Assembly: GCA_008501735.1 (NCBI GenBank)
Contig: QQUF01000028.1
Coordinates: 93,813 to 157,812 of the forward strand
DNA: 64,000 nt
Direction: 5' to 3'
Origin: Calditrichota bacterium
Lineage (GTDB): Bacteria > CLD3
Shown here: in pieces, positions 1 to 64,000 of the stretch
How positions within the stretch are numbered: the stretch's first letter is position 1
Layout of the letters: each line of letters opens with the position of its first letter
The notes under the pieces: model-generated
Told to the model about the DNA's origin: nothing
The model's input: the letters and a program-made list of their open reading frames with translations, nothing else
Databases searched by the model: none
Position numbers and translations under genes: made by a program

Positions 1-11
1 AAATTTTAAAA

Positions 12-1238
12 ATGATTTTAATTTTCATTTTAGCCTTTGGAGTAATTTGTACGCCTCTTTTTGCACAAGACTTTGCAAATCTAAGTCTGCAAGAAGCATT
101 TCAAATTGCACTCGAAGGCAACAAAAATATTCTCTCACGGAGAGAAAATATTAACATTAAAAAAGGCGAATTTTGGTCTAAGATTTCTCTACCAAATCCC
201 GAAATCAGCTGGGAATTTGAAGAAATCCCAAAAGGTGAGCCTTTCAAAAATTACGGAAATCAAAGATTCGCAATCACTCAAGAATTTGAATTTCCAACCA
301 ACTACTTTTTGAAAGCAAAAGCCTTAAACTCTGGAATTTTGGTTGCTGAAATCGAAACTAAAGCCGAAGAAAACAACCTCAAAAATGAAGTAATGAAAAC
401 TTACTTTGAAGTTGTCCTTTCATCGGAACTCAATAAATTGGCAAGGCAGAATTTTGTCCAAACAACAAAGTTCTACGAAAATGTTAAGAAGTTGGAAGAG
501 TTCGGCGAAACTGACAAACTTTCTGTTTTGAAAGCGAAAGTCAAAAAATCAATTGCCCAAAACGAACTTGAATCCTCAATTCAAGACTCAATTTTTATCA
601 CAAAAAGATTCTTGAACTTGCTCGGAATCAGCTCTGAAAAAATAAATTCATTGAAACTTACTGATTCTCTTGAATCGAGTTCAAACTCTTACTCAAACAA
701 AGTTGAAGGTCTTGCAACAAATCCACTTTTGCAACTCACAAAACTTGAGAAAGGTTCAGCCAAAATTGACAAATGGCTAACTTACAGTGAGATTTTACCA
801 AACTTTTCATTTTCCTACTTTCAGGATAAAACAGAAAATTCGGAAAAATTTTGGGGAGTTGAGTTAGGAATTTCAGTTCCAATTTGGCTAATCGGCTACA
901 AAGGAAACATTCAACAAGCAAAGGCAAAATTAAGACAAGCAAAGTTCAACAAAGAATTTGTAGAACTAAACTTGAAGAATGAGTTTTGGGAAGTCGAATC
1001 ACAGCTTGAAAAAGCCAAAAAACAAACCGAACTTTTCAAAAACGAAATTCTCTTAGAGGCAAAAGAAGCGTTTCGAGTAGCCGAAAAAAGCTACCAAGAA
1101 GGTGAAATCGGATTTTTAGATTTTTTCGATTCACAGCAACTTTTGATTGAAGTTCAAAAAGAATACTTAACCGCACAATTTGATTACCAAGTCGCAAAAG
1201 CTGATTTACTCACCTTAATCGGCTTCCAACAAAACTAA
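12..1238 (+). CDS. TolC-family outer membrane efflux protein (CusC/CzcC type)
   Basis: Outer-membrane channel of a tripartite metal efflux pump. The protein (408 aa) starts with a hydrophobic signal peptide ending near PLFAQ, followed by two long helical halves typical of outer membrane efflux proteins (for example the SYQEGEIGFLDFFDSQQLL segment near the C terminus). The next two genes encode the adaptor and RND pump with gaps of only about 12 bases, so the three form an operon. The reading frame is open upstream of the first ATG to the window edge (codons ATT TTA AAA precede it), so the true start may lie a few codons upstream or outside the window; the signal peptide lacks the usual early lysines, which supports that. 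Assignment is from family resemblance and context; the metal is not determined. Confidence 0.9.
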   Translation: MILIFILAFGVICTPLFAQDFANLSLQEAFQIALEGNKNILSRRENINIKKGEFWSKISLPNPEISWEFEEIPKGEPFKNYGNQRFAITQEFEFPTNYFLKAKALNSGILVAEIETKAEENNLKNEVMKTYFEVVLSSELNKLARQNFVQTTKFYENVKKLEEFGETDKLSVLKAKVKKSIAQNELESSIQDSIFITKRFLNLLGISSEKINSLKLTDSLESSSNSYSNKVEGLATNPLLQLTKLEKGSAKIDKWLTYSEILPNFSFSYFQDKTENSEKFWGVELGISVPIWLIGYKGNIQQAKAKLRQAKFNKEFVELNLKNEFWEVESQLEKAKKQTELFKNEILLEAKEAFRVAEKSYQEGEIGFLDFFDSQQLLIEVQKEYLTAQFDYQVAKADLLTLIGFQQN

Positions 1239-1249
1239 AAGAGGACAAA

Positions 1250-2464
1250 ATGAAAATAAAATTTATTTGCCTAATTCTTGCTTTAGGCTTAACAAGTTTG
1301 ATTTTTTCTGAAAATGGACACGATGACCACGAAGGACACGACCACGACAATCACAGCAAAAACGAAGAATCTCACGACGACCACAGTGGACACGGACACG
1401 ACGAACACGAAGAAGATTTAAAACTTTCTCCGAAAATTATCGGCGAAATCGGACTCACAGTAGAAACCGTTACGAAAAAAAATATTGGTGAAACAGTTGC
1501 CGCAAAAGGTAAAATTGTTACAAATCCAAATAATTTTGCAAAAATCGGCTCTTTGATTTCGGGCAGAGTTGCAAAAATTCATTCAAAACTCGGCGATTTT
1601 GTGAAAAAAGGCGACGTTCTTTTTGAAATCGAAAGCACCGAAATTGTTGGCGTAATTTCAGATTTCATTTCTTCAAAAAGCGAGCTTGAAGTTGCAAAAA
1701 CAAACTTTGAACGTTTGCAAAATCTGAAAAAATCTGAAATCGGCTCAGCTAAAAACTTACTCGAAGCAAAGGCTCAATTTGAAATCGCTTCCGCAAAGTT
1801 CAAAGCTGCTGACCTTGTAATTCACACAATCGGTTTTACAGACAAAGATTTAGATGAAATTTTTGAATCCGATTCACACTCAAAAGTTTTGTTTAAAATT
1901 CGTGCTTCGATTACAGGAGAAATTTCATTTTCAGATATTAAACTCGGACAATTTATTTCCGAAGAAGTTACTGTTTTTGAAATTACTAACTACTCAAAAA
2001 TTTGGGTTGAAGTCTCGCTTTTTGAAAAGGATTTCGGAAAAGTCCAAAACGGTAACAAAGTCGAAGTCAAACTTCCAATGCGAAATTCAATTTTGGGCGG
2101 AAAAATCATTCGCATTGGAAAAACACTTTCGGAAATTGACAGAACGATTCCTTTACTCGTTGAACTTGAGAAGCCTCAAGGTTTGATTGTGAATTCCTTT
2201 GTTGAGGTAAATCTTTTTTCAAATTCAAAGCTGACACTTGCAGTTCCAAACCAATCACTTCAATTTGAAGGTGGCGAAAATTTTGTTTTTGTAGAAGAAG
2301 AGCCTAACAAATTTGAAAGAAAAGCTGTTTTTCTTGGGCAGAAATTTGACAATTACACGGAAATTCTTTCAGGTTTGACTGAAAACGACAAAATTGTTGT
2401 TGAAGGAAGTTTTTACCTAAAATCAAAACTTGCAGGCGAAAACATTGGCGGACACAGCCACTAA
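1250..2464 (+). CDS. RND efflux periplasmic adaptor (CusB/CzcB family), histidine-rich N terminus
   Basis: Membrane-fusion protein linking the inner-membrane RND pump to the outer-membrane channel. A signal peptide (about residues 1-20) is followed by a very His/Asp/Glu-rich stretch (about residues 22-57, many HDDH, HGHD and HEGH units), then the barrel-sandwich hybrid domain (VAKIHSKLGDFVKKGDVLFE), a helical hairpin and beta-barrel domains. The C terminus ends GGHSH. His-rich N termini of this kind are known in CzcB-like proteins and bind divalent metal. The start is supported by AGAGG about 7 bases before the ATG. It lies between the channel and pump genes in one operon. The His-rich extension favours Zn, Co, Cd or Ni over Cu, but this is inference. 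Confidence 0.93.
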   Translation: MKIKFICLILALGLTSLIFSENGHDDHEGHDHDNHSKNEESHDDHSGHGHDEHEEDLKLSPKIIGEIGLTVETVTKKNIGETVAAKGKIVTNPNNFAKIGSLISGRVAKIHSKLGDFVKKGDVLFEIESTEIVGVISDFISSKSELEVAKTNFERLQNLKKSEIGSAKNLLEAKAQFEIASAKFKAADLVIHTIGFTDKDLDEIFESDSHSKVLFKIRASITGEISFSDIKLGQFISEEVTVFEITNYSKIWVEVSLFEKDFGKVQNGNKVEVKLPMRNSILGGKIIRIGKTLSEIDRTIPLLVELEKPQGLIVNSFVEVNLFSNSKLTLAVPNQSLQFEGGENFVFVEEEPNKFERKAVFLGQKFDNYTEILSGLTENDKIVVEGSFYLKSKLAGENIGGHSH

Positions 2465-2476
2465 AGGAGAATTAAA

Positions 2477-5400
2477 ATGATTAACAAAATCATAGAATTT
2501 TCAGTTCGCCAAAAACTTTTGATAATTTTGGCACTGATTTTCTTTATCGGTTGGGGAATTGATTCTTACAGGAAAATTCCGATTGACGCTTTTCCTGACG
2601 TAACAAACAACCAAGTTCAAATTCTCACAACAATCAATGGTTTCTCGCCACTCGAAGTTGAAAAACTCATCACTTACCCGATTGAAGTTGAAATGAGTTC
2701 GATTCCGGGTTTAGTCGAAAATCGCTCAATTTCACAGTTTGGGCTTTCGGCAATCACGCTTGTTTTTGAAGACGAAATTGACATTTACTGGGCAAGACAG
2801 CAGATTCTCGAAAAATTAATCGTCGTTGGCGAAGAACTTCCCGAAGGAGCAGAAGTCGAAATGGGACCTGTTTCGACTGGACTTGGAGAAATTTACCAAT
2901 ACACTTTGGAATCAGAATCTTTGTCGCCGATGGAATTGCGAGAAATTCAAGATTGGGTAATCGCTCCTGTTTTGCGTTCCGTAAAAGGCGTTGTCGAAGT
3001 CAACAGCTTTGGTGGCTTTGTGAAGCAGTTTCACATCGTTTTGAACCCAACTTCAATGCAGAATTTCGACGTTACTTTAGACGAAATTTGGGAGTCGGTA
3101 GAAAACAATAATTCAAACGCAGGTGGAAATTACATCGAAAAGAACTTCGAGCAGTACGTTGTTCGTGGAATCGGTTTAATCGAAAAAATCTCTGACATCG
3201 AAAACATTGTTGTAAAAACTGAAAACGGAATTCCTGTAAAAATCTCTGACGTTGCCGAAGTGAAAATCGAAGCACAAGTTCGCTACGGAGCAGCAACAAA
3301 AGACGGAAAAGGTGAAGCAGTTGCAGGAATAATTATGATGCTGAAAGGCGAAAGTGGAAAAAATGTTGTTCTGCGAGTCAAAGAAGCGTTTAAAACTTTA
3401 GAAAACTCATTGCCCAAAGACTTAAAAATCGTTCCTTACTACGACAGAATTGAACTTGTTGACAAAGCAATTTCAACCGTTACAAATGCTTTGGTGATTG
3501 GTGGGATTCTGGTTGTTTTAATTTTGATTCTATTTTTGGGAAATTTCGGAAGTTCGTTAATTGTGTCTCTTGTGCTTCCTATTTCGGTCTTGCTAAGTTT
3601 TATTGTAATGAAAATGATTGGACTTTCCTCAAACCTGATGAGTCTTGGAGGTCTTGCAATCGGAATCGGAATGATGGTTGATGGAGGCGTTGTTGTAATC
3701 GAAAACATTAACCGATTGATTCAAGAGAACAAGACAAAAGTTACAAAAGAATCTTTTGCAAAACTTGTAATTCGTGGTGCGGAAGAAGTTGGAAGACCTT
3801 CATTTTTCGCTGTTCTTGTTGTCATTACGGTTTTCATTCCACTTTTCACTTTGGAAGGTTTGGAAGGAAAAATGTTCACTCCACTCGCAATAACAATCAG
3901 CGTTGCTTTGCTAATTTCCTTACTTTTGTCTCTGACAATGGTTCCTGCTTTTGCAACATTTTTATCGAAAAAGCAATCAAGTGAAAAGTCAAACCCACTT
4001 TTAAGTTTTGCAAAATCAATTTACGAGCCGATTTTAAATTTTGCTTTAAACAAAAAAGGCTTAACAGTTGGAATTTCAGCAATAATTTTTGCACTTTCGG
4101 CTTTCCTTTTCAGCCGCTTAGGAACAGAATTTGTGCCTCCTTTGGAAGAAGGTTCGATTGCTGTTCAGGCTTTCAGACTTCCAAGTATTTCCACAAAAGG
4201 TTCGGTTGAAATTTGTAACCTAATCGAAAAAAGAATCAAAGAAATTCCTGAAATTACAACTGTTGTTTCGCGGACAGGAAGAGCGGAAGTTGCAACTGAC
4301 CCAATGTTACCGAGCATTTCTGACATTTACGTGATGATGAAACCGCTTGAAGAATGGCGAGAAGGTTACACGAAAAAAATGATTGTCAACGAAATGCGTG
4401 AGAAGTTGGAAGAAATTCCGGGAGTTCTTTACAGTTTCAGCCAACCGATTGCACTAAGAGTTGACGAATTAATTTCTGGAGTAAAATCCCAACTTGCAGT
4501 AAAAATCTTTGGTGAAGACAGTGAAGTGATGAATGAAATTGCTGAACAAATCATCAAAGAACTTCAAGAGATGAAAGGCACACAAGATGCAAAAGTTGAA
4601 CAAACAACAGGTTTTGGTTACTTACAAATTAAAATCAATCGCGAAGCTTTAGGTCGTTACGGATTGAATGTTAAAGAAATTCAAGAATACATTTCAATCG
4701 GAATTGGCGGTGAAACTGTTTCAACTCTTTACGACGGTGAAAAGAAATTTGACATTGTTGTTCGTTTGGAAGAAAGCCAAAGAAACACACTGAAAGCGAT
4801 TTCGAACATTTTGGTTTCAACTCCACAAGGTTACAGGTTGCCACTTTCAACTTTTGCCGAAGTTTACTTTGAAGACGGACCTTCTCAAGTCAGCCGTGAA
4901 AATGGAAAACGTAAAGTTACAGTTGAACTTAACGTTGAAGGTGTTGACATCGGAACTTTCGTTGAAGCTGCACAAACAAAGCTAAAAACTATTTCGCTTC
5001 CAACTGGTTACTACTTAAAATGGGGCGGACAATTTGAAAATCAACAAAGAGCGAATGAAAGATTAAAATTAATTCTGCCATTTACTCTGGTACTGATTTT
5101 CGTCTTACTTTTTATAACTTTTGGCTCAATTAAGAATTCCGCACTTGTTCTTTTGAATTTACCATTTTCTCTGGTTGGTGGAGTTTTGGGAGTTTGGCTT
5201 TGGGATATTTATCTTTCAGTTCCAACTTCCGTCGGTTTCATCGCAGTAATTGGAACGGCAGTTCAAAATGGAATTGTAATGGTTAGTTTCATCAACGAAC
5301 ATCGTGAAAAGGGTCACTCAGGTTTAGACGCAATAAAAATTAGTTCAATGCTAAGACTAAGACCGATTTTAATGACTTCACTCACAACAATTTTAGGATT

Positions 5401-5545
5401 GATTCCTTTGTTACTTGCAACAGGAATTGGCTCTGAAATCCAGCAACCTTTGGCAATTGTGGTTGTCGGAGGATTGGTAACTTCAACATTTTCAACTTTA
5501 GTAATTTTACCAAGTCTCTACTCTTGGTTTGAAAAAGCGAAATGA
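2477..5545 (+). CDS. CusA/CzcA-family heavy-metal efflux RND transporter
   Basis: Proton-driven inner-membrane pump of the heavy-metal RND class (1022 aa, usual length 1020-1060). It begins with the standard N-terminal helix, has two large periplasmic loops and twelve membrane segments. The TM4 signature reads AIGIGMMVDGGVVVIEN, so the DFG seen in Zn/Co/Cd exporters of the classical CzcA group is replaced by an IG-type motif. Other hallmarks are GTEFVPPLEEGSI and the TM region ending VISPSLYSW-like (VILPSLYSW). The gene follows the adaptor after 12 bases with an AGGAG ribosome site. Metal specificity cannot be assigned from the motif alone: the adaptor suggests divalent metals, the TM4 motif is closer to other HME subclasses. 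Confidence 0.95.
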   Translation: MINKIIEFSVRQKLLIILALIFFIGWGIDSYRKIPIDAFPDVTNNQVQILTTINGFSPLEVEKLITYPIEVEMSSIPGLVENRSISQFGLSAITLVFEDEIDIYWARQQILEKLIVVGEELPEGAEVEMGPVSTGLGEIYQYTLESESLSPMELREIQDWVIAPVLRSVKGVVEVNSFGGFVKQFHIVLNPTSMQNFDVTLDEIWESVENNNSNAGGNYIEKNFEQYVVRGIGLIEKISDIENIVVKTENGIPVKISDVAEVKIEAQVRYGAATKDGKGEAVAGIIMMLKGESGKNVVLRVKEAFKTLENSLPKDLKIVPYYDRIELVDKAISTVTNALVIGGILVVLILILFLGNFGSSLIVSLVLPISVLLSFIVMKMIGLSSNLMSLGGLAIGIGMMVDGGVVVIENINRLIQENKTKVTKESFAKLVIRGAEEVGRPSFFAVLVVITVFIPLFTLEGLEGKMFTPLAITISVALLISLLLSLTMVPAFATFLSKKQSSEKSNPLLSFAKSIYEPILNFALNKKGLTVGISAIIFALSAFLFSRLGTEFVPPLEEGSIAVQAFRLPSISTKGSVEICNLIEKRIKEIPEITTVVSRTGRAEVATDPMLPSISDIYVMMKPLEEWREGYTKKMIVNEMREKLEEIPGVLYSFSQPIALRVDELISGVKSQLAVKIFGEDSEVMNEIAEQIIKELQEMKGTQDAKVEQTTGFGYLQIKINREALGRYGLNVKEIQEYISIGIGGETVSTLYDGEKKFDIVVRLEESQRNTLKAISNILVSTPQGYRLPLSTFAEVYFEDGPSQVSRENGKRKVTVELNVEGVDIGTFVEAAQTKLKTISLPTGYYLKWGGQFENQQRANERLKLILPFTLVLIFVLLFITFGSIKNSALVLLNLPFSLVGGVLGVWLWDIYLSVPTSVGFIAVIGTAVQNGIVMVSFINEHREKGHSGLDAIKISSMLRLRPILMTSLTTILGLIPLLLATGIGSEIQQPLAIVVVGGLVTSTFSTLVILPSLYSWFEKAK

Positions 5546-5553
5546 TTTTCTGT

Positions 5554-5577
5554 AGAGACGCACGGCGGTGCGTCTCT
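5554..5577. repeat. REP hairpin 1 of RAYT locus
   Basis: Perfect 10-bp inverted repeat AGAGACGCAC / GTGCGTCTCT around a 4-base loop GGCG, preceded by GT. It lies 9 bases after the stop of the RND pump gene and is the first of five related hairpins around the transposase gene. The loop is the reverse complement of the loop in copies 3-5, so this copy is in the opposite orientation. With the T run that follows, it could also end transcription of the efflux operon. Confidence 0.9.
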
Positions 5578-5615
5578 TTTTTTTGTATATTTATTTTTAT
5601 ATTTTAAATTTTTAA

Positions 5616-5638
5616 ACGCACAACCGTGCGTCTCTACA
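5616..5638. repeat. REP hairpin 2 of RAYT locus
   Basis: Shorter copy: ACGCAC / GTGCGT around loop AACC, followed by the conserved tail CTCTACAA. It lies 22 bases upstream of the transposase start. The left arm has lost the outer AGAG bases and the loop differs from the other copies, so this copy is diverged. Confidence 0.85.
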
Positions 5639-5660
5639 ATATTTTGAGGAAAATTTATAA

Positions 5661-6197
5661 ATGGAAAAATATAAAAATAAATATCGTGTAAAATCTGCGA
5701 GAGCAACTTGGGCAAACTATGATGAAAATGGTTTTTATTTCATAACAATTTGTTCGATTGGACATCAAAATTTGTTTGGTGAAATTCAAAAAGATGAAAT
5801 GATTTTGTCTAAGATTGGTGAAATTGTTTCAGAAGAATGGTACAAATCTTTTGAAATTCGTTCTGAATTATTTTGCGAGGCTTTTGTTGTTATGCCGAAT
5901 CACATTCACGGGATTTTGCGGATTTTACAAAACGAAAAGACGCACCGCCGTGCGTCTCTACAGAAGGAAATTGGAGTTGCTTACCGAGCACCGAAATCGA
6001 TTTCTTCTTTTGTTGCAGGTTTCAAATCTTCGGCTACTAAAAAAATTAACAGACACAGAAATTCATTTGGTTTAGCAGTTTGGCAAACGCGATTTCACGA
6101 CCATATTATCAGAAACCCCGAAGAACTTCACCGAATCAAAAATTACATTTTAGAAAATCCCAAAAGATGGAATAAAGATAAATTCTACACTCCGTAG
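5661..6197 (+). CDS. REP-associated tyrosine transposase (RAYT, TnpA-REP / Y1 family)
   Basis: Single-domain HUH-type Y1 transposase (178 aa) of the kind that mobilises or processes REP palindromes as single-stranded DNA. The HUH motif is HIH at residues 81-83 (in VVMPNHIHGIL) and the catalytic tyrosine is Y162 in NYILENPKRW. The gene is flanked by four REP hairpins, two on each side. A fifth lies inside the gene and encodes roughly residues 93-101 (KTHRRASLQ), between the HUH and Tyr motifs where related proteins vary in length. The stop codon TAG (6195-6197) is part of the downstream hairpin's GTAGAGACG sequence. All key residues are present, so the enzyme is probably active. It is domesticated-type, with no IS ends visible. 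Confidence 0.93.
   Translation: MEKYKNKYRVKSARATWANYDENGFYFITICSIGHQNLFGEIQKDEMILSKIGEIVSEEWYKSFEIRSELFCEAFVVMPNHIHGILRILQNEKTHRRASLQKEIGVAYRAPKSISSFVAGFKSSATKKINRHRNSFGLAVWQTRFHDHIIRNPEELHRIKNYILENPKRWNKDKFYTP
5938..5963. repeat. REP hairpin 3, inside the transposase gene
   Basis: Perfect 8-bp stem AGACGCAC / GTGCGTCT around loop CGCC (5938-5957), followed by CTACAG, the same tail as in copies 2 and 5. It is read through in frame as residues about 93-101 of the transposase. A REP element within its own transposase coding sequence is unusual. Confidence 0.9.
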
Positions 6198-6217
6198 AGA
6201 CGCACCGCCGTGCGTCT
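6194..6217. repeat. REP hairpin 4, overlapping the transposase stop codon
   Basis: Stem AGACGCAC / GTGCGTCT with loop CGCC (6198-6217), preceded by GTAG. The TAG at 6195-6197 is the stop codon of the transposase, so the repeat supplies the end of the gene. Confidence 0.9.
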
Positions 6218-6245
6218 TTGATATTTTTACAAAAACATTATTTTT

Positions 6246-6270
6246 AGACGTACCGCCGTGCGTCTCTACA
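6246..6270. repeat. REP hairpin 5 of RAYT locus
   Basis: Stem AGACGTAC / GTGCGTCT (one G-T wobble) with loop CGCC, followed by CTACA. It ends 6 bases before the stop codon of the convergent anmK gene and may act as a transcription barrier between the two genes. Confidence 0.88.
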
Positions 6271-6275
6271 AGAAT

Positions 6276-7424
6276 TCAAAAACAAAATTTCCCCAGAACG
6301 ACAGGACGATTTGCACCTGTGATTTCGGGTAAGTTAGAAGGATTCCCGAAAAGACTTTCATTTCCAAGAACTGCGAATGAAACTGCTTCTTTTGCTTCAA
6401 GTGAAAAACCTAATTCATCGGCGGTTTTGACAGGAATTTTTCCGAGTAAATTTCTGAGGTCATAAAGCAAAGTTGGGTTCAAAGCTCCACCTCCTGAAAT
6501 GAAAACTTCATCAGGTGGAAAAGGAAGGTAATTCAAATAAGATGAACTAATCGACCAAGCGACGAAGTAAACTAAAGTTCTAACAAAATCGATAAAATTA
6601 TCCACGTTGTAACAAACTATGAAATCGTGTACAAACTCTTTTCCAAAATCTTCTCTACCACAGGACTTTGGTAGTTTCTGCGAAAAGTAAGGATTCCCAA
6701 CCATAAATTCAATCCACTTAAAACGAACTCCGCCTTGCATCGAAATTTTTCCGTCTTTATCAAATTTTAATTCACCATTCGTTGCCAAAGAAACTGCTTC
6801 GTCGATGATTGCGTTTCCTGGTCCTGTGTCGAAAGCGATAATTTTTTCTTCTTCGCTGACAGGTAAAAAAGTCAAATTTGACATTCCACCGATATTTTGT
6901 AAAACGCGATTTTTGAAAGGGTGTGAGAACAAAAGTTTGTCAACAAAAGGAACAAGAGGAGCTCCTGAACCTCCAGCAGAAATGTCTCTAACTCGAAAAT
7001 CCGAAATCACGGGAACACCAAAAGTTTCTGCCAAAACCGATGCTTCTCCGATTTGTAAAGTAGAATGTTGGTGAATGTGGTAAATCGTTTGTCCGTGAGA
7101 AGCGATTAAATCCAACTCGTCAAACGGAAATTTTTTCTCTTTCAAAAAGTCTTGAATGAAACTCGCCCAAACTCTCGAAATTGTAAAATTTAACCTACAA
7201 ATTTGTTCGGAAGTTCCTTCAAAGGCTTTATGAATTTGCTTTTTTGTGAACTCGTCGTACTCGTAAGTTGAAAATTCCAAAAGCTCAATTTTAGTGGAAA
7301 TCCCTTTTCCAGAAACTTTGCAAAGTGCGATGTCAAGACCGTCAACCGAAGTTCCTGACATCAAACCCAAAATTATTCTTGAATCTTTTTTCCTTAGAAA
7401 AGAAATTTTCTCAAACCAATCCAC
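6276..7424 (-). CDS. anmK: Anhydro-N-acetylmuramic acid kinase
   Basis: Cytoplasmic peptidoglycan-recycling enzyme that converts 1,6-anhydroMurNAc to MurNAc-6-phosphate with ATP. The protein (382 aa) has the ASKHA-fold N-terminal signature GLMSGTSVDGLDIALCKV, the conserved DFRVRDISAGGSGAPLVPF segment with the substrate-binding and catalytic aspartate region, NIGGMSNLTFL, AFDTGPGNAIIDEAV and a C-terminal ISGGGALNPTL motif. Length and motifs match the family. It starts 5 bases after the end of the VWA-domain gene, so the two are probably co-transcribed. No other recycling genes are nearby. Confidence 0.96.
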   Translation of the reverse strand: MDWFEKISFLRKKDSRIILGLMSGTSVDGLDIALCKVSGKGISTKIELLEFSTYEYDEFTKKQIHKAFEGTSEQICRLNFTISRVWASFIQDFLKEKKFPFDELDLIASHGQTIYHIHQHSTLQIGEASVLAETFGVPVISDFRVRDISAGGSGAPLVPFVDKLLFSHPFKNRVLQNIGGMSNLTFLPVSEEEKIIAFDTGPGNAIIDEAVSLATNGELKFDKDGKISMQGGVRFKWIEFMVGNPYFSQKLPKSCGREDFGKEFVHDFIVCYNVDNFIDFVRTLVYFVAWSISSSYLNYLPFPPDEVFISGGGALNPTLLYDLRNLLGKIPVKTADELGFSLEAKEAVSFAVLGNESLFGNPSNLPEITGANRPVVLGKFCF

Positions 7425-7429
7425 GAAAT

Positions 7430-8554
7430 TTACCTAAGTCTTTTTTTACGATTTTTGATGTAGTCAACCAAAAGAAATTCACCAAGTTTGTTGAGTTGTG
7501 AGAAGTAGGCTCTTCCTTTGTTTATTTGCGTCAGTTTGTTTACAAAATCCACGAGAACTTTGTCGCGAGCAATCATAAAAGTTGTGATTGTAATTTTGCT
7601 TTTCCGGCACATCACTGCTTCGTCAAGAGTTCGATTTACAATCTTTCTGTCTAAGCCAAAAGGGTTTTTGTAAATTTTCATTCCTTCTTTGATTGCCGAA
7701 GGTTTTCCGTCAGTAATCATCACAATTTGTTTGTTGTCGTTTTTCTTAGACTTGAGAATTTTCTGTGCTAACTGCAAACCTGCTTTTGTGTTTGTGTGAA
7801 AAGGTCCAACACTCAGATAAGGAATTTCTTCGATTTTGAGTTCAAAAGCCTCGTCGCCAAAAGCAATCACATTCACACTGTCTTTTGGAAATTTTCTGCG
7901 AATCAGTTCTGCCAAAGCCATTGCAACCGTTTTTGCAGGAGTAATCCTGTCTTCTCCGTAAAGAATCATCGAATGGCTGATGTCAATCATCAAAACTGTT
8001 GAGCAAGTCGTTTGGTGTTCAGTTTCATAAACTTCAAAATCATCTTCCGAAAGTGAAAATTTGTCCAAACCTGCTCTGCTGATTGCATTGTTAATTGTTT
8101 GGGTAAAATCAATGTTTGAAGGTGAATCACCAAAATTGAATTTCCGAGTTGAGTTGTCTCTTTCGATTCCTTTTCCTGAAAAAGGTGTTTCGTGTGAGCC
8201 AAATTGTTTTTTGTCCATATTGGAAAAAATATCTCGCAAGGAATCTTCGCGAATCTTTTTGTTACCTTTTGAAGTCAATCCCAGAACATCATTATTTTCT
8301 TTAATCATTCCTTGTTTCTTTAGGTCTTCAATGAAATCACCCATCGAAAGCCCTTCGCCCAAAACTCCATATTTTTTGTCAATTTGAGTTAGCCAATTTA
8401 GTGCTTCGTTCACGTCTCCACTTGTCGCAATCAAAAGTTTGCGGAACAAGTCCATTAGCTGGTCGAAGTTCGTTGCACTTAGGTCTTGGTTTTCAATGTA
8501 TTTTGTAAATTTGTATCGCATTGTTTGACTTTCTTTTTTTTGTAAATTAAGCAT
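7430..8554 (-). CDS. VWA-domain protein with intact MIDAS motif
   Basis: Protein of up to 374 aa with a von Willebrand factor type A domain in its C-terminal half. The metal-ion-dependent adhesion site reads DISHSM (DxSxS), with later conserved MITDGKPS. There is no signal peptide, so it is probably cytoplasmic, like VWA proteins that work with MoxR-type AAA ATPases; no such ATPase is in this window. An alternative start is Met12 (MRYKFTKYIE), at 8521, which looks better because the first 11 residues are unusual. It lies directly upstream of anmK and diverges from the histidine kinase gene with 40 bases between them. The function is not known. Confidence 0.8.
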   Translation of the reverse strand: MLNLQKKESQTMRYKFTKYIENQDLSATNFDQLMDLFRKLLIATSGDVNEALNWLTQIDKKYGVLGEGLSMGDFIEDLKKQGMIKENNDVLGLTSKGNKKIREDSLRDIFSNMDKKQFGSHETPFSGKGIERDNSTRKFNFGDSPSNIDFTQTINNAISRAGLDKFSLSEDDFEVYETEHQTTCSTVLMIDISHSMILYGEDRITPAKTVAMALAELIRRKFPKDSVNVIAFGDEAFELKIEEIPYLSVGPFHTNTKAGLQLAQKILKSKKNDNKQIVMITDGKPSAIKEGMKIYKNPFGLDRKIVNRTLDEAVMCRKSKITITTFMIARDKVLVDFVNKLTQINKGRAYFSQLNKLGEFLLVDYIKNRKKRLR

Positions 8555-8594
8555 TCAGATTTTTTTTACAAACAAATTTTGTTTACAAACATTT

Positions 8595-9725
8595 ATGAGT
8601 CTTTTTAAAAACAAATTTAGTAATTCCCAAATTTTCGCAGTTTGCACTCTCTTCGGAATTTTTACGGGTGTATTTTATTATTTCCAATTTAATTACTCTT
8701 CTTTTCAAGCTGAATGGTATCAAGTTTTCCTTCCTGAAATTGTTTACTGGAACGTTTGGGGAGCAATTTTCATTTTGTCAAACAAAATCATTGAGAAATT
8801 TCCTTCGCAAAAAATCTTAAGTTTCAAATCACTTTTAGTTCACATTCCGTTAAGCCTGTTAATTCCTCTTTTGATGTTCATCTTTTACCTTTGGCTGATG
8901 TTTTTTTTCAAATTCATCTTCCAATTTCCGAACCCTGAATTCAAAATTTCATTTTTTGAAAGTGTCAAAAGTAATCTTTCACACACTTACATTTTGGGTC
9001 AAGGTTTCATTCTGGGATTTTTTATCTACTGGACTTTCATAATTTCCTCTTACGCAAAATCCTACTACGAAAATTTTGTTGAGCAAGAAATCCGAACCTT
9101 AAAATTAGAATCTGAACTCTCTAAAGCTGAATTCCAAGCTTTAAAAATGCAACTTCAACCTCATTTTCTTTTCAACACTCTAAACTCAATCTCTGCACTT
9201 TTGCAAACTGACACTGAGAAAGCCGATAAAATGTTAACACTTCTTGGCGATTTTCTGAGGCTTACTTTGGAACGAAAAAACGATTCTTTCTTGACTTTGG
9301 AAGAAGAGTTAAAGTTCACTAAAAATTACTTAAAAATTGAAGAAGTGCGTTTTGGTGAAAGGCTAAAAGTAATCTTAAAAATTCAAGATGAAATTCTGAA
9401 AGCAAGAGTTCCAAACTTGATTTTGCAACCTTTGGTAGAAAATGCAATTCAGCACGGAGTTTCTAAAAACATCGAAAAAGGTTGGGTTAAAATTATTGCT
9501 GAAAAATACCAAAACGATTTGAAACTTACAGTTGCAGACAGTGGAGCAAATTCTCAAACTCCTGTAAAAACCAAAAATAAAGGAATCGGACTTAGGAACA
9601 CAAAATCACGCTTGGAACAGCTTTACGGAGATAATTTTACTTTTGGTTTTGGCAAAATTGAAGACAAAGGTTTTGAGGTAAAAATTAAAATTCCGCTTGA
9701 AATTATTGAAGGAGACTCGGTTTGA
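8595..9725 (+). CDS. LytS/YehU-type sensor histidine kinase
   Basis: Membrane sensor kinase (376 aa). Four hydrophobic segments in the first 160 residues are followed by a short coiled linker and the His_kinase domain with LQPHFLFNTLNSIS, where H190 is the phosphorylated histidine, and a HATPase_c domain (NLILQPLVENAIQHGV, then GIGLRNTKSRLEQLYG). This arrangement is standard for LytS-like kinases of Bacteroidota-type bacteria. The downstream LytTR regulator starts within its stop codon (TTGA overlap), so they are a translationally coupled pair. The signal sensed is unknown; no extracytoplasmic sensor domain of any size is present. Confidence 0.93.
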   Translation: MSLFKNKFSNSQIFAVCTLFGIFTGVFYYFQFNYSSFQAEWYQVFLPEIVYWNVWGAIFILSNKIIEKFPSQKILSFKSLLVHIPLSLLIPLLMFIFYLWLMFFFKFIFQFPNPEFKISFFESVKSNLSHTYILGQGFILGFFIYWTFIISSYAKSYYENFVEQEIRTLKLESELSKAEFQALKMQLQPHFLFNTLNSISALLQTDTEKADKMLTLLGDFLRLTLERKNDSFLTLEEELKFTKNYLKIEEVRFGERLKVILKIQDEILKARVPNLILQPLVENAIQHGVSKNIEKGWVKIIAEKYQNDLKLTVADSGANSQTPVKTKNKGIGLRNTKSRLEQLYGDNFTFGFGKIEDKGFEVKIKIPLEIIEGDSV

Positions 9726-10480
9726 AGATTAGCGTTTTAGTCGTTGACGACGAACCTTTGGCAAGAAGCAAAATTGTAAATTGGCTAAAAAAATTTGACG
9801 AAGTTGCCGAAGTTCAAGAAGCTCAAAATGGCTTTGAAGCAGTAGAGTTGACTCAAAGTTCTAAAATTGATTTGATTTTCTTGGATATTCAAATGCCCGA
9901 AATGAGTGGATTTGAATTGTTGGAAAAAATTGAAAAATTACCACTTGTGATTTTTGTAACTGCTTTCGACAAGTTCGCAATCGAAGCATTTAAGGTAAAT
10001 GCTTTGGACTACTTGCTCAAGCCTTTCGACAAAGAGAGATTTGAGAATGCATTTTTGAGAGCAATTGACCAACTCAAACAAATTGAGAATCTCGAATTTG
10101 CTGAAAAACTTCAATCACTTTTGGAGTCTCAAAAAGGCAAAGTTTTTTTAGAAAAAATAACTGTAAGACTTGGCAAAAAGATTTCAATTTTGGAAGTTCG
10201 AGAAATTAAATGGTTCAAAGCAGAAGGGAATTACGTTAAGATTTTTGCAGAAAGTGGAAATTTTTTGATTCGTGATTCACTCCTAAATTTAGAGAAGAAA
10301 CTCAACCCACAAGAATTTCAACGTATTCATAAATCTTACATTCTGAACACAAACTTAATTCAAGAGCTACAGTCTGCTTCTCACGGAGATTACCACATTT
10401 TACTAAAAGATTCGACCAAGCTAACTTTAAGCCGAAATTACAAAGATAAATTTTGTAAGGCTTTGGAACTTAAAATCTGA
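9722..10480 (+). CDS. LytTR-family response regulator
   Basis: Partner regulator of the upstream LytS-type kinase (252 aa). The receiver domain has the acidic pair D9/D10, phospho-acceptor D55 in LIFLDIQMPEMSG and the conserved lysine in LLKPFDKERF. The C-terminal LytTR DNA-binding domain (about 145-250) contains EIKWFKAEGNYVKIF and FQRIHKSYILNTN. The start codon is TTG (9722-9724) overlapping the kinase stop TGA at 9723-9725, which indicates translational coupling. The secreted protein gene that follows after about 110 bases could be a target, but nothing in the sequence proves it. Confidence 0.94.
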   Translation: MKISVLVVDDEPLARSKIVNWLKKFDEVAEVQEAQNGFEAVELTQSSKIDLIFLDIQMPEMSGFELLEKIEKLPLVIFVTAFDKFAIEAFKVNALDYLLKPFDKERFENAFLRAIDQLKQIENLEFAEKLQSLLESQKGKVFLEKITVRLGKKISILEVREIKWFKAEGNYVKIFAESGNFLIRDSLLNLEKKLNPQEFQRIHKSYILNTNLIQELQSASHGDYHILLKDSTKLTLSRNYKDKFCKALELKI

Positions 10481-10593
10481 CCTTTTGAACCACAAAAAAA
10501 TCCTTTTCATCACAAACCATTTCCAAAACAATTTTTAAAGTCTTAAAAATAGCTTGAATTTTTACGGGTAAAAAAATTTCAAGGGAAAAAAGA

Positions 10594-11781
10594 ATGTTTA
10601 AAAAACTATTCACAAGCATTTTGTTTGTGGTTTCAGTTTCCGTGCAAATTAATGCACAGACAGTTTCTACGCTTTTTAATTCAATTGCTGCGGGAAGTTT
10701 GACGACTGACAGCGTTGGTAATGTTTACGCTTCTGACATTGTTGGAACGGGAACTAGTTGGAATAACATCAATGGAACAATTGTCAGGAAAATTTCTCCT
10801 GATGGCTCCCAAATTGAAACTTTCAAAACGGGTTTGCTCTTGCCAGTCGGAAATGCTTTTGATTCACAAGGTAATTTTTATTCTGCAAGTAACGGTAACA
10901 ATTTGATAATTCGGACTTCACCGGCAGGAGTTGTTGATACTTTTGCACAACAGTTAGTGAGTCCGACAGGAATGTTAATTGACGAGCAAGATAATGTTTA
11001 CATCGCAAATTTCAGTAGCACTTCTTTTTACAAAATCGCTCCTGACAAACAAGTGGAAGTTTACGCTTCTCACCCAGATTTGCTGAATGCAAACGGAATC
11101 ACTTTCGATGAAACTGGAAATATTTACGTTGCAAATTGGACTGATGGAAAAATCAACCGAATTGACACAACAGGGCAAGTTTCGGTTTTAACGACAATTC
11201 CGCCAACTGGAGGTTTCGGAGCTGGTTACATTGTTTACAGAAACGGGATTTTCTACATCACCGGGCTTGGAACTCACAGAGTTTACTCTTTCAACACTTT
11301 TACAAATCAACTCGAAGTTTTGGCAGGTTTGGGAATTGCAGGTTACGAAGATGGCGATGCAAGTTTGGCAAGATTTCAACAACCGAACGGACTTGCAATT
11401 TCAGTTACAGGCGACACACTTTACGTTGCAGAAACAATTCAACGGCGAATCCGAATTATCACAGGAATTTTGACAGATGTAAAAGAAGAAGTGAACCTTT
11501 CATTACCGAACTACACTTTAGAACAAAATTTTCCAAACCCATTCAATCCTTCAACGGTTATCAATTATGAATTACAAATTACGAATTACGAATTTGGGGA
11601 ATTGGTGATTTTTAACACTCTTGGAGAAAGAGTTAAGGATTTCGAGTTAAGGAACTCAAAAGGTTCTGTTACTTGGAATGGAACTGACAAAAATGGCAAT
11701 CAAGTCTCAAGTGGAAATTATTTTTACAAACTAACAGCACCAAATTTTAGTGAAACTAAGAAAATGACTCTCATTCGTTAA
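10594..11781 (+). CDS. Secreted NHL/SMP-30-like beta-propeller with T9SS-type C-terminal tail
   Basis: Secreted protein of 395 aa. A signal peptide (about 1-21, ending INAQT) is followed by repeated blades of the form 'DxxGNxYxAxxxxxxIxRI' (for example FDETGNIYVANWTDGKINRI), as in NHL or SMP-30-like six-bladed propellers. The last about 85 residues are a sorting tail: LEQNFPNPFNPSTVINYEL, then an immunoglobulin-like ending with VTWNGTDKNGNQVSSGNYFYKL and a final basic motif KKMTLIR. This tail type marks cargo of the type IX secretion system in related bacteria. Ligand or enzyme activity cannot be predicted. Confidence 0.88.
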   Translation: MFKKLFTSILFVVSVSVQINAQTVSTLFNSIAAGSLTTDSVGNVYASDIVGTGTSWNNINGTIVRKISPDGSQIETFKTGLLLPVGNAFDSQGNFYSASNGNNLIIRTSPAGVVDTFAQQLVSPTGMLIDEQDNVYIANFSSTSFYKIAPDKQVEVYASHPDLLNANGITFDETGNIYVANWTDGKINRIDTTGQVSVLTTIPPTGGFGAGYIVYRNGIFYITGLGTHRVYSFNTFTNQLEVLAGLGIAGYEDGDASLARFQQPNGLAISVTGDTLYVAETIQRRIRIITGILTDVKEEVNLSLPNYTLEQNFPNPFNPSTVINYELQITNYEFGELVIFNTLGERVKDFELRNSKGSVTWNGTDKNGNQVSSGNYFYKLTAPNFSETKKMTLIR

Positions 11782-11791
11782 TGGTTAGAAA

Positions 11792-11837
11792 AAAGAAAAG
11801 GTCGTTGAAAGTATTCGAAACAACCTTTTCTTTTTTT
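11792..11837. terminator. Bidirectional intrinsic terminator
   Basis: Imperfect hairpin AAAGAAAAGG...TTG / CAACCTTTTCTTT with a three-base bulge, followed by a run of seven T. It lies between two convergent genes (ends at 11781 and 11842) and can serve both. Confidence 0.75.
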
Positions 11838-11841
11838 AATA

Positions 11842-14800
11842 TTAGTTTTCCCACGTTACAAAGTAGAAATACTTTTGACCGTTTGTAACTGCATTTGTAT
11901 CTATAAAGCTTGGAATATTGCCTGTTGAAGTTGGGGAGTAAGTTCCGATTTCTGTTGATGTGGAGAAATCAGAAATTGTGTTTCTGTAAATTCTGTAAAT
12001 TATTGCATCTGTTTTTTCTTCCCAACTCAAAATGGCTGAATTTCCAAAAGTAAGAATATTTAAATTTTGAATTGTGCAATTAGAAGGTTCTCCAGGTGAA
12101 CCTTCGTTACCTAAAGTTCCAAAAGCAATCGAGCCTTTGCACCAATTATTTGCATCTGACGAGTTTTCGGTAAGGCTAATCCGTTCAAAAGATTTTCCTT
12201 GAATCGTGTTCCAAGTTGGGTTGTAATAAATAGAGTCAACTGTTCTCCCTTCTGAATCTTCCAAAATAATCACATCTGAGTAGTTATCTAAGGAAAAGTA
12301 TCCGCCTAATAAATAGTCATAAGGAATACCATTACTTGCATACTTAGTAAAAACCGAGAAATCATTATTTTGAAGAACAAAATTATTTATTACAAAAACC
12401 TGTCCTGTAGAAGTTGTAATTGTCCAAGAAGACATATCAATTGGTTGTGAAGTCGTATTAGCAATTTCAAAAAATTCAGATGAATCAAAAATTGTCTGCG
12501 AAAGACCGAAATTAAGGAATTCAGAAATGGCAATATCACCTAAAACTTGGAAATTCGTTAAAAGAGTGTCATTATCAGGGTTTATATCTTGGTTTAATTT
12601 TGTTATTACTTTTACATCATAAATTCCACTTTTATAAAACCTTAATGAATCGAAAGCAACAGTAGAACTACTAATGGGTAGAATAAACGGTACATCTTGT
12701 AAACTATTGTAAACTTGAGAATTATTCAAAGAAATAGATATTTCAACTTCAGTAAGCGGTGAAGTAAAAACAGTGTCCAAGTTTGAAATCTCGATTTGTG
12801 GTGAGTAACCTTGACCAGCTTCAAAATTATTTTGCGAAATTAGTTGAGTTGGAGAAATGTCAGCAGTTGGAAATTCAGGTTCCTTCACAAGCCAAGGCGA
12901 CAAAGAAACTTTTCCTGAAATACTTTCACCTTGCCCATTTGGACTTTGAATTGAATGAAAAGGACCTGATAAATCTCCCCACCAATTATTGGTTACATCA
13001 AGAGTTGCAGAGGTTTCATTTTGCAAACCATAAAAATTACTTAGCCCAAGAGTATTATTTCCCATAATCATATTTTCGGTAATTATCGGAGAACCTGCAC
13101 CAATCCTAATTCCATTTCCCTCTGAACCAATAATTTTAGAATTTGTAATCGTAAGCGTGGATGCTTCGCTGTAAATTGCACTTCCGTTAATAGTACCGCC
13201 ATCTCCCATTCTTTCAACTAAAACATAATCAAGAATTGAACCTGAACTGTTCGCATCAAAAACTATACTTCCTCCATAAATAGATGGAGCAGGATTAGTT
13301 CCGATAAATTTTATAGAATCTTGTGGTGTTCCGTCAGCAATAAGAGTTCCTATAACGATTAATTGCTTTGTATAATTTGGAAATCTAAATTCTGTTCCCG
13401 GCTCAAGTGTCAAAGTATCATCATTTGCAATTGCTACAAAATCAATCAACTCATAAACAGCTTTTGGCAAAAACTTAGATTCTGTTGCAATACTTATTTC
13501 AAGTCTAACTTTTTCAAATGAATTACTACTATTTGGCACACCTGCTACATTTGAAAAAATATCATAATCGTTGTTCAGAAAAATACAATCTTTCATTAAG
13601 GTCGGGTTAGTATTACCATAATATCCTATTTGACAATTTGCAATTAGACAGTTTTCAATAACTGGATTACTACCACTACCACTAACGCTAATTCCACTCC
13701 ATTCTGAATCTATTACTTCTGTATTTGTAATAGAGAGAGAAGAAGTCTGAGTCCAAATGCCTCCCATTCTATTTAATAAAACGTAATCCAAAATTGAATT
13801 AGTACTACTTTGAGTAAAATAAATTGTCCCGCCATAATCTGAACTATCTCTATAAAATTTAATCGAATCTTGAGGAGTTCCATCTGCAATCAAAGTTCCC
13901 TCAACAACCAAACTTCCACCCGAAGTTCCAATCCTAACATTAGTTCCTTTTTCAATTGTCAAGGTGTTTCCATTTGAAACCGTAACATCACCTTTTAAAG
14001 TATAATTTGCTTTTTGCCAATTTACAGATTGTGTTATGGTATCACCTGAAACCTCAGCATTGAAAAAAATATTACTTGTATCAGGAACACTTTCAGGGTG
14101 AGATAGGACATCGAAATAATTTCCGGAAAAGCTACAATTCTGAATAATTGGTGAACCTGAAAAAATCCAAATCCCATAGTCTTCTGAGTCAATTACTTGA
14201 GAATTTGTGATGGTTAAAGATGAAGAATTCACAAAAATTCCACAGTCAAGACTTGAGCCTTCGTCTCCCATTTTTTCAACCGAAACATAATCTAAAACCG
14301 AACCTGAACTGCTTGAATTGAAAATCAAATTCCCACCGTGAACAGAAGGATTTGAATTGCTTCCATAAAATTTTATAGAATCTTGAGGAGTTCCATCTGC
14401 AATTAAAGTTCCATTTATAATAATTCCAATATTTGAATTAGGAAATTTTATTTCTGACCCCGAATCAATTTCTAAAGTGTTTCCAAAGGCAATTGTCATA
14501 TCGCCTAACAAAGTGTAATTCGCATTTTGCCAAATCGAAGATTCTGTCATAACTCCACTTAAGACTTCTACATTCTCGAAAGAATTGCTTGTATCGGGAA
14601 TACTTGATGGATGAATTTTCAAATCTGAAACATTATTTATAAAAGTACAATTTTGAACTTTTAAAGAGTCTGAGCTTGAGAAAAGCCCAATTGAGTTATT
14701 AATAAAATTGCAGTTCTGAATTGTAGGAAAAACCAAGTCAACTCTCAAGCCATAAACTTCTGAGCCAATAAATTGAGAGTTTGTAATTGTTATTGAAGAT

Positions 14801-15219
14801 GTCTGAACAAAAACTCCACTTTGATAAGAAGCATTACTATCTCCCATTTGTTCAACCAAAACATAATCAAGAATTGAATTCGAACTAACTGAACCAAATC
14901 TCAAATAACCGCCATAAATCGAAGAATCTGGATTAGTTCCATAAAACTTTATGGAATCCTGAGAAGTTCCGTCAGCAATTAAAGTTCCGTAAATGAAAAG
15001 TTCTTTGTCATAATTTGGGAATTGAACTTCGACTCCCGGTTCAATTGTCAAAGTAATTCCATTAGAAACCGTAACATCTCCAACTAAAACATAAGGACTG
15101 TTTGCTAAAGTCCAGGTTTCATTTGTAGAAATTGTTCCACTAACATTTGTTGCAAAAACTGTTTTGATACAACTCAAGAATAAGAACCCAAGAAATAATA
15201 TTCGAAAATATCTAGACAT
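11842..15219 (-). CDS. Large exported beta-helix repeat protein with lamin-tail and FN3-like domains
   Basis: About 1125 aa. I place the start at 15219 rather than the first in-frame ATG at 15303 because a strong ribosome site (GGGAGGAG) lies 5 bases upstream and the following residues MSRYFRILFLGFLFLSC form a signal peptide. Four homologous blocks of about 170-200 residues follow, each with 'GTLIADGTxQDSIKF', 'SxLDYVLVExMGD' and 'SLTITNSxxIDSExxGI' elements, as in right-handed parallel beta-helix proteins. After about residue 880 comes a lamin-tail-like domain (FFEIANTTSQPIDMSSWTI ... GKSFERIS) and a short FN3-like end (AIIYRIYRNTISDFS). No FPNPFNP sorting tail is present. Probably a cell-surface structural or binding protein; a Cys in LFLSC might make it a lipoprotein. 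Confidence 0.85.
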   Translation of the reverse strand: MSRYFRILFLGFLFLSCIKTVFATNVSGTISTNETWTLANSPYVLVGDVTVSNGITLTIEPGVEVQFPNYDKELFIYGTLIADGTSQDSIKFYGTNPDSSIYGGYLRFGSVSSNSILDYVLVEQMGDSNASYQSGVFVQTSSITITNSQFIGSEVYGLRVDLVFPTIQNCNFINNSIGLFSSSDSLKVQNCTFINNVSDLKIHPSSIPDTSNSFENVEVLSGVMTESSIWQNANYTLLGDMTIAFGNTLEIDSGSEIKFPNSNIGIIINGTLIADGTPQDSIKFYGSNSNPSVHGGNLIFNSSSSGSVLDYVSVEKMGDEGSSLDCGIFVNSSSLTITNSQVIDSEDYGIWIFSGSPIIQNCSFSGNYFDVLSHPESVPDTSNIFFNAEVSGDTITQSVNWQKANYTLKGDVTVSNGNTLTIEKGTNVRIGTSGGSLVVEGTLIADGTPQDSIKFYRDSSDYGGTIYFTQSSTNSILDYVLLNRMGGIWTQTSSLSITNTEVIDSEWSGISVSGSGSNPVIENCLIANCQIGYYGNTNPTLMKDCIFLNNDYDIFSNVAGVPNSSNSFEKVRLEISIATESKFLPKAVYELIDFVAIANDDTLTLEPGTEFRFPNYTKQLIVIGTLIADGTPQDSIKFIGTNPAPSIYGGSIVFDANSSGSILDYVLVERMGDGGTINGSAIYSEASTLTITNSKIIGSEGNGIRIGAGSPIITENMIMGNNTLGLSNFYGLQNETSATLDVTNNWWGDLSGPFHSIQSPNGQGESISGKVSLSPWLVKEPEFPTADISPTQLISQNNFEAGQGYSPQIEISNLDTVFTSPLTEVEISISLNNSQVYNSLQDVPFILPISSSTVAFDSLRFYKSGIYDVKVITKLNQDINPDNDTLLTNFQVLGDIAISEFLNFGLSQTIFDSSEFFEIANTTSQPIDMSSWTITTSTGQVFVINNFVLQNNDFSVFTKYASNGIPYDYLLGGYFSLDNYSDVIILEDSEGRTVDSIYYNPTWNTIQGKSFERISLTENSSDANNWCKGSIAFGTLGNEGSPGEPSNCTIQNLNILTFGNSAILSWEEKTDAIIYRIYRNTISDFSTSTEIGTYSPTSTGNIPSFIDTNAVTNGQKYFYFVTWEN

Positions 15220-15395
15220 CTTCTCCTCCCGAGAAATCTTTATAATGTCTTTCCAATTATTTTTATGTCTTCTAAATTTATCTCTCAAACTCCTAAAACT
15301 CAAGGTGTTTTAAGGAAAGCTTTCATCAACATTTTTTTAAAAATTCTAAGTTACTTTGGCTTTTTTAAAATTTCATTGCAATTTTTAAGTTCTTC

Positions 15396-15522
15396 AACCA
15401 CCCCCAGTTTTTCGTTTTCACAAACTAAAGTTTGAAACGAAAAACTTCCCCTCCTTGTCAAGGAGGGGAGAAATTAGAATTTACGAACTTCAGTTTGTGA
15501 AATTCTAATTTCGGGGGTGGTT
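15396..15522. repeat. Nested three-armed palindromic element (MITE/REP-like)
   Basis: The 368-base gap between the beta-helix gene and the cobalamin-binding protein gene holds this element and no gene I can support. Outer arms AACCACCCCC (15396-15405) and GGGGGTGGTT (15513-15522) are exact inverted repeats. Inside are three consecutive hairpins: 15407-15445 (GTTTTTCGTTT ... AAACGAAAAAC, with inner CAAACT/AGTTTG), 15448-15468 (CCCCTCCTT / AAGGAGGGG) and 15470-15512 (GAAATTAGAATT / AATTCTAATTTC, with inner ACGAAC/GTTTGT). The whole could fold as a three-way cruciform in DNA or a cloverleaf-like RNA. No coding capacity is seen. Confidence 0.85.
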
Positions 15523-15587
15523 TGACACACTTCTAAATTTGCATTAGTCTTTTTAAAATTCGTTTCGTCTCCATTCAACGAACTTTG

Positions 15588-16376
15588 CTAACAATTCTCT
15601 CTAATAATTTTAGCTAAAACTTTCACTCCGTCAGTAAGACTTGCTAAACCAGGTTGAAGCATCAAAATTGGGTCAACTTCAAATATTTTGTTGTTTTTTA
15701 CAGCAGAGATTTTTTGCCAATTTTTGCGATTCGGAATTGTTTCGTCGTATTTTTTGCCACACCAACAAGAGAAAATAATTTCAGGATTTCTTTCGATTAC
15801 TTGTTCGGCAGTAACGAATCTTTCTTTTGCTGATTGCCCTTTTCGTAATTCTGCAAAAATGTCAATTCCACCTGCGATTTCGATTAATTCACTAACCCAA
15901 CGAATTCCTGAAATTATCGGCTCGTCCCATTCTTCAAAATAAACTTTTGGTTTTCGCTTTAATTTTGAGGATTCCAATTTAATTAGTTCAAGATTTAAGG
16001 CTGTTTTTTCGGCAAGTTCTTGAGCTTTCTTTTCCCTTCCGATAATTCCACCGATTACCAAAATCGACGAAAGGATTTCTTCAACAGACCTTTGGTTGAA
16101 AGTAAAAACAGGAACTCCGAGTTTTACAAGGTCTTTAGAAATGTCTGCTTGAAGGTCTGAAAATGCTAAAACTAAGTCAGGTTTTAGGCTTAATATTTTA
16201 TCATAATTTGCTTGAATAAAAGCTGAAACGCTCGGTTTCTTTCGTGCTTCGATAGGTCTTTTTGTGTAAGCGGAAACTCCAACAACTTTGTCTCCTGCTC
16301 CAAGTGCGTAAAGAATTTCTGTAGTTTCTTCTGTTAAACAAATAATTCGTTTTGGGTAGTCGAATTTGAATTTCAT
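15588..16376 (-). CDS. Cobalamin-binding (BtuF-like) protein without signal peptide
   Basis: 262 aa with the periplasmic-binding-protein fold of BtuF-like vitamin B12 or iron-siderophore binders: RIICLTEETTEILYALGAGDKVVGVSAYT at the N terminus, KPDLVLAFSDLQADI in the middle, and WVSELIEIAGGIDIF plus NPEIIFSCWCGKKY later. The protein starts directly at the first beta strand, with no signal peptide or lipobox, so it appears cytoplasmic; such leaderless cobalamin-binding proteins are known in other bacteria. No ABC permease or ATPase gene is adjacent. The ligand is inferred from family resemblance only. Confidence 0.82.
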   Translation of the reverse strand: MKFKFDYPKRIICLTEETTEILYALGAGDKVVGVSAYTKRPIEARKKPSVSAFIQANYDKILSLKPDLVLAFSDLQADISKDLVKLGVPVFTFNQRSVEEILSSILVIGGIIGREKKAQELAEKTALNLELIKLESSKLKRKPKVYFEEWDEPIISGIRWVSELIEIAGGIDIFAELRKGQSAKERFVTAEQVIERNPEIIFSCWCGKKYDETIPNRKNWQKISAVKNNKIFEVDPILMLQPGLASLTDGVKVLAKIIRENC

Positions 16377-16382
16377 AATTTT

Positions 16383-16712
16383 TTAAAAATCAAAAGCCAT
16401 TTTGGCTCTTTTTTGTAATTCAATGCAATCAGTTGAGCTCAATTTTCCTACTTTGTAACGAACCATTGCAGGACTAAGAGAAGCAATTTTTATTCTTACC
16501 CAAGAAGATTTAATTAGATTAGCACTTTCCCACTCTTTGATTTCATAATCAAAAATTGTAGAATGCGGAACAGAAGTTATCATTGCTACAATAACACTTT
16601 CAGTAATTTTTTGATAAACTTTTGTGCTAAGAACAACAGTTGGTCTAGTTTTGGAGGAAGTTAAATCTGTGAAGGGAAAAGGAATCAAAACAATGTCTCC
16701 TTGCTCAAACAT
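16383..16712 (-). CDS. MazF/PemK-type endoribonuclease toxin
   Basis: Type II toxin of 109 aa. I use the ATG at 16712 (MFEQGDIVLIPFPFTD) instead of the longer frame from 16772, because the former matches the family N terminus and overlaps the antitoxin stop by 8 bases (ATGTTTGA). Family motifs are the SH3-like first strand GDIVLIPFPFTD, SSKTRPTVVLS containing the conserved arginine, and the MITS segment of the active-site region. The toxin would cut mRNA in the cytoplasm and be neutralised by the protein encoded upstream. The downstream cobalamin-binding protein starts 6 bases later, so read-through is possible. Confidence 0.9.
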   Translation of the reverse strand: MFEQGDIVLIPFPFTDLTSSKTRPTVVLSTKVYQKITESVIVAMITSVPHSTIFDYEIKEWESANLIKSSWVRIKIASLSPAMVRYKVGKLSSTDCIELQKRAKMAFDF

Positions 16713-16902
16713 TGTAGATTTCTCGCCAATTGTCGTATTCGGAATCTTCTTCATTTTCCCAATCTTCTTCAAAAGAACTTGAAGCTACTTTAAACCACTC
16801 TAAATCCTGTTCTGAAATTGAAGATTTGTTTTTTAATCTTTCAACAATCTTTTTGAGCATTTCAATTTCTTTTGGTTCTAAACCTGTTACGTCAATGTTC
16901 AA
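16705..16902 (-). CDS. Antitoxin of MazF-type system
   Basis: 65-aa protein encoded immediately upstream of the MazF-type toxin, overlapping it by 8 bases. It is helical at the N terminus (PKEIEMLKKIVERLKNKS) and ends in a very acidic, aromatic tail (EEDWENEEDSEYDNWREIY), the usual form of an antitoxin segment that wraps around MazF. No clear DNA-binding domain of MazE type is visible, so autoregulation is uncertain. The pairing is inferred from gene order, overlap and composition. Confidence 0.82.
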   Translation of the reverse strand: MNIDVTGLEPKEIEMLKKIVERLKNKSSISEQDLEWFKVASSSFEEDWENEEDSEYDNWREIYNV

Positions 16903-16979
16903 TGTTTTGCCTTTAAAATTAAATTGTCTCAGAAAATTTAATTTAAGTAAGAAATTTACGCAAGTTGTTCTTAAAATAA

Positions 16980-17016
16980 AAAATGCTCCAAAACTTTAAA
17001 GAACTTGGAGCATTTT
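16980..17016 (-). terminator. Intrinsic terminator after the AtpD-like gene
   Basis: Perfect 12-bp stem AAAATGCTCCAA / TTGGAGCATTTT with a 13-base loop. On the minus strand it is followed by a T-rich run and lies 24 bases after the AtpD-like stop codon. Confidence 0.8.
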
Positions 17017-17040
17017 CTATTTTAGTATTGTTAGAGTATT

Positions 17041-17997
17041 CTAGGCAGTTTCTGTAATACTTTCGAGGTTTCCTTTGTAAAGAAATTCTTTTGGATCTAA
17101 GCCTTGAAAACCATTTTCTAAAAGTTCTTGTAAATCTTTAAGACCTTCTTCTTTTTTTACAAAAACTCCGGGTTTTCCTGTGTAAAGTTGTGCAACAAAG
17201 AAAAACTGTGTCAAGAAATTTTGGATTCTTTGAGCTTGAGTTTCACTTTCTGCAAAATCTGGAAAATTTCCATTTACAAAAAGTTTTTGAACTTTTGCAG
17301 TTACTTCTTTTTGTGCCTCACTCAAAACTTTTGATTTTGAAGCAATTACATCAACTGCTGGATAAATTCCTTTCTTCGCCAACTTTCCATTCAGAATTAT
17401 TTCAGAATCAAAGTTTAAATTTTCGCTGTTTTTGTGTTCAGGAAAACAACTTACCAAAGTCAGAACTTGCCCGTTTTGCAAATTCGGGAAAAATTTGATT
17501 TCTCCGTCCAAAACTCTGTCGTCAATTACTAACAGAACTTTTTCATTTTTTGCCAATTCTTCCGCAAGTGAAATTGTGTTATTTAAGGCTTCACTAAAAA
17601 TTTCCTGTGAATCGTTTGCCTTTGTTAGAACCGAAACAATTTCACCTGCAAGGTTGCATTCTTTGAATTCTAAGAGAATGTCTTGCCACTCACGACTTCT
17701 TTCTTCGACTGCAAGCCAAATGACTTTTCCTCCAACTGTTTTGAGGAAATTTCTGATTAACTCCATTTCCAAGACCAACTTTCCACACCAAGAAGGTCCG
17801 GAAATTTTTGAAATTCCACCAAAAGTTAGAGGGGTAAAAACATCAATTGATTTAATTCCCGATTCAAAAGTTGTCTTCTCTGAATTTGAATTAGTAGAAA
17901 AATCATAGTTTTTCTTTTCAATTTCGATTCTGTCGCTTGAATCAATTCCATTTAATTTATAATCAAAAATTTTACCAAAGATTTCTTGAGTGTTCAT
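17041..17997 (-). CDS. Degenerate ATP-synthase-beta-like (AtpD-related) protein
   Basis: 318 aa. The sequence aligns by eye along F1 beta from about residue 90 to the end: EIFGKIFDYKLNGID matches VLGRIFNVLGEPID; FESGIKSIDVFTPLTFGG matches the strand before the P-loop; the P-loop itself is degenerate, SGPSWCGKL (67-74) where beta has GGAGVGKT, keeping the lysine but losing the Thr/Ser; EERSREWQDIL (98-108) matches GERTREGNDL and keeps the catalytic Glu (E99); GIYPAVD (210-216) and FLTQFFFVAQLYTGKPG are nearly intact. The N-terminal beta-barrel and the DELSEED lever are missing. It therefore cannot be a working F1 beta subunit. It lies downstream of the sigma/ankyrin gene and a chimeric ORF. 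The role is unknown. Confidence 0.82.
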   Translation of the reverse strand: MNTQEIFGKIFDYKLNGIDSSDRIEIEKKNYDFSTNSNSEKTTFESGIKSIDVFTPLTFGGISKISGPSWCGKLVLEMELIRNFLKTVGGKVIWLAVEERSREWQDILLEFKECNLAGEIVSVLTKANDSQEIFSEALNNTISLAEELAKNEKVLLVIDDRVLDGEIKFFPNLQNGQVLTLVSCFPEHKNSENLNFDSEIILNGKLAKKGIYPAVDVIASKSKVLSEAQKEVTAKVQKLFVNGNFPDFAESETQAQRIQNFLTQFFFVAQLYTGKPGVFVKKEEGLKDLQELLENGFQGLDPKEFLYKGNLESITETA

Positions 17998-18324
17998 TTT
18001 ATTTACCTTCCAAAGTTTTTACAGTTTTTGCATTTTCATTAATTTTTGCCCAATCCAAAGCAGTAAGTCCATTTGAATCTTTTAGTTTGATTTCTGCTCC
18101 ACTTTGGACAAGCAAATCCACCATTCCGATTGATAAATTTGATTTGTAGTCAAAAATTTGACCAAACATTTCTTGAGTTTGCATTTTATTTACCTTCCAA
18201 AGTTTTTACGATTTCTGTGTTTTCATTAATTTTTGCCCAATCCAAAGCGGTAAATCCGTTTGAATCTTTTAGTTCGGTTTTTGCTCCATTTTGGATTAAC
18301 AAATTCACCATTCCAATGGAATTG
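17951..18324. repeat. 187-bp tandem duplication, two diverged copies
   Basis: Positions p and p+187 match at roughly 80-90 percent across 17951-18137 and 18138-18324. Each unit contains, on the minus strand, the last ankyrin repeat of the sigma/ankyrin gene (IGMV.LL.Q.GA...LKDSNG.TALDWAKINEN), its stop codon, and the first 16 codons of the AtpD-like gene (M.TQE.FG.IFDYK.N). Duplication of this gene junction has created the small ORF at 17999-18184. Confidence 0.88.
17999..18184 (-). CDS. 61-aa chimeric ankyrin ORF born from a tandem duplication
   Basis: The first 16 residues (MQTQEMFGQIFDYKSN) copy the start of the downstream AtpD-like protein (MNTQEIFGKIFDYKLN), and residues about 18-61 copy the last ankyrin repeat of the upstream sigma/ankyrin protein, including the identical end VKTLEGK and stop. 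The ORF lies 1 base after the sigma/ankyrin stop region and 1 base before the AtpD-like start, so all three would be translated from one mRNA. The reading frame is intact although the two copies have diverged by many substitutions, which is mild evidence for selection. One ankyrin repeat is seldom stable alone, so the product may pair with its parent. Confidence 0.6.
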   Translation of the reverse strand: MQTQEMFGQIFDYKSNLSIGMVDLLVQSGAEIKLKDSNGLTALDWAKINENAKTVKTLEGK

Positions 18325-19376
18325 TTTGTTGCTGCCCAATGCAAAGGAGTTCTACCGAATTTGTCTTTTGTGTTGCAATCAATTCCGCATTCCAAAAGTG
18401 CTTTCAAAATTTCCTCATTCCTTTGTGCGACTGCAAAATGAATTGCTGAAGCGTGAGATTTTTTGTCTTCCGAAGAAGCACCGTTTTTAATTAAAATTTT
18501 TGCGACTTCTGTAAAGTTGTATGAAATCGCAGTAAAAAGTGGAGTTTTCCCGCTCCAATCGGAAACATTGATTTCAGTTTTTTGCTCAATTAAAAATTTT
18601 ACAATTTCGACATTTCCACAAAAAGCTGCCCAATGTAAAGCTGTCCAACCGTCTTGGTTGCTCGTTACATTTTCGTTTGTGCTTGCGTCGTAAGAAGTTT
18701 GCCCGAAGTGAATTCTTGTCGAGTAACGTGTTCCTTCTTTGCTTTCTTGGTAGTTGAGCAAGTTTGCATTCTTTGCAACAATCTCTTTTATTTTTGGCAG
18801 ATTTTCGTTTCTGATTGCATAAAAAAGTTCAAATGATTTTGCAAAGTAATTTTCCTGTTTTTGAGGCATTTGGTTAAATCTTTCTTTTATTTTATTTCTT
18901 GAGAGTTGCAGCCTTTTCTTGACTGTTGTTAGCGGTAAGTCGAACTTTGCCGCAATTTCCTTTTGCGAGTAACCCGATAAATAAAATAATTTTGCGATTT
19001 CGATTTCTTTTGGAGGTAAGTTGTCCAACTCTTCGACAATTTCTTCAAACTGCTCATTTTTTTCAGAGTAACGAAAATTTTTGAGTGAATCCAAAGTTGT
19101 GTGTTGGACTTTGTTTTTACGATTAAACCTTTCGCATTTACCGATTATGATTTTTTTGAGCCAACTCGAAAAAGCTTTTGGTTCTTTCAGATTTTGCAAT
19201 TTCAACCACGCTTCAATAAATGCTTCTTGCGTAACGTCTTTTGCAAAATTTTTATCCCTAACTTTTTCGTAACTTATAAAATAAGAACTTTGGCTAAATC
19301 TAACCACAATCTTAGAAAATGACTTTGCATCACCTTCTTTAGATTTATTTATCAGAATTTCTAAATTTTCAATCAT
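18186..19376 (-). CDS. ECF-type sigma-70 factor fused to C-terminal ankyrin repeats
   Basis: 396 aa. Residues about 8-80 are sigma region 2 (DAKSFSKIVVRFSQS, DKNFAKDVTQEAFIEAWLKL) and 115-167 are region 4 (LPPKEIEIAKLFYLSGYSQ, KEIAAKFDLPLTTVKKRL, a helix-turn-helix). From about 183 to 396 there are about five ankyrin repeats, with clear units QDGWTALHWAAFCGNVEIVK (242-260) and GRTPLHWAATNNSIGMVNLL (341-360). The protein could bind RNA polymerase core and receive a signal through the ankyrin part, in place of a separate anti-sigma factor. It heads the cluster with the chimeric ORF and the AtpD-like gene. No anti-sigma gene is adjacent. Confidence 0.88.
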   Translation of the reverse strand: MIENLEILINKSKEGDAKSFSKIVVRFSQSSYFISYEKVRDKNFAKDVTQEAFIEAWLKLQNLKEPKAFSSWLKKIIIGKCERFNRKNKVQHTTLDSLKNFRYSEKNEQFEEIVEELDNLPPKEIEIAKLFYLSGYSQKEIAAKFDLPLTTVKKRLQLSRNKIKERFNQMPQKQENYFAKSFELFYAIRNENLPKIKEIVAKNANLLNYQESKEGTRYSTRIHFGQTSYDASTNENVTSNQDGWTALHWAAFCGNVEIVKFLIEQKTEINVSDWSGKTPLFTAISYNFTEVAKILIKNGASSEDKKSHASAIHFAVAQRNEEILKALLECGIDCNTKDKFGRTPLHWAATNNSIGMVNLLIQNGAKTELKDSNGFTALDWAKINENTEIVKTLEGK

Positions 19377-19511
19377 TTCTGAGGAGTTTCTTAAGTTTTT
19401 ATTTTAGAGTGCCAATTGAAATGCAAAAGGTGAATTAATTTTTCAAAAAAGTTTTATCTTGTGCAAAAAATTACAACGAAGTATATTTTTTATTTCAAGA
19501 AATTTGACCAA

Positions 19512-19724
19512 ATGAATACTGAAAACGATAAAAAAATCTGCCCAATTTGCGAACAAGAAAACAGTTGCAGTTTACTTCAAGGTAAATCAAAATGCTGGTG
19601 CTTCAACCGAGAATTTCCACCTGAACTTTTGGAACTCGTCAGCGAAAAAGAACTTTCTTGCATTTGTGAAAACTGTCTTGAAAAATTCACAGAATTAAAA
19701 GTCCCTCTTGGAAGAGGGATTTAG
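19512..19724 (+). CDS. Small cysteine-rich CWC-type protein
   Basis: About 71 aa from the ATG at 19512 (the frame is open from 19461, but MNTENDKKICPICEQEN is the natural N terminus). The pattern CPICEQENSC, then CWC, then CICENCLEK matches the cysteine-rich CWC family, small presumed zinc-binding proteins of unknown function. The last eight codons (KVPLGRGI) and the stop are contributed by a palindromic repeat, TCCCTCTT/AAGAGGGA, so the original C terminus has probably been replaced. It runs divergently from the sigma/ankyrin gene. Confidence 0.78.
   Translation: MNTENDKKICPICEQENSCSLLQGKSKCWCFNREFPPELLELVSEKELSCICENCLEKFTELKVPLGRGI
19702..19719. repeat. Short palindrome at the end of the CWC gene
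   Basis: Inverted repeat TCCCTCTT / AAGAGGGA with a 2-base centre GG, followed by TTTAGGGAGATG. Its composition resembles dispersed palindromes near genes in related genomes. It encodes the last codons of the CWC protein. Confidence 0.7.
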
Positions 19725-19777
19725 GGAGATGTTAAAAACATTCCGAGTAACTGCAACTTCAAAATTAGGAAAAAATA

Positions 19778-19990
19778 ATGGAATGTATTTTTTGCAAAGG
19801 AACAATGGAAAAAGGTTTTGCACCTTTCCAAATTGATAGAAAAAATTACCACTTTACTTTAGAAAAAGTTCCTGCTTGGGTTTGCACACAATGTGGAGAA
19901 AAGTATTTTGAAGAAAATGAAGTTAAAAAAATCCAAGAATTGTTAGAAAAGATTGACTCTGAAACAAACGACTTTTCAAAAGTCGCATAA
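19778..19990 (+). CDS. YgiT-type zinc-finger protein
   Basis: 70 aa with two CxxC pairs (MECIFCKGTM and VCTQCGEKYF), the N-terminal zinc-binding fold of MqsA/YgiT proteins, and a following helix (ENEVKKIQELLEKI). In many genomes such short YgiT-type proteins act as antitoxins beside a small toxin (often DUF4258), but I find no toxin ORF next to this one, and it lacks the HTH domain of full MqsA. It sits 17 bases before the flavin oxidoreductase gene and might be co-transcribed. Function remains open. Confidence 0.8.
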   Translation: MECIFCKGTMEKGFAPFQIDRKNYHFTLEKVPAWVCTQCGEKYFEENEVKKIQELLEKIDSETNDFSKVA

Positions 19991-20007
19991 AAATTTTAGG
20001 AAAATAA

Positions 20008-21417
20008 ATGCTTTTTGAACCTTACAAAATAAATTCAATGACACTTCCGAATAGAATCGTTCTTCCTGCAATGGTTACAAGACTCAGCGGAGAAGACGGA
20101 TTTGTCAACAAAGAAATTCACGACCGTTACATTCGTTTTGCAAAAGGCGAAGTTGGTTTGATTGTCGTCGAAGCAATGGCAATTCACACGGCAAAAAGTG
20201 GTCCATTACTCAGACTTTCAGATGATAAATTTATCCCTGGGCTTCGAGACTTAGCAAAAGAAATTCACGAAATCAGTCCTTCCAAAGTTGTGCCTCAAAT
20301 TATTCACTTTCTTAAAGTTGCACGTTCAGGTTGGCGACAAAAAATCCAAGACCTTTCGATTGCAGACATCAAAGGAATTATTAAAAATTATGGAGAAGCC
20401 GCTTACCGTTCAGCCGAATGTGGATTTGACGGAGTTGAACTTCATATGGCTCACGCATATACAGTTTCATCTTTCCTTTCTCGCAAAAACACAAGACGCG
20501 ATGAATACGGAGGAAAATCAATCGAAAACAGAATGCGTTTGATGTGCGAAGTTTACGAGGAAGTCCGAAGAAGTGTTGGCAAAGATTTTCCAGTTGGAGT
20601 TCGTTTTGTCGGTGAAGAAGGAATTAAAGGTGGTTATTCAACAGAAGATTCAAAAATTATCGCTCTAAAAATGGCTCAACTTGGATTCGATTACATCAGC
20701 GTTTCAGCAGGCGGAAAATTTGAAGATGCAGTAAAAAAGGAAGGTGAACCACCTTATCCTTACACAGGTTACAGCGGAGACAAATGTATGCCAGGAAGTC
20801 AATATCCTGACGCTTACAACATCTACTTACCTGAAGCTATCAAAAAATACATTAATGCAAATGGTTACAACACTCCGATTGTCGGTGCAGGAAAGATTTC
20901 TAAAAGCTCAACTGCGGAAGAAATTCTTGAAAATGGACAAGCGGATTTAATCGGAATGGCAAGAGCTCTTCTCGCTGACCCAGATTTACCGAAGAAAATT
21001 CGTGAAGGAAGAGAAGACAAAGTTGTTGAGTGTATTTACTGGAATATTTGTAAAGGACTTGACGAAGCATTCAAAAAAGTAACTTGCGGACTTTGGCCCA
21101 AAGGTGCAGTTCAAGCTCCTGAAAGCAATGATGAAAGCATTCCTGAATGGGAAACCGACGGAAAGTTAAAAGCAGAAATCAAAAAAAGTGCAATTCATTT
21201 GAAGTGGGAAACTGCAACTGACGACGAAGAAATTATGGGTTACGATGTTTTCCGTTCTGAAAACGGATTAGATTTTGAAAGAATTTACGCTGTAAAAAGA
21301 CCTTCTTACCAAGACAACACAGCTTTCAGCGGAAATTCTTACTCTTACTTTGTCAGAGCTTACGATTTAGCAGGAAACAAAAGTGTAAAATCAAATGTTG
21401 CAGAAATTAGATTCTAA
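20008..21417 (+). CDS. Old-yellow-enzyme-like flavin oxidoreductase with C-terminal FN3 domain
   Basis: 469 aa, no signal peptide. Residues 1 to about 340 are an FMN-binding TIM barrel of the OYE/2,4-dienoyl-CoA reductase type: LPNRIVLPAM at the N terminus, GVELHMAHAYTVSSFLSRK (142-160), YGGKSIENRMRL, and DLIGMARALLADPDL. In this class a [4Fe-4S] cluster normally follows; here the cysteines are C342, C348 and C360, with W345 in the place of the second ligand, so the cluster is probably lost. The usual third (NADH/FAD) domain is absent. Instead residues about 385-469 form an FN3-like domain (IHLKWETATDDEEIMGYDVF ... YSYFVRAYDLAGNKS). The substrate is unknown. An FN3 domain on a cytoplasmic flavoenzyme is odd. 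Confidence 0.85.
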   Translation: MLFEPYKINSMTLPNRIVLPAMVTRLSGEDGFVNKEIHDRYIRFAKGEVGLIVVEAMAIHTAKSGPLLRLSDDKFIPGLRDLAKEIHEISPSKVVPQIIHFLKVARSGWRQKIQDLSIADIKGIIKNYGEAAYRSAECGFDGVELHMAHAYTVSSFLSRKNTRRDEYGGKSIENRMRLMCEVYEEVRRSVGKDFPVGVRFVGEEGIKGGYSTEDSKIIALKMAQLGFDYISVSAGGKFEDAVKKEGEPPYPYTGYSGDKCMPGSQYPDAYNIYLPEAIKKYINANGYNTPIVGAGKISKSSTAEEILENGQADLIGMARALLADPDLPKKIREGREDKVVECIYWNICKGLDEAFKKVTCGLWPKGAVQAPESNDESIPEWETDGKLKAEIKKSAIHLKWETATDDEEIMGYDVFRSENGLDFERIYAVKRPSYQDNTAFSGNSYSYFVRAYDLAGNKSVKSNVAEIRF

Positions 21418-21418
21418 A

Positions 21419-21715
21419 ATGAAGACACTAAAAGAAATTCAAGAAATTTTAATAAAGCATGAAAACCAAATTAAGAATGGTTTTAAAGTTCAAGAGATTG
21501 GAATCTTTGGTTCTTACTCAAAAAATGAACAAAGTAATTCGAGCGATGTTGACGTTTTAGTCCTTTTTCAAAAAGACGGAAAATCTTTCGATAATTTTAT
21601 GGACTTGAAATTTTACTTAGAAGAACTTCTTGAAGAAAAAATAGATTTAGTTCTCAAAAATGCATTAAGAGAAGAAATTAAAGATGAAATATTAGAGGAC
21701 ACAATTTATTTCTAA
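21419..21715 (+). CDS. mntA: MntA-type nucleotidyltransferase (antitoxin)
   Basis: 99 aa from the ATG at 21419, one base after the previous stop codon. The minimal nucleotidyltransferase motif is GSYSKNEQSNSSDVDVLV: G31-S32 and catalytic D43/D45, with a third acidic residue at D76 (EKIDLVL). MntA proteins neutralise HepT toxins by adding AMP to a tyrosine in the toxin. The toxin gene follows after 19 bases, so this is the antitoxin in the usual pair. All catalytic residues are present. Confidence 0.88.
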   Translation: MKTLKEIQEILIKHENQIKNGFKVQEIGIFGSYSKNEQSNSSDVDVLVLFQKDGKSFDNFMDLKFYLEELLEEKIDLVLKNALREEIKDEILEDTIYF

Positions 21716-21734
21716 GTCAAAAAGAAATTACTTA

Positions 21735-22061
21735 ATGTTTCTTAGTGATATTTTGGAATCTTGTAGAAAAATTCAAAAGTACACTAAAGAGAAATACTTT
21801 GAGGATTTGATTTCTGAAGAAATGCTTTTGGATGCACTTGTTAGAAATTTGGAAATTATTGGCGAAGCGGCTAAAAATATTCCAACTGATGTAAAAGACA
21901 GGCATTCTCATATAGAGTGGAGAAAAATTGCAGGACTTCGAGATTACCTAATTCACGTTTATTTCGGAATTGACGAAGAAATACTTTGGGACATTGTAAA
22001 GAATAAAATTCCAAAACTTCAACAAGACATAAAAGAAATTCTCAGACACGAACAATCTTAA
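21735..22061 (+). CDS. hepT: HepT-type HEPN ribonuclease toxin (DUF86)
   Basis: 108-aa all-helical HEPN protein. The catalytic and modification motif Rx4HxY is present as RDYLIHVY (R69, H74, Y76); Y76 is the position that MntA partners AMPylate. It also has the family signature NLEIIGEAAKNIP and IEWRKIAGLRD. Uninhibited HepT proteins cut RNA in the cytoplasm. It lies immediately after mntA, and the next gene (an SDR) starts 10 bases later, so it may be read in the same transcript. Confidence 0.9.
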   Translation: MFLSDILESCRKIQKYTKEKYFEDLISEEMLLDALVRNLEIIGEAAKNIPTDVKDRHSHIEWRKIAGLRDYLIHVYFGIDEEILWDIVKNKIPKLQQDIKEILRHEQS

Positions 22062-22070
22062 GGAATAGAT

Positions 22071-22844
22071 TTGACTTTAAAAAACAAAACTGCACTCGTA
22101 ACAGGTGCAAGTCGTGGAATTGGAAAAGCAATCGCTTTGACTTTAGCAAAACAAGGTGTGAATTTAATTTTGACTGCAAGAAGCACTGATTCATTGAATT
22201 TGACTTTAGCAGAAGCAGAGAAATTTGGTATAAAAGGCAAAGTTTTTTCTTGTGATTTTGCGAAAAAAAGTGAAGTTGGAAACCTGATTTCACAAGTTAA
22301 AAATCATTCACAAATTGACATTTTAATCAATAATGCAGGAATTGCAGAAAGCTATCCTTTGCTCAAGACAAGTTTTGAAGAATGGCAAAGGCATTTTGCT
22401 GTAAACGTTGATTCGACTTTCCTTTTGACTCAAGCATTTATTTCCGAAATGGCTGTGAAAAAATGGGGAAGAATTGTGAACGTTGCTTCAACTGCGGGAA
22501 AAGTTGGTTACGCTTACACTGCTGCTTACACTGCTTCCAAACACGCTTTACTTGGTCTGACAAAAGTTGCTGCACTTGAATTTGCGAAAAAAGGTGTAAC
22601 CGTAAATGCAGTTTGTCCTTCTTTTGTAAACACAGAAATTGTGAGCAAAAGTATCCAAAAAATAAATGAAACAACAGGAATGAAAGAAGACAAAGCACGC
22701 GAAACTCTGTCGAGACTTTCACCACAAAACAGACTTTTAGAAACACAAGAAATCGCCGATTTGACTGTCTTTCTCTGCTCAAAAGAGGCAAAGGGAATTA
22801 CAGGTCAAGGAATTAATATTGATGGCGGAACTCTAACTTTTTAG
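22071..22844 (+). CDS. Short-chain dehydrogenase/reductase
   Basis: 257 aa with the classical SDR fold: cofactor motif TGASRGIG, NNAG (in LINNAGIAES), catalytic Ser near VNVASTAGKVG, and YTASKHALLGLTK with the catalytic Tyr and Lys. The C terminus (GQGINIDGGTLTF) is typical of FabG-like or 3-hydroxyacyl/3-hydroxybutyrate dehydrogenases; the segment AVCPSFVNTEIV and MKEDKARETLSR resembles the latter group. The start codon is TTG, preceded by AAGGA. The neighbour downstream is an unknown protein 17 bases away. The exact substrate is not determined. Confidence 0.87.
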   Translation: MTLKNKTALVTGASRGIGKAIALTLAKQGVNLILTARSTDSLNLTLAEAEKFGIKGKVFSCDFAKKSEVGNLISQVKNHSQIDILINNAGIAESYPLLKTSFEEWQRHFAVNVDSTFLLTQAFISEMAVKKWGRIVNVASTAGKVGYAYTAAYTASKHALLGLTKVAALEFAKKGVTVNAVCPSFVNTEIVSKSIQKINETTGMKEDKARETLSRLSPQNRLLETQEIADLTVFLCSKEAKGITGQGINIDGGTLTF

Positions 22845-22861
22845 TAAAATGAGATTTTAAA

Positions 22862-23248
22862 ATGGATAAAAATACAGTAAAACAAATCGCTTTTGAAGCA
22901 CGACAAAAACTCGGCGAGAAAGCAACACCTGAATTAGTTGAAAAAGTGGTAAGAAGAACTTTGGAGTTGATGGGAAATAATGAAATTGCTACCCAAACAA
23001 AAAATACATTTTCAGAAAAACTGACTGGAATTTTAACTGTCGTCGGTAATTCAGAAAAACTTGACTCTGTTAGAAGTTTAATAAAAAGCTCACACTGTAA
23101 AATTTTTGTTGAACAAAGCTTTAACGTTAGAGATAGGCAAGTAACACATTTTTCGATTGATTGTTCCGAAAGCATTGCATCACCACAGGAAGTTGTAAAG
23201 CAAATTAATCAACTGGGTTCTTTAGAAAGTCATTTTTTTAAAATCTAA
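22862..23248 (+). CDS. Uncharacterised 128-aa protein
   Basis: I do not recognise the family. The N-terminal third is helical and charged (QIAFEARQKLGEKATPELVEKVVRRTLELM). The C-terminal half alternates strands and helices (KLTGILTVVGNSEKLDSVRSLIKS, DRQVTHFSIDC), which resembles a small alpha/beta domain. No signal peptide or membrane segment is seen, so it is likely cytoplasmic. It begins 17 bases after the SDR gene and ends before a bidirectional terminator, so it is probably the last gene of the SDR transcript. The codon use is like that of its neighbours. Confidence 0.7.
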   Translation: MDKNTVKQIAFEARQKLGEKATPELVEKVVRRTLELMGNNEIATQTKNTFSEKLTGILTVVGNSEKLDSVRSLIKSSHCKIFVEQSFNVRDRQVTHFSIDCSESIASPQEVVKQINQLGSLESHFFKI

Positions 23249-23262
23249 ACTTTATAAATAAA

Positions 23263-23294
23263 AAAAGGCAATTTGAATTAACAAATTGCCTTTT
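23263..23294. terminator. Bidirectional intrinsic terminator
   Basis: Perfect 13-bp stem AAAAGGCAATTTG / CAAATTGCCTTTT around loop AATTAA, between convergent genes ending at 23248 and 23315. The A and T runs on both sides allow termination in both directions. Confidence 0.9.
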
Positions 23295-23314
23295 AAATGA
23301 GGTATTTGAGAAAT

Positions 23315-25285
23315 TTATTGTTTTATCAATCCAGGAATTTGGAAAATATTCAAAATATTAATATTTCCAATAGTTGGTAAATACCAATCTGTGTTATTTT
23401 CCCCGCCACTTTGAGCCCAATCATCAAAATTGTAGTAAGCATTTAAAATGTCAACTTTTTCTTTTGGATAGTCGAAAGAGTTTGGCATTGAAATCGCCCA
23501 AGGTAATCCACTCGCAGTTTTGTAGTAATTGCCAGTTAGCTGATTGCTTGCATCATCTGCTGTTCCAAGAAGTGAAAGGTCAGCTAAAGCTGTTGGTTCA
23601 GTATCTGGTAAATGCACTTCGTGAGTTCTGTCTCTGTCAACAAACATAAATGGGTTAAAAGGAGGTTGCAAAGCATCTAACTCTAAAGATGAAAGAGGTG
23701 GATTCAAAGTGAAACTAATTTGTGTAGTATCAGGTTCAACGTAAGCAACTCCACTTTCTGTGTTTACAAAAATCGAACCGTTTGGTGGTTGCATAATATT
23801 ACTAACATTATCATAAACTATGAAAACTGTTTTATCACTTGCATGACCTGCTTCAAGTCCTTGGGCATTTGTGTTAATAAAGCTTTCAGTTAAAGATTGA
23901 GACCTTGCAAAATTTGTTACTTTAGCTTGTGGAATATTCATCTCAACACCAAAACCATTTTTTAATGTCGCTCCAACAGCTTTTGCAACGTAAGTAGCTT
24001 TTACTTCAACTAACTCATTACTTGCATTTACAACTCCTTGATATTTGTAATCAATAGCTAAGTCATTGAAATCAAAATCTCCTTGATTTGGCCATCTATC
24101 TTCAAAAACCAAGCTTCCAAAATTCCCATTGTCAGGATAAAAAAGATTGAATGCTTTTGTAGCATCATTTGGATAATCATCAACTTTATCAGAAATTCCA
24201 TCTCCATCAGTATCAGCATCAGGTTGAATTACGTGAATATTATCAACAAACCAACCAGAATAATTTTGAGCAATTCCATCAACTGTATCAAAGTAAAATC
24301 TAATTTGTATGTTTTGCCCAGCAAAGTCTGATAAACTTAATTCAGTGGAAATCCATCCACCACTATTTCCACTTGGAGCTAAACCTGAAATAGATTTCTG
24401 TTTTGGGATTCCACGAAGTTCTGTCCAATTACTTCCACCGTCGTTAGAAACACTAACCATACAATAATCCCACCAAAATTCAGTTTTATATTTTTCATCA
24501 AAAACTAAAACTAAACCATCATCATTAGGCAAACTAACTTGAGGCGATACAACTGCTGTATTAATTCTATTCCCTGTAGCATAGTTTCCAGAACTATTAA
24601 TTCCACACCACATTGCATTTGTCGAACCTCCTTCTGGACCAGGATTTTTCGATACAATATGCCAAAGGTCATCATTACCAGAATAAACCTGAGTTGTCCA
24701 ACCACCAATTCCACTTTCAAAATCTTCGAAGAAAAGTGTAATTGTGTCAGTTCCAGCGACACTATTTGTAGTTTTGCTAAATACCGCTTCTGAAACTTCT
24801 GCTCTATCACCTGAATTATTTGAAGGGCTTGAATTTCCTGTTCTAGTTTGAGGAATTGTATTCTCGTCAGGATAAGAATAAGTGTGCGAAGCCTCTCCAC
24901 TAAGAATCGGAATTTCAATTGTTTTGTAATAAATTGAAGAATGATTAGTAGCCACGAAAATACTTTCAAGGTAAGTTGCCAAACTCAAATCCCTTTGAAA
25001 AACACCTTGTGAGTTTGTTACTCCTTGAGTTAATAATTGCCCACCATTTTCAGGGTCATCATTATAAATTTTAAAAACTGCTCCATCAATTGGTTGGTTA
25101 TCAAAATCAGGTGCTGTAATTTTTATTGTTACTGTTTCCACAGTTTCAAAATTAAATCCTTCTGCAACTTTTATTTCATTAGTTGTATCAGGAGTCAATT
25201 CAGCAGAATCATCATTTGTACAACCAATCATCAAAAGTACTGACGCTGCCAAACTTAACTTTGCTAAAGAGTTAAAAGTTTTCAT
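23315..25285 (-). CDS. LruC-domain lipoprotein
   Basis: 656 aa. The N terminus has a lipobox (SVLLMIGC, Cys near residue 22), so it is an outer-membrane or periplasmic lipoprotein. Next are a carboxypeptidase-like beta domain, a jelly-roll domain starting at FFEDFESGIGGW, calcium-binding thrombospondin-3-type repeats (DADTDGDGISDKVDDYP), and then the LruC domain (LVFEDRWPNQGDFDFNDLAIDY to the C terminus, ending NWYLPTIGNINI). LruC was first named in Leptospira and is frequent in Bacteroidota surface lipoproteins; its function is unsettled. The gene stands alone between a terminator and the Hpt/LytTR genes. Confidence 0.87.
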   Translation of the reverse strand: MKTFNSLAKLSLAASVLLMIGCTNDDSAELTPDTTNEIKVAEGFNFETVETVTIKITAPDFDNQPIDGAVFKIYNDDPENGGQLLTQGVTNSQGVFQRDLSLATYLESIFVATNHSSIYYKTIEIPILSGEASHTYSYPDENTIPQTRTGNSSPSNNSGDRAEVSEAVFSKTTNSVAGTDTITLFFEDFESGIGGWTTQVYSGNDDLWHIVSKNPGPEGGSTNAMWCGINSSGNYATGNRINTAVVSPQVSLPNDDGLVLVFDEKYKTEFWWDYCMVSVSNDGGSNWTELRGIPKQKSISGLAPSGNSGGWISTELSLSDFAGQNIQIRFYFDTVDGIAQNYSGWFVDNIHVIQPDADTDGDGISDKVDDYPNDATKAFNLFYPDNGNFGSLVFEDRWPNQGDFDFNDLAIDYKYQGVVNASNELVEVKATYVAKAVGATLKNGFGVEMNIPQAKVTNFARSQSLTESFINTNAQGLEAGHASDKTVFIVYDNVSNIMQPPNGSIFVNTESGVAYVEPDTTQISFTLNPPLSSLELDALQPPFNPFMFVDRDRTHEVHLPDTEPTALADLSLLGTADDASNQLTGNYYKTASGLPWAISMPNSFDYPKEKVDILNAYYNFDDWAQSGGENNTDWYLPTIGNINILNIFQIPGLIKQ

Positions 25286-25456
25286 GGTCTTGCTCTACAT
25301 TGATTTAATTTATAAATTTAAATAATTATTTACTTGTGTTGTCTTACGGAAACTAAAATAAAAAATAATACTCAAAAATTTCTCGTTTTCGATGAACATT
25401 CTTTTTTGAAAGGTGAATGATGAGTAATATAAGTTTTCTGAATAGAAAAAGAAGGC

Positions 25457-25819
25457 TCAGTTTATTTTCTGTAATTCTTCTTCAAGTTCTTTGTTTGCTT
25501 GAATGAAGTAAACTTCAAGTTCGTCAATTAAGTTTGGGAGTAATTCTAAATTTATTTTCTGTGCAGAAAATCTTTCGATGTTCAAGACAATACTATCTAA
25601 GTCTTTATTTCCTAAAGTCTTCGCTGTTGGTTTGTATTTGTGGGCAATTTCTCGAACTCCCTCATAATTTTTAGTAGCTAAATTTTCTTTGATTATTTCT
25701 AGAATTGAAAGATTAGTTCTGATAATCATTTCAAGAGTTTCTTTCAAGAATTCTCGGTCATCTTTGGAATTTCCGCTTAAAAAGCCTTCAAAATAAGAAA
25801 GGTTAAATAATTTTTCCAC
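25457..25819 (-). CDS. Histidine-phosphotransfer (Hpt) domain protein
   Basis: 120-aa helical protein with the Hpt signature IAHKYKPTAKTLG, where H60 is the expected phosphorylated histidine. It is encoded 15 bases after the LytTR regulator gene and probably forms part of one phosphorelay with it, perhaps receiving phosphate from a hybrid kinase elsewhere. No kinase gene is next to it. The remaining sequence matches the four-helix bundle expected of this family. Confidence 0.82.
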   Translation of the reverse strand: MEKLFNLSYFEGFLSGNSKDDREFLKETLEMIIRTNLSILEIIKENLATKNYEGVREIAHKYKPTAKTLGNKDLDSIVLNIERFSAQKINLELLPNLIDELEVYFIQANKELEEELQKIN

Positions 25820-25834
25820 TCTCAGAAACTCAAT

Positions 25835-26536
25835 CTAAATTAGGTTTAGGCTTTTCATTAATTCATCTTTGTAGGACTTTCCAATTGGAATTAATTTTTT
25901 ATCAATTACCAAAGTATTATCCTCAATTACAGAAATCTTATCTTTCTTAACAATGTAAGATCTATGAACTCTGACAAAATCATCAGAAGGAAGTTTTTCA
26001 ATAATTCCCTTCATTGTCGAATGCACTGTAAATTTTCCATTTGGGGTAAGAATATTTACATAATCAGACATCGATTCAATCCACATAATATCATTTGTAC
26101 TAATTTTTACAAGTCGTGAATTAACTTTTACAAAAATATTTGTGTCTTCTGAAGTAGAATGATTTTGTTGCTCTTCAGTATCAAAACTTTCTTTAGCTTT
26201 TGTAACAGCTTTTAAAAATCTTCCATAATTAACTGGCTTTAAGATGTAATCTGTAACATCGTGTTCAAATGCTTCAACAGCATATTCTTCGTGCGAAGTT
26301 ATCAAAATGATTTGCGGTTTTTCTTTAAAATTTTTGATAAATTCAATTCCTGTCATTTCAGGCATCTCAATATCAAGAAAGATTAAATCAACCTTTTCTG
26401 TACGTAAAACATTAGAAGCCTCAATTGCGTTAGAGCAAAGTTTCACTAATTTTAGAAAATCAGTTTGCTCCACACAACGACTTACCATATGTCTTGACAT
26501 ATCGTCGTCATCAACTACAATACAGTTCATTAACAT
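25835..26536 (-). CDS. LytTR-family response regulator
   Basis: 233 aa. Receiver domain with acidic residues D9-D12 and phospho-acceptor D55 in LIFLDIEMPEMTG, the TSHEEYAVEAFEHDVTDYILKPVNYGRF segment with the conserved lysine, and a C-terminal LytTR domain (DIMWIESMSDYVNILTPNG and FVRVHRSYIVKKD). The start may be Met1 or Met3. It is paired with the Hpt gene rather than with a LytS-type kinase, unlike the system at 8.6-10.5 kb. The target genes are not known. Confidence 0.92.
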   Translation of the reverse strand: MLMNCIVVDDDDMSRHMVSRCVEQTDFLKLVKLCSNAIEASNVLRTEKVDLIFLDIEMPEMTGIEFIKNFKEKPQIILITSHEEYAVEAFEHDVTDYILKPVNYGRFLKAVTKAKESFDTEEQQNHSTSEDTNIFVKVNSRLVKISTNDIMWIESMSDYVNILTPNGKFTVHSTMKGIIEKLPSDDFVRVHRSYIVKKDKISVIEDNTLVIDKKLIPIGKSYKDELMKSLNLI

Positions 26537-26623
26537 TTGAATTTCTTAGCCTTGTGTTATTAGAAAGATTTCTAAAAATAAAACATTCTCATTAAACTTT
26601 GTAAGAAATTTTGTTTTTATTTT

Positions 26624-27820
26624 TTAGATGTTTAAGTCAAGCACCAATGGAATGTGGTCTGAAATCCTCAAACCTTCAAAATCTTGAGTTTCAATTACTT
26701 TTGTAAAAATATTTTTCTTTCGTCTCTTAAAATCTTCTAAATCGCTTTTGACAGCAAACCAATCAAGTTTCATCGGGATTTTTCCGTCCCATTTTGCAAG
26801 CCTCTTTTTAGCGTAATTCAAAAGAAATTTTGGCATTAATTCAAGTGCCTTTTTACTCGCAATTTCATCAGCAACTTCAAAAAACAAAGTTCCCTTTTGC
26901 TCTTCATTGAAGTCCTTAAAGTTGTAACCGTATTCATTTAATTTATCAAAAATTGGCTTTTCAAATCTTTTGAATGGCACTAAATAATTTTCAATCGTTT
27001 CGTCAATCCCAAAAATAAAACCTTTGTAAAGCATTTCTCTGACTGTCGAAAAGTAATTACTAAAATCCCAAGTTGTTGTATTAAAATCTCCACCAATTAT
27101 TTGAGTTTCGGCTTTTGTTTTTCCCAAACTTTCTAAGATTCCTTGTAATTGTTCTGCTCGTTGTTTCGGCGAAGCTCCAGAATCCAAGTGGGCAACTCCT
27201 AACCCTAAACTTTTTTCCCCAATCTGAATTTTTGCCACGCAAGATTTTTTACTTCCGAGTCTTTTTTCAGAGCTAGTAAACTTGTCTTTGAGAATTGACA
27301 AAATAGCATTTTCACAATGAGTTATTTTGAATTTGGAAAGAATTGCACTTCCGTGAAGCCCCAAAGAATTTGGAATTTTATGAGAAGTTTCTCCGTGAGT
27401 GCCTTTTGAAAGGACAAGGTAAGAGTTTGCAAAACAGTAATTCATTTGAAGTGCAAGTGCTATTTCTCTTGCAACATTTTTGTTCTGACTTCTTCCCATT
27501 CCATTATCAACTTCTGACAAAAGTAAAATATCTGCTTCTGCAAGAATCGACTCGTTTTGCAAAGCCCAAATGATTCCTTTTAAATTTTTGCCTCTTTCGA
27601 TGTTCCAAGCAACAACACGAATTTTTTCTTTTGTTTCACAATTTTTTGAAATTGAATTATCCCACTCAATTCCGTTTACCACTTCTGAAATTTGATTTTT
27701 TAACTTTGCATAAAGTGGAGAATTCTCAAAATTTTTTCTCTGTTTAAATTTTGAAATTTCACCAAAAAGTGGAGTTAGTTGGTGAGTTAAAAAATGTTTT
27801 TCCTCTTTAATCTCTAACAT
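26624..27820 (-). CDS. Endonuclease/exonuclease/phosphatase-family protein
   Basis: 398 aa with the EEP fold motifs in order: VVAWNIERG, LLSEVDNGMGRSQN, GVAHLDSGASP, GGDFNT and a final SDHIPLVLDL. The first about 60 residues and a 90-residue insertion after GGDFNT are specific to this protein. No signal peptide is visible, so it should act in the cytoplasm. EEP proteins cut DNA or phosphodiesters or dephosphorylate lipids and inositols, and the motifs do not say which. It starts 13 bases after hldE ends, so the two share an operon. Confidence 0.85.
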   Translation of the reverse strand: MLEIKEEKHFLTHQLTPLFGEISKFKQRKNFENSPLYAKLKNQISEVVNGIEWDNSISKNCETKEKIRVVAWNIERGKNLKGIIWALQNESILAEADILLLSEVDNGMGRSQNKNVAREIALALQMNYCFANSYLVLSKGTHGETSHKIPNSLGLHGSAILSKFKITHCENAILSILKDKFTSSEKRLGSKKSCVAKIQIGEKSLGLGVAHLDSGASPKQRAEQLQGILESLGKTKAETQIIGGDFNTTTWDFSNYFSTVREMLYKGFIFGIDETIENYLVPFKRFEKPIFDKLNEYGYNFKDFNEEQKGTLFFEVADEIASKKALELMPKFLLNYAKKRLAKWDGKIPMKLDWFAVKSDLEDFKRRKKNIFTKVIETQDFEGLRISDHIPLVLDLNI

Positions 27821-27833
27821 TCCGAACTGAGTT

Positions 27834-29213
27834 TTAGTTTAGTTTATCCAAAATTTTTGAAGTACTTTGTTGGCTTTCAAATTCAAAAACAACAACTTTT
27901 CCGCCGTTTGCTCCAACAACTTCTTTTCCAACAATTTCTTCAAGTTTGTAGTCTCCGCCTTTTACTAAAAAATCGGGTTTTAGTTTCTCAATAATTTTCA
28001 AAGGCGTTTCTTCTGAAAAGGCAAAGATTCCGTCCACAAATTCCAAAGCAGAAAGCATTTCCAACCTTTCCGAAAGTTCAAAAATTGGTCTTGAGTTGCC
28101 TTTCAATTTTTTAACGGAACTATCGGAATTCACAGCAACAAAAAGGTAATCGCCAAGACTTTTAGCTTTTCGTAAAAGTTGAATGTGTCCGTTGTGCAGA
28201 ACGTCAAAACAGCCGTTTGTAAAAACAAAAATTTTGTTTTCTTTCTGCAAAGAATTCCGAATTTCTAATGCTTCTTTTAAGGTCAAAGTTTTAGTTTTCT
28301 CTTGAATAATTTCCTCAAAATTCACAACCGAAGTTCCTTGTTTTGAAACAACTTGTCCAGCAGCAAGGTTTGCGATTTTACAAGCGAAGTGCAAGTCTTT
28401 TGTCAAAAAATGAATCGGAGCTAAAACCGCTAAAAAAGTATCTCCAGCTCCAGTAACATCGAAAATTTCTTTTGCTTTTGTTTCCTCGCTTACGACTTTC
28501 TCGTTTTCTAAAAAACAAACACCTTTTTCAGCAAGAGTTACGACAACATTAGAAATTTCATTTTGACTTTGAATTTTTTCAAGAATTTTAGAGGCATTTT
28601 CTAAAGTAAATTTTTCGTTAGTTGCTTCTGAGATTTCTGTTTGGTTTGCGAGAACCAAAGTCGAGTTTTGGTAAGTGCTAAAATCCTTAGACTTCGGAGC
28701 AACGTAAACAGGCTTTCCAACTTTCAAAATTTCTTGAACAAGCTCCTTTGAGACAACACCTTTTGCGTAGTCAGAAACGATGAAGAAATCAAAATTTTTA
28801 AGTTCATCTTTTTGCGGAAGTTCTAAGTTTAGTCTTTCAGTTTGCTCAAAATCTGCCCTAAAAAGCTGTTGTCCTTGAGCGATAAACCTTCGTTTTGTAG
28901 TCGTTGGGAAGTATTTCTGCTCTTGTAAAAAATCGGCTAAAATGCCTTTTTCTTCCAAAATCTGTTTTACCCTTTTACCATTTTTACCAGTTCCCAAAAC
29001 TCCCAAAACTGAAACTTCAACTCCACAGGCTTTTAAATTCAAAGCCAAGTTTCCCGCTCCACCAAGAGTGAAACTTTCAAATTTTTCCTTAAAAACAGGA
29101 ATCGGTGCTTCGGGCGAAATTCTTTCGCAATCACCAAAGACGTAGTGGTCAAGCATCAAATCGCCGATTACAAGAACTTTGAGTTCCTTGAAATTTTCTG
29201 TTAGACTTTTAAT
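27834..29213 (-). CDS. hldE: Bifunctional heptose-7-phosphate kinase / ADP-heptose synthase
   Basis: Makes ADP-heptose for the LPS inner core: an N-terminal PfkB-type kinase (GDLMLDHYVFGDCERISPEAP, DVTGAGDTFLAVLAP) and a C-terminal nucleotidyltransferase (VFTNGCFDVLHNGHIQLLRK). The first canonical start codons (TTG 29159, ATG 29156) would begin inside the first beta strand of the kinase. The frame upstream encodes KSLTENFKELKVLVIG, the expected N terminus, back to a stop at 29217-29219. Only an ATT codon (29211-29213) near the right place could start it, giving 459 aa; I annotate that start with caution. No typical start codon occurs in between. Confidence 0.9.
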   Translation of the reverse strand: MKSLTENFKELKVLVIGDLMLDHYVFGDCERISPEAPIPVFKEKFESFTLGGAGNLALNLKACGVEVSVLGVLGTGKNGKRVKQILEEKGILADFLQEQKYFPTTTKRRFIAQGQQLFRADFEQTERLNLELPQKDELKNFDFFIVSDYAKGVVSKELVQEILKVGKPVYVAPKSKDFSTYQNSTLVLANQTEISEATNEKFTLENASKILEKIQSQNEISNVVVTLAEKGVCFLENEKVVSEETKAKEIFDVTGAGDTFLAVLAPIHFLTKDLHFACKIANLAAGQVVSKQGTSVVNFEEIIQEKTKTLTLKEALEIRNSLQKENKIFVFTNGCFDVLHNGHIQLLRKAKSLGDYLFVAVNSDSSVKKLKGNSRPIFELSERLEMLSALEFVDGIFAFSEETPLKIIEKLKPDFLVKGGDYKLEEIVGKEVVGANGGKVVVFEFESQQSTSKILDKLN

Positions 29214-29310
29214 TTTTCAAACCTATTTCATTTTAAAAGGTGAGTTTTAAAATTAATTGATTTACGTAGATAAAAAAATAATTTGATTTCAAAATTTATT
29301 TTTTAAATTA

Positions 29311-29324
29311 GTTGCCGAAGCAAC
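29311..29324. promoter_or_regulatory. MarR operator, upstream site
   Basis: Palindrome GTTGCCGAAGCAAC (GTTGC-N4-GCAAC), 15 bases before the ATG of the MarR gene. It matches 13 of 14 bases with the site at 29810-29823. It is of the size and symmetry bound by MarR dimers, so it is a candidate for autorepression. Inferred, not shown. Confidence 0.75.
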
Positions 29325-29338
29325 AAAATAAAGATTTT

Positions 29339-29791
29339 ATGAAACCCAAAGATTTTACATCAGCAGGAATGGAAAAAGCTCCTGCTTACCTGATTTACAG
29401 AACTGCTAGAGTTTTGAGAATGTTTTTTATCAAAATGATGAAAAACAGCGGAAATGACTTAACTCAAGAACAGTGGTTAATTTTAAACCGAATTAGAAAC
29501 CAAGAAGGGATTTCACAAACTGAACTTTCTGACAGTGTTTTTAATGATAGACCAAACATCACAAGAATTGTTGATTCCCTCATAAAAAGAAATTTTGTAA
29601 CTCGCAGGAAAGATGCAAATGACGGCAGAAAGTTTAATGTTTTTCTTACTAAGGAAGGTGAGATTTTCGTTGAAAAAATTACCAAAGTCGTCGAAAAGGA
29701 AAGGGAAAGGATTTACAAAGGAATCTCAGAAAATGAACTTGAACAATTGAGTAACTTCTTACAAAAATTTGAAAAAAATATTCTCGAATAA
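29339..29791 (+). CDS. MarR-family transcriptional regulator
   Basis: About 150 aa from the ATG at 29339 (a TTG at 29312 in the same frame lies inside the operator-like palindrome and is a poorer start). Winged-helix motif: NRIRNQEGISQTELSDSVFN with recognition helix RPNITRIVDSLIKRNFVTRR, then the wing RKDANDGRKFNVFLTKEG. Helices on both sides form the dimer. Two nearly identical palindromes, one before this gene and one before the next, point to control of itself and of the two downstream genes. The ligand is unknown. Confidence 0.92.
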   Translation: MKPKDFTSAGMEKAPAYLIYRTARVLRMFFIKMMKNSGNDLTQEQWLILNRIRNQEGISQTELSDSVFNDRPNITRIVDSLIKRNFVTRRKDANDGRKFNVFLTKEGEIFVEKITKVVEKERERIYKGISENELEQLSNFLQKFEKNILE

Positions 29792-29809
29792 AAAAAATTT
29801 AATCTATTA

Positions 29810-29823
29810 GTTGCCTAAGCAAC
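29810..29823. promoter_or_regulatory. MarR operator, downstream site
   Basis: Palindrome GTTGCCTAAGCAAC, 36 bases before the start of the NTF2-like gene and 19 bases after the MarR stop codon. It differs from the first site at one central base. It suggests that the downstream genes have their own MarR-controlled promoter. Confidence 0.75.
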
Positions 29824-29858
29824 AATTATTTTAACTCAAAACCAATAAGGAGAAAAAA

Positions 29859-30311
29859 ATGAATTTTCAAAAACATTTTTTCCTAACAACACTTTCAATT
29901 TTAACAATTCTTTTAACAAATGTTTTCGCTTCTGAAAAGGAAGACCGAGAAGCAATTCGGCAAACGATTTCTTACTTTGTTCAAAGCGGAGACACTCAAA
30001 GCTCTAAATTAGGCAAAAAATCCCTGCACGAAGACTGCAAACAAATCATTCTTGGAAACATTGGCGAGACCGAAAAAGGTTTTATGGAAATGCCAACAAG
30101 TGTTTACCTAAAGATGTTAGACGAAAAGAAAATCGGTGGCGACAAAAGAACTTTTGAAATTAGTTCACTTGAGGTCAGTAACCAAACAGCTTCGGCTAAA
30201 GTAAAAATCTACTCGGAGAAACATACTTTTACCGATTTCATTTCTCTCGCAAAGTTTGGCAACGAATGGAAAATCATTGGGATTCTAATTGATTTTCAGA
30301 GTGAAAAATAA
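29859..30311 (+). CDS. Secreted NTF2-like (putative lumazine-binding type) protein
   Basis: 150 aa with a signal peptide (to about residue 25, NVFAS). The rest has the NTF2-like cone fold as in the Lumazine_bd_2 family: an N-terminal helix EDREAIRQTISYFVQSG, a strand-rich part (SASAKVKIYS-like segment TASAKVKIYSEKHTFTDFISL) and the final strand FGNEWKIIGILIDF. Many proteins of this family are of unknown function. It is preceded by AAGGAG and by the second MarR palindrome, and the DOMON gene overlaps its stop codon (TAATG). Confidence 0.8.
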   Translation: MNFQKHFFLTTLSILTILLTNVFASEKEDREAIRQTISYFVQSGDTQSSKLGKKSLHEDCKQIILGNIGETEKGFMEMPTSVYLKMLDEKKIGGDKRTFEISSLEVSNQTASAKVKIYSEKHTFTDFISLAKFGNEWKIIGILIDFQSEK

Positions 30312-30817
30312 TGCTAAAATTACAACTTAAAATCTGGCTCGCGTGTCTTTTACTTTCTGCGAATTTGTTTGCAGAAAGTAAAAACTCTTACACTTTTGGG
30401 GAAATGAATTTCAGTGCCAAAATCGTTCAGGACTCAATTTTAGTTTTAATCAAAGCTCCGACAAAAGGTTGGCTTGCTGTCGGTTTAAATTCTGAAAACT
30501 CAATTGTTGGAAGTGATTTGAAAATGTTCAGAGTCGTGAGTGGGAAAGTAGAATTTGAAGACCAATTCACGACGGGCTTTGGAATTCACCCTCAAGATTC
30601 AGAGCTTGGAGGAACTTCAAACGTCAAAATAATTTCTGGTTCCGAAAACGAAAAATTTACTGAAATACTTTTTCAAATTCCGATGGTTTCAAAAGACAAA
30701 TTTGATTTTAAAATTGAACCGAACAAAAAATTTTGGCTGATTTTAGCCTACTCAACCGAAGATGACTTTCAACACCATTCGATTATGCGAAAGCACAAAG
30801 AAATCGAAATTAGGTAA
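30311..30817 (+). CDS. Secreted DOMON-domain protein
   Basis: 168 aa with a signal peptide (1-21, LFAES). A DOMON domain, known to bind heme or sugars, covers most of the mature part: ILVLIKAPTKGWLAVGLN, GSDLKMFRVVSG, and the final W-x-I segment FWLILAYSTEDDFQHHSIMRKH. The His-His motif near the C terminus could coordinate heme, but this is conjecture. It is translationally coupled to the NTF2-like gene and presumably controlled by the same MarR. A redox or stress role is inferred from the neighbours. Confidence 0.85.
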   Translation: MLKLQLKIWLACLLLSANLFAESKNSYTFGEMNFSAKIVQDSILVLIKAPTKGWLAVGLNSENSIVGSDLKMFRVVSGKVEFEDQFTTGFGIHPQDSELGGTSNVKIISGSENEKFTEILFQIPMVSKDKFDFKIEPNKKFWLILAYSTEDDFQHHSIMRKHKEIEIR

Positions 30818-31445
30818 TTACCTTTTTGGAAAATTTGAAAGAAATTAATCTTGGAGTTTCTTCTAAGGGTGAATTCTTATTCTTTCTCCATTCTTTGCAT
30901 TCTACTAATTCAAAGCCGACTTCAAGCCCCGCCGAAATGAATTCTGAAATGTCGTGAATGAAGGAATTGATTCTAATTTCTTCCTCTGAAAACTTTGCTT
31001 TAGAACCTCCGATTTGCTTGAAAGGGTGAAGTTCACAAAGGAACAAAATTCCATTTGATTTCAGCACTCTAAACGATTCTTGAAAAATCGGTTTTAAATT
31101 TTCAATGTGTTCAAGGACTAAGTTTCCTAAAACAATGTCGAAAGTTTCATTTTGTAATTCCCAATTTTTGGTTAAGTCTTGGACTTTAAAAGTAACATTT
31201 TCGGCTTTAACTTTTTCCTTCGCGACTTTCAGCATTTTTTCGGAGAAATCCATTGCAAAGACTGACTTAGAATTTTCAACTAAGAATTCAGTATTTTTTC
31301 CTGTTCCACAGCCTAATTCTAAAATATTTTTGTCTTCTAAATTTGTAAGTGAAATTCGAGTTACAATTTTATCCAAATCTCGCGTTTTATTTGAATCACT
31401 GTCGTAAGTTTTTGCCCACAAATTGTAGGCTTCTTCTACTTTCAT
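30810..31445 (-). CDS. Class I SAM-dependent methyltransferase
   Basis: 211 aa. Motif I is LELGCGTGKNTEFLVENSK, followed by VFAMDFSEKMLKVAKEKV, DIVLGNLVLEHIENLKPIFQE and a C-terminal half typical of UbiE/Methyltransf_11-like small-molecule methyltransferases. It overlaps the glycosyltransferase start by 4 bases (ATGA) and so is in an operon with it, and overlaps the convergent DOMON gene by 8 bases. Together with the glycosyltransferase it might modify a lipid or glycolipid, but the acceptor is unknown. Confidence 0.9.
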   Translation of the reverse strand: MKVEEAYNLWAKTYDSDSNKTRDLDKIVTRISLTNLEDKNILELGCGTGKNTEFLVENSKSVFAMDFSEKMLKVAKEKVKAENVTFKVQDLTKNWELQNETFDIVLGNLVLEHIENLKPIFQESFRVLKSNGILFLCELHPFKQIGGSKAKFSEEEIRINSFIHDISEFISAGLEVGFELVECKEWRKNKNSPLEETPRLISFKFSKKVIT

Positions 31446-32722
31446 TTTTTAATCCCAAATTTCTTTTGTAAAATTTTTATTGCGTTTTGAACTCCATTTT
31501 CATTTTTCATTTTTTGTCCAATGCTTTTTGCATTCTCTTTCATTTCAGGCGAAGCCAAAACAGTTTTAATTCTCGCTGCTAAATCTTCTGCTTTGAGTGT
31601 TCGGCGAAGCAGGTGTTTTGGCGAAACTCCAAGTCTGTGAAGTTCTTCTCCCCAAAAAAATTGGTCTGCGAGATGAGCGACGATTAACGAAGGAGTTCCT
31701 GCAAGTAGCGAACTTTGTGTAGTTCCTGCTCCTCCGTGATGAACAACTAAATTGCATTTCGGGAAAATTAAACTATAAGGAAAGTAACTTAGGAAATAAA
31801 AATTCTCGCCATTTTGGTAATTCCTTAGCTCTGTTTCGGCAATTTGAATTATCGCTTTGCAGCCAACTAAATTAGTCGCTTCTCTAAAAATTTCAACGGT
31901 TTCTCGGATTTTTACTGCACTTGTCGGCATCATACTTCCGAACGAAAAGTAAACTGTTGGTTCATCACTTTCGAGAAACTTTTCTAAACTTTGCGGAAAT
32001 TCAAAATTTAAATCTTCTGTTGGCGTGTTCAGAAAACCACAGACTTCGTAAAGCTTTTCCCAATCGTCTTGTTTTTTACAAATCTCACGGCTCACAGCGA
32101 TTAAGTTCAAAGTTTCAGAAGCCCAAATCTCTGTCATTAAATCTTTTTTGGGAGGCAAGTTTTCACGTTTTCTGAGCTTGTTAAATTCTTCCAAAAGTGC
32201 TTTGTTAATTACTTTCCTGCCAATTTTCCAAGAAATTGGATTAATCCATTTTCCAAGATTTGGAAATCCTGAAAGCAAAATATTTTTTGATGGAATTGAA
32301 TTGTGAGCAATATTCACACTTACTTCTTGAACACCAAATTTTTCTGCCGCAGCTTGCAAAGTATGAAGAAAAAAGTGCCGAATTACCAGTTCGTTATTTT
32401 GGCAAAGTTCTTCTGACACTTTGTACATTCTGTCAACTAAAGGGAAATAGCCTTCGTTGATAATTATTTTTGCTTGAGTGATTGGATTTTTTTCGCTGAT
32501 GCAATCTTGAATGACTTGCTCCAAGTCTTCCAATGAATAATCATCAATTGGAATTTTGATAAGTTTGAACCCGAAATTATCAGCGTATTTTTGGTAATCT
32601 CTGTTTTCAGGCTCGATTAGTGCAAGAGTTACCTGATGCCCTTCTTGTTGCAAACCAATTGCCAAAGCGATGAAAGGACGAATATCTCCTTCACTGCCCC
32701 AAGTCTGGATTCCGATTTTCAT
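31442..32722 (-). CDS. UDP-glycosyltransferase-like protein (GT1/sterol glucosyltransferase type)
   Basis: 426 aa. The N terminus GIQTWGSEGDIRPFIALAIG and the C-terminal donor motif NLVVHHGGAGTTQSSLLAGTP belong to the GT1/MGT family (macrolide, lipid and sterol glycosyltransferases). The mid-region has VYFSFGSMMPTSA, the usual start of the donor domain. No signal peptide is seen, so it is cytoplasmic or membrane-associated. The methyltransferase gene overlaps its end. The acceptor may be a lipid or carotenoid, which cannot be read from sequence. Confidence 0.9.
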   Translation of the reverse strand: MKIGIQTWGSEGDIRPFIALAIGLQQEGHQVTLALIEPENRDYQKYADNFGFKLIKIPIDDYSLEDLEQVIQDCISEKNPITQAKIIINEGYFPLVDRMYKVSEELCQNNELVIRHFFLHTLQAAAEKFGVQEVSVNIAHNSIPSKNILLSGFPNLGKWINPISWKIGRKVINKALLEEFNKLRKRENLPPKKDLMTEIWASETLNLIAVSREICKKQDDWEKLYEVCGFLNTPTEDLNFEFPQSLEKFLESDEPTVYFSFGSMMPTSAVKIRETVEIFREATNLVGCKAIIQIAETELRNYQNGENFYFLSYFPYSLIFPKCNLVVHHGGAGTTQSSLLAGTPSLIVAHLADQFFWGEELHRLGVSPKHLLRRTLKAEDLAARIKTVLASPEMKENAKSIGQKMKNENGVQNAIKILQKKFGIKK

Positions 32723-32817
32723 TTTTGTTTCTTTCTGAAAGTCAAATTTTTCAATGAAAATTAATGAAGTTTAACTTAAATTGAAATTTACAAATTTAAA
32801 ATTTTGAGGAAATATCT

Positions 32818-34041
32818 ATGAAAAAGGTCATAATTTTACTCTTACTTTTGTGTCTCGGAAATACTTCATTTGCTACCGAGTTCTTGTTTCTGAAAGTTTC
32901 ACCTTCATCTCAGTTCAATGGAATGGGTTCAGTCGGAAACTCATTACCGACAAACGATGTTTTTGGATTTTATTACAACCCTGCTCAGCTTGGGAATTTT
33001 GCAAAAAACAATAATTTCGGTTTTCAGTTTTATCCTCAAAAAACAGATTGGCAGAAAGATTTGGGTCCAGAGTTAAATAACTTTGGAATGAGTGTTGGTT
33101 ACAAGCCTGAAAATTCTCTTTTTAGTTTTGGTTTTGGATTTTTACACAGCCATTTCGATTATGGAACTTTTGACTATACTAATGAATTTGGAACTAAAGA
33201 TGAAAAAATTATAGGACCAACATACAGTTATCAAGCATTTAGCCTTGGAATAAACTATGACTGGATAATTGATTTTAATGCTGGTGTTACTTTTAAAAAT
33301 ATTAAAGGCAAAAACTTACTTCTTAACTACAATGAGTTTTTCATTCCACAAGATACAGTAAAACTTAAAACACAGACTTTTGATTTCGGTATTTTAGCCA
33401 CTATTCCTTTTGGGAAAATATCTTCAAAATCTTATGATGGAAAATATTTTTTAAATGCCTCATTAGGATTCTCAGTTCGTAATCTTGGCGGCTCTGTAAA
33501 ATATCCAGATAAAGAAGAATCAGAACTTATGCCAAGAACCTCTGTCTTAGGTTACTCATTAGTTGGAGGTTACGAAGGAGAAATTAACGGAGAAACTTTT
33601 GATTTTGTGAAACTGAGTTGGTCAGTTGATGCCGAAGATGATTTGACGAAAAAAGTAGTTGTTGTAACAGATGGTAAATCTACCTTAAAAGAGGAATACC
33701 AAAATATTTTGGCTAATACAAATCCTTGGAAAAATATCATTCTCGCTGAGGGAAGTTCAAAAATTATAAGGCATTTGGGCTTCAAAGTTGAACTATTTGA
33801 AACATTTTCATTTATGAAAGGAAGCCTTGACGGAGATGGGTTTGATGGAAGAAAAACAATTGGATTTGGTTTCTCTTCCAAAGGAATTTCTAAATACCTT
33901 TATTCAAAAGATGAAAATGAAATTTTTGAATTTTTATCTCAAGATGTTGAGCTAAAATATTTTCACTCAAGTTTTTTTGACGGAAGTGATATAGAATCAA
34001 AGTTCAACGGAGTGTCATTAGTTCTCAAGAACATTTTCTAA
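32818..34041 (+). CDS. PorV/PorQ-like outer membrane beta-barrel protein
   Basis: 407 aa with a signal peptide (1-19). The N-terminal pattern FLKVSPSSQFNGMGSVGNSLPTNDVFGFYYNPAQLG is that of PorV/PorQ and related FadL-like barrels of T9SS-encoding bacteria (MGSA...NPA). The remainder alternates aromatic-rich strands, with a short acidic insertion (DAEDDLTKKVV), and ends in a hydrophobic C-terminal strand VSLVLKNIF. Since several T9SS-tailed proteins are encoded here, a role in that system is possible. A terminator follows. Confidence 0.75.
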   Translation: MKKVIILLLLLCLGNTSFATEFLFLKVSPSSQFNGMGSVGNSLPTNDVFGFYYNPAQLGNFAKNNNFGFQFYPQKTDWQKDLGPELNNFGMSVGYKPENSLFSFGFGFLHSHFDYGTFDYTNEFGTKDEKIIGPTYSYQAFSLGINYDWIIDFNAGVTFKNIKGKNLLLNYNEFFIPQDTVKLKTQTFDFGILATIPFGKISSKSYDGKYFLNASLGFSVRNLGGSVKYPDKEESELMPRTSVLGYSLVGGYEGEINGETFDFVKLSWSVDAEDDLTKKVVVVTDGKSTLKEEYQNILANTNPWKNIILAEGSSKIIRHLGFKVELFETFSFMKGSLDGDGFDGRKTIGFGFSSKGISKYLYSKDENEIFEFLSQDVELKYFHSSFFDGSDIESKFNGVSLVLKNIF

Positions 34042-34045
34042 CAAA

Positions 34046-34075
34046 AAAGCGACACCCTCAAAAGAATGTCGCTTT
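34046..34075. terminator. Intrinsic terminator
   Basis: Perfect 9-bp stem AAAGCGACA / TGTCGCTTT with a 12-base loop, between convergent genes ending at 34041 and 34100. The flanking A/T runs allow it to act in both directions. Confidence 0.85.
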
Positions 34076-34099
34076 AAAATTTATCAAAAATCTTTGTTC

Positions 34100-35221
34100 T
34101 TAGATTTCTTTTCTTGATTCAACTTTTCCGATAAAGTCTTTGAGAGTCTGTGTTGTTCCGTAAAGAATTTGAGCTGTTTTAGCATCTCTGAAATGCTTCT
34201 CAACAGGATAATCTCGCATATAGCCGTAACCACCGAAAAGCTGAACTGCGTCAGTTGTTGTGAGCATACAAGCTTCGCCTGCCAAAAGTTTTGTCATTGC
34301 AGAATCTGTTACACCTTTTTTCCCGTTCTGGATTGCACGAGCAGTTGCGTAAATCATCGCACGACTTGACTCAATTTTAGACATATTATCTGCGAGCATA
34401 AACTGAACAGCTTGTTTTTCAGAAACAGGATTTCCGAATTGGTTTCTTGTTTGGATAAATCCAATTGCCAAATGATGAGCATCTTCTGCAACACCAACAC
34501 AAATTGAAGACATAAACAGTCTTGAAGCCATTAAAATTATTTCTGACATTGTTTTACCGTCTTTTCCACCGAGTTTTGAATCAGCTGAAACTTTGACGTT
34601 GTTCAAAGTCATTTCTCTTGTAGTAGCTGTGTTTAGTCCGAGCATATGAATATTTTCTGAAAATGAAACTCCATCGACATCTTTTGCAATGACAAAGAAA
34701 GATTTTTCGCCTTCTGAGTTTGTTGCCAAAACTGTATAAAAATCAGCTTCACCAATGACAAGAGTTTTTACTCCGTTAAGGACAAAACCATCTCCATCTG
34801 CTTCAAAATTTGTTTTTACTAAACTCAAGTCATTAATTTCTTTTTCATAAACTGCCAAAGAAAAGATTGCTTCACCTGAATTTAATTTTGGAATGAAATT
34901 CGATTTTTGAGAATCACTTCCACCCATTAAAATTGGAATTGCACCTTGTAGGTTTGCAAGGAAACTCATTGCAGTTCCGCCACAAACCTTTGCAAGTTCT
35001 TCGACAACTAAAGCAACACACATCGGACTGTGAGTTTTTCCGCCAAAGTTTTCAGGAACGAAAGCTCCGTAAAGACCTGCTTTTGCAGCTCCGTTTACCA
35101 AATCTCGTGAATAAGCTCTTGCTTTGTCTAACTCGTCAAAAACGGGCTTAACATTTGTTTCAGCATAATTTTTGGCTAAGTCTCTAAAATGTATTTGAAT
35201 TTCGTTTAATCCGTAATCCAT
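34100..35221 (-). CDS. Acyl-CoA dehydrogenase-like protein lacking the catalytic glutamate
   Basis: 373 aa with the three-domain ACAD fold (helical N-domain GLNEIQIHFRDLAKNYAE, beta domain, C-terminal helical bundle with LFGGYGYMRDYPVEKHFRDAK). However, the position equivalent to the catalytic Glu in QIYEGTSQ is QILYGTTQ, with Y354 in place of Glu. The alternative Glu position in helix G (ERLVL in isovaleryl-type) is Ser (MASRLFMSSI). The beta-domain signature TEPxAGSD reads YEKEINDLS. The protein therefore looks degenerate in substrate and FAD binding. It lies just downstream of a canonical ACAD gene and may be an accessory or structural paralogue. An unknown substrate mode is possible. Confidence 0.87.
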   Translation of the reverse strand: MDYGLNEIQIHFRDLAKNYAETNVKPVFDELDKARAYSRDLVNGAAKAGLYGAFVPENFGGKTHSPMCVALVVEELAKVCGGTAMSFLANLQGAIPILMGGSDSQKSNFIPKLNSGEAIFSLAVYEKEINDLSLVKTNFEADGDGFVLNGVKTLVIGEADFYTVLATNSEGEKSFFVIAKDVDGVSFSENIHMLGLNTATTREMTLNNVKVSADSKLGGKDGKTMSEIILMASRLFMSSICVGVAEDAHHLAIGFIQTRNQFGNPVSEKQAVQFMLADNMSKIESSRAMIYATARAIQNGKKGVTDSAMTKLLAGEACMLTTTDAVQLFGGYGYMRDYPVEKHFRDAKTAQILYGTTQTLKDFIGKVESRKEI

Positions 35222-35264
35222 TAAAATATCTCCTGATTAATCTATTTTTAATTTTTATAATTTT

Positions 35265-36413
35265 CTAACGGTATTCTTGCAAAACATCTCTTGAAATGAT
35301 GATTCGCTGAACTTGACTTGTTCCTTCATAAATTTGGAAAACTTTTGCATCTCGCATTAATTTTTCAACAGGATATTCTTGTGAGTAACCGTAACCACCG
35401 AAAACCTGAACTGCATCAGTTGTAATTCTCATTGCCATATCTGCTGCAAAAACTTTTGCAATTGCTGCGAAACGAGTATTTTTTCTGCCTTGATCTTTTT
35501 CGTAACAAGCTTTCCAAACTAATAGTCTTGCTGCTTCAATATCTTTAACCATATCGGCAATCATAAAACTAATTCCTTGAAACTTGCCGATTGGTCTGCC
35601 AAAGGCTTTTCTTTCATTTGCGTAACGAGCAGAATGCTCCATTGCAGCACGAGCAATTCCAACTGCTCCTGCAGCAACTGCTGGTCTTGTGTGGTCAAAA
35701 GCTGCCATTGCTAAAAGCCAACCTTTTCCTTCTTGCCCAATTCTATAATTTTCAGGAACAACAACATCTTCAAAAATTACTTCACGAGTGTCAGATGCTC
35801 TTTGCCCCATATTTTGTTCTTTTTTACCAATTGTAATTCCAGGAGTATCAGCAGGAACATAAAAAGCCGACATTCCACGAAAGCCTTTTTCCTTGTCAGT
35901 ATAAGCCAAAACAAAAAACCAATTTGCGTGACCTGCTCCCGTAATCCACATTTTTGTTCCATTGATTACGTAATCATTTCCTTTCTTGGTAGCCGTTGAT
36001 TGGATTCCTTGAACGTCAGAACCAGCATTCGGTTCAGTTACGCAGTAAGAACCTAAAATGCACTCTTCCGTCATTGGTCCGAGAATCATTTGTTTTTGTT
36101 CTTCCGTTGCACCAACAATGATTGGGGCTTCTGCTAAGTTGTTCGCTGAAATTGCTGTTGAAATCCCTGTACAAGCAGCACCAAATTCTTCTGAGATTAA
36201 CGCATCTTCCATAACACCGAATTGAAGTCCACCACAAGATTCTGGAATCGCAAGATTTGTGAGTCCAAGTTCCCAAGCTTTCTTGATAATTTCTAACGGA
36301 TATTCTCCTGTTTGGTCGTGGTGTGGAGCTTTTGGCAAAATTTCATTTTGAGAAAAATCGCGTGCAAGTTCCTGAATTTGTTTTTGGTCTTCACTTAAAT
36401 CAAAGCAAATCAT
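35265..36413 (-). CDS. Acyl-CoA dehydrogenase, canonical
   Basis: 382 aa with all ACAD features: signature VTEPNAGSDVQGIQSTATK, GTKMWITGAGHANWF, HTRPAVAAGAVGIARAAME, and a C-terminal FGGYGYSQEYPVEKLMRDAK followed by QIYEGTSQ with catalytic Glu at residue 363. It resembles medium- or short-chain type FAD-dependent dehydrogenases of beta-oxidation. The degenerate paralogue starts 43 bases downstream, so both are in one operon. Electron-transfer flavoprotein genes are not in the window. Confidence 0.95.
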   Translation of the reverse strand: MICFDLSEDQKQIQELARDFSQNEILPKAPHHDQTGEYPLEIIKKAWELGLTNLAIPESCGGLQFGVMEDALISEEFGAACTGISTAISANNLAEAPIIVGATEEQKQMILGPMTEECILGSYCVTEPNAGSDVQGIQSTATKKGNDYVINGTKMWITGAGHANWFFVLAYTDKEKGFRGMSAFYVPADTPGITIGKKEQNMGQRASDTREVIFEDVVVPENYRIGQEGKGWLLAMAAFDHTRPAVAAGAVGIARAAMEHSARYANERKAFGRPIGKFQGISFMIADMVKDIEAARLLVWKACYEKDQGRKNTRFAAIAKVFAADMAMRITTDAVQVFGGYGYSQEYPVEKLMRDAKVFQIYEGTSQVQRIIISRDVLQEYR

Positions 36414-36499
36414 TTATTTTTTCCTTAATAATTTTACAATTTTATAGCTAACTAATTTAGTTAAAGTTAGCCTCTTTTTCACCAAGATTTTTTTGGGAT

Positions 36500-37492
36500 T
36501 TAAACCCGCAAAAATGATTCCTGTTCTTGTTTCTCCAAAAATGCATCTAACTTTTCTTCGATTGGAGCAAGTTCTGTTTCTTGCATCAAAGAACTTCTTA
36601 ATTTTGCAATTCCACGAACTCCTCGCAAATAACCTGAAAAATGTTTCCTAAGTTCAATCATTGCTCTTTTTTCCCCTTTGAACTCTGCACCAAGTCGTAA
36701 GTGTTCTTTCATCACGTTCATTTTTTCTTGCAAAGTTGGTTCGGGCAAAATTTCTCCTGTTTCCAAAAAGTGCCTTGTTTCTTTAAAAAGCCAAGGATTT
36801 GCAATTGCTCCACGACCAATCATCACTCCGTCACAACCTGTTTCATCGAACATTCTTTTTGCGTCTTGAGGAGTCATTACGTCTCCGTTTCCAATGATTG
36901 ACATTTTTACAGCTTCTTTTGCTTGCCGAATCCAATCCCAATTTGCACTGCCTTTGTAGCCCATTGAACGAGTTCTTCCGTGAATTGCAACTGAATGGAT
37001 TCCTGCCTGTTCGAGCCTCTTTACAGCTTCAACAATCACAATCGAGTTCATATCCCAACCAATTCTTGTTTTCAAAGTAACGGGAAGTTTTACAGATTTA
37101 ACGATTGCTTCAGCCATTTTTGCCATAAGTTCAATGTCTTTCAAAAAAGCTGCTCCTGAACCGTGAGCAGTAACTTTTTTCACAGGACAACCACAATTTA
37201 TGTCAATCAAATCAGGTTTTGCCTCTTCGGCAATTTCAGCTGCTTTGATTAAACTTTCGATTGTCGGACCATAAATTTGAATTCCAACAGGACGCTCTTC
37301 TTCATAAATCGTGAGTTTTTTCAGAGCCTTGTCGGAATCACGAATCAAGCCTTCGGAGTTCACAAATTCACTAAAAGCAAGGTCAAGTCCGCCAAGCCTT
37401 TTGCAAGTAACACGAAAAGGTGGATTACTAACTTCTTCCATCGGAGCAAGTAGTAAAGCCTTTTCAAATTTTAAATTGCCAATTTTTAACAT
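36500..37492 (-). CDS. dusB: tRNA-dihydrouridine synthase B
   Basis: 330 aa FMN enzyme that reduces uridine in tRNA. Characteristic segments: LAPMEEVSNPPFRVTCKRLGG at the N terminus, ININCGCPVKKV-like DINCGCPVKKV with the catalytic cysteine (C in GCPVKKV), VAIHGRTRSMGYKG, IGNGDVMTPQDAKRM, and a C-terminal helical RNA-binding domain with LRKHFSGYLRG. Length and motifs match DusB. It faces the acyl-CoA dehydrogenase genes in the same direction, with an 86-base gap, so a separate transcript is likely. Confidence 0.95.
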   Translation of the reverse strand: MLKIGNLKFEKALLLAPMEEVSNPPFRVTCKRLGGLDLAFSEFVNSEGLIRDSDKALKKLTIYEEERPVGIQIYGPTIESLIKAAEIAEEAKPDLIDINCGCPVKKVTAHGSGAAFLKDIELMAKMAEAIVKSVKLPVTLKTRIGWDMNSIVIVEAVKRLEQAGIHSVAIHGRTRSMGYKGSANWDWIRQAKEAVKMSIIGNGDVMTPQDAKRMFDETGCDGVMIGRGAIANPWLFKETRHFLETGEILPEPTLQEKMNVMKEHLRLGAEFKGEKRAMIELRKHFSGYLRGVRGIAKLRSSLMQETELAPIEEKLDAFLEKQEQESFLRV

Positions 37493-37565
37493 TTTTCTTC
37501 TACTTTTGAAACAAAAACTATTTCTAAACTTTTACTAAGTGTAAAAATTTGAAGCAACGAATTTA

Positions 37566-38612
37566 ATGAATAAAGATTCTAAAATCAAAGGTAGAGCAAC
37601 AGCTGAAAATCCGAAGAGTAGATTTCACAAATTGGAGTTTGTTCCAGACGAAACAGATGAAGACTTTTCCCCAAAAACTACTTTTTACAACGACTCTTCC
37701 AAGACAATCTTATCCGAAAACACAAGTCCTGACATTCCTTTCAATTTCAGTTTAAATCCTTACAGAGGTTGTGAACACGGTTGTATTTACTGTTACGCAA
37801 GACAGTACCACGAATTTCTTGATTTTTCGGCAGGACTTGATTTTGAAACAAAAATTATGGTTAAAAAAAATGCTCCCGAGCTTTTGAGAAAAAAACTTTC
37901 TTCAAAAAATTGGAAGCCACAAACAATTTCTATGAGTGGAGCAACAGATTGTTACCAACCTTGCGAGAAACACTTTAAGATTACAAGAAAGTGCCTTGAA
38001 GTTTTAGCAGAATTTAGAAATCCAGTTGGAATCATCACAAAAAATAAATTAATCACAAGAGATATTGATATTTTGCAAGAATTGGCAAAATTCGACTGTG
38101 TAAGAACCGCTCTTTCAATTACAACTTTAGACCCAAAACTCACTGAAACTTTAGAACCTCGAACTGCTCGTCCTGAACTTCGTTTCAAAGTTGTAAGCCA
38201 ACTTGCAAAAGCAGGAATTCCTGTTTCAGTAATGATTGCACCTGTGATTCTTGGACTCAATGACCACGAAATTCCACAAATTGTAAAACGCTCAGTTGAC
38301 GCAGGAGCAATCGGAGTAAATTATTCCATTTTGCAGCTTCCTTACGGAGTTAAAGAACTTTTTGAGAATTGGCTTGAAAGAAATTTGCCACTACAAAAAA
38401 GTAAAATCCTTAACAGAGTTTATTCGATTGGAGAAGGAAGTTTAAACAATTCAGAGATTTTCAGAAGAATGTCAGGAGAAGGAGTTTTTGCAAAACAAGT
38501 TCAAGCACTTTTTAAAGCATCAAAAATCAAAGCAGGTTTAAGAGAGAGCGATTTTAGACTTTCAACAAAGCATTTTAGGAAAGTTGAGAAAGGTCAGATG
38601 ACTTTATTTTAA
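37566..38612 (+). CDS. PA0069-family radical SAM protein (spore-photolyase-like)
   Basis: 348 aa. The [4Fe-4S] motif is GCEHGCIYCYARQYHE (CxxxCxxC), followed by DFETKIMVKKNAPELL and ISMSGATDCYQPCE, features of the Rv2578c/PA0069 group related to spore photoproduct lyase. No signal peptide, cytoplasmic. Members often cluster with DNA-repair or phage genes, but here the gene stands alone between the dusB gene (divergent) and the TPR kinase. The chemistry is not established for this family. Confidence 0.9.
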   Translation: MNKDSKIKGRATAENPKSRFHKLEFVPDETDEDFSPKTTFYNDSSKTILSENTSPDIPFNFSLNPYRGCEHGCIYCYARQYHEFLDFSAGLDFETKIMVKKNAPELLRKKLSSKNWKPQTISMSGATDCYQPCEKHFKITRKCLEVLAEFRNPVGIITKNKLITRDIDILQELAKFDCVRTALSITTLDPKLTETLEPRTARPELRFKVVSQLAKAGIPVSVMIAPVILGLNDHEIPQIVKRSVDAGAIGVNYSILQLPYGVKELFENWLERNLPLQKSKILNRVYSIGEGSLNNSEIFRRMSGEGVFAKQVQALFKASKIKAGLRESDFRLSTKHFRKVEKGQMTLF

Positions 38613-38704
38613 AAATTTGACTTTCTGCTTTTTTTATTTATGAAAACCCACCAATCTTTACTTAATTACAAATCTATATTTTGACCACTTACGGAAAATG
38701 AGTT

Positions 38705-40552
38705 TTGCAAAAACAAATCGAACTTCTCAAAGAAAAACTAAACCTAAGTAACTCCAGCAAAGAAAAAATTGAACTTTTAAAAGAGCTCAGCAAACTTTAT
38801 CTCATTGCAGACGATTATGGGAATACAATAATTCTTTTGCAAAAAGGTTATGCCCTTGCTCATCATATTCAAGATGAAGAAAGTCTCATTTTCTTTCTAA
38901 ACAGTCTCGGAACAGCTTACATTCAAAGCGGCAAAATTTCCAATGCTCTCAATTTTTTCCAAAAAATCTATGAAACGAATAAAAAAGACTCCCTACTCTA
39001 CGGCATTGCTCTTAGTAATTTAGGCGGAATTTACAACTTGCTTGGAGATTGCAACGAATCTTTAAAGTATCACTTGAAGTTTCTTGAAGAAGCTAAAAAA
39101 GAAAATGATAAATCTAAAATTGCTTTTGCATTAAACAACATCGGATTTGTCTATGAGTTTTTAAACGATTACGACAAAGCTCTCGAAAATTTTAAAAAGG
39201 CTTTGGAACTTAAAGAGGAAATCGGAAACGAAGAACTTATCGCTTCGACAGCTAATAACGTTGGCAGAGTTTATGTTGAAATGGGCAAACACAGTATTGC
39301 CTCTGAATATTTACAGAAATCTTTACTGATTAGCGAACAACTAAATCAAAAAAATGTTTTTGCAAATGTTTTAATGAGTTTGGGTAAAATCTACAAAAAC
39401 GAAAAAGATTACAGAAAAGCTTTAGAATATTATTTGAAATCACTCAAAGCTTACAAAGACATTGGTTCCAAAATCGGAATCGTAAAAGTCTCGAATAAAA
39501 TTGGACGAATTTATCAAAAGTTAGAAAAGTTAGATAAAGGAATTGTATTCTTGGAAAACAGTTTAAACCTCTCAAAAGAAATTGGTTCAAAATCGCTTGA
39601 AGCGAAAAACCTTCACGACATCGCTGAAATCCACGCTGAGAAAGGTGATTTTGAAAAAGCCTACGAAGAGCTTAAGGCTTACACAAAAATCAAAGAAAGT
39701 TTTTGGGAAGAAAAAAGAGCCGAAGAGCTTGCGAAAAATTTGGCTGGAATTGAGTCTAAAGATATTATGGAAAAATTTGATTACTACAAAAATGAATTTC
39801 CAAAATTACAATCACAAAACGAGGAACTTGAAGCTAAAAGAGGTTCTCTCGAATACAAAAATAATTTCATTCACGAGACTCTTGGAATTGTCGTCCACAA
39901 CTTACGAAACCCAATTAGTGCTATTAATTGGTTCAGCGAACTTACTTTCAAAAATTACCGAAATATTTTAGGTGGAACGGGAAGAGAACATCTGAAAATC
40001 ATCCAAAGAAATTGCAAGAAAATGGACGATTTATTGAATGACCTTCTTGAAACGATAAAAATTGATAACCAAAATTATCAACTTCCATTAAGAGAAATTG
40101 ACTTAGTAGAGTTTCTCAAAAAAACTAAAGAAATTTTTACAGGACTTGCACGAGATAAGAAAATTGACTTTCGTTTGGAGTTACCCCGTCAAAAAATAAT
40201 GGTTGAAGCGAATGAGGAAAAACTTTTTGAGATTTGCGAGAATCTAATTTCAAATTCAATAAAGTTCACTGATGACGGTGGAAAGATTTCAATTTCTTTA
40301 GCAACTGATGAAGATTCTGTGGAAATTCATTTTGAAGACACTGGAGTTGGAATTCCTGCGAGCAAAATTCCATTTCTTTTTGACAAGTTTACTCAAGCAG
40401 GAAGAAAAGGAATTAAAGGTGAAAATTCAGTTGGCTTAGGAATGTCAATTGTTAAAAGATTTGTAGAGTTACACAACGGAGCGATTCAAGTCGAATCACA
40501 AGAAAATAAAGGCACAAATTTTTACATTCTTTTGCCTTTGTTTAAAAACTAA
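38705..40552 (+). CDS. TPR-containing sensor histidine kinase
   Basis: 615 aa, no membrane segment. About seven TPR units (residues about 20-340, for example ASTANNVGRVYVEMGKHSIA and ANVLMSLGKIYKNEKDYRKA) are followed by a coiled coil (about 345-385) and a HisKA domain with VVHNLRNPIS, where H398 is phosphorylated, then HATPase_c (NLISNSIKFTDDGGKI, DTGVGIPASKI, ENSVGLGMSIVKRF). The start is TTG at 38705; the preceding in-frame codon is a stop region and no ATG fits. It ends overlapping the Uma2 remnant. No response regulator gene is adjacent; cytoplasmic TPR kinases of this form are common in Bacteroidota. Confidence 0.9.
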   Translation: MQKQIELLKEKLNLSNSSKEKIELLKELSKLYLIADDYGNTIILLQKGYALAHHIQDEESLIFFLNSLGTAYIQSGKISNALNFFQKIYETNKKDSLLYGIALSNLGGIYNLLGDCNESLKYHLKFLEEAKKENDKSKIAFALNNIGFVYEFLNDYDKALENFKKALELKEEIGNEELIASTANNVGRVYVEMGKHSIASEYLQKSLLISEQLNQKNVFANVLMSLGKIYKNEKDYRKALEYYLKSLKAYKDIGSKIGIVKVSNKIGRIYQKLEKLDKGIVFLENSLNLSKEIGSKSLEAKNLHDIAEIHAEKGDFEKAYEELKAYTKIKESFWEEKRAEELAKNLAGIESKDIMEKFDYYKNEFPKLQSQNEELEAKRGSLEYKNNFIHETLGIVVHNLRNPISAINWFSELTFKNYRNILGGTGREHLKIIQRNCKKMDDLLNDLLETIKIDNQNYQLPLREIDLVEFLKKTKEIFTGLARDKKIDFRLELPRQKIMVEANEEKLFEICENLISNSIKFTDDGGKISISLATDEDSVEIHFEDTGVGIPASKIPFLFDKFTQAGRKGIKGENSVGLGMSIVKRFVELHNGAIQVESQENKGTNFYILLPLFKN

Positions 40553-41136
40553 TCTATTTCTTTCTCAAACTCAACTTTGCTATAAATCTCGCTTAAAGAA
40601 ATTTCTATTTCTAAGTCTTGAATTTCCAAAATACCTTGTAAATCTTTGGACTCAACAAGCTCCCAATTCCTTTTTTCATTTTTGTAAAAATGTTCGACGT
40701 GCGTCTTCTTTTGCGAAACTAAGAAATAGTGCTGTAAGGTTTCAAGCTCTCTGTAAAGTTCAATTTTTTTACCTCTGTCATAACCTTCAGTAGAATCAGA
40801 AAGTACTTCGACAATTAAAATCGGGTTTGTGATTGTGTCGTTTCTATCTTCGAAAAACTCAGGTTTACCACAAAAAACGCTAACATTAGGATAAGCAAAA
40901 AGACCATTTTTTTCAATTTGAATTTTTAAATCTGCCCCTATTACGATACAAGGATTTTCTTTAAGTTTACTTCTTAACTCACTTCCAAAATTGAAAGAAA
41001 TTATGTTGTGGTTCAAAGTCGCACCTGACATTGCAAAAATCTCACCTTTGTAAAATTAGTGCTTAGTATCGGATTTTTCTTCAAATTTCAAGTACTCTTG
41101 AATCGTATAAAATTGCTTTTTTTCTTTTGTTTGCAT
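40549..41136 (-). pseudogene. Uma2-family (DUF820) endonuclease gene broken by a nonsense codon
   Basis: The N-terminal part of a normal Uma2 protein is encoded from ATG 41136 (MQTKEKKQFYTIQEYLKFE...), in frame with the rest, but codon 27 is TAA (41056-41058) in the motif KH-stop-FYKGEIFAMSG, where relatives have KHEYYKGEI. A single G to T change (GAA to TAA) explains it. The remaining 160 codons from ATG 41031 (MSGATLNHN) are intact and preceded by AAGGTGAG, so a truncated product could still be made. The catalytic-region aspartate of PDVSVV is Asn (YPNVSVF), while LIVEVLSDST and YDRGKKIELYRE are kept. Two lesions suggest loss of activity. Confidence 0.85.
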
Positions 41137-41161
41137 TTTTTATGCCTTAGACAAATTAGAG

Positions 41162-41191
41162 ATTTCTAAAGAAAATGATTTCTTTAGAAAT
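41162..41191. other. Perfect 13-bp hairpin upstream of the Uma2 remnant
   Basis: ATTTCTAAAGAAA / TTTCTTTAGAAAT around loop ATGA. It lies between the Uma2 start and the terminator of the SDR gene. No T run of terminator quality follows on the minus strand; it may be a regulatory stem or a repeat fragment. Confidence 0.65.
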
Positions 41192-41211
41192 TTACAAGAA
41201 ACAAAAAGTCA

Positions 41212-41240
41212 AGTAGAGAACAAAATCTTTGTCCTCTACT
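41212..41240 (-). terminator. Intrinsic terminator of the SDR gene
   Basis: 13-bp stem AGTAGAGAACAAA / TTTGTCCTCTACT with one mismatch and a 3-base loop, followed on the minus strand by GACTTTTTG. It begins at the stop codon of the SDR gene. Confidence 0.75.
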
Positions 41241-42016
41241 TAGTCCAATCCAACATTCTTTTTGCTTTGGTCGGCAACAATTTTAATCCAAAGTCTTCTT
41301 GGTAAAATTCGTGAGAAAAATTCAGGGAGTTTGTTGATAAATCCAGTTGCAATTGAAGAGCGTTTTCCGAGTTTTTTCAAACTAATTTTTACAACTTCTT
41401 CGGCTTCCATTCCGTGAGGGTTTTCTGGAATTTCTGCGATTTGACGAAATTCTGATTTTGTACTTCCGGGCGAAACGACTAAAGAATCAATTCCATTTTC
41501 TTTGAGTTCGTGCCAAAGGCTTTCACCAAAAATCAAATTGAAGGCTTTCGTTGCCGAATAAACAGCGTAATAAGGAACAGCTTGGTAAGCGACCACAGAA
41601 GCAAGGTGAATTATCGCTCCACATTTTCGCTTAGCCATTTCTTTTGCAAAATGATGAACTAAAATCGTTGGTGCAACGCAGTTTAATTTGACCATTTCAG
41701 CCATTTTGTTTTGGTCAAGCTCGATGAATTTTCCACCTTTTCCAAAACCTGCATTGCTTACTAAAATTCCGATTTCGAGGTCTTTAGTTTTTGCGGTAAT
41801 TTTTTCTAAGAAGTCTTCTTGAGTGATGTCAACGGGAATTACTAAAGTTTTGACTGAAAATTGTTTTTCAAGCTTGGAGGCAATCTCCTTCATTCTTTCT
41901 TCACGCCTTGCAACAAGAACAATTGAGTAACCAAGTTTTGCTAATTCAAAACAGTAGGCTTCTCCAATTCCAGCAGAAGCACCTGTTACAAGAGCCCAAT
42001 TTCCATATTTTTTCAT
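41240..42016 (-). CDS. SDR-family oxidoreductase (YqjQ-like)
   Basis: 258 aa classical SDR: TGASAGIGEAYCFELAK cofactor motif, LVSNAGFGKGG (NAG), catalytic Ser in IIHLASVVAYQ, and YSATKAFNLIFGESL with Tyr and Lys. The sequence around LGKRSSIATGFINKLPEFFSRILPRR is typical of the DltE/YqjQ-like branch of bacterial SDRs. No partner enzyme is next to it: the upstream gene, purA, is in the same direction but over 110 bases away. Substrate unknown. Confidence 0.88.
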   Translation of the reverse strand: MKKYGNWALVTGASAGIGEAYCFELAKLGYSIVLVARREERMKEIASKLEKQFSVKTLVIPVDITQEDFLEKITAKTKDLEIGILVSNAGFGKGGKFIELDQNKMAEMVKLNCVAPTILVHHFAKEMAKRKCGAIIHLASVVAYQAVPYYAVYSATKAFNLIFGESLWHELKENGIDSLVVSPGSTKSEFRQIAEIPENPHGMEAEEVVKISLKKLGKRSSIATGFINKLPEFFSRILPRRLWIKIVADQSKKNVGLD

Positions 42017-42029
42017 ATTTTTTTAGAAG

Positions 42030-42087
42030 GAAGTTTGTGAATCCATCGGAGAGCTTAGAGCTATTCGATGGACAAATTGAAGTTTGT
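42030..42087. repeat. Hairpin bounded by 9-bp direct repeats
   Basis: Stem CCATCGGAGAGCT (42043-42055) / AGCTATTCGATGG (42059-42071) with two mismatched or wobble positions and loop TAG, flanked by the direct repeat GAAGTTTGT at 42030-42038 and 42079-42087. It lies just before the SDR start, between purA and the SDR gene. The 10-mer AGTTTGTGAA is also present in the 15.4-kb palindromic element (from 15492). Confidence 0.6.
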
Positions 42088-42127
42088 TGAGCAAAGATGA
42101 AATGATTTTTGTTAAAAATTATTTTAA

Positions 42128-43396
42128 CTAAACGTCAAAGGTAGCTTTTCGGTCTGGACTAATTGAAATGATTGAGATTTTTGCTTCAAGAAGTTCACTA
42201 ATTCGATTGATGAATTTTTGAGCATTTTTGGGCAAGGCATCGAAACTTCTTACTTCGGAAGTATCGGATTTCCAACCGTCAAATTCTTCATAAATTGGTT
42301 TGCATTTCTCTAAGATTTTCAAATCCGATTCAAATCTTTTAATCTTCTTTCCTTCAAATTCGTAGGCAACACAAATTTTAATTTTATCAAGTTGGTCAAG
42401 AACGTCAAGTTTAATCAAGGCAACGTCAGTGATTCCATTAATCATTACTGAAAATCTTCCTGCAACTGCGTCGAACCAACCGCAACGTCTTGGTCTTCCT
42501 GTTGTTGAACCAAATTCACCACCTGCTTTACGCACGGTTTCGGCTTGTTCTTCTTCCATTTCACTTGGAAAAGGTCCGCTACCAACTCTCGTCAAGTAGG
42601 CTTTAAAAACGCCTGTTACTTTCGTGAGTTTTGAAGGAGGAATTCCGAGTCCTGTTGCTGCTCCACCAGCTGTGCAGTTTGAAGAAGTAACAAAAGGATA
42701 AGTTCCAAAATCAATGTCAAGTAAAGCACCTTGAGCACCTTCAATCAAAACATTTTTGTCTTGAGCAATTTGGTCGTTCAAAAAATAAGTAATATTTTTT
42801 ACGTAAGGTCTGAGTCTGTCAGCCAATTTCAAGTAATCGTCAATAAAAGCTGTTAGGTCTTCGTCGAAGTTTTCTCTGTAAAGTGCTTTGAAGGTTTTGA
42901 GTTTTGTCTCGGCATTCATTTTAACCTTTGTAACAAAACTTTCGCCGTCTAACAAATCGCGAACTCTAATTCCTTTTCTACTGATTTTATCAGTGTAAGC
43001 AGGTCCGATTCCGCGTTTTGTCGTTCCAATTTTGTATTTTTCTTCTTCAAGAGCGTCTTGAGTTTTGTGGTAAGGTAAAACGAGGTGTGTGTCAGGACTT
43101 ACAAAAAGTCTTCCTTCCGTGCTGATTCCTTGTGATTCGAGGTTGTCGATTTCAGCAAAGAATTTTTCAACGTCAAAAACAAGCCCATTTCCGATTAAAC
43201 AAGTTGTGTGAGGATACAAAATTCCTGATGGAATTAAGTGCAGAATAAATTTCTTACCATCGAAAATTACAGTGTGACCAGCATTTGCACCACCTTGAAA
43301 ACGTGCTACAAAGTCAACATCTTTACTTAGGTAATCAATTACTTTTGCTTTTCCTTCGTCGCCCCACTGAGCTCCAACAACTAAATTAACAGGCAT
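42128..43396 (-). CDS. purA: Adenylosuccinate synthetase
   Basis: 422 aa enzyme that joins IMP and aspartate with GTP, the first step from IMP to AMP. It has the full set of motifs: VVGAQWGDEGKAKVIDYL with the catalytic Asp and P-loop, GGANAGHTV with the catalytic His, GTTKRGIGPAYTDK, EGAQGALLDIDFGTYPFVT, and STTGRPRRCGWFD. Length and order are standard. It is separated from the STAS gene by a terminator and from the SDR gene by a small hairpin, so it is probably monocistronic. Confidence 0.97.
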   Translation of the reverse strand: MPVNLVVGAQWGDEGKAKVIDYLSKDVDFVARFQGGANAGHTVIFDGKKFILHLIPSGILYPHTTCLIGNGLVFDVEKFFAEIDNLESQGISTEGRLFVSPDTHLVLPYHKTQDALEEEKYKIGTTKRGIGPAYTDKISRKGIRVRDLLDGESFVTKVKMNAETKLKTFKALYRENFDEDLTAFIDDYLKLADRLRPYVKNITYFLNDQIAQDKNVLIEGAQGALLDIDFGTYPFVTSSNCTAGGAATGLGIPPSKLTKVTGVFKAYLTRVGSGPFPSEMEEEQAETVRKAGGEFGSTTGRPRRCGWFDAVAGRFSVMINGITDVALIKLDVLDQLDKIKICVAYEFEGKKIKRFESDLKILEKCKPIYEEFDGWKSDTSEVRSFDALPKNAQKFINRISELLEAKISIISISPDRKATFDV

Positions 43397-43433
43397 ATTT
43401 TTACTCGTCTTTGGTTATTAAATAAATAAAATT

Positions 43434-43459
43434 AGGGAATAGAAATAAATCCATTCCCT
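43434..43459 (-). terminator. Intrinsic terminator after the SecDF/STAS operon
   Basis: Stem AGGGAAT / ATTCCCT with a 12-base loop; on the minus strand it is followed by a TTTTATTTATTT run. It lies between the STAS stop and the purA start. Confidence 0.7.
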
Positions 43460-43491
43460 TTGAAAAATTAATAAAAGTTTTCAGAATTTCT

Positions 43492-43836
43492 TTAAGAAAA
43501 ATCGAAACTTCTCACAGCTTCGTCAACAGTACCGTAAGATTCAAAAAGTTTGTTGAGTTTGGTAATCGTCATCAATGATTCGATTTTATTGGTAACACAA
43601 GCGAGTTTGAGATTTCCACCATTGTTTCGCATTGTTGTTAAACCACCGATTAACATTCCCAACCCTGAGCTATTCATCAGACTTACTTCTTTCAAGTCAA
43701 TTACAACGAACTTTTTTTCTTCGTCAAGCAACTCGTGAAGTTTGTCATTCATAAGAGTTCCGTCAGGTCCTCCCATAATTTTTCCAGAAAGACTTAAAAC
43801 AACAACTTCTTTAATTTGGGAAACGGAAATTTCCAT
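43492..43836 (-). CDS. STAS-domain anti-anti-sigma factor
   Basis: 114 aa. Features of SpoIIAA/RsbV-like proteins: VVVLSLSGKIMGGPDG, KFVVIDLKEVSLMNSSGLGMLIGG with the phosphorylatable serine at 56 or 57, and a C-terminal helix. Such proteins bind an anti-sigma kinase to free a sigma factor; no kinase or sigma gene is next to it. It is encoded 14 bases after secDF and is the last gene before a terminator, so it is co-transcribed with the translocase. Confidence 0.9.
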   Translation of the reverse strand: MEISVSQIKEVVVLSLSGKIMGGPDGTLMNDKLHELLDEEKKFVVIDLKEVSLMNSSGLGMLIGGLTTMRNNGGNLKLACVTNKIESLMTITKLNKLFESYGTVDEAVRSFDFS

Positions 43837-43850
43837 AATTTCACCTAAGA

Positions 43851-46676
43851 TTAATTGTCTTTAAATTTTGTCCAAAGTGTCAAGATTGGACTTGCGATGT
43901 AAATTGAAGAATAAGTACCAATTATGATACCAACTAACAACGCTGTTGCAAAGTTATGAATAATTTCACCACCAAACACGAACAATGAGAGAACAGCTAA
44001 GAACGTCGTAATCGAAGTCATCAAAGTTCTACTTAAATTCATATTTATACTGTGATTGATAAGTTCAAGGAAGCTCATATTTTTCCTTTGCTCTCTATCC
44101 TCCCTTATTCGGTCAAAGACAATAATTGTATCGTTAAGCGAATAACCAACAATTGTCAAAAATGCCGCAATTACAGGAAGGTCAATTTCTAAAGAAAAAA
44201 TATCAAAGACACCAAGAGTAATCAAAACATCGTGAAAAAGTGCAACAATCGCTGCAACACCAAATGCTACTGAACGGAACCTAATTCCCATATAAAGTAG
44301 AATCACAATTAATGCACCAAGAATTGAATTAAAAGCATCGCCTTTTAACTCTTCACCAATTTTTGGTCCGACTGTCTCAACACGACTTTCTAAAGCGGGA
44401 TTGTTTTCTTGATTAAAAGTTTGAATCAATTTTCCTTTAATGATGTTTGTTGTTTCTTCCAAATCTTTTGGAGTGTCAATTTTAACAACAATGTCTTCTG
44501 GGTCTCCGAAAGTTTGGATTTCAGCAGAGCCAAAACCAATCTCATTTAAAGAGGCACGAACCTCTTCGATGTTTACAGCTTTATCGAATTTGTATTCGAG
44601 TAAAGTTCCACCTTTGAAGTCGATTCCGTAATTTAAACCTTTAAAAGTAACAGCTAAAAGACTGAGAGTAACTAATACAACTGAAAGAACAATCGCAGGT
44701 TTTCTTTTGCTTAAGAAATCAATTTTAGTATCTCCGATTAAAGCATTCATTCCACCTACTTTGAAAGAATCTTTGTCTTTAGTCATCGCTTCAAGGAAGT
44801 AACGAGAAATTACCAAAGCACAAAAGACTGAACAAATAATACCAACCATCAAAGTCAGTGCAAAACCTCTAACAGGTCCTGTTCCAAAAGTGTAAAGAAT
44901 GATACCACTAAGGAAAGTTGTAATATTTGAATCGTAAATCGCACTTTTTGCATTTTCGAAACCTGCATTAATTGCCGAGTGTAAAGTTTTCCCGACTGCC
45001 ATTTCCTCACGAATTCTTTCAAAAATCAGAACATTCGCATCAACCGCCATACCAATTGTCAGAATCAAACCAGCAATACCAGGAAGTGTAAGAGTTGCGT
45101 GAAATCCTGCAAGAACCGCAAAAACCAAAATAATATTTATTACGAGTGAACCAACTGCTACAATTCCAGCAAATTTGTAAATCACTAACATTAAAAGAAT
45201 TACGAGAACCAAACCAACAATCGAAGAAGTTTTACCTTTGTCAATCGTGTCTTGTCCAAGTGAAGCTCCGACAGTTCTAAGTTCAACAATGTCAACAGGA
45301 GCAGGAAGAGCACCAGCTTTAATAACAATTGCAAGAGCTTTTGCTTCATCAATACTTCCCATTCCTTCAATTACAGAACGACCTCCTGTAATTTTTCCTC
45401 TAACAACTGGAGCAGAGTGAACTTTTCCGTCAAGAGTAATTGCAATTCTTTTACCAATGTTGTTTCCTGTAACTCTTGACCAAGTGTGAGCTCCTTCTCC
45501 GTTCATTTCAAGTGAAACAACTGGAATTGGAGTTGCGTTGTTCAAACTCACAGCAGCATCAGTAACAACTTTTCCTGTAAGTTCAGAAGAACGTCTTACT
45601 AAAACCATTCTCCAAGGAGCGTCAGGGTTTAACTCTGAATCCCTTTTGAATGGTAAAAATTCATAACCAACAAGACTTGCTTTTACGTAAGGTTGTTCAA
45701 AAATCTCAAGAACCTTTGCAATGTCTTTGTTGTCAACATAAAGTTCAGAAGAACCTGGATTGTGAATTGCTAAACTTGAAAGTGTATTTCTAGCTTGCGG
45801 GTCAAAAATTTCATCTACAGAAGTTGCAGAGTCAGAACTTGCAACATCAGTTGAATCGTTTCCACTTTCTAAATCATTGGTTGATTCTTCTTCGTCAATC
45901 GAAGAAAAATCAGTAAGACTTCCTTCTGTTGAAGAAACAGCTGAGTCAGTTGCTTTGGTAACTTCGGCAGAAAATTCAAATTTATTTTGTTTGAGTCTTT
46001 CGTCAATTCTTGAAATGAAATTAGGGATTTTTTCGTCATCGCCAACAAGCTTGAATTCCAGAAGTGCAGAAGAACCGATAAGCGATAAAGCAGCTTTTCT
46101 GTCTTTTACACCTGCAAGTTCGACGATAATTCTTCTATCGCCTTGTTTTTGAATGATTGGCTCAGAAACACCAAATTCGTCAACACGATTTCTTAAAATC
46201 GCAAGAGCTTGGTCAACAGCATCTTTTGTTTCTTCTTTTAGTTTTGTAATAATTTCAGCATTCGAGATACCTCTGTCACCGTCTCCGTAAAAGACTGCAA
46301 GGTTAATGTTTGTTTCAGAAACTGTTTCTTCAAAGAGGACAAAAAAGTCTTCTTGCGAATTTGCTGTTTTAGCTGCTAAAAGTTCGAAAAAATTCTTGAA
46401 AGATGCTACAGGAACACCTGAACTTGATTCAGTGTGGTCAGCAATATTTTTCATTAATTCGAGAAGATTTACTTCTAAAACTACGTGCATTCCACCTTGC
46501 AAGTCCAAACCAAGATTTAAAGATTTCTTTTGCAAATCTCTGACTTCTGTTGTTGGGTTAACATCTCTTTCTTCTTCAGGAAGAGAGTAATAATTATAAG
46601 TTGGAATGAGGAAGTAAACTGATGCAACGAGTGCAAGAAGGATTACAATTAGCTTTGCGGAACTTTGTTGATTCAT
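43851..46676 (-). CDS. secDF: Fused protein-export translocase subunit SecDF
   Basis: 941 aa, the fused SecD and SecF form found in Bacteroidota and others. N-terminal membrane helix, the LGLDLQGGMHVVLEVNL signature, the P1 periplasmic domain with RNRVDEFGVSEPIIQKQGDRRIIVEL (up to about residue 490), six membrane helices of SecD, then the SecF part from about residue 640 (GLNYGIDFKGGTLLEYKF) and its six helices ending WTKFKDN. The insertion of an acidic Ser/Asp/Glu-rich linker (about 245-285) in P1 is specific to this lineage. It uses the proton gradient to help Sec export. Confidence 0.96.
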   Translation of the reverse strand: MNQQSSAKLIVILLALVASVYFLIPTYNYYSLPEEERDVNPTTEVRDLQKKSLNLGLDLQGGMHVVLEVNLLELMKNIADHTESSSGVPVASFKNFFELLAAKTANSQEDFFVLFEETVSETNINLAVFYGDGDRGISNAEIITKLKEETKDAVDQALAILRNRVDEFGVSEPIIQKQGDRRIIVELAGVKDRKAALSLIGSSALLEFKLVGDDEKIPNFISRIDERLKQNKFEFSAEVTKATDSAVSSTEGSLTDFSSIDEEESTNDLESGNDSTDVASSDSATSVDEIFDPQARNTLSSLAIHNPGSSELYVDNKDIAKVLEIFEQPYVKASLVGYEFLPFKRDSELNPDAPWRMVLVRRSSELTGKVVTDAAVSLNNATPIPVVSLEMNGEGAHTWSRVTGNNIGKRIAITLDGKVHSAPVVRGKITGGRSVIEGMGSIDEAKALAIVIKAGALPAPVDIVELRTVGASLGQDTIDKGKTSSIVGLVLVILLMLVIYKFAGIVAVGSLVINIILVFAVLAGFHATLTLPGIAGLILTIGMAVDANVLIFERIREEMAVGKTLHSAINAGFENAKSAIYDSNITTFLSGIILYTFGTGPVRGFALTLMVGIICSVFCALVISRYFLEAMTKDKDSFKVGGMNALIGDTKIDFLSKRKPAIVLSVVLVTLSLLAVTFKGLNYGIDFKGGTLLEYKFDKAVNIEEVRASLNEIGFGSAEIQTFGDPEDIVVKIDTPKDLEETTNIIKGKLIQTFNQENNPALESRVETVGPKIGEELKGDAFNSILGALIVILLYMGIRFRSVAFGVAAIVALFHDVLITLGVFDIFSLEIDLPVIAAFLTIVGYSLNDTIIVFDRIREDREQRKNMSFLELINHSINMNLSRTLMTSITTFLAVLSLFVFGGEIIHNFATALLVGIIIGTYSSIYIASPILTLWTKFKDN

Positions 46677-46833
46677 CGGAAGTATTTCCCTACCTAAAAA
46701 GTGAGGTTAAAATTTACGTTAGTATTTAAGACTACTTAACTTGTTATTTATCTTAGTTTGAAAGCCAACCAAATTAAAATAAATATCTTTAGAAGTCAAG
46801 CATTGAAGAATGGAGTTTTAAATGAAAATATTT

Positions 46834-48129
46834 TTAGTTATTAAAGTAAGTATCGAAAGAAGAAAGAGGCTCTAAAAGCTCATAATCTCCAAATCCACGA
46901 AAGTCCACAAAAGTAAATTTTCTACCCAGAGAGTAGTAGTACCAAACTAAGTAAGGTCTTGAGTTTGCTTCAAAAGAATGGTCTTCAACATCGCTTGGAG
47001 GTCCAAAAAGTATGTAAACCATTCCTCTGTCGGTTTTCCAACCTGGAGTTACATTTGAAAAATTTTTGTTTGAATGTTCGACTCTTCTGTAATATTCAAG
47101 CATAATTTCATTTAAAGCAGTTCCGTCTGTTGGGTCTCGTTTTTTCCAAAATTCTTGAAAAAGTTCTTTCTGCTCAATTTCATCTGCTTTTTGAATTTTT
47201 TGATATTCCTTGTTCGGAGCAATGTAACGTAGTTGCTCAATTGCTTCTGTAAGGTTAGAAATCGAAAATGGAATTTGTCTCCAACGGATTTGAATCGGCT
47301 TTTTGTAGTTCAATCTTGCCTTTGAATTTGAGATTTTCAACTCAATTGAATATTCACCAAGATGAAGACTGTCTGAAGGAAGTTCAATAACTTGTCTTTT
47401 GATTTTTCCTGTTTCAGCAATCACTTTAAAAGTTGAATCAATGATTGCACCTTTAGTTTTCGGGGCACGAATCAAATAAGAAACATCAAGTTCGTTTTCG
47501 TCAGTGTTGTTGTATATTTCGTAGTAAAGGAAGTATTTATCCAATTTATCATCGAAATTCCGGATCACACTTGGGCGAAAATGCGAAATTTCGTGAAGTG
47601 AATCCATTGCAACTTTATCAGTGTAAACGAGGTCGCTGATTTGAATTTTTTTATTTCCAGCAAATTTATTTTTCAAAGTATATCGTTGAACACACTCTGC
47701 TTTAGAATCAGAATCCGTTACCGCAGCACGAATCGTGTATTCATCTAAACTCGGAATATCAAAGGCGTAAAAATAAATTATGCTGTTTCGGATTGAATTT
47801 GTTTCTCGGTAGGTCTTGGCTTGGATATTTTTTTGTGTAACGTGTCCGCCAAGCTGCTCTCCATTTTTATCAAGAACTGTAAAGGCAATTTCACACTTTG
47901 CTTCAAAAGAGTCTTTTTTCTTCAAAAACTGAATTGAGTCGTAAGGTAGCTTTAAAAAGATTTCCAAACGCACCTCGTCCTCGGTACTTGTTTCAATATT
48001 TTTGAAAGCAATTACGTCAGTAAAAAAATACGGCTGATTCCCTGAAATCTCTTCAAGTTTTAACTCTGCTGCAAAAGCAGAACTAAATTGGATTAAAAAC
48101 AAAAATAATGTAAATGTTAAGAACTTCAC
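46834..48129 (-). CDS. GWxTD-domain protein, exported
   Basis: 431 aa with a signal peptide (1-20, FAAEL). The C-terminal GWxTD domain is present with PGWKTDRGMVYILFGPPSDVEDH and WYYYSLGRKFTFVDFRGFGDYEL. The N-terminal two thirds are beta-rich (Ig-like) with no named domain. GWxTD proteins are frequent in Bacteroidota, Ignavibacteria and Acidobacteria and are thought to be periplasmic or surface proteins, with no known activity. The gene lies between the secDF operon and the subtilase gene. Confidence 0.87.
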   Translation of the reverse strand: MKFLTFTLFLFLIQFSSAFAAELKLEEISGNQPYFFTDVIAFKNIETSTEDEVRLEIFLKLPYDSIQFLKKKDSFEAKCEIAFTVLDKNGEQLGGHVTQKNIQAKTYRETNSIRNSIIYFYAFDIPSLDEYTIRAAVTDSDSKAECVQRYTLKNKFAGNKKIQISDLVYTDKVAMDSLHEISHFRPSVIRNFDDKLDKYFLYYEIYNNTDENELDVSYLIRAPKTKGAIIDSTFKVIAETGKIKRQVIELPSDSLHLGEYSIELKISNSKARLNYKKPIQIRWRQIPFSISNLTEAIEQLRYIAPNKEYQKIQKADEIEQKELFQEFWKKRDPTDGTALNEIMLEYYRRVEHSNKNFSNVTPGWKTDRGMVYILFGPPSDVEDHSFEANSRPYLVWYYYSLGRKFTFVDFRGFGDYELLEPLSSFDTYFNN

Positions 48130-48213
48130 TTTTTTTACCCTTCTTTAGTAAAGTTTCAAAGTCCGCGAATTACTGAATATTCGTTAATTTCAATTGCTAA
48201 TTTTTACTTAATT

Positions 48214-50166
48214 TTAAAGTCCATCAATAATTGCAGAAGCGTCATCAACACGAATTTCAGAATCTTGGTTCACATCAGCAACAATTAATTGTGCTCCCGT
48301 CAAAGCCTTGTTTCCGACAATATGTTCCAAAATCATATCTGCATCTGCTTCTGTAACTGCATTGTCTCCATTCACGTCACCTGAAAGTTGAGTCGTTTGT
48401 ACGTAAGTAAAACCACCAGCTTTTCTTGCAAATCTTTCGTTTCCATCAATGTCAACGGCAACAACTTGCCACCAAACGTAACTTGCATTTGTTGTTGCTG
48501 CAAAGTAAGTATCTGTTAATCCTGGATAATCTGTTGAGTTTGTAAAATTAGGATTGTCTGCAATTTTCAAAGTGTAAGTAACTGAAAAACCATCTGAATC
48601 TTCTGTCCAATCCCATTCAAAATTTATGAAAGGGGCATTTACTCCTGCTGAAATCGGTGAAACCAAATCAAAAGGAAGTGGATAAGTCATTGGTGATTCG
48701 CTCATTGCTTCTTCAACATCAATAATTCCCCAACCGTAATCGTTGTCAGGGTTTTGGTTTTGACTTGCAGTGTTCATCAAAGCGTCACGAACTTCCATTG
48801 CTGTCCATTCTGGGTGAGCTTCGATTAGCAAAGCTGCTGCTCCACCAACCAAAGGACAGGAAAGCGAAGTTCCATTTGCAGTCCCAAAGTTGTTGACTCC
48901 AGAAGTACTTGCCCAAACTGTTGCAACTCCTTGAGCACAAACTTCGGGTTTTGTTCTTCCGTCAAAAGTTGGACCTCTTGAGCTAAAACCTGCAATTTGT
49001 CCACTTGAATTTACTGCACCAACTGTTAAAATACTATCTGCGTCAGCTGGATGGTTCAAACTGCTTGCTCCTTGTCCACCACTGTTTCCAGCAGAATTAC
49101 AAACTACAATTCCGATTGAAGCTGCATAATCTGCAGCAATTGTTGTAACTGCAACGTCTCCATTCAAATCTTGTGGAGTGTAAGTGAAACCATTGTCAAA
49201 ATTTTTGTAGCCAAGTGAAGAGCTCACGACATCAACTCCGATACTATCAGCCCATTCGATTGCTGCAGCCCAATTGTCTTCTTCGACAGGAAGTTCAGAA
49301 GCAACGTCTTCCGTTTTTGCCAGAATGAAAGATGAATTGAAGGCAGGTCCGATAAGTTGTCCGTCTTCGTACCCTCCGAGAGTTCCCCAAGTTCCTGTTC
49401 CGTGATTAAATTGAGTTGGTCCGTCTTGGTTTGGGTCATAATTTGTGTTTGAGTCGTTGTTCACAAAATCCCATTCTGCAATTACGTCTGCTTCCGAAAA
49501 AGCTGTGTGCTCGGTCATATAACCTGTGTCAAACATTCCGACCAAAACTCCTGCTCCAGAAAAACCAGCTTCGTGCAAAGCGATTGAGTTAATTTGGTCA
49601 TTTTGTGGAAAAGATTGACCGTAGTTTAAAAAGAACTCATTTGTTGAATTTTGCTCTGTTGGTTTTAAAATCTTTGCACTTTCTACGGTTTCTTTAGTGA
49701 TACTTTTCCCTCGCATTACCAAATCAATTTTGTGAACAAAAGGCAAGTTTTGGATTTCAGAGATTTTTTCGCGTGGAATCCAAGAACTAACTGCATTGAC
49801 CCATTTGCTTTGTTTCTTTACTTTGACTCCTAAATTTTGGAGTTCAGTCAAGTAACTTTTGTTCAAAGGTAAATCTTGAAAATTGAGTCCTTTTTTAAGT
49901 TCTTTTGAGCGTCTTTTAAGTGAACGTTCGGAAACAACTTTTGGGCTTTCTGCAAGAATTCTTGTTAAATCTTCTTTTGTTGTAAAACCTTTGTCAGTAA
50001 AATAAATCCAAACCAAAACATCTTTTTCAGTTCTTTGGCTTAAGTAACTTTCCAATTTGTTTGTAACTGTTTTTTCAAGTTTTGGGCGGTAGATTTGAGC
50101 AGAGTGTAAAACCGTCGTTGCAAGTAAAATTGTGGAAAGTGAAAGTATGAGTTTTGATTTTTGCAT
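48214..50166 (-). CDS. S8 (subtilisin) protease with C-terminal dockerin-like domain
   Basis: 650 aa secreted protease. Signal peptide about 1-23, an inhibitor-like pro-domain (about 24-180), then the catalytic domain with D213 (VGMFDTGYM), H255 (FNHGTGTWG), oxyanion N361 (SAGNSGGQG) and S434 (GTSLSCPLVGG). A fibronectin-like or Ig-like domain follows, and the last 55 residues have two dockerin-type EF-hand repeats (GDVNGDNAVTEADADMILEHI and ADVNQDSEIRVDDASAI). It lacks an FPNPFNP tail, so the dockerin may replace it as anchor or partner domain. No cohesin is in the window. Confidence 0.93.
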   Translation of the reverse strand: MQKSKLILSLSTILLATTVLHSAQIYRPKLEKTVTNKLESYLSQRTEKDVLVWIYFTDKGFTTKEDLTRILAESPKVVSERSLKRRSKELKKGLNFQDLPLNKSYLTELQNLGVKVKKQSKWVNAVSSWIPREKISEIQNLPFVHKIDLVMRGKSITKETVESAKILKPTEQNSTNEFFLNYGQSFPQNDQINSIALHEAGFSGAGVLVGMFDTGYMTEHTAFSEADVIAEWDFVNNDSNTNYDPNQDGPTQFNHGTGTWGTLGGYEDGQLIGPAFNSSFILAKTEDVASELPVEEDNWAAAIEWADSIGVDVVSSSLGYKNFDNGFTYTPQDLNGDVAVTTIAADYAASIGIVVCNSAGNSGGQGASSLNHPADADSILTVGAVNSSGQIAGFSSRGPTFDGRTKPEVCAQGVATVWASTSGVNNFGTANGTSLSCPLVGGAAALLIEAHPEWTAMEVRDALMNTASQNQNPDNDYGWGIIDVEEAMSESPMTYPLPFDLVSPISAGVNAPFINFEWDWTEDSDGFSVTYTLKIADNPNFTNSTDYPGLTDTYFAATTNASYVWWQVVAVDIDGNERFARKAGGFTYVQTTQLSGDVNGDNAVTEADADMILEHIVGNKALTGAQLIVADVNQDSEIRVDDASAIIDGL

Positions 50167-50272
50167 TTGAGAATTCTCCGCAAGAAAATTAAGATTAAGG
50201 TGAATGTAAGAAACTTAAAGTTAGATATTTTATTCAGTTGATAACAAAATTTTTTATTACCCATAGGTTGTA

Positions 50273-50506
50273 TTAAGTTTCAATTTTTGAAAATACAAAC
50301 TTTAAAGCTAAAATAAAAGTAGGAAGTAAGTGCCAAAAGACATCGAAAATATCAAGTGGACTTGTCAAAGTACCTTCAAGAAGCATTCGCCATTTTTCCA
50401 CCAAATGTGGTTCTGGTTGCACAGGCAAAACTGCCATCAGAATCGCAAACAAACCAAGCATTAAGTAACTTAACTTGTCTAATTTATTTTTTAACTCTTT
50501 AAAAAT
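50273..50506 (-). CDS. Small membrane protein, RND-transporter-annotated family
   Basis: The conserved core LMAVLPVQPEPHLVEKWRML...TSPLDIFDVFWHLLPTFILALKF is that of a short two-helix membrane protein in many bacteria, often auto-named 'RND transporter'. The first ATG (50461) would start in the middle of the first membrane helix, whereas relatives have about 12-15 more residues. The upstream frame (KELKNKLDKLSYLML) supplies them, and the only start-like codon is ATT at 50504-50506, inside the last codons of rpoN, giving 77 aa. I use that start; it is uncertain. Function unknown. Confidence 0.55.
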   Translation of the reverse strand: MFKELKNKLDKLSYLMLGLFAILMAVLPVQPEPHLVEKWRMLLEGTLTSPLDIFDVFWHLLPTFILALKFVFSKIET

Positions 50507-51918
50507 TCTTTTCTTAACCTTGCTGCTGGAATGTTTAACTGTTCGCGATATTTATTGACAGTTCTTCGTGCTACGCTGTAACCTTCTGCTTTCAGCATTT
50601 TGGAAATTTTATCATCGCTTAGTGGTTTCATTTTGTTTTCTTTTTCGACAAGTTGACCAATTCTAGACTTTATTTTCCTTGTAGAAATATTTTCGCCATC
50701 GTCAGTTTCCAAACCCTCACCGAAGAAATATTTTAACTCAAAAGTTCCAAAATCTGTTTGCACGTATTTCCCGCTTGTAGAACGACTGATTGTAGAAATA
50801 TCCATTGAAATATCTTCTGCAACATCTTTGAGTCTCATTGGCTGGATTAAGTCCGAGTCGCCTTTCATAAAAAATTCACGCTGACGATTAATTATTGCTG
50901 CCATAACTTTTGTCATTGTTTGCTTTCGTTCCATCAAACAAGCGATGAACCACTTGGCTTTTTCCATTCTTTCTTTAATGTATTCACGAGTTTTACGGTC
51001 AGTATTTTTCTTGTCTTTGTACATTCTTTCATAAACGCCTGCAATCCGCAAAGCAGGAATATTGTAGTCATTAATCGCAATCACAAAGTCTTTTTCTTTT
51101 ACATCGTATTCAACCATAAAATCAGGAACGATGTAGTTGAACTTTGCTTCAAATTCAGCTTCACCTGGTTTTGGATTCAACTTAGCAATTATACCAATTG
51201 CATCAATTATGACTTCCATTGGAGCGTCTAAATCTTTTGCAATTTTGTCGTATCTACGATTAATAAAGTCTTCAAAATAATTTTCTAATATCTCACGAGC
51301 ATTTGGATTAAGTCGAACTTCACTTCTTTTGACTTGGATCAAAAGACACTCTTGAAGGTTCCTTGCAGCAATTCCTTTTGGCTCAAGCTTTTGAACTTTT
51401 TCTAAAGCACCTTCAACAGCTTCAAAACTCACTCCAAGCTCTTCCATCACAACTTCAAACTCAAGTGAAAAATAACCATTATCATCAAGGCTGTTAATGA
51501 TAAATTCGCCGATTTCTAACTGTTCTTGAGTCAATATCAGTAAATAAAATTGCTCTAAAAGATGTTGGGTTAGAGTAACTTTGGCTGCGTCGGGTCGGTC
51601 AATAGATTCAATATTTTTATCTTTGCCAAGTTTTTGCGGAACATAATCATCATCATCATCGCTGTTGCCTAATTTATCCCAATCAATTTCATCGTCGTCG
51701 TCAACTTCTTTTTCATCTTTCTCTTCTTTTTCCTTCAAATCATCGTTTGGAATTTCTTCGTTTTCTGCTTCCTCTTCTTCAAGCAAAGGATTAATCTCAA
51801 GTTCGCGATTGATTCTTTGCTCCAAGTTCATCACTTGCAATTGAAGAATTGTCGAAAGCATTACTTGTTGTGGTGCTAGTGTTTGAGAAAGTGAAAGATT
51901 TTGGTAAAGTCCTAACAT
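50491..51918 (-). CDS. rpoN: RNA polymerase sigma-54 factor
   Basis: 475 aa. Region I is the glutamine-rich N terminus (LSLSQTLAPQQVMLSTILQLQVMNLEQ), an acidic linker follows (about 45-95), the core-binding domain is in the middle, the HTH lies near ISMDISTISRSTSGKYVQ, and the RpoN box is ARRTVNKYRE close to the C terminus. It transcribes from -24/-12 promoters with activator ATPases. The lptB gene lies upstream with a 21-base gap, the usual neighbour of rpoN in many Gram-negative bacteria. Confidence 0.97.
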   Translation of the reverse strand: MLGLYQNLSLSQTLAPQQVMLSTILQLQVMNLEQRINRELEINPLLEEEEAENEEIPNDDLKEKEEKDEKEVDDDDEIDWDKLGNSDDDDDYVPQKLGKDKNIESIDRPDAAKVTLTQHLLEQFYLLILTQEQLEIGEFIINSLDDNGYFSLEFEVVMEELGVSFEAVEGALEKVQKLEPKGIAARNLQECLLIQVKRSEVRLNPNAREILENYFEDFINRRYDKIAKDLDAPMEVIIDAIGIIAKLNPKPGEAEFEAKFNYIVPDFMVEYDVKEKDFVIAINDYNIPALRIAGVYERMYKDKKNTDRKTREYIKERMEKAKWFIACLMERKQTMTKVMAAIINRQREFFMKGDSDLIQPMRLKDVAEDISMDISTISRSTSGKYVQTDFGTFELKYFFGEGLETDDGENISTRKIKSRIGQLVEKENKMKPLSDDKISKMLKAEGYSVARRTVNKYREQLNIPAARLRKEFLKS

Positions 51919-51939
51919 TGATTCATTTAGTCTCCGAAG

Positions 51940-52695
51940 TTAGCGTTCAAGTTTAAAATTAGAGCCAAGATAAAGTTTTTTTGCATTTGGATCATTTGCG
52001 AGTTCGTCAGCAGTTCCACTCATCAGAACTCTTCCTTCAAAAAGCAAGTAAGCTCTGTCAGTAATCGAAAGTGTTTCGTGGACGTTGTGGTCAGTGATTA
52101 AAACTCCGATTCCTTTTTGCTTGAGCTTGTAAACAATTGACTGAATGTCTTCAACTGCAATTGGGTCAACTCCTGCGAAAGGTTCGTCTAAAAGAATGAA
52201 TTTTGGGTTAGTCATCAAAGCTCTTGTAATTTCGGTTCTTCGTCTTTCTCCACCTGAAAGATTGTAACCTAAACTTTTGCGAATGTGAGTAATGTTCAGT
52301 TCTTCAAGCAATGAATCAACCCTTTCTTTTCGTTCCGATTTTGAAATTTTAAGCGTTTCAGCAATCGCCATCAAATTGTCTTCCACTGTCATTTTCCTAA
52401 AAATCGAAGCCTCTTGCGGTAAATAACCAATTCCGAGTCTTGCTCTTTTGTACATCGGAAGACCTGTAATTTCTTTTGCATCTAAGAAAACTTTTCCTTT
52501 TGTAGGTCGAACCAAACCTGTAATCATATAAAAAGTTGTCGTTTTTCCAGCTCCGTTTGGACCAAGAAGTCCAACAATCTCTCCTTGAGAAACATTAATC
52601 GAAACATCGTTTACAACTGTTCTTTTTCCGTATTTTTTAACAAGAGAACTCGAACTAAGAGTGATTTTGTTTTCAATCGTCAAACCGCAACTCAT
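51940..52695 (-). CDS. lptB: LPS export ABC transporter ATP-binding protein
   Basis: ATPase of the LptB2FG complex that drives lipopolysaccharide out of the inner membrane. Walker A is GPNGAGKTT, the signature is [11 protein letters not shown], Walker B is [12 protein letters not shown], and the H-loop is [10 protein letters not shown]. The frame continues to 52740, but the ATG at 52695 ([15 protein letters not shown]) has AGGA 2 bases upstream and gives the normal length of about 250 aa, so I use it. It is adjacent to rpoN. Confidence 0.95.
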
Positions 52696-52872
52696 TCCTA
52701 CAAAATTAGAATTTTGATAACATAACAAAAAACATAACAAAAGTTATTCCAATTTTAAAATATTAACAAGCGAGAAACTTATTTTTTTAACAATGAGTAA
52801 CGAATAAAAGGGTTTTAGCATTAACTTTAGTGAATTTTTAAAATTTATTTTTTATTCATAACTCTAAAAAAT

Positions 52873-53817
52873 ATGCAAGTTAGAAACTCAAAACTCAAAT
52901 TTTTAGATTATTTCTTTGTCCTCAGACCAAGCATTTTAGTCCCTGTCTGGGCATTTTTCTTTGCAGGTGTTTTTAAAGCCTCGCAAGTAAAAGATTTATC
53001 TTTGAACCATTTTTCACCTTCACCCAAAATCTTGATTTATTTTTTAGCTTTCACGCTCGTAATGGGAGCCGTTTACATCTTAAATCAAATTTTCGATAGA
53101 GAGACTGACAAACAAAATGACAAACTTTACTTCCTTTCCGAAGGTATAATTTCTGTAAAAAATGCTTCCATCGAAATTTTCATCCTTCTCGGAATTTCAT
53201 TCTTTCTCTCTTCATTTATGAACTTGAACGGAATAATTTTACTCATCTTGCTCACAATTCTCGGAATTTTTTACAGCGTTCCACCAATCAAACTTAAAGC
53301 AAGACCGATTTTTGACTTGTTAGCAAATGCTTTAGCTTATGGAACAATTTCTTTTCTTGCAGGTTGGAATTCTGTGACAGAATTTGCGTTAGAAGATTTA
53401 ATTTTTTCAGTTCCATCATTTTTTTGTGCTGGAGCAGTTTTTCTGAACACAACTTTTCTAGATTACGAAGGTGATAAGAAGACAAACCAAATCACTTCGG
53501 CAGTTTTTTTCGGACAAACTAAGGTATTGCTTTTCGCGTTATTTTTATTAATTTTAGGGATTGTTTCTGCAATTTATTTACAGGAATTTGTTAGCTTAGG
53601 AATGGGGTTAATTAGTTTTTTCTTTTTCTACAAAGCTTTTTCTACCAAAACTCAAGAATGGACTTTAAAATCTGTTCTTTTCGGAACTGAGTCTTACACT
53701 GTAATTTCTGCACTAATTTTCCCTTACTTTTTGTTTTTTTTATTAGTAATTTTCCTACTTACAAAATTTTACTACAAAAGTCGATTTGGGTTGAATTACC
53801 CTAAATTGACAAAATGA
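52873..53817 (+). CDS. UbiA-family prenyltransferase
   Basis: 314 aa integral membrane protein with about eight helices. The two aspartate-rich motifs are NQIFDRETDKQNDK and DYEGDKKTNQIT, for magnesium and isoprenoid diphosphate binding. The family attaches prenyl chains to aromatic rings in quinone, heme or chlorophyll pathways. The aromatic acceptor cannot be predicted and no quinone genes flank it. It is transcribed away from lptB and just upstream of the Omp28-like lipoprotein gene, 38 bases later. Confidence 0.9.
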   Translation: MQVRNSKLKFLDYFFVLRPSILVPVWAFFFAGVFKASQVKDLSLNHFSPSPKILIYFLAFTLVMGAVYILNQIFDRETDKQNDKLYFLSEGIISVKNASIEIFILLGISFFLSSFMNLNGIILLILLTILGIFYSVPPIKLKARPIFDLLANALAYGTISFLAGWNSVTEFALEDLIFSVPSFFCAGAVFLNTTFLDYEGDKKTNQITSAVFFGQTKVLLFALFLLILGIVSAIYLQEFVSLGMGLISFFFFYKAFSTKTQEWTLKSVLFGTESYTVISALIFPYFLFFLLVIFLLTKFYYKSRFGLNYPKLTK

Positions 53818-53855
53818 AACAAGACTCTTAACCTTAGAACCTTAGAGGAAATTTA

Positions 53856-55085
53856 ATGAAATCTTTTTCGAAACTTTTACTCACCACTTTAGCTTTTAGC
53901 TTCGCTGTAAGTTGTACTGTCGAAGAACCTCACACAGGAAGCTACGAAGTAACTTCTGTCAAAAATTTAGACGGCACTCTTTTAGAGGAGGCAATTTTTT
54001 ACCTTGACGGAGACTCACTCGGAACTTTTTCAATCCCTCATTCTATCGAAAATCTTACTATTGGTTCTCACACTTTGAACATTCGTGAAACAGCACTCAA
54101 CACCACTTTGATTAATTCAACTTTTTCTGTTGAACCTGACGTAAAAATTACTAAGGATTTTGTTGTAAAACTCGGAACAATTGCAATTTCTGCTATTAAT
54201 TCAGAGACATCAGAGGAAATAGAAGACGTAAATATTTACATTAACAATGAACTCATAAGTTTGAAACCTCCTACAACTCTTCTTCTTTTAGAAGGGAATT
54301 ATTCTGTCAAACTCCAAAAAGATGAGTTTGTCCATTGGGAAGAAAATTTCACTTTAGCAGCAGATGAGCCAATTAATTACGCTGCAAACTTAATTCCCGG
54401 ATTTCTCACAAACGCTTTAGTTGAGGACTTCTCTAACACAAGTTGTATTCCTTGCGTCGAAGCAAATATTTTCCTTTACGAAATTCTTGATGAAGATGAA
54501 ACCGACAGACTTTACGGAATAAAATACGCTGTAAGTTGGCCCCAAGTTACTGACCCATTTTTTCAAGCAAACACAGGCGACAATGCTTCACGCTACACTT
54601 ACTACCAAGTTCTACAAGCTCCAACAACTTACACGAATGGAAATGTTAGCCCAAATCCTTTAAGTAAATCTGACATTCTAAATTCAATCAATGACAAACA
54701 AAGCAAAGTTAGCCCACTCGGAATAACTGTTACTTCTGCATTAACAGGCTCAGATTTAAAAGTAGATGCTAATTTAAAATTAGTAAAATCAACAACTACT
54801 GACGACTGGCGACTTTTCTTCGTGATGATTGAAACTTATGAAGATTTTGAAGAACCTCCAGGGAGCAACGGCGAAACATTTTTCAGAGATGTAATGCGAG
54901 ATATGCAACCTGACGGAACAGGATTACCAATTACTTTTGAAATTGGTGTTGAGCAAACTCATTCTTACACTTTCGACACTTCTAACTTTGATGTTGACGA
55001 ACTTGAGTGTGTTGTTTTTGTCCAATCACAAAGTACTAAAGAAATTCTGCAAGTTGCATCAACACACAGAGTAAATCATAATTAA
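53856..55085 (+). CDS. Omp28-related lipoprotein with thioredoxin-like CxxC
   Basis: 409 aa. Lipobox AVSC (near residue 20) marks a lipoprotein. PEGA-like beta domains (about 60-180) are followed by an Omp28-type domain: ALVEDFSNTSCIPCVEANIF with a CxxC, and later PPGSNGETFFRDVMRDMQP. The related gene directly downstream shares both segments, so they are paralogues. Omp28 proteins are surface proteins of Bacteroidota; the CxxC could have a redox role. It ends 41 bases before the second gene and shares its direction. Confidence 0.83.
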   Translation: MKSFSKLLLTTLAFSFAVSCTVEEPHTGSYEVTSVKNLDGTLLEEAIFYLDGDSLGTFSIPHSIENLTIGSHTLNIRETALNTTLINSTFSVEPDVKITKDFVVKLGTIAISAINSETSEEIEDVNIYINNELISLKPPTTLLLLEGNYSVKLQKDEFVHWEENFTLAADEPINYAANLIPGFLTNALVEDFSNTSCIPCVEANIFLYEILDEDETDRLYGIKYAVSWPQVTDPFFQANTGDNASRYTYYQVLQAPTTYTNGNVSPNPLSKSDILNSINDKQSKVSPLGITVTSALTGSDLKVDANLKLVKSTTTDDWRLFFVMIETYEDFEEPPGSNGETFFRDVMRDMQPDGTGLPITFEIGVEQTHSYTFDTSNFDVDELECVVFVQSQSTKEILQVASTHRVNHN

Positions 55086-55126
55086 TTTTTTAACTTAACT
55101 TTCAACCTAAGAACAGGAAGAATCAA

Positions 55127-57535
55127 ATGAAAAAAATTCACAAAAACTTGGCTTCAGCAGCTTTCCTTCTCGGAATCGCTACTGTTGCGTTCTCAGCTCC
55201 GAGAACAGTTTTAGTTGAGGAGTCAACAAGTTCAACTTGTCCTCCTTGTGCAGCATTAAATCCAACAATTGAAGAAGCTCTTGAGCAATTGGGTGACAAT
55301 GTTGCTGTTCAAATTTCCTATCACGTTTGGTGGCCAGCAGCAGGCGACCCAATGTATGACTTGAACCAAGCTGAAGTCCAAGACAGAATAGGTTATTACA
55401 GCATTAACGCTGCTCCAGATTTAATCTCTGATGGTGTAAACCAACCTGCTCAACCTTGGAGTAGTGGAGCAAACGGTACTTTAAACACTTATTGGCAAAA
55501 TGCTGCTAATGTTCCAACACCTGTAATTTTTAACAATGTAGACTTTTCCGTTGACCTTTCAACAGGCAATATGACAGTTTCAGGTTCTGTAGAATTAGAA
55601 GCAGGTGCACCACCTGTTCCAACAGATTTAAAATTAAGAATGGCAATTGTCGAAAGGGACATTATTTACGCAACTCCTCCAGGAAGTAATGGTGAAACTC
55701 ACTTCGTAAATGCATTTAGAAAATTTGTTACAGGAAGTGCTGGAAGTACAATTGATTTAAATACAGGAACTTATAACTTCAATGAACTTTTAACTTCAGC
55801 AAGTGTTAATTCTGCTTGGAATATCCCAGAATTAGCTGTTGTTTTCTTTGTTCAAGATGACTCAAATCAAGAAATTTACCAAGCAAAAATTCAAGATATC
55901 TCTGGATTACCTGATTACTCAGTAACTGCTGTTGGTTCTACAAGTGAGTATTTACCTTGGCAACAACTTTATCAAGGATTCTCTTTTGACGTTACAAACA
56001 ATAGTGGTGCAAGTGATACTTACGACATTGATTTTACAAATACTGCCCCTAATGGTTGGACTGTTGAATACGATATTGACGGAACAATTTACACAGGAAC
56101 TTCGCAAGTTACTTTAGCTGACGGTGCAAGTAAAACAGTAACAATGAACCTTACTCCTGACGGAGACGGTGGCAGTGGTGAATTTGAATTTGAAATTTCT
56201 CCTGCATCTTTCCCAGCTTACACAAAACACGTAACTTATAGTGCTCTTTCAGGTGTTGACGTTTTAGTAATTGACGATGATGCTGGTGCTGACTATGAAC
56301 AACTTTACTTAAGTGCAATTAGTCCAACAGTTGCTGCTGGTGTTTGGAGTCGTGGTGCAGCTCCTGTTGACGCAGCTTTTCTTAGCAATTTTACAGCTGT
56401 GATTTGGTTCACTGGTGATGATTTTTCTTCTACTCTTGATGACGGAGACCTTCTAGCAATTCAAGGTTATTTAGACAATGGCGGAAATCTTTTCATCTCA
56501 GGTCAAGACATTGGTTATGACATTGTTGGAGATTCTCCTCTTTCAGGTGGAACAACTTTTATGCAAAACTATCTTGGTGCTAACTATGTAAGTGATGATG
56601 CTAATGTCAACTTTGTTGATGGTGTTGCTGGTGACCCAATTAGTGATGGCTTTATTTCTATGAGTTTGAACGGTGGAAACGGTGCAAGTAACAATGTTTA
56701 TCCTGATGTTATTTCTGCTTTCCCATTATCAACTCCTGTCCAAATATTTAACTACACTGGTGGAGTTGGACTTTCTGCTGTTAGAAGAGATAACGGAACT
56801 TATAAGGTTGTTTATTTTGCATTCCCATTTGAAGCTATTGGTAGCGGAAATGATAGAGCAGCAGTAATGGGTAACATTCTTGGTTGGTTCGGATTACAAC
56901 CAAACTTAACAATTAGCTCAACTGATATTTCTGTTGACGATGTTGAGTTTGTAAACGGACAAGCAAATTATACTTATAATTTGACAATCTCAAATTCTGG
57001 TGGTGGTTCTTTTGATGTTACAAATTGGGCAATTACTGGTGGAAGTGCTAATAACTTCCAAATTAATAACCAAACTGCTCCACTTACTCTAAATGCTGGC
57101 GAAAGTATTGACCTTGAACTTGAGTTCTCTGCAACTTCTCTTGGAAACTACTACGCTAATCTTCAAATTGACAACTCGCTCACTGGTTCAATCTATATTC
57201 CAATTTACTTCAAAGTAATTACTGTTGGAATCGACGATGAAATCAATGTTCCTGTTGAATACTCAGTTTCTCAAAACTATCCAAACCCATTCAACCCAAC
57301 AACAAATATTAACTACACTCTTAAAGAAAATGGAAATGTTAAAATTACTGTTTTCAACTCTTTAGGACAAGAAGTTAAGACTTTAGTCAATGACTTCAAA
57401 AATGTTGGTATTAGACATTCTGCAACTTGGGACGGAACAGATACAAAAGGAAACTTGGTTTCAAGTGGAACTTATTTCTACAAAATTGAATCAGGTTCTT
57501 TTACAGAAACAAGAAAAATGCTTTTAGTTAAATAA
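55127..57535 (+). CDS. Omp28-related secreted protein with T9SS sorting tail
   Basis: 802 aa. Signal peptide (1-23), then the Omp28-like domain with the CxxC motif (RTVLVEESTSSTCPPCAALN), PPGSNGETHFVNAF, an Ig-like domain (about 270-380), a ThuA-like or Rossmann segment VDVLVIDDDAGADY, IWFTGDDFSS, and a final CTD: VSQNYPNPFNPTTNINYTL to VSSGTYFYKI and RKMLLVK. It is the paralogue of the lipoprotein upstream but uses the T9SS-type tail rather than a lipid anchor. The TlpA-like protein follows after a terminator. Confidence 0.87.
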   Translation: MKKIHKNLASAAFLLGIATVAFSAPRTVLVEESTSSTCPPCAALNPTIEEALEQLGDNVAVQISYHVWWPAAGDPMYDLNQAEVQDRIGYYSINAAPDLISDGVNQPAQPWSSGANGTLNTYWQNAANVPTPVIFNNVDFSVDLSTGNMTVSGSVELEAGAPPVPTDLKLRMAIVERDIIYATPPGSNGETHFVNAFRKFVTGSAGSTIDLNTGTYNFNELLTSASVNSAWNIPELAVVFFVQDDSNQEIYQAKIQDISGLPDYSVTAVGSTSEYLPWQQLYQGFSFDVTNNSGASDTYDIDFTNTAPNGWTVEYDIDGTIYTGTSQVTLADGASKTVTMNLTPDGDGGSGEFEFEISPASFPAYTKHVTYSALSGVDVLVIDDDAGADYEQLYLSAISPTVAAGVWSRGAAPVDAAFLSNFTAVIWFTGDDFSSTLDDGDLLAIQGYLDNGGNLFISGQDIGYDIVGDSPLSGGTTFMQNYLGANYVSDDANVNFVDGVAGDPISDGFISMSLNGGNGASNNVYPDVISAFPLSTPVQIFNYTGGVGLSAVRRDNGTYKVVYFAFPFEAIGSGNDRAAVMGNILGWFGLQPNLTISSTDISVDDVEFVNGQANYTYNLTISNSGGGSFDVTNWAITGGSANNFQINNQTAPLTLNAGESIDLELEFSATSLGNYYANLQIDNSLTGSIYIPIYFKVITVGIDDEINVPVEYSVSQNYPNPFNPTTNINYTLKENGNVKITVFNSLGQEVKTLVNDFKNVGIRHSATWDGTDTKGNLVSSGTYFYKIESGSFTETRKMLLVK

Positions 57536-57555
57536 AAATTTTTCTAAACTTTTTT

Positions 57556-57593
57556 AAGGTGGTAAGCTTACTTAAGGTTTACCACCTTTTTTT
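57556..57593 (+). terminator. Intrinsic terminator after the Omp28-type gene
   Basis: Stem AAGGTGGTAA / TTACCACCTT with a 13-base loop, followed by TTTTTATTT. It lies 20 bases after the stop codon and 23 bases before the next start. Confidence 0.85.
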
Positions 57594-57615
57594 ATTTAAA
57601 CTTCAAGGAGATAAA

Positions 57616-58149
57616 ATGCTAAAGAAAAACTTCTTAGCTTTAATTGTATTTTTACTTTTCGGAAATCTAATGCTTGTTCAAGCAGAAGAAGAAAAATCGC
57701 TCAAAGGCAAAACCGCACCTGAAATTTCGCTCAAGAATCTTGAGGGTGAAGAAGTTGCTTTGAAAGATTACTACGGCAAAGGACCAATCCTAATTGCTTT
57801 TTGGGCAACTTGGTGCAAGCCTTGTATTAAAGAAATCAAAAAGTTCAAAGAAATCTTAAAACCTTATAGAGAGATAGAAGAAGGTGATAAAGTTCAAATT
57901 CTTGCGATTTCTGTCGATGACTCAAAAAATATCTCAAAAGTTAAACCTTTTGCGAAACGTAAGAAATTCGATTTCCCAGTTCTTTTAGACGCTGAAAAAG
58001 TAGCTCAAAATGCTTTTCAAGTCTTCCAAGTCCCTTACACTTTCATCTTAGACAAAAACGGTAAAATCGTTTACTCTCACACAGGTTTTAAACCAGGAGA
58101 CGAAAAAGAAGTTGAGAAAATTGTTAAAGAATTAATCGAACAAAATTAG
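57616..58149 (+). CDS. TlpA/ResA-like thiol-disulfide protein
   Basis: 177 aa from the ATG at 57616, which has an AAGGAG site 6 bases upstream; the frame is open upstream but crosses the terminator, so the longer start is unlikely. Signal peptide (1-23, LVQAE). Thioredoxin fold with WATWCKPCIKEI (CxxC active site), VPYTFILDKNGKIVYSHTG with the cis-proline. It probably reduces or forms disulfides in the periplasm and could serve the two CxxC Omp28 proteins upstream, which is inferred from gene order only. Confidence 0.92.
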   Translation: MLKKNFLALIVFLLFGNLMLVQAEEEKSLKGKTAPEISLKNLEGEEVALKDYYGKGPILIAFWATWCKPCIKEIKKFKEILKPYREIEEGDKVQILAISVDDSKNISKVKPFAKRKKFDFPVLLDAEKVAQNAFQVFQVPYTFILDKNGKIVYSHTGFKPGDEKEVEKIVKELIEQN

Positions 58150-58170
58150 ATTTTGATTTTTCAGAATAAA

Positions 58171-58200
58171 AAAAGGCGACTCCAAATGGAGTCGCCTTTT
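58171..58200. terminator. Bidirectional intrinsic terminator
   Basis: Perfect 13-bp stem AAAAGGCGACTCC / GGAGTCGCCTTTT around a 4-base loop, between convergent genes ending at 58149 and 58220. A and T runs lie on both sides. Confidence 0.92.
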
Positions 58201-58219
58201 TTGTTTTAAAGAATAATTT

Positions 58220-58954
58220 TTATTTCATCAAAACCATTTTTCGAGTTTCGATTTGGTTCGCAGCTTCTAACCTGTAAAAGTAAATTCCGTTTGAAACTTC
58301 ATTCCCAAAATTATCAGTTCCATTCCAAGTTACAGAACCCTTTGGTTGCGTTAAAGCAAAGTCTTTAATTTTTTGTCCAAGCACATTAAAGATTGTCAAC
58401 TTTGCTAAAGCAGAATTTGCAATCTCTAACTCGTAATTAATTGTGGTTGTTGGGTTAAAAGGATTAGGAAAATTTTGCTCCAAAACAAAAGTCGGAAGAA
58501 CTTGAGAATTTTCTTCAAGAGAAACTACAGCCGTGTCTGTTGTTACGTAGTAATCTTGAGTAAAAAATTCTGCAAGGTTTTCATTGTTAGAAAGTTTAGC
58601 AACTACGTGTCCTTGACCAGCTGTTGTTCCAGGAGTAATGTTCATTCTAAAATCATAAGTCTCATTTGGAGGAACAGGAAAAACATCAGAATCAACAAAA
58701 GGTGCTAAACAGTTAATATTTACGCAAATTGAACTTTGCCAAGATGGACCAGGAAGGTCATTTGTTAATCTTTCGAATAAAACAAACAAAGTATCATTTG
58801 TAAGATTTGTCAAATCTCCGTGAATTTCAAAAAGTTCCCAAGGTTGAGCATTTGCGATGTTTGGATCTGAAACAACGTTAAAACTAAAAGATTGTGCAAA
58901 AGCACTTGTTGATAATAAGGCTGAAAAGCCTAAAGTTAAAAGCAATTTTTTCAT
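58220..58954 (-). CDS. Secreted protein with T9SS-type C-terminal tail
   Basis: 244 aa. Signal peptide 1-20 (AFAQS), a beta-sandwich of about 120 residues I cannot assign to a family (with one Cys pair, SSICVNINCLAP), and a sorting tail: LEQNFPNPFNPTTTINYEL, LTIFNVLGQKIKDFAL, VTWNGTDNFGNEVSNGIYFYRL and final RKMVLMK. The N-terminal part is unknown. The gene stands alone with its own upstream region. Confidence 0.85.
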   Translation of the reverse strand: MKKLLLTLGFSALLSTSAFAQSFSFNVVSDPNIANAQPWELFEIHGDLTNLTNDTLFVLFERLTNDLPGPSWQSSICVNINCLAPFVDSDVFPVPPNETYDFRMNITPGTTAGQGHVVAKLSNNENLAEFFTQDYYVTTDTAVVSLEENSQVLPTFVLEQNFPNPFNPTTTINYELEIANSALAKLTIFNVLGQKIKDFALTQPKGSVTWNGTDNFGNEVSNGIYFYRLEAANQIETRKMVLMK

Positions 58955-59022
58955 TTGATTTCCTCTAAGTTAATTTTAATCAAAACTGATTATTTCTTTG
59001 ATTTTACAAACAATTTAATTCT

Positions 59023-59823
59023 TTAACTCCTAAAAGGTTTCAAAACTTCCAACATTTCTGAAAATATTTTTTCGTTTGAAACTAAAACCTCTTCTTTGTA
59101 AATAGAAAAAACATTTCCAGAGTAATCTGAAAGTCTTCCACCTGCTTCTTTTACAATTAAAGAACCTGCTGCAATATCCCAAGCCTTCAAGTCCATTTCC
59201 CAAAATGCTTCAAACCTTCCACAGGCAACATAACACAAATCTAAAGCCGCAGAGCCATCGCGACGAACTGCTTGGGCTCGTTTACTGAAAGCTTTGAACA
59301 TTTCGATATTTTCTGCGAAGTTCTTACCTTCAACATTGTAGTAAAAACCTGTGCAAAGCAAACTATGTTTTAAAGTTTTTACTTCACTCACATTAATTTT
59401 TTCACCGTTCAAAAAAGCATCTTTGTCCTTTTGAGCAGAAAAAAGTTCGTCAGCCATTGGGTCAAAAACAGCTCCAACAACAACTTCACCTTCTATTTCC
59501 ACAGCAACAGAAACCGAAAAACATTTGTAACCGTGGGAAAAATTCGTTGTTCCATCAAGCGGGTCAATTATCCACTTAACTTTTGAATGTTTATCCGAAA
59601 GCCCTGATTCTTCTGCAAGAATTGTGTGTTCTGGGAAATGAGATTTAATGATTTTTATAATTTCATCTTCGGCTTTTTTGTCAACGTCAGTAACGATGTC
59701 AATCGAACCTTTGAAATCAATTGTTTTGACTTCACCGTAAGAATCTTTAAGAATTTTGCCTGCTGTACGAGTAGCTTCAAGACAAACTGAATAAATTTGA
59801 TTAAGGTCTTTTCTAAAATCCAT
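59023..59823 (-). CDS. Inositol monophosphatase-family phosphatase
   Basis: 266 aa with the metal-binding motifs of this family: ILAEESG, WIIDPLDGTTNFSHG and WDIAAGSLIVKEAGG, plus TDVDKKAEDEI. These Mg2+ enzymes act on inositol phosphates, fructose-1,6-bisphosphate or related sugar phosphates; the substrate in bacteria is often not inositol. It is a single gene, divergent from the subtilase gene downstream. Confidence 0.93.
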   Translation of the reverse strand: MDFRKDLNQIYSVCLEATRTAGKILKDSYGEVKTIDFKGSIDIVTDVDKKAEDEIIKIIKSHFPEHTILAEESGLSDKHSKVKWIIDPLDGTTNFSHGYKCFSVSVAVEIEGEVVVGAVFDPMADELFSAQKDKDAFLNGEKINVSEVKTLKHSLLCTGFYYNVEGKNFAENIEMFKAFSKRAQAVRRDGSAALDLCYVACGRFEAFWEMDLKAWDIAAGSLIVKEAGGRLSDYSGNVFSIYKEEVLVSNEKIFSEMLEVLKPFRS

Positions 59824-59890
59824 TTGTTTAATATTTTCTAAAGTTAGTTATGCGTTAATTTTGCCCCACAATTTATCAAGGAAAACTCCA

Positions 59891-61924
59891 ATGCAAAAAG
59901 GATTAATATTTTTTCTGCTTATTTTTGCATTTTTGCAAAATTCTTTTTCTCAAACTGAAATTAATTTTGAGGGAAAAGAGAAGCTAAACCCTGCTTTTAT
60001 TTTAGTACTTAACCAAATCGGAGCCAAGGAAATAATTCCTGAAAGTTTTCAATTCTCACGAGTGCCAGAACAGTGGAAAGAGTTGTGGGGAATTTATGAA
60101 GGAAAAAATAATGAAATAGAATTCAGTGTAACAATTTTTCAAGATTCTTACACCAAAGCCGAACTTTTGCAAAAAGGTTTTCGCATCGGAAGTGTTGTTG
60201 GAAAAATCACAACTGCAAGGCTCACTCTTTCTGACTTAAAAAAATTCCTCAAATTAGAAAAGATTTATCAAATCTCACTTTCCTCAAAAGACAAACCACT
60301 TCTTGACATTGCAACTTCGGACTCAGTTCTAAACAATGGAGTTTTTCTTGGTGCAAACGCAGACAGTTTGCAAACACTCGGTTTCAACGGTGAAAATGTT
60401 TTGGTCGGCATTGTTGACGTTCACGGAATTGCTTTTGACCACTTGGGTTTTCGCGATGACGTTCCTGACACTTCTCGTATTCTTTACATTTGGGACCAAA
60501 CTCAAAATTCAGGAACTCCACCAAACGGATTCTCTTACGGCTCTAAATGGACAAGAAGCCAAATTGATGCTGGAGTTTCGACACAAAGTCCTGGAGGACA
60601 CGGAAATGCTGTCGCAGGAATTGCAGTTGGAGACGGAAGTGATAGCACTGCCTTAGCAGGTTTTGCACCAAAATCAAAAATTCTTTATGTCAAATCTCCT
60701 GCTGATGACGCAGAGGAAATTGACGCTTTTGTTTGGATGACTCAAATAGCACAAGACTTAGGCTTACCAATTTCGATTGTAATGTCACTTGGAGGTCACA
60801 GTCACGCACACGACGGAACTCGTGCAGTTGAGCTTGTAATGGATACTTTGGCAGATGAAGGTGTAGTTTTTTCGCTTGCAGCAGGAAACAGTGGAAGTTC
60901 AAGTATCCATTCTCAAAAAAATATTCTTGCAGCAGGAAGCGATTCATTGACCTTTACTATCGGTAATTCTGATAACTTCGCTTACTTAAACTGTTGGTAT
61001 AACTCACCTGATTCAATTGAAATTTACGTTGAAACTCCAACAGGAATTTTAACTGGTCCATTTTTACCCGGAATTGACTTAGCGGTGCAAACATCTGACG
61101 GAGAAGTAACTGTTTACTCTTCAAATTATTCTGCCCCTGAAAATGGTGACCATCAAGTTTATGTTGTTATAGATTCAACTCAAACAGTTTTAACTGTCGG
61201 TGGAAATTGGAAAGTGATTTTGAATTCAATCAATATTTCTGACGGACAATTTGATGCTTGGGGAATGTCAGGAGCAAGTTTTATAAATTCAGACATTGTT
61301 TCAGCAGTTACAATTACAACACCTTCAACAGCAAAAAAAATTTTTAGTGTCGGAGCTTACACTGCTTCAAATGGAAATTTCTCAAGTGGAAGTAGCAGAG
61401 GACCAACAAGAGACGGATTCTTGAAGCCAAGAATAACTGCGGCAACATCAATAGTAACAACAAACACAAGTTTAGGTTACTCTTCTTTTGGTGGAACGAG
61501 TGCTTCCGCACCTTGTGTTGGCGGAGCAGTTGCTTTACTTTTGCAAATTAAACCTGACTTGGATTTTGAAGAAGCCGATTCTCTTTTAGCTTTATTTGCA
61601 TACTCAGACCAAAACACAACAAGTTTTGGAAATTTACCGAACACTTCTTGGGGAAGTGGTAAATTAAATGTTCTTGATGCAGGTTTAGAATTACTTGGTG
61701 AAAGTTTAATTTCGGATTTGCAAATTGAAATGACTTCCAACGGCACAAAACTAACTTGGTCGGAAATTTTTTGGGCAACAAGCTACAAGATTTACAGAGC
61801 TATTTTGCCCTCGAATTCCCCAAACGACTACTCTTTTGTTCAAACAACTACAAGCACAGAATTTACAGACTCAGCGAACACAAATTCTGATAAATATTTT
61901 TACATTGTTACAGCGGTAAAGTAG
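59891..61924 (+). CDS. Secreted S8 (subtilisin) protease with FN3-like end
   Basis: 677 aa from the ATG at 59891, which has AAGGA 8 bases upstream and begins a signal peptide (1-21, NSFSQ); a TTG at 59861 would give a poor N terminus. Pro-domain about 22-150. Catalytic residues D176 (VGIVDVHG), H237 (GGHGNAVAG) and S537 (FGGTSASAPCVGG), with the oxyanion Asn in LAAGNSGSS. A beta-rich insertion lies between the His and Ser parts, as in S8 peptidases of Bacteroidota. The last about 70 residues are FN3-like (TKLTWSEIFWATSYKIYRA). No FPNPFNP tail. It ends 3 bases before the end of the convergent barrel gene. Confidence 0.93.
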   Translation: MQKGLIFFLLIFAFLQNSFSQTEINFEGKEKLNPAFILVLNQIGAKEIIPESFQFSRVPEQWKELWGIYEGKNNEIEFSVTIFQDSYTKAELLQKGFRIGSVVGKITTARLTLSDLKKFLKLEKIYQISLSSKDKPLLDIATSDSVLNNGVFLGANADSLQTLGFNGENVLVGIVDVHGIAFDHLGFRDDVPDTSRILYIWDQTQNSGTPPNGFSYGSKWTRSQIDAGVSTQSPGGHGNAVAGIAVGDGSDSTALAGFAPKSKILYVKSPADDAEEIDAFVWMTQIAQDLGLPISIVMSLGGHSHAHDGTRAVELVMDTLADEGVVFSLAAGNSGSSSIHSQKNILAAGSDSLTFTIGNSDNFAYLNCWYNSPDSIEIYVETPTGILTGPFLPGIDLAVQTSDGEVTVYSSNYSAPENGDHQVYVVIDSTQTVLTVGGNWKVILNSINISDGQFDAWGMSGASFINSDIVSAVTITTPSTAKKIFSVGAYTASNGNFSSGSSRGPTRDGFLKPRITAATSIVTTNTSLGYSSFGGTSASAPCVGGAVALLLQIKPDLDFEEADSLLALFAYSDQNTTSFGNLPNTSWGSGKLNVLDAGLELLGESLISDLQIEMTSNGTKLTWSEIFWATSYKIYRAILPSNSPNDYSFVQTTTSTEFTDSANTNSDKYFYIVTAVK

Positions 61925-61927
61925 AAC

Positions 61928-62752
61928 TTAAAAATTTACTGAAAGTGTGAATTCGTTTGTTCCACCAAGTTCTCGGTGTTCTGAGTAAGAGTAATCCAAA
62001 CTGTAACGTCTAAAGTTTACTCCAAAACCACCTGTGTAAAACTCAGGTTCTGTTTGCGTTCCAAGTCTCAAGTAAAATCCTTTAACAACTGAGACTTGTG
62101 TCCCAAAGTGTAAACTTAGTGGAAAGTCCACATCTTTTTCAATTTCAAAAACAGTTTGGATTCTATCGCTTACTTTCCAGAAAAGCGAACTTACTAAAAC
62201 TTGTGGAATCGTTTCATTGCCAACTTTTGTGAAAGTAAAATTCGAGAACGAGTTTGTGAAAATAAAATCTCCAAAAGAGACCAAAGCCTCAAAGTCCAAA
62301 GCAAAAGCTGTAGAAGAACCATAGTTTTCGATTTTCAAGGAAAGTGTGCGGAGAGTTGAAGAGATTTTTAAATTTTCCAAAACTGGATAAGAAGCACCGA
62401 ATAAAATTTCTGTTTCTCGGTAAACTTCATCGCCGAAAAATCTTCCACCAAGTGCAAAATCCAAACCAAACTTTTTATAAGTAATACCAAGACTTCCTTC
62501 GTCAAGTTCGGCAAGTCCGAATTTTCTCCGCAAAGAAACAGCAACACCGTTTTGTTCACTCGAAAGAAATGAATTTCCGGGAAGCCAAACCTGACTCGGC
62601 AAAGTAAAATGGATTTTTCCGAGTCCTGAACTTGCTGCTCCGTTAGAATTAAACTCAAAAGCAGCGAATGAGTTTTGCCAACTTCCAAGTATAAAAACAA
62701 GTAGTAACTTGACAAAACCAAAGTGGAAAAGTAAATTAGCCTTTCGTTTCAT
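61928..62752 (-). CDS. Outer-membrane beta-barrel protein of unknown function
   Basis: 274 aa from the ATG at 62752, which has AAGGTG 6 bases upstream and a signal peptide (MKRKANLLFHFGFVKLLLVF, ending near SFAAF); the frame is open to 62797. The mature part has alternating hydrophobic strands with Gly and aromatic residues (GITYKKFGLDFALGGRFFG) and ends with the aromatic TLSVNF. It resembles PorV-like barrels in having NGAASSGLGKIHF near the N terminus, but I cannot assign it firmly. It is divergent from the DUF4835 gene. Confidence 0.72.
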   Translation of the reverse strand: MKRKANLLFHFGFVKLLLVFILGSWQNSFAAFEFNSNGAASSGLGKIHFTLPSQVWLPGNSFLSSEQNGVAVSLRRKFGLAELDEGSLGITYKKFGLDFALGGRFFGDEVYRETEILFGASYPVLENLKISSTLRTLSLKIENYGSSTAFALDFEALVSFGDFIFTNSFSNFTFTKVGNETIPQVLVSSLFWKVSDRIQTVFEIEKDVDFPLSLHFGTQVSVVKGFYLRLGTQTEPEFYTGGFGVNFRRYSLDYSYSEHRELGGTNEFTLSVNF

Positions 62753-62787
62753 ATTTTCACCTTCTAAAAATTTTATTAGGAAACTAA

Positions 62788-63648
62788 GTGCAAACAAAAT
62801 ATTTAAAACTTCTAATTTTTACAAGTTTTTTTCTATTGATTCCTCTTTTGAGTTTCGGACAAATTGTAAAGTGCGAAATTTCTGTTAATTTCGAAAGACT
62901 TCCGAGCGTCAATCAAAATGAACTTCGTGACCTTGAATTTAACTTAACTCAGTACGTAAATAATTACGATTGGACTAAAGAAAAATACGAAGATGAAATT
63001 GAGTTAAGAATCGAAATTCAACTAACAAATTACGTTAAAGGTTCAAAAAATTATTTCAGTGCAGACATAATTGTTAGTAATAAAAATGACCTTTTTACTC
63101 GCGACAGAGGTTGGAGTTTCACTTCGCCTTCTGGAAAAGGTTTTTCAAACAGAGAACAGAATTTTGACGACCTTTTGAGTGTGATTGATTTTTACGTTTA
63201 TTACGCTTGTGGAAGTGCTTACGACGGTTACGGTCCTTTGCTTGGAACTTCTTTTTTTACTAAAGCACTTACTTTGAGTTCAAAAGGAACTTTTGCAGAA
63301 ACTCCTTTTAGCTCTGGTTGGGACAGAAGAAAGACTTTAGTTGAGGACATTCTTTCAGAGAAACTAAAACCTTACAGACAGATGAAAGCAATTTTCGAGT
63401 TCGGAAAATATTCCTACGACGTTAGGCAAGACATTCCGAGAGCAAAAGAGGTTTTGGAGAAATGTTTGGACAGAATGCTTGAAGCTAGTTCACAAGCTCC
63501 AAACAGTGTTGAACTTACCAATTTCCTCAATGCAAATCGCAAATTTTTAATTGATTTTTTCAGCCAATTCCAAAGCGACGTTCCTTTTAGGAAACTTAAA
63601 GGAATTGACATCTCGAACCGCGAAGAATACGATCAATACCTTGATTAA
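62788..63648 (+). CDS. DUF4835-family protein (PorD-like)
   Basis: 286 aa with signal peptide (1-24, LSFGQ). The pattern NRQNELRDLEFNLTQYVNNYDWTK-like at the N terminus, FSADIIVSNKNDLFTRDRGWSF, DFYVYYACGSAYDGYGPL and GWDRRKTLVEDIL is that of DUF4835, a Bacteroidota family annotated in some databases as T9SS protein PorD. The start is GTG (62788) with AGGA 7 bases upstream. It is divergent from the barrel gene; its role in secretion is inferred from the family name only. Confidence 0.85.
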   Translation: MQTKYLKLLIFTSFFLLIPLLSFGQIVKCEISVNFERLPSVNQNELRDLEFNLTQYVNNYDWTKEKYEDEIELRIEIQLTNYVKGSKNYFSADIIVSNKNDLFTRDRGWSFTSPSGKGFSNREQNFDDLLSVIDFYVYYACGSAYDGYGPLLGTSFFTKALTLSSKGTFAETPFSSGWDRRKTLVEDILSEKLKPYRQMKAIFEFGKYSYDVRQDIPRAKEVLEKCLDRMLEASSQAPNSVELTNFLNANRKFLIDFFSQFQSDVPFRKLKGIDISNREEYDQYLD

Positions 63649-63651
63649 AAA

Positions 63652-64000
63652 TTACCACTCAAAAATTAGCGAGTTCTTCACTTCAAGGTCTGTTTTCTTG
63701 ACTTGAATTGGTGGTTTGTTGTCGTGTCTCATTTTGAAAGACGACTTAAACCCAAGACTTTCCGTTAAGTCAAAAATTAGAGATGATTCGTTCAAAATTC
63801 GAAAATCCTTAAAGTCATTGAACTTTGGCTGAAAGTAAATTGTGTTGAGAAAAGCGAATTTTTCAAAGTTAATTTTTGTAAGAAAGTAATTACTTGAGCG
63901 ATGATTCATTTGTTTTGAATTTTGGTCTTTTAAACGCTCAATTTCAAAAAGATAAGCTGTTCCAAAAATCTGCTTTATAGTTTCATTTTTGAAAAGATTT
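63652..64000 (-). CDS. Partial DUF481-like outer membrane protein (C-terminal part)
   Basis: The reading frame is open to the window edge, so only about 116 C-terminal codons are seen. The end has IYFQPKFNDFKDFRILNE and FKMRHDNKPPIQVKKTDLEVK, the closing segment of DUF481 proteins (usual KPPEGVKKTD motif), which are outer-membrane barrels of unknown function. An internal ATG at 63909 is not the start. It converges with the DUF4835 gene with only 3 bases between the stop codons. Confidence 0.8.
   Translation of the reverse strand, partial: NLFKNETIKQIFGTAYLFEIERLKDQNSKQMNHRSSNYFLTKINFEKFAFLNTIYFQPKFNDFKDFRILNESSLIFDLTESLGFKSSFKMRHDNKPPIQVKKTDLEVKNSLIFEW

Follow-up and report, generated by a model that had tools for sequence, protein, structure and literature searches.

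A RAYT gene flanked by GTAG-tagged REP pairs and carrying a REP in frame within its own coding sequence

The closest described systems come from two studies, each of which covers one of the unusual features of the locus considered here. Quentin et al. 2018 reported, in the main text of their paper, that tnpAREP genes of subclass 2.4 carry frame-preserving REP insertions, generally in a variable peripheral region between HuH and Y, with embedded REPs being a feature of that subclass (PMC6006769). In the main text of Di Nocera et al. 2013, the GTAG termini of REPs are described as often providing TAG stop codons, and REPs are found inside ORFs (PMC3733652). Given these two reports, neither a self-embedded REP nor a stop codon supplied by a REP is new, and the locus adds a further clear example of a REPtron whose gene contains one of its own REPs. 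Relative to the main text of both papers, as far as it goes, what we add is a quantification, a turnover pattern and a description of orphan copies, so that a published qualitative remark is put into numbers for the frequency, position, frame and change over time of the embedded copy.

The window, by which we mean the whole 64-kb stretch of DNA that was analysed, contains five hairpin copies of AGACGCAC-N4-GTGCGTCT with 0, 1, 0, 0 and 1 mismatches to that pattern, all of them at 5556-6265. With up to 3 mismatches allowed, none was found in the rest of the 64-kb window, and dinucleotide-shuffled versions of the window averaged 0.06 such hairpins and never had more than 2, compared with the five real ones. 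When folded as single-stranded DNA, copies 1-4 each beat all 200 shuffles, and 2 of 200 shuffles were equally good for copy 5. The motif search and shuffles therefore bear out the sequence-only reading, which had placed five hairpins around and inside a RAYT gene, and the whole arrangement spans 5552-6269:

5552-5637, no strand assigned: REPIN-like pair upstream of the RAYT gene, copies 1 and 2, feet outward
5552-5575: REP copy 1, GTAG foot 5552-5555, hairpin 5556-5575
5614-5637: REP copy 2, hairpin 5614-5633, CTAC foot 5634-5637
5661-6197, plus strand: RAYT/TnpAREP gene, 178 aa
5935-5961, minus strand: REP copy 3, embedded in frame, AAAAGACGCACCGCCGTGCGTCTCTAC, 27 nt, hairpin 5938-5957, single CTAC foot 5958-5961 at the right end
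6194-6269, no strand assigned: REPIN-like pair downstream of the RAYT gene, copies 4 and 5
6194-6217: REP copy 4, GTAG foot 6194-6197, hairpin 6198-6217
6246-6269: REP copy 5, hairpin 6246-6265, CTAC foot 6266-6269

Every one of the five hairpins has one GTAG or CTAC foot, at one end, which points one way in copies 1 and 4 and the opposite way in copies 2, 3 and 5. It is this foot orientation that makes copies 1-2 and 4-5 inverted pairs, each with its feet outward in the REPIN layout, so that the ORF has a pair to either side. BIME-like pairs had been suggested earlier from the two orientations of the loop; the pairs stand, but the loops (GGCG, AACC, CGCC, CGCC and CGCC for copies 1-5) are oriented independently of the feet. 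Copy 3, whose 20-nt hairpin is identical to that of copy 4, is indeed read in the frame of the gene as had been claimed, encoding residues about 93-101 (KTHRRASLQ, K93 to Q101). The claim that copy 4 contains the stop codon holds in part, in that the TAG (6195-6197) is supplied by the last three bases of its GTAG foot, but these lie just outside the stem and not within the hairpin.

The encoded protein has the Y1 HUH core expected of a RAYT, with an HUH motif (M78-P-N-H-I-H83) and a single catalytic tyrosine (Y162-I-L-E-N-P167), as well as W141-Q142, and, as is also expected of a RAYT, GTAG-footed REPs lie at both flanks of its gene and are dispersed in the genome. H81, H83 and Y162 are invariant across 18 relatives (alignment A1). 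The NCBIfam family REP_Tyr_transpos matches the 178-aa protein with E=1.6e-18 and 67 bits, under its curated cut-off of 80, and the match to Pfam Y1_Tnp is weak and just under the cut-off. A phmmer search against PDB sequences gave no match, and a Foldseek search of the PDB with the AlphaFold2 model (mean pLDDT 78.7) returned 4ER8 as the best fold match (E=5.6e-07, 18% identity). Within this model, residues 93-111 have pLDDT<50 and lie between a strand (81-88) and a helix (114-133). The embedded REP may plausibly be carried without killing the RAYT, as the sequence-only reading had it, since the frame is open and the HUH, WQ and Y motifs are preserved, with the insert placed in this loop of low predicted confidence. 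An alignment of homologues at residues 93-101, proposed earlier as a check, agrees with an inserted origin, in that some palindrome-free relatives have no residues there and the REP-encoded columns of A1 are empty in, for example, L022, L028, L029 and L080. The same residues without a palindrome, which had been named as the mark of a chance hairpin, were not seen in the relatives inspected, where VETHGRASLQ-type residues accompany palindromic DNA.

Judged by its motifs, its insertion and its embedded REP, the window RAYT would best be read as one of the subclass 2.4 type (Bertels RAYT group 4). Both the NH[IFV]H and WQ motifs of that subclass are present (as NHIH and WQ), whereas YILENP is one position off the YIxNNP of the Y motif (PMC6006769). 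The HuH-Y spacing, larger than usual in subclass 2.4 with a median of 88 aa in the same paper, is likewise long here at 79-81 residues (H83/H81 to Y162). The variable beta3-alphaC insertion of the subclass has its counterpart in the low-confidence stretch 93-111, and copy 3 likewise sits in frame between HuH and Y; the lack of a C-terminal extension, the REPs flanking the gene and the largely Bacteroidota relatives are also held in common. Two further differences are apparent: the embedded REP is single-footed here and double-footed in many relatives, and the window's genome falls in a small separate group (9 genomes for its phylum). The 5' GTAG foot, inverted pairs, TAG stop and in-frame copies are shared with the GTAG-tagged REPs described by Di Nocera et al. 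2013 (PMC3733652); the window's stem sequence was not found in the sections consulted. More distantly, the E. coli TnpAREP, in complex with a REP hairpin in 4ER8, shares the HUH/Y1 core and, putatively, the REP hairpin substrate with the window RAYT; the E. coli protein, which is 18% identical to it, belongs to subclass 2.2 and has a C-terminal domain (PMC6006769).

Across the window's own genome (G000), pattern searches in which hairpins were counted singly found 51 sites within 2 mismatches compared with 0 for the reversed-pattern control, and the count of this hairpin that had been called for thus confirms a genuine GTAG-tagged REP family. Some of the 2-mismatch sites are sister stems (AGACGCAAAATCTTGCGTCT, AGACGCAATGCATTGCGTCT and similar), with feet at both ends of the copies examined. 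Several genomic copies of the GCAC family have the single-foot form AAAAGACGCAC-N4-GTGCGTCTCTAC, which is the form of embedded copy 3. The inspected copies of the sister stems AGACGCAAGATTTTGCGTCT and AGACGCAATGCATTGCGTCT (e.g. L037-L051) have two feet, and no embedded palindrome matching them was found in the three RAYTs of this genome. Besides the window's own, there are two RAYT-like genes in G000. In the second RAYT (L017, G000:C48) the in-frame REP is a different one, GTAGGGAACAAAAATTTTTGTTCCCTAC, and several related copies form a cluster next to it. The third RAYT-like ORF (L018/L019, G000:C24) is 323 aa long; its HUH motif is followed by a long repetitive insertion, within which lies a shorter palindrome, GGGCAACCACAAGGGTTGCCC. 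Taking window copy 3 together with these two, all three RAYT-like ORFs of the genome hold an internal palindrome. In-frame REPs also occur in two paralogous Ser/Thr kinase-AAA proteins of G000 (L039:1203-3026, plus strand; L050:1-1890, minus strand). In each, two adjacent stretches of the VETHRSAS / VETQNLASLQ type, encoded by REPs, follow ...MEFVDS in the kinase domain.

Among the first 17 related loci, most had an in-frame palindrome, often of a 28-nt GTAG...CTAC form and with differing stems. For a larger sample, 296 genomes were taken from the phylum to which G014 belongs (Thermophagus xiamenensis, the genome of L025) and searched with the profile of alignment A1, which was used in place of NCBIfam NF047646 since the latter gave mostly other RAYT classes. 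Pooling these with the earlier loci gave 144 non-redundant, subclass-2.4-like RAYT ORFs, mostly from Bacteroidota, a sample that is not fully unbiased given that the window protein itself was the query by which some loci were found. Internal palindromes with stems of 10 or more are present in 101 of the 144, concentrated at model positions 90-120 in the loop after the HUH motif; those with stems of 12 or more occur in 94 (1.13/kb), nearly all of them in that loop. By comparison, 14 of 206 other ORFs from the same loci, some of which look spurious, have a palindrome of stem at least 12 (0.117/kb); in RAYT-like ORFs of other classes the figure for long internal palindromes is 2 of 10, too few to serve as a control. 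Placeable GTRG feet fall in frame 0 (n=61) or frame 1 (n=13) and none in the third frame; in one of the three reading frames, the foot's TAG would be read. In one RAYT ORF (L183:764-1391, plus strand) the same 29-nt palindrome is present twice, first in the post-HUH loop and again at model positions 147-148, ahead of WQ.

We also considered where the embedded copies come from and how they change. The arm 9-mer of the embedded copy was found again in the gene's own 700-bp flanks in 25 of 86 genes, compared with 1.5 expected when flanks were swapped between loci. Only these 25 have a matching copy within 700 bp, and the proposal that the embedded copy always derives from its own flanks is unsupported for the other 61 of the 86. 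On the RAYT tree, a FastTree with many weak forks, stem identity takes 58 changes compared with 82 when shuffled, and stems thus follow RAYT phylogeny; the presence of a palindrome takes 31 compared with 39, which is only moderate clustering and marks presence as labile. The window RAYT falls in a set of 11 rows, most of which have ACGCAC-containing stems; one member of the set of 11, L031, has its AGACGCAC palindrome placed in another loop. Comparison of palindromes between pairs, which share rows and are therefore not independent, gave 8 one-sided and 0 two-sided differences for the listed pairs of 82-98% core identity (n=16), and 238 two-sided and 74 one-sided differences in total for all pairs of at least 60% core identity (n=106); below the 82-98% range, two-sided changes predominate. 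We read the one-sided changes as probable drift within lineages and the two-sided changes as likely replacement by another REP between lineages. A single ancestral insertion kept unchanged is ruled out by the labile presence and by 52 distinct stem types, and slow compensatory evolution of the stem is disfavoured by the closest pairs having only one-sided changes.

Drawing on the anatomy of the locus, the genomic REP family, and the position, frame bias, phylogenetic match and turnover of the embedded copies, we consider it highly probable that this is a REPtron, composed of a subclass-2.4-type RAYT and its cognate GTAG REPs, with repeated in-frame insertion and replacement in one permissive loop. 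The RAYT is thought to bind single-stranded REP hairpins, nick them at their GTAG foot and assist in copying or moving REPs. Copies would sometimes land in, or be converted into, the RAYT's own gene. Those that survive would lie mostly in the loop that joins beta3 (after the HUH region) to alphaC, and always in a frame where the foot's TAG is not read, such that over evolution the slot may be filled, lost and refilled with REPs of whichever family is cognate to the RAYT of the time. Nicking and mobilisation by the window RAYT would follow this scheme, and we infer that the insert is nearly neutral, although 56 of 85 loop palindromes have no mismatch over 14 bp, a degree of order that slow neutral decay alone might not leave. 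An alternative in which the in-frame hairpin arose by chance, as a random palindrome or a protein-coding coincidence unconnected with the flanking REPs, has only the short 8-bp stem to speak for it and is scarcely credible: the 20-nt hairpin recurs in copy 4, the single-foot form is common to genomic copies, the reversed control found no sites and the same slot is occupied in most relatives. The shuffles, genome counts and relatives together rule it out.

The repeated-insertion reading has also to be weighed against one in which the embedded REP is kept for a function, either as a cis site in the gene or mRNA by which the RAYT senses or limits its own expression or as a travelling master copy that seeds a REP family in each new host. 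The same perfect palindromes favour this, as do the one slot occupied in 94 of 144 RAYTs, the stems that track RAYT phylogeny and the embedded copies that are the sole genomic copy. We nevertheless regard it as unlikely, as the palindrome is absent from a third of related RAYTs and its presence is labile on the tree, close relatives differ by uncompensated one-sided changes as drift would give, in-frame REPs are also found in the two kinase genes of the same genome, and a permissive loop explains the position. A heritable master copy would mean that each subclass-2.4 RAYT keeps its cognate substrate in its own CDS, so that horizontal transfer does not part gene and REP family, and that the internal copy can outlast the dispersed family and reseed it. 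This seems to us similarly doubtful; if true, it would explain the matching of RAYT and REP across such transfer. The orphan copies occur in three genomes (G049, G246 and G194), where no match to the embedded AGACAGGGCATGCCCTGTCT within 3 mismatches occurs anywhere else in the genome. A different stem, mostly AGACGCACTGCAGTGCGTCT-like, has 32 sites in G049 and 38 in G194, and is carried internally by a second RAYT of G049 (L216).

Follow-up and report, generated by a model that had tools for sequence, protein, structure and literature searches.

The window, by which we mean the whole stretch of DNA that was analysed (64,000 nucleotides), carries on its reverse strand, denoted (-) below, a compact gene cluster. 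The last gene of this cluster, hereafter the AtpD-like gene, is a frame of 318 codons beginning with ATG and open throughout, the product of which is related to the beta subunit of F1-ATPase (AtpD). The cluster comprises the following features:

17041-17997 (-): AtpD-like protein, 318 aa (TIGR01039 and PF00006 profiles, alignment, structure model, fold search)
17999-18184 (-): chimeric ankyrin ORF of 61 aa, a product of tandem duplication (sequence comparison)
18186-19376 (-): ECF-type sigma-70 factor fused to ankyrin repeats, 396 aa (Pfam, TIGR02937)
17950-18320 (-): tandem duplication, 184-nt copies spaced 187 nt, 86% identical
16972-17024 (-): intrinsic terminator, made up of the AAAATGCTCCAA stem-loop and a T-rich tail behind it, shortly past the stop codon of the AtpD-like gene

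The sigma-ankyrin protein contains sigma-70 regions 2 and 4 (PF04542 and PF08281) as well as PF12796, all above the Pfam cut-offs. The first residues of the 61-aa ORF (MQTQEMFGQIFDYK) copy the start of the AtpD-like protein, and its remainder copies the last ankyrin repeat. The underlying tandem duplication covers the 3' end of the ankyrin part and 16 codons at the start of the AtpD-like gene; since it spans the junction between the two, the sigma-ankyrin and AtpD-like genes were adjacent before the duplication occurred. A dN/dS ratio of about 0.38 was obtained for both parts of the duplicated ends, from too few codons to carry weight.

In the apparent three-gene cluster of the preliminary description, the genes, each 1 nt from the next, follow the order sigma-ankyrin, 61-aa ORF, AtpD-like gene and then the terminator, the fold of which has an energy of -24 kcal/mol (z=-6.35), and a GGAAGG sequence resembling a ribosome site is present at each gene junction. 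The spacing suggests that the three genes are co-transcribed.

Several other elements were noted in the window. Directly behind the terminator of the AtpD-like gene lies a PemK/MazF-type toxin gene (PF02452; 16383-16772, (-)), with an apparent small antitoxin ORF just upstream of it on the same strand, and a BtuF-like periplasmic-binding protein with no evident signal peptide is encoded at 15588-16376 (-) (PF01497). An Old-yellow-enzyme-like barrel (20008-21417, (+)) apparently continues into a C-terminal part that resembles fibronectin type III. The frame at 5661-6197 (+) looks like a REP-associated (Y1/RAYT) transposase, and G+C-rich palindromes (TCCCCTCCTTGACAAGGAGGGGA and TCCCTCTTCCAAGAGGGA) at about 15400-15530 and 19702-19719 may constitute the repeat family of this transposase. 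Defence-system models gave no match for the AtpD-like protein, and only ankyrin-type and weak matches for its sigma-ankyrin neighbour.

Relationship to the ATP synthase beta subunit

The profile search proposed in the preliminary description gave significant matches. The top NCBIfam family for the AtpD-like protein is TIGR01039 (atpD; E=2.9e-32), although the score of 112.1 bits is below the curated equivalog cut-off of this family (462.85). The families MMOB1670 and MSC_0618 ranked second and third, and alternate F1 beta also scored below TIGR01039. PF00006 (ATP-synt_ab) was matched with E=2.1e-17 and 63.9 bits, above the gathering cut-off of 29.5. The best PDB matches are F1 beta chains without exception (E down to 1.8e-25), and they fall in two stretches of the protein, at residues ~7-160 and 196-317. 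These matches place homology to AtpD beyond doubt. The identity to any AtpD is 23-28% (about 26% to the AtpD of the same genome). We regard the gene as a shortened paralogue of the gene for the ATP synthase beta subunit that has diverged strongly from it.

The structure model is consistent with this assignment. With 60 AtpDs as a guide, AlphaFold2 produced a model with a pLDDT of 87.6 and a pTM of 0.89, and a fold search with it matched F1 beta over 314 residues with Z values as high as 35. The pLDDT of the protein folded without an alignment was 37, which indicates that the confidence of the guided model depends on the AtpD alignment and that this model is to be taken as support rather than proof.

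The true atpD gene, which the preliminary description had proposed to look for elsewhere in the genome, was found intact beside atpC on contig C24 (472 aa, with GGAGVGKT and DELSDDD preserved). The AtpD-like gene is located outside any atp cluster, on contig C55, behind the sigma-ankyrin gene. Apart from its product, the PF00006 proteins of the genome are AtpD, one alpha-size protein (a 520-aa open frame, taken as AtpA) and Rho, so that no second F1-like complex was seen.

Retained and lost parts of the protein

The AtpD-like protein was aligned with 28 AtpDs from other genomes and with the AtpD of its own genome. Its residues 1-318 correspond to the part of AtpD that begins near residue 85 and runs to the end (the preliminary description had put the start at about residue 90), which means that the N-terminal beta-barrel (crown) is absent; what is present is the RecA-like core and the C-terminal helical domain of F1 beta. 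The shared region contains 167 AtpD-invariant columns, 53 of which are kept and 32 deleted. The landmarks located by the alignment are as follows:

17776-17799 (-): altered P-loop GPSWCGKL (residues 67-74), Thr/Ser replaced by Leu, GxxxxGK retained
17701-17703 (-): Glu99, where AtpD has the catalytic glutamate of GERTRE (EERSRE in this protein)
17521-17538 (-): Walker B strand VLLVID, Asp159 retained, next segment (RFTQAGSEVSALLGR) deleted
17350-17370 (-): GIYPAVD (residues 210-216), adenine-stacking Tyr (Tyr212) retained
17176-17217 (-): FLTQFFFVAQLYTG (residues 261-274), aromatic adenine pocket retained

The P-loop preserves G67, G72 and K73, and the Walker A pattern GxxxxGK[ST] is broken at its final residue (Leu74). 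Two P-loop glycines and the Arg following Walker B are missing. The Glu99-Arg100 pair of GERTRE is retained, as are Phe266 and Ala269 of the adenine pocket, with Tyr272 being a conservative replacement for Phe. The DELSEED hairpin, the catch loop (DDLTDPAPATT) and two further core segments (ATEMGALQERITST and RFTQAGSEVSALLGR) are deleted or replaced, and every deletion in the gene is in frame. For the adenine-pocket residues, and for the lost loops besides the catch loop, the roles given here are assumed from what is generally known of F1 structure. By this pattern of kept and lost residues, the losses fall on catalysis and on contacts, and the nucleotide pocket is largely retained. In the catch loop of E. 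coli F1, residues D301, D302, T304 and D305 bind gamma and alpha (PMC9447477).

All of the AtpD motifs quoted in the preliminary description were found in the protein, and the alignment agrees with the losses that it had listed (barrel, Walker A Thr/Ser, DELSEED), with the additions that more segments are gone and that GxxxxGK is still in place. In comparison with AtpD, the protein retains the core, the C-terminal helical domain, GxxxxGK, the Glu-Arg pair, the Walker B Asp, GIYPAVD and the adenine-pocket aromatics, but lacks the barrel, the Walker A Thr/Ser, the catch loop, the DELSEED hairpin and two more core segments, and is not encoded in an atp operon. The earlier view of the protein as a degenerate beta relative that is unable to function in the rotary motor has good support.

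Coding status and distribution

The codon score of the AtpD-like frame is +0.355 bits/codon, against -0.57 and -0.52 for the remaining two frames of the same strand and -0.57 to +0.06 for all five other frames at the locus. Its codon bias equals that of the neighbouring genes and its third-position GC matches theirs. The frame contains no stop codon; shuffled sequence gives 26, and when the atpD of the same genome was allowed to drift neutrally to the same identity, a mean of 17 and a minimum of 5 stops were obtained (300 runs). The open frame, set against about 17 stops expected from drift, together with the codon bias, indicates that the gene was constrained through most of its divergence. 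It is therefore not a decayed remnant, although these tests leave room for a recent loss of function. A pseudogene in the sense of a broken frame or lost coding bias was rejected, as the frame is open and a strong codon score is found in this frame only. Neither outcome that the preliminary description had set against its own claim, namely the lack of a profile match or homologues that are only frameshifted remnants, occurred. Indirect support for its suggestion that the gene has been retained for a new role comes from the open frame at ~26% identity, the codon bias, the tight spacing and the terminator.

No orthologue was found when 535 genomes were searched with the AtpD-like protein or neighbouring ones; the genomes covered included 60 relatives, nine of its own phylum, and five further phyla with 77, 3, 39, 195 and 82 genomes. 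The gene was met in its own genome only, and the other matches were true AtpDs with weaker scores. Scans of IMG/VR and PLSDB, within their sensitivity, revealed no orthologue either, and neither did low-sensitivity scans of 84,980 GTDB species, one with exact 8-residue patterns and a later one in which AtpDs took up the matches listed. The sigma-ankyrin gene has no close relative in the 60 genomes, and neither of two genes flanking the AtpD-like locus was found in four relatives. In a tree, the branch of the AtpD-like protein amounts to about 10 changes per column. Within this sampling, the AtpD-like/sigma-ankyrin pair is lineage-specific. A literature search found no description of such an AtpD-like protein.

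Possible roles of the AtpD-like protein

The reading that we tentatively favour, with confidence somewhat short of even, is that the protein is an F1-beta pseudoenzyme repurposed as a pocket-bearing (nucleotide-binding) partner of the sigma-ankyrin protein; the gene order and the retained residues suggest the coupling of the two. According to this proposal, the protein would no longer belong to the rotary motor and would now be a pseudoenzyme that shares an operon with the sigma-ankyrin protein. It would still fold as a RecA-like core with an adenine-nucleotide pocket as its sensing part, but would have neither the Walker A ligand of Mg nor rotary turnover. It might bind the sigma protein at its ankyrin repeats, as its operon position suggests, and its nucleotide state or its level could then set the amount of free sigma factor. 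The fully elaborated version, a module in which the pseudoenzyme reads adenine nucleotides and signals through the ankyrin repeats to the ECF sigma factor, appears rather unlikely.

It is less probable, but a serious contender, that the protein is a structural or partner-binding pseudoenzyme which binds no nucleotide, the AtpD core serving as a scaffold, perhaps in a role that has nothing to do with sigma. Such a protein could do without the Walker A Thr/Ser, and two P-loop glycines and the Arg that follows Walker B are missing as well, and operon position by itself is no guide to function. However, the P-loop Lys, the catalytic Glu, the Walker B Asp and the adenine aromatics go beyond what a scaffold needs, and the 1-nt spacing of the genes and the duplication across their junction speak for a link with the sigma factor.

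We consider it improbable that the gene is dead or dying, i.e. a laterally acquired or duplicated atpD fragment which is still open by chance. Its occurrence in one genome, its low identity to any AtpD, the lineage-specific flanking genes, the duplication at its start and its long branch could all be read in this way, but the absence of stops where neutral drift yields a mean of 17, a codon bias like that of the neighbours and deletions that are all in frame argue against it.

A function as a regulator or assembly factor of the ATP synthase of the same genome, as a dead subunit in the alpha/beta ring, seems very unlikely: the protein has the beta core fold, and the genome encodes one intact AtpD and one alpha-size protein, but the parts by which beta is held in the ring and on the rotor (barrel, catch loop, DELSEED) are absent and the gene is in no atp cluster. 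A second, mycoplasma-like F1 motor, suggested by the ranks of MMOB1670 and MSC_0618, can practically be dismissed, since TIGR01039 scores above both, no second alpha or beta subunit is seen among the PF00006 proteins of the genome, and the alpha- and beta-like subunits of mycoplasmas retain their Walker motifs, with DELSEED also present in the beta-like subunit (PMC3369863). The inventory of PF00006 proteins given above led to the rejection of a second F1-like complex.

MMOB1670 and MSC_0618 are beta subunits of the Type 2 / Type 3 F1-like ATPases of mycoplasmas, paralogues that serve in gliding machinery (PMC11864180) and in the MIB-MIP system (PMC12994834). The AtpD-like protein would resemble them in being used outside ordinary ATP synthesis. 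Their genes, however, lie in clusters of seven that also encode alpha-, gamma- and epsilon-like partners (PMC3369863), whereas the AtpD-like protein has neither the Walker A/DELSEED set nor such a cluster, and a dedicated alpha-like partner of this kind was not found among the PF00006 proteins of the genome. The neighbouring gene product, for its part, resembles ECF sigma factors with C-terminal extensions in that sigma-70 regions 2 and 4 are followed by an extension, but it differs from them in that this extension consists of an ankyrin array and that an AtpD derivative, instead of a known anti-sigma factor, is encoded downstream. Among the papers searched, we found none joining an ECF sigma factor, an ankyrin repeat and a C-terminal extension.

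To conclude, the AtpD-like protein is a real and unusual variant, not described before, that derives from a highly conserved protein, and its status as a singleton limits how far this claim extends. Few proteins in life are as conserved as the F1 beta subunit, which, to our knowledge, is rarely found outside motors. A motor-free beta derivative encoded by a single gene, with its nucleotide pocket retained and its contact surfaces gone, would show that the F1 core can become a sensor or a binding protein.
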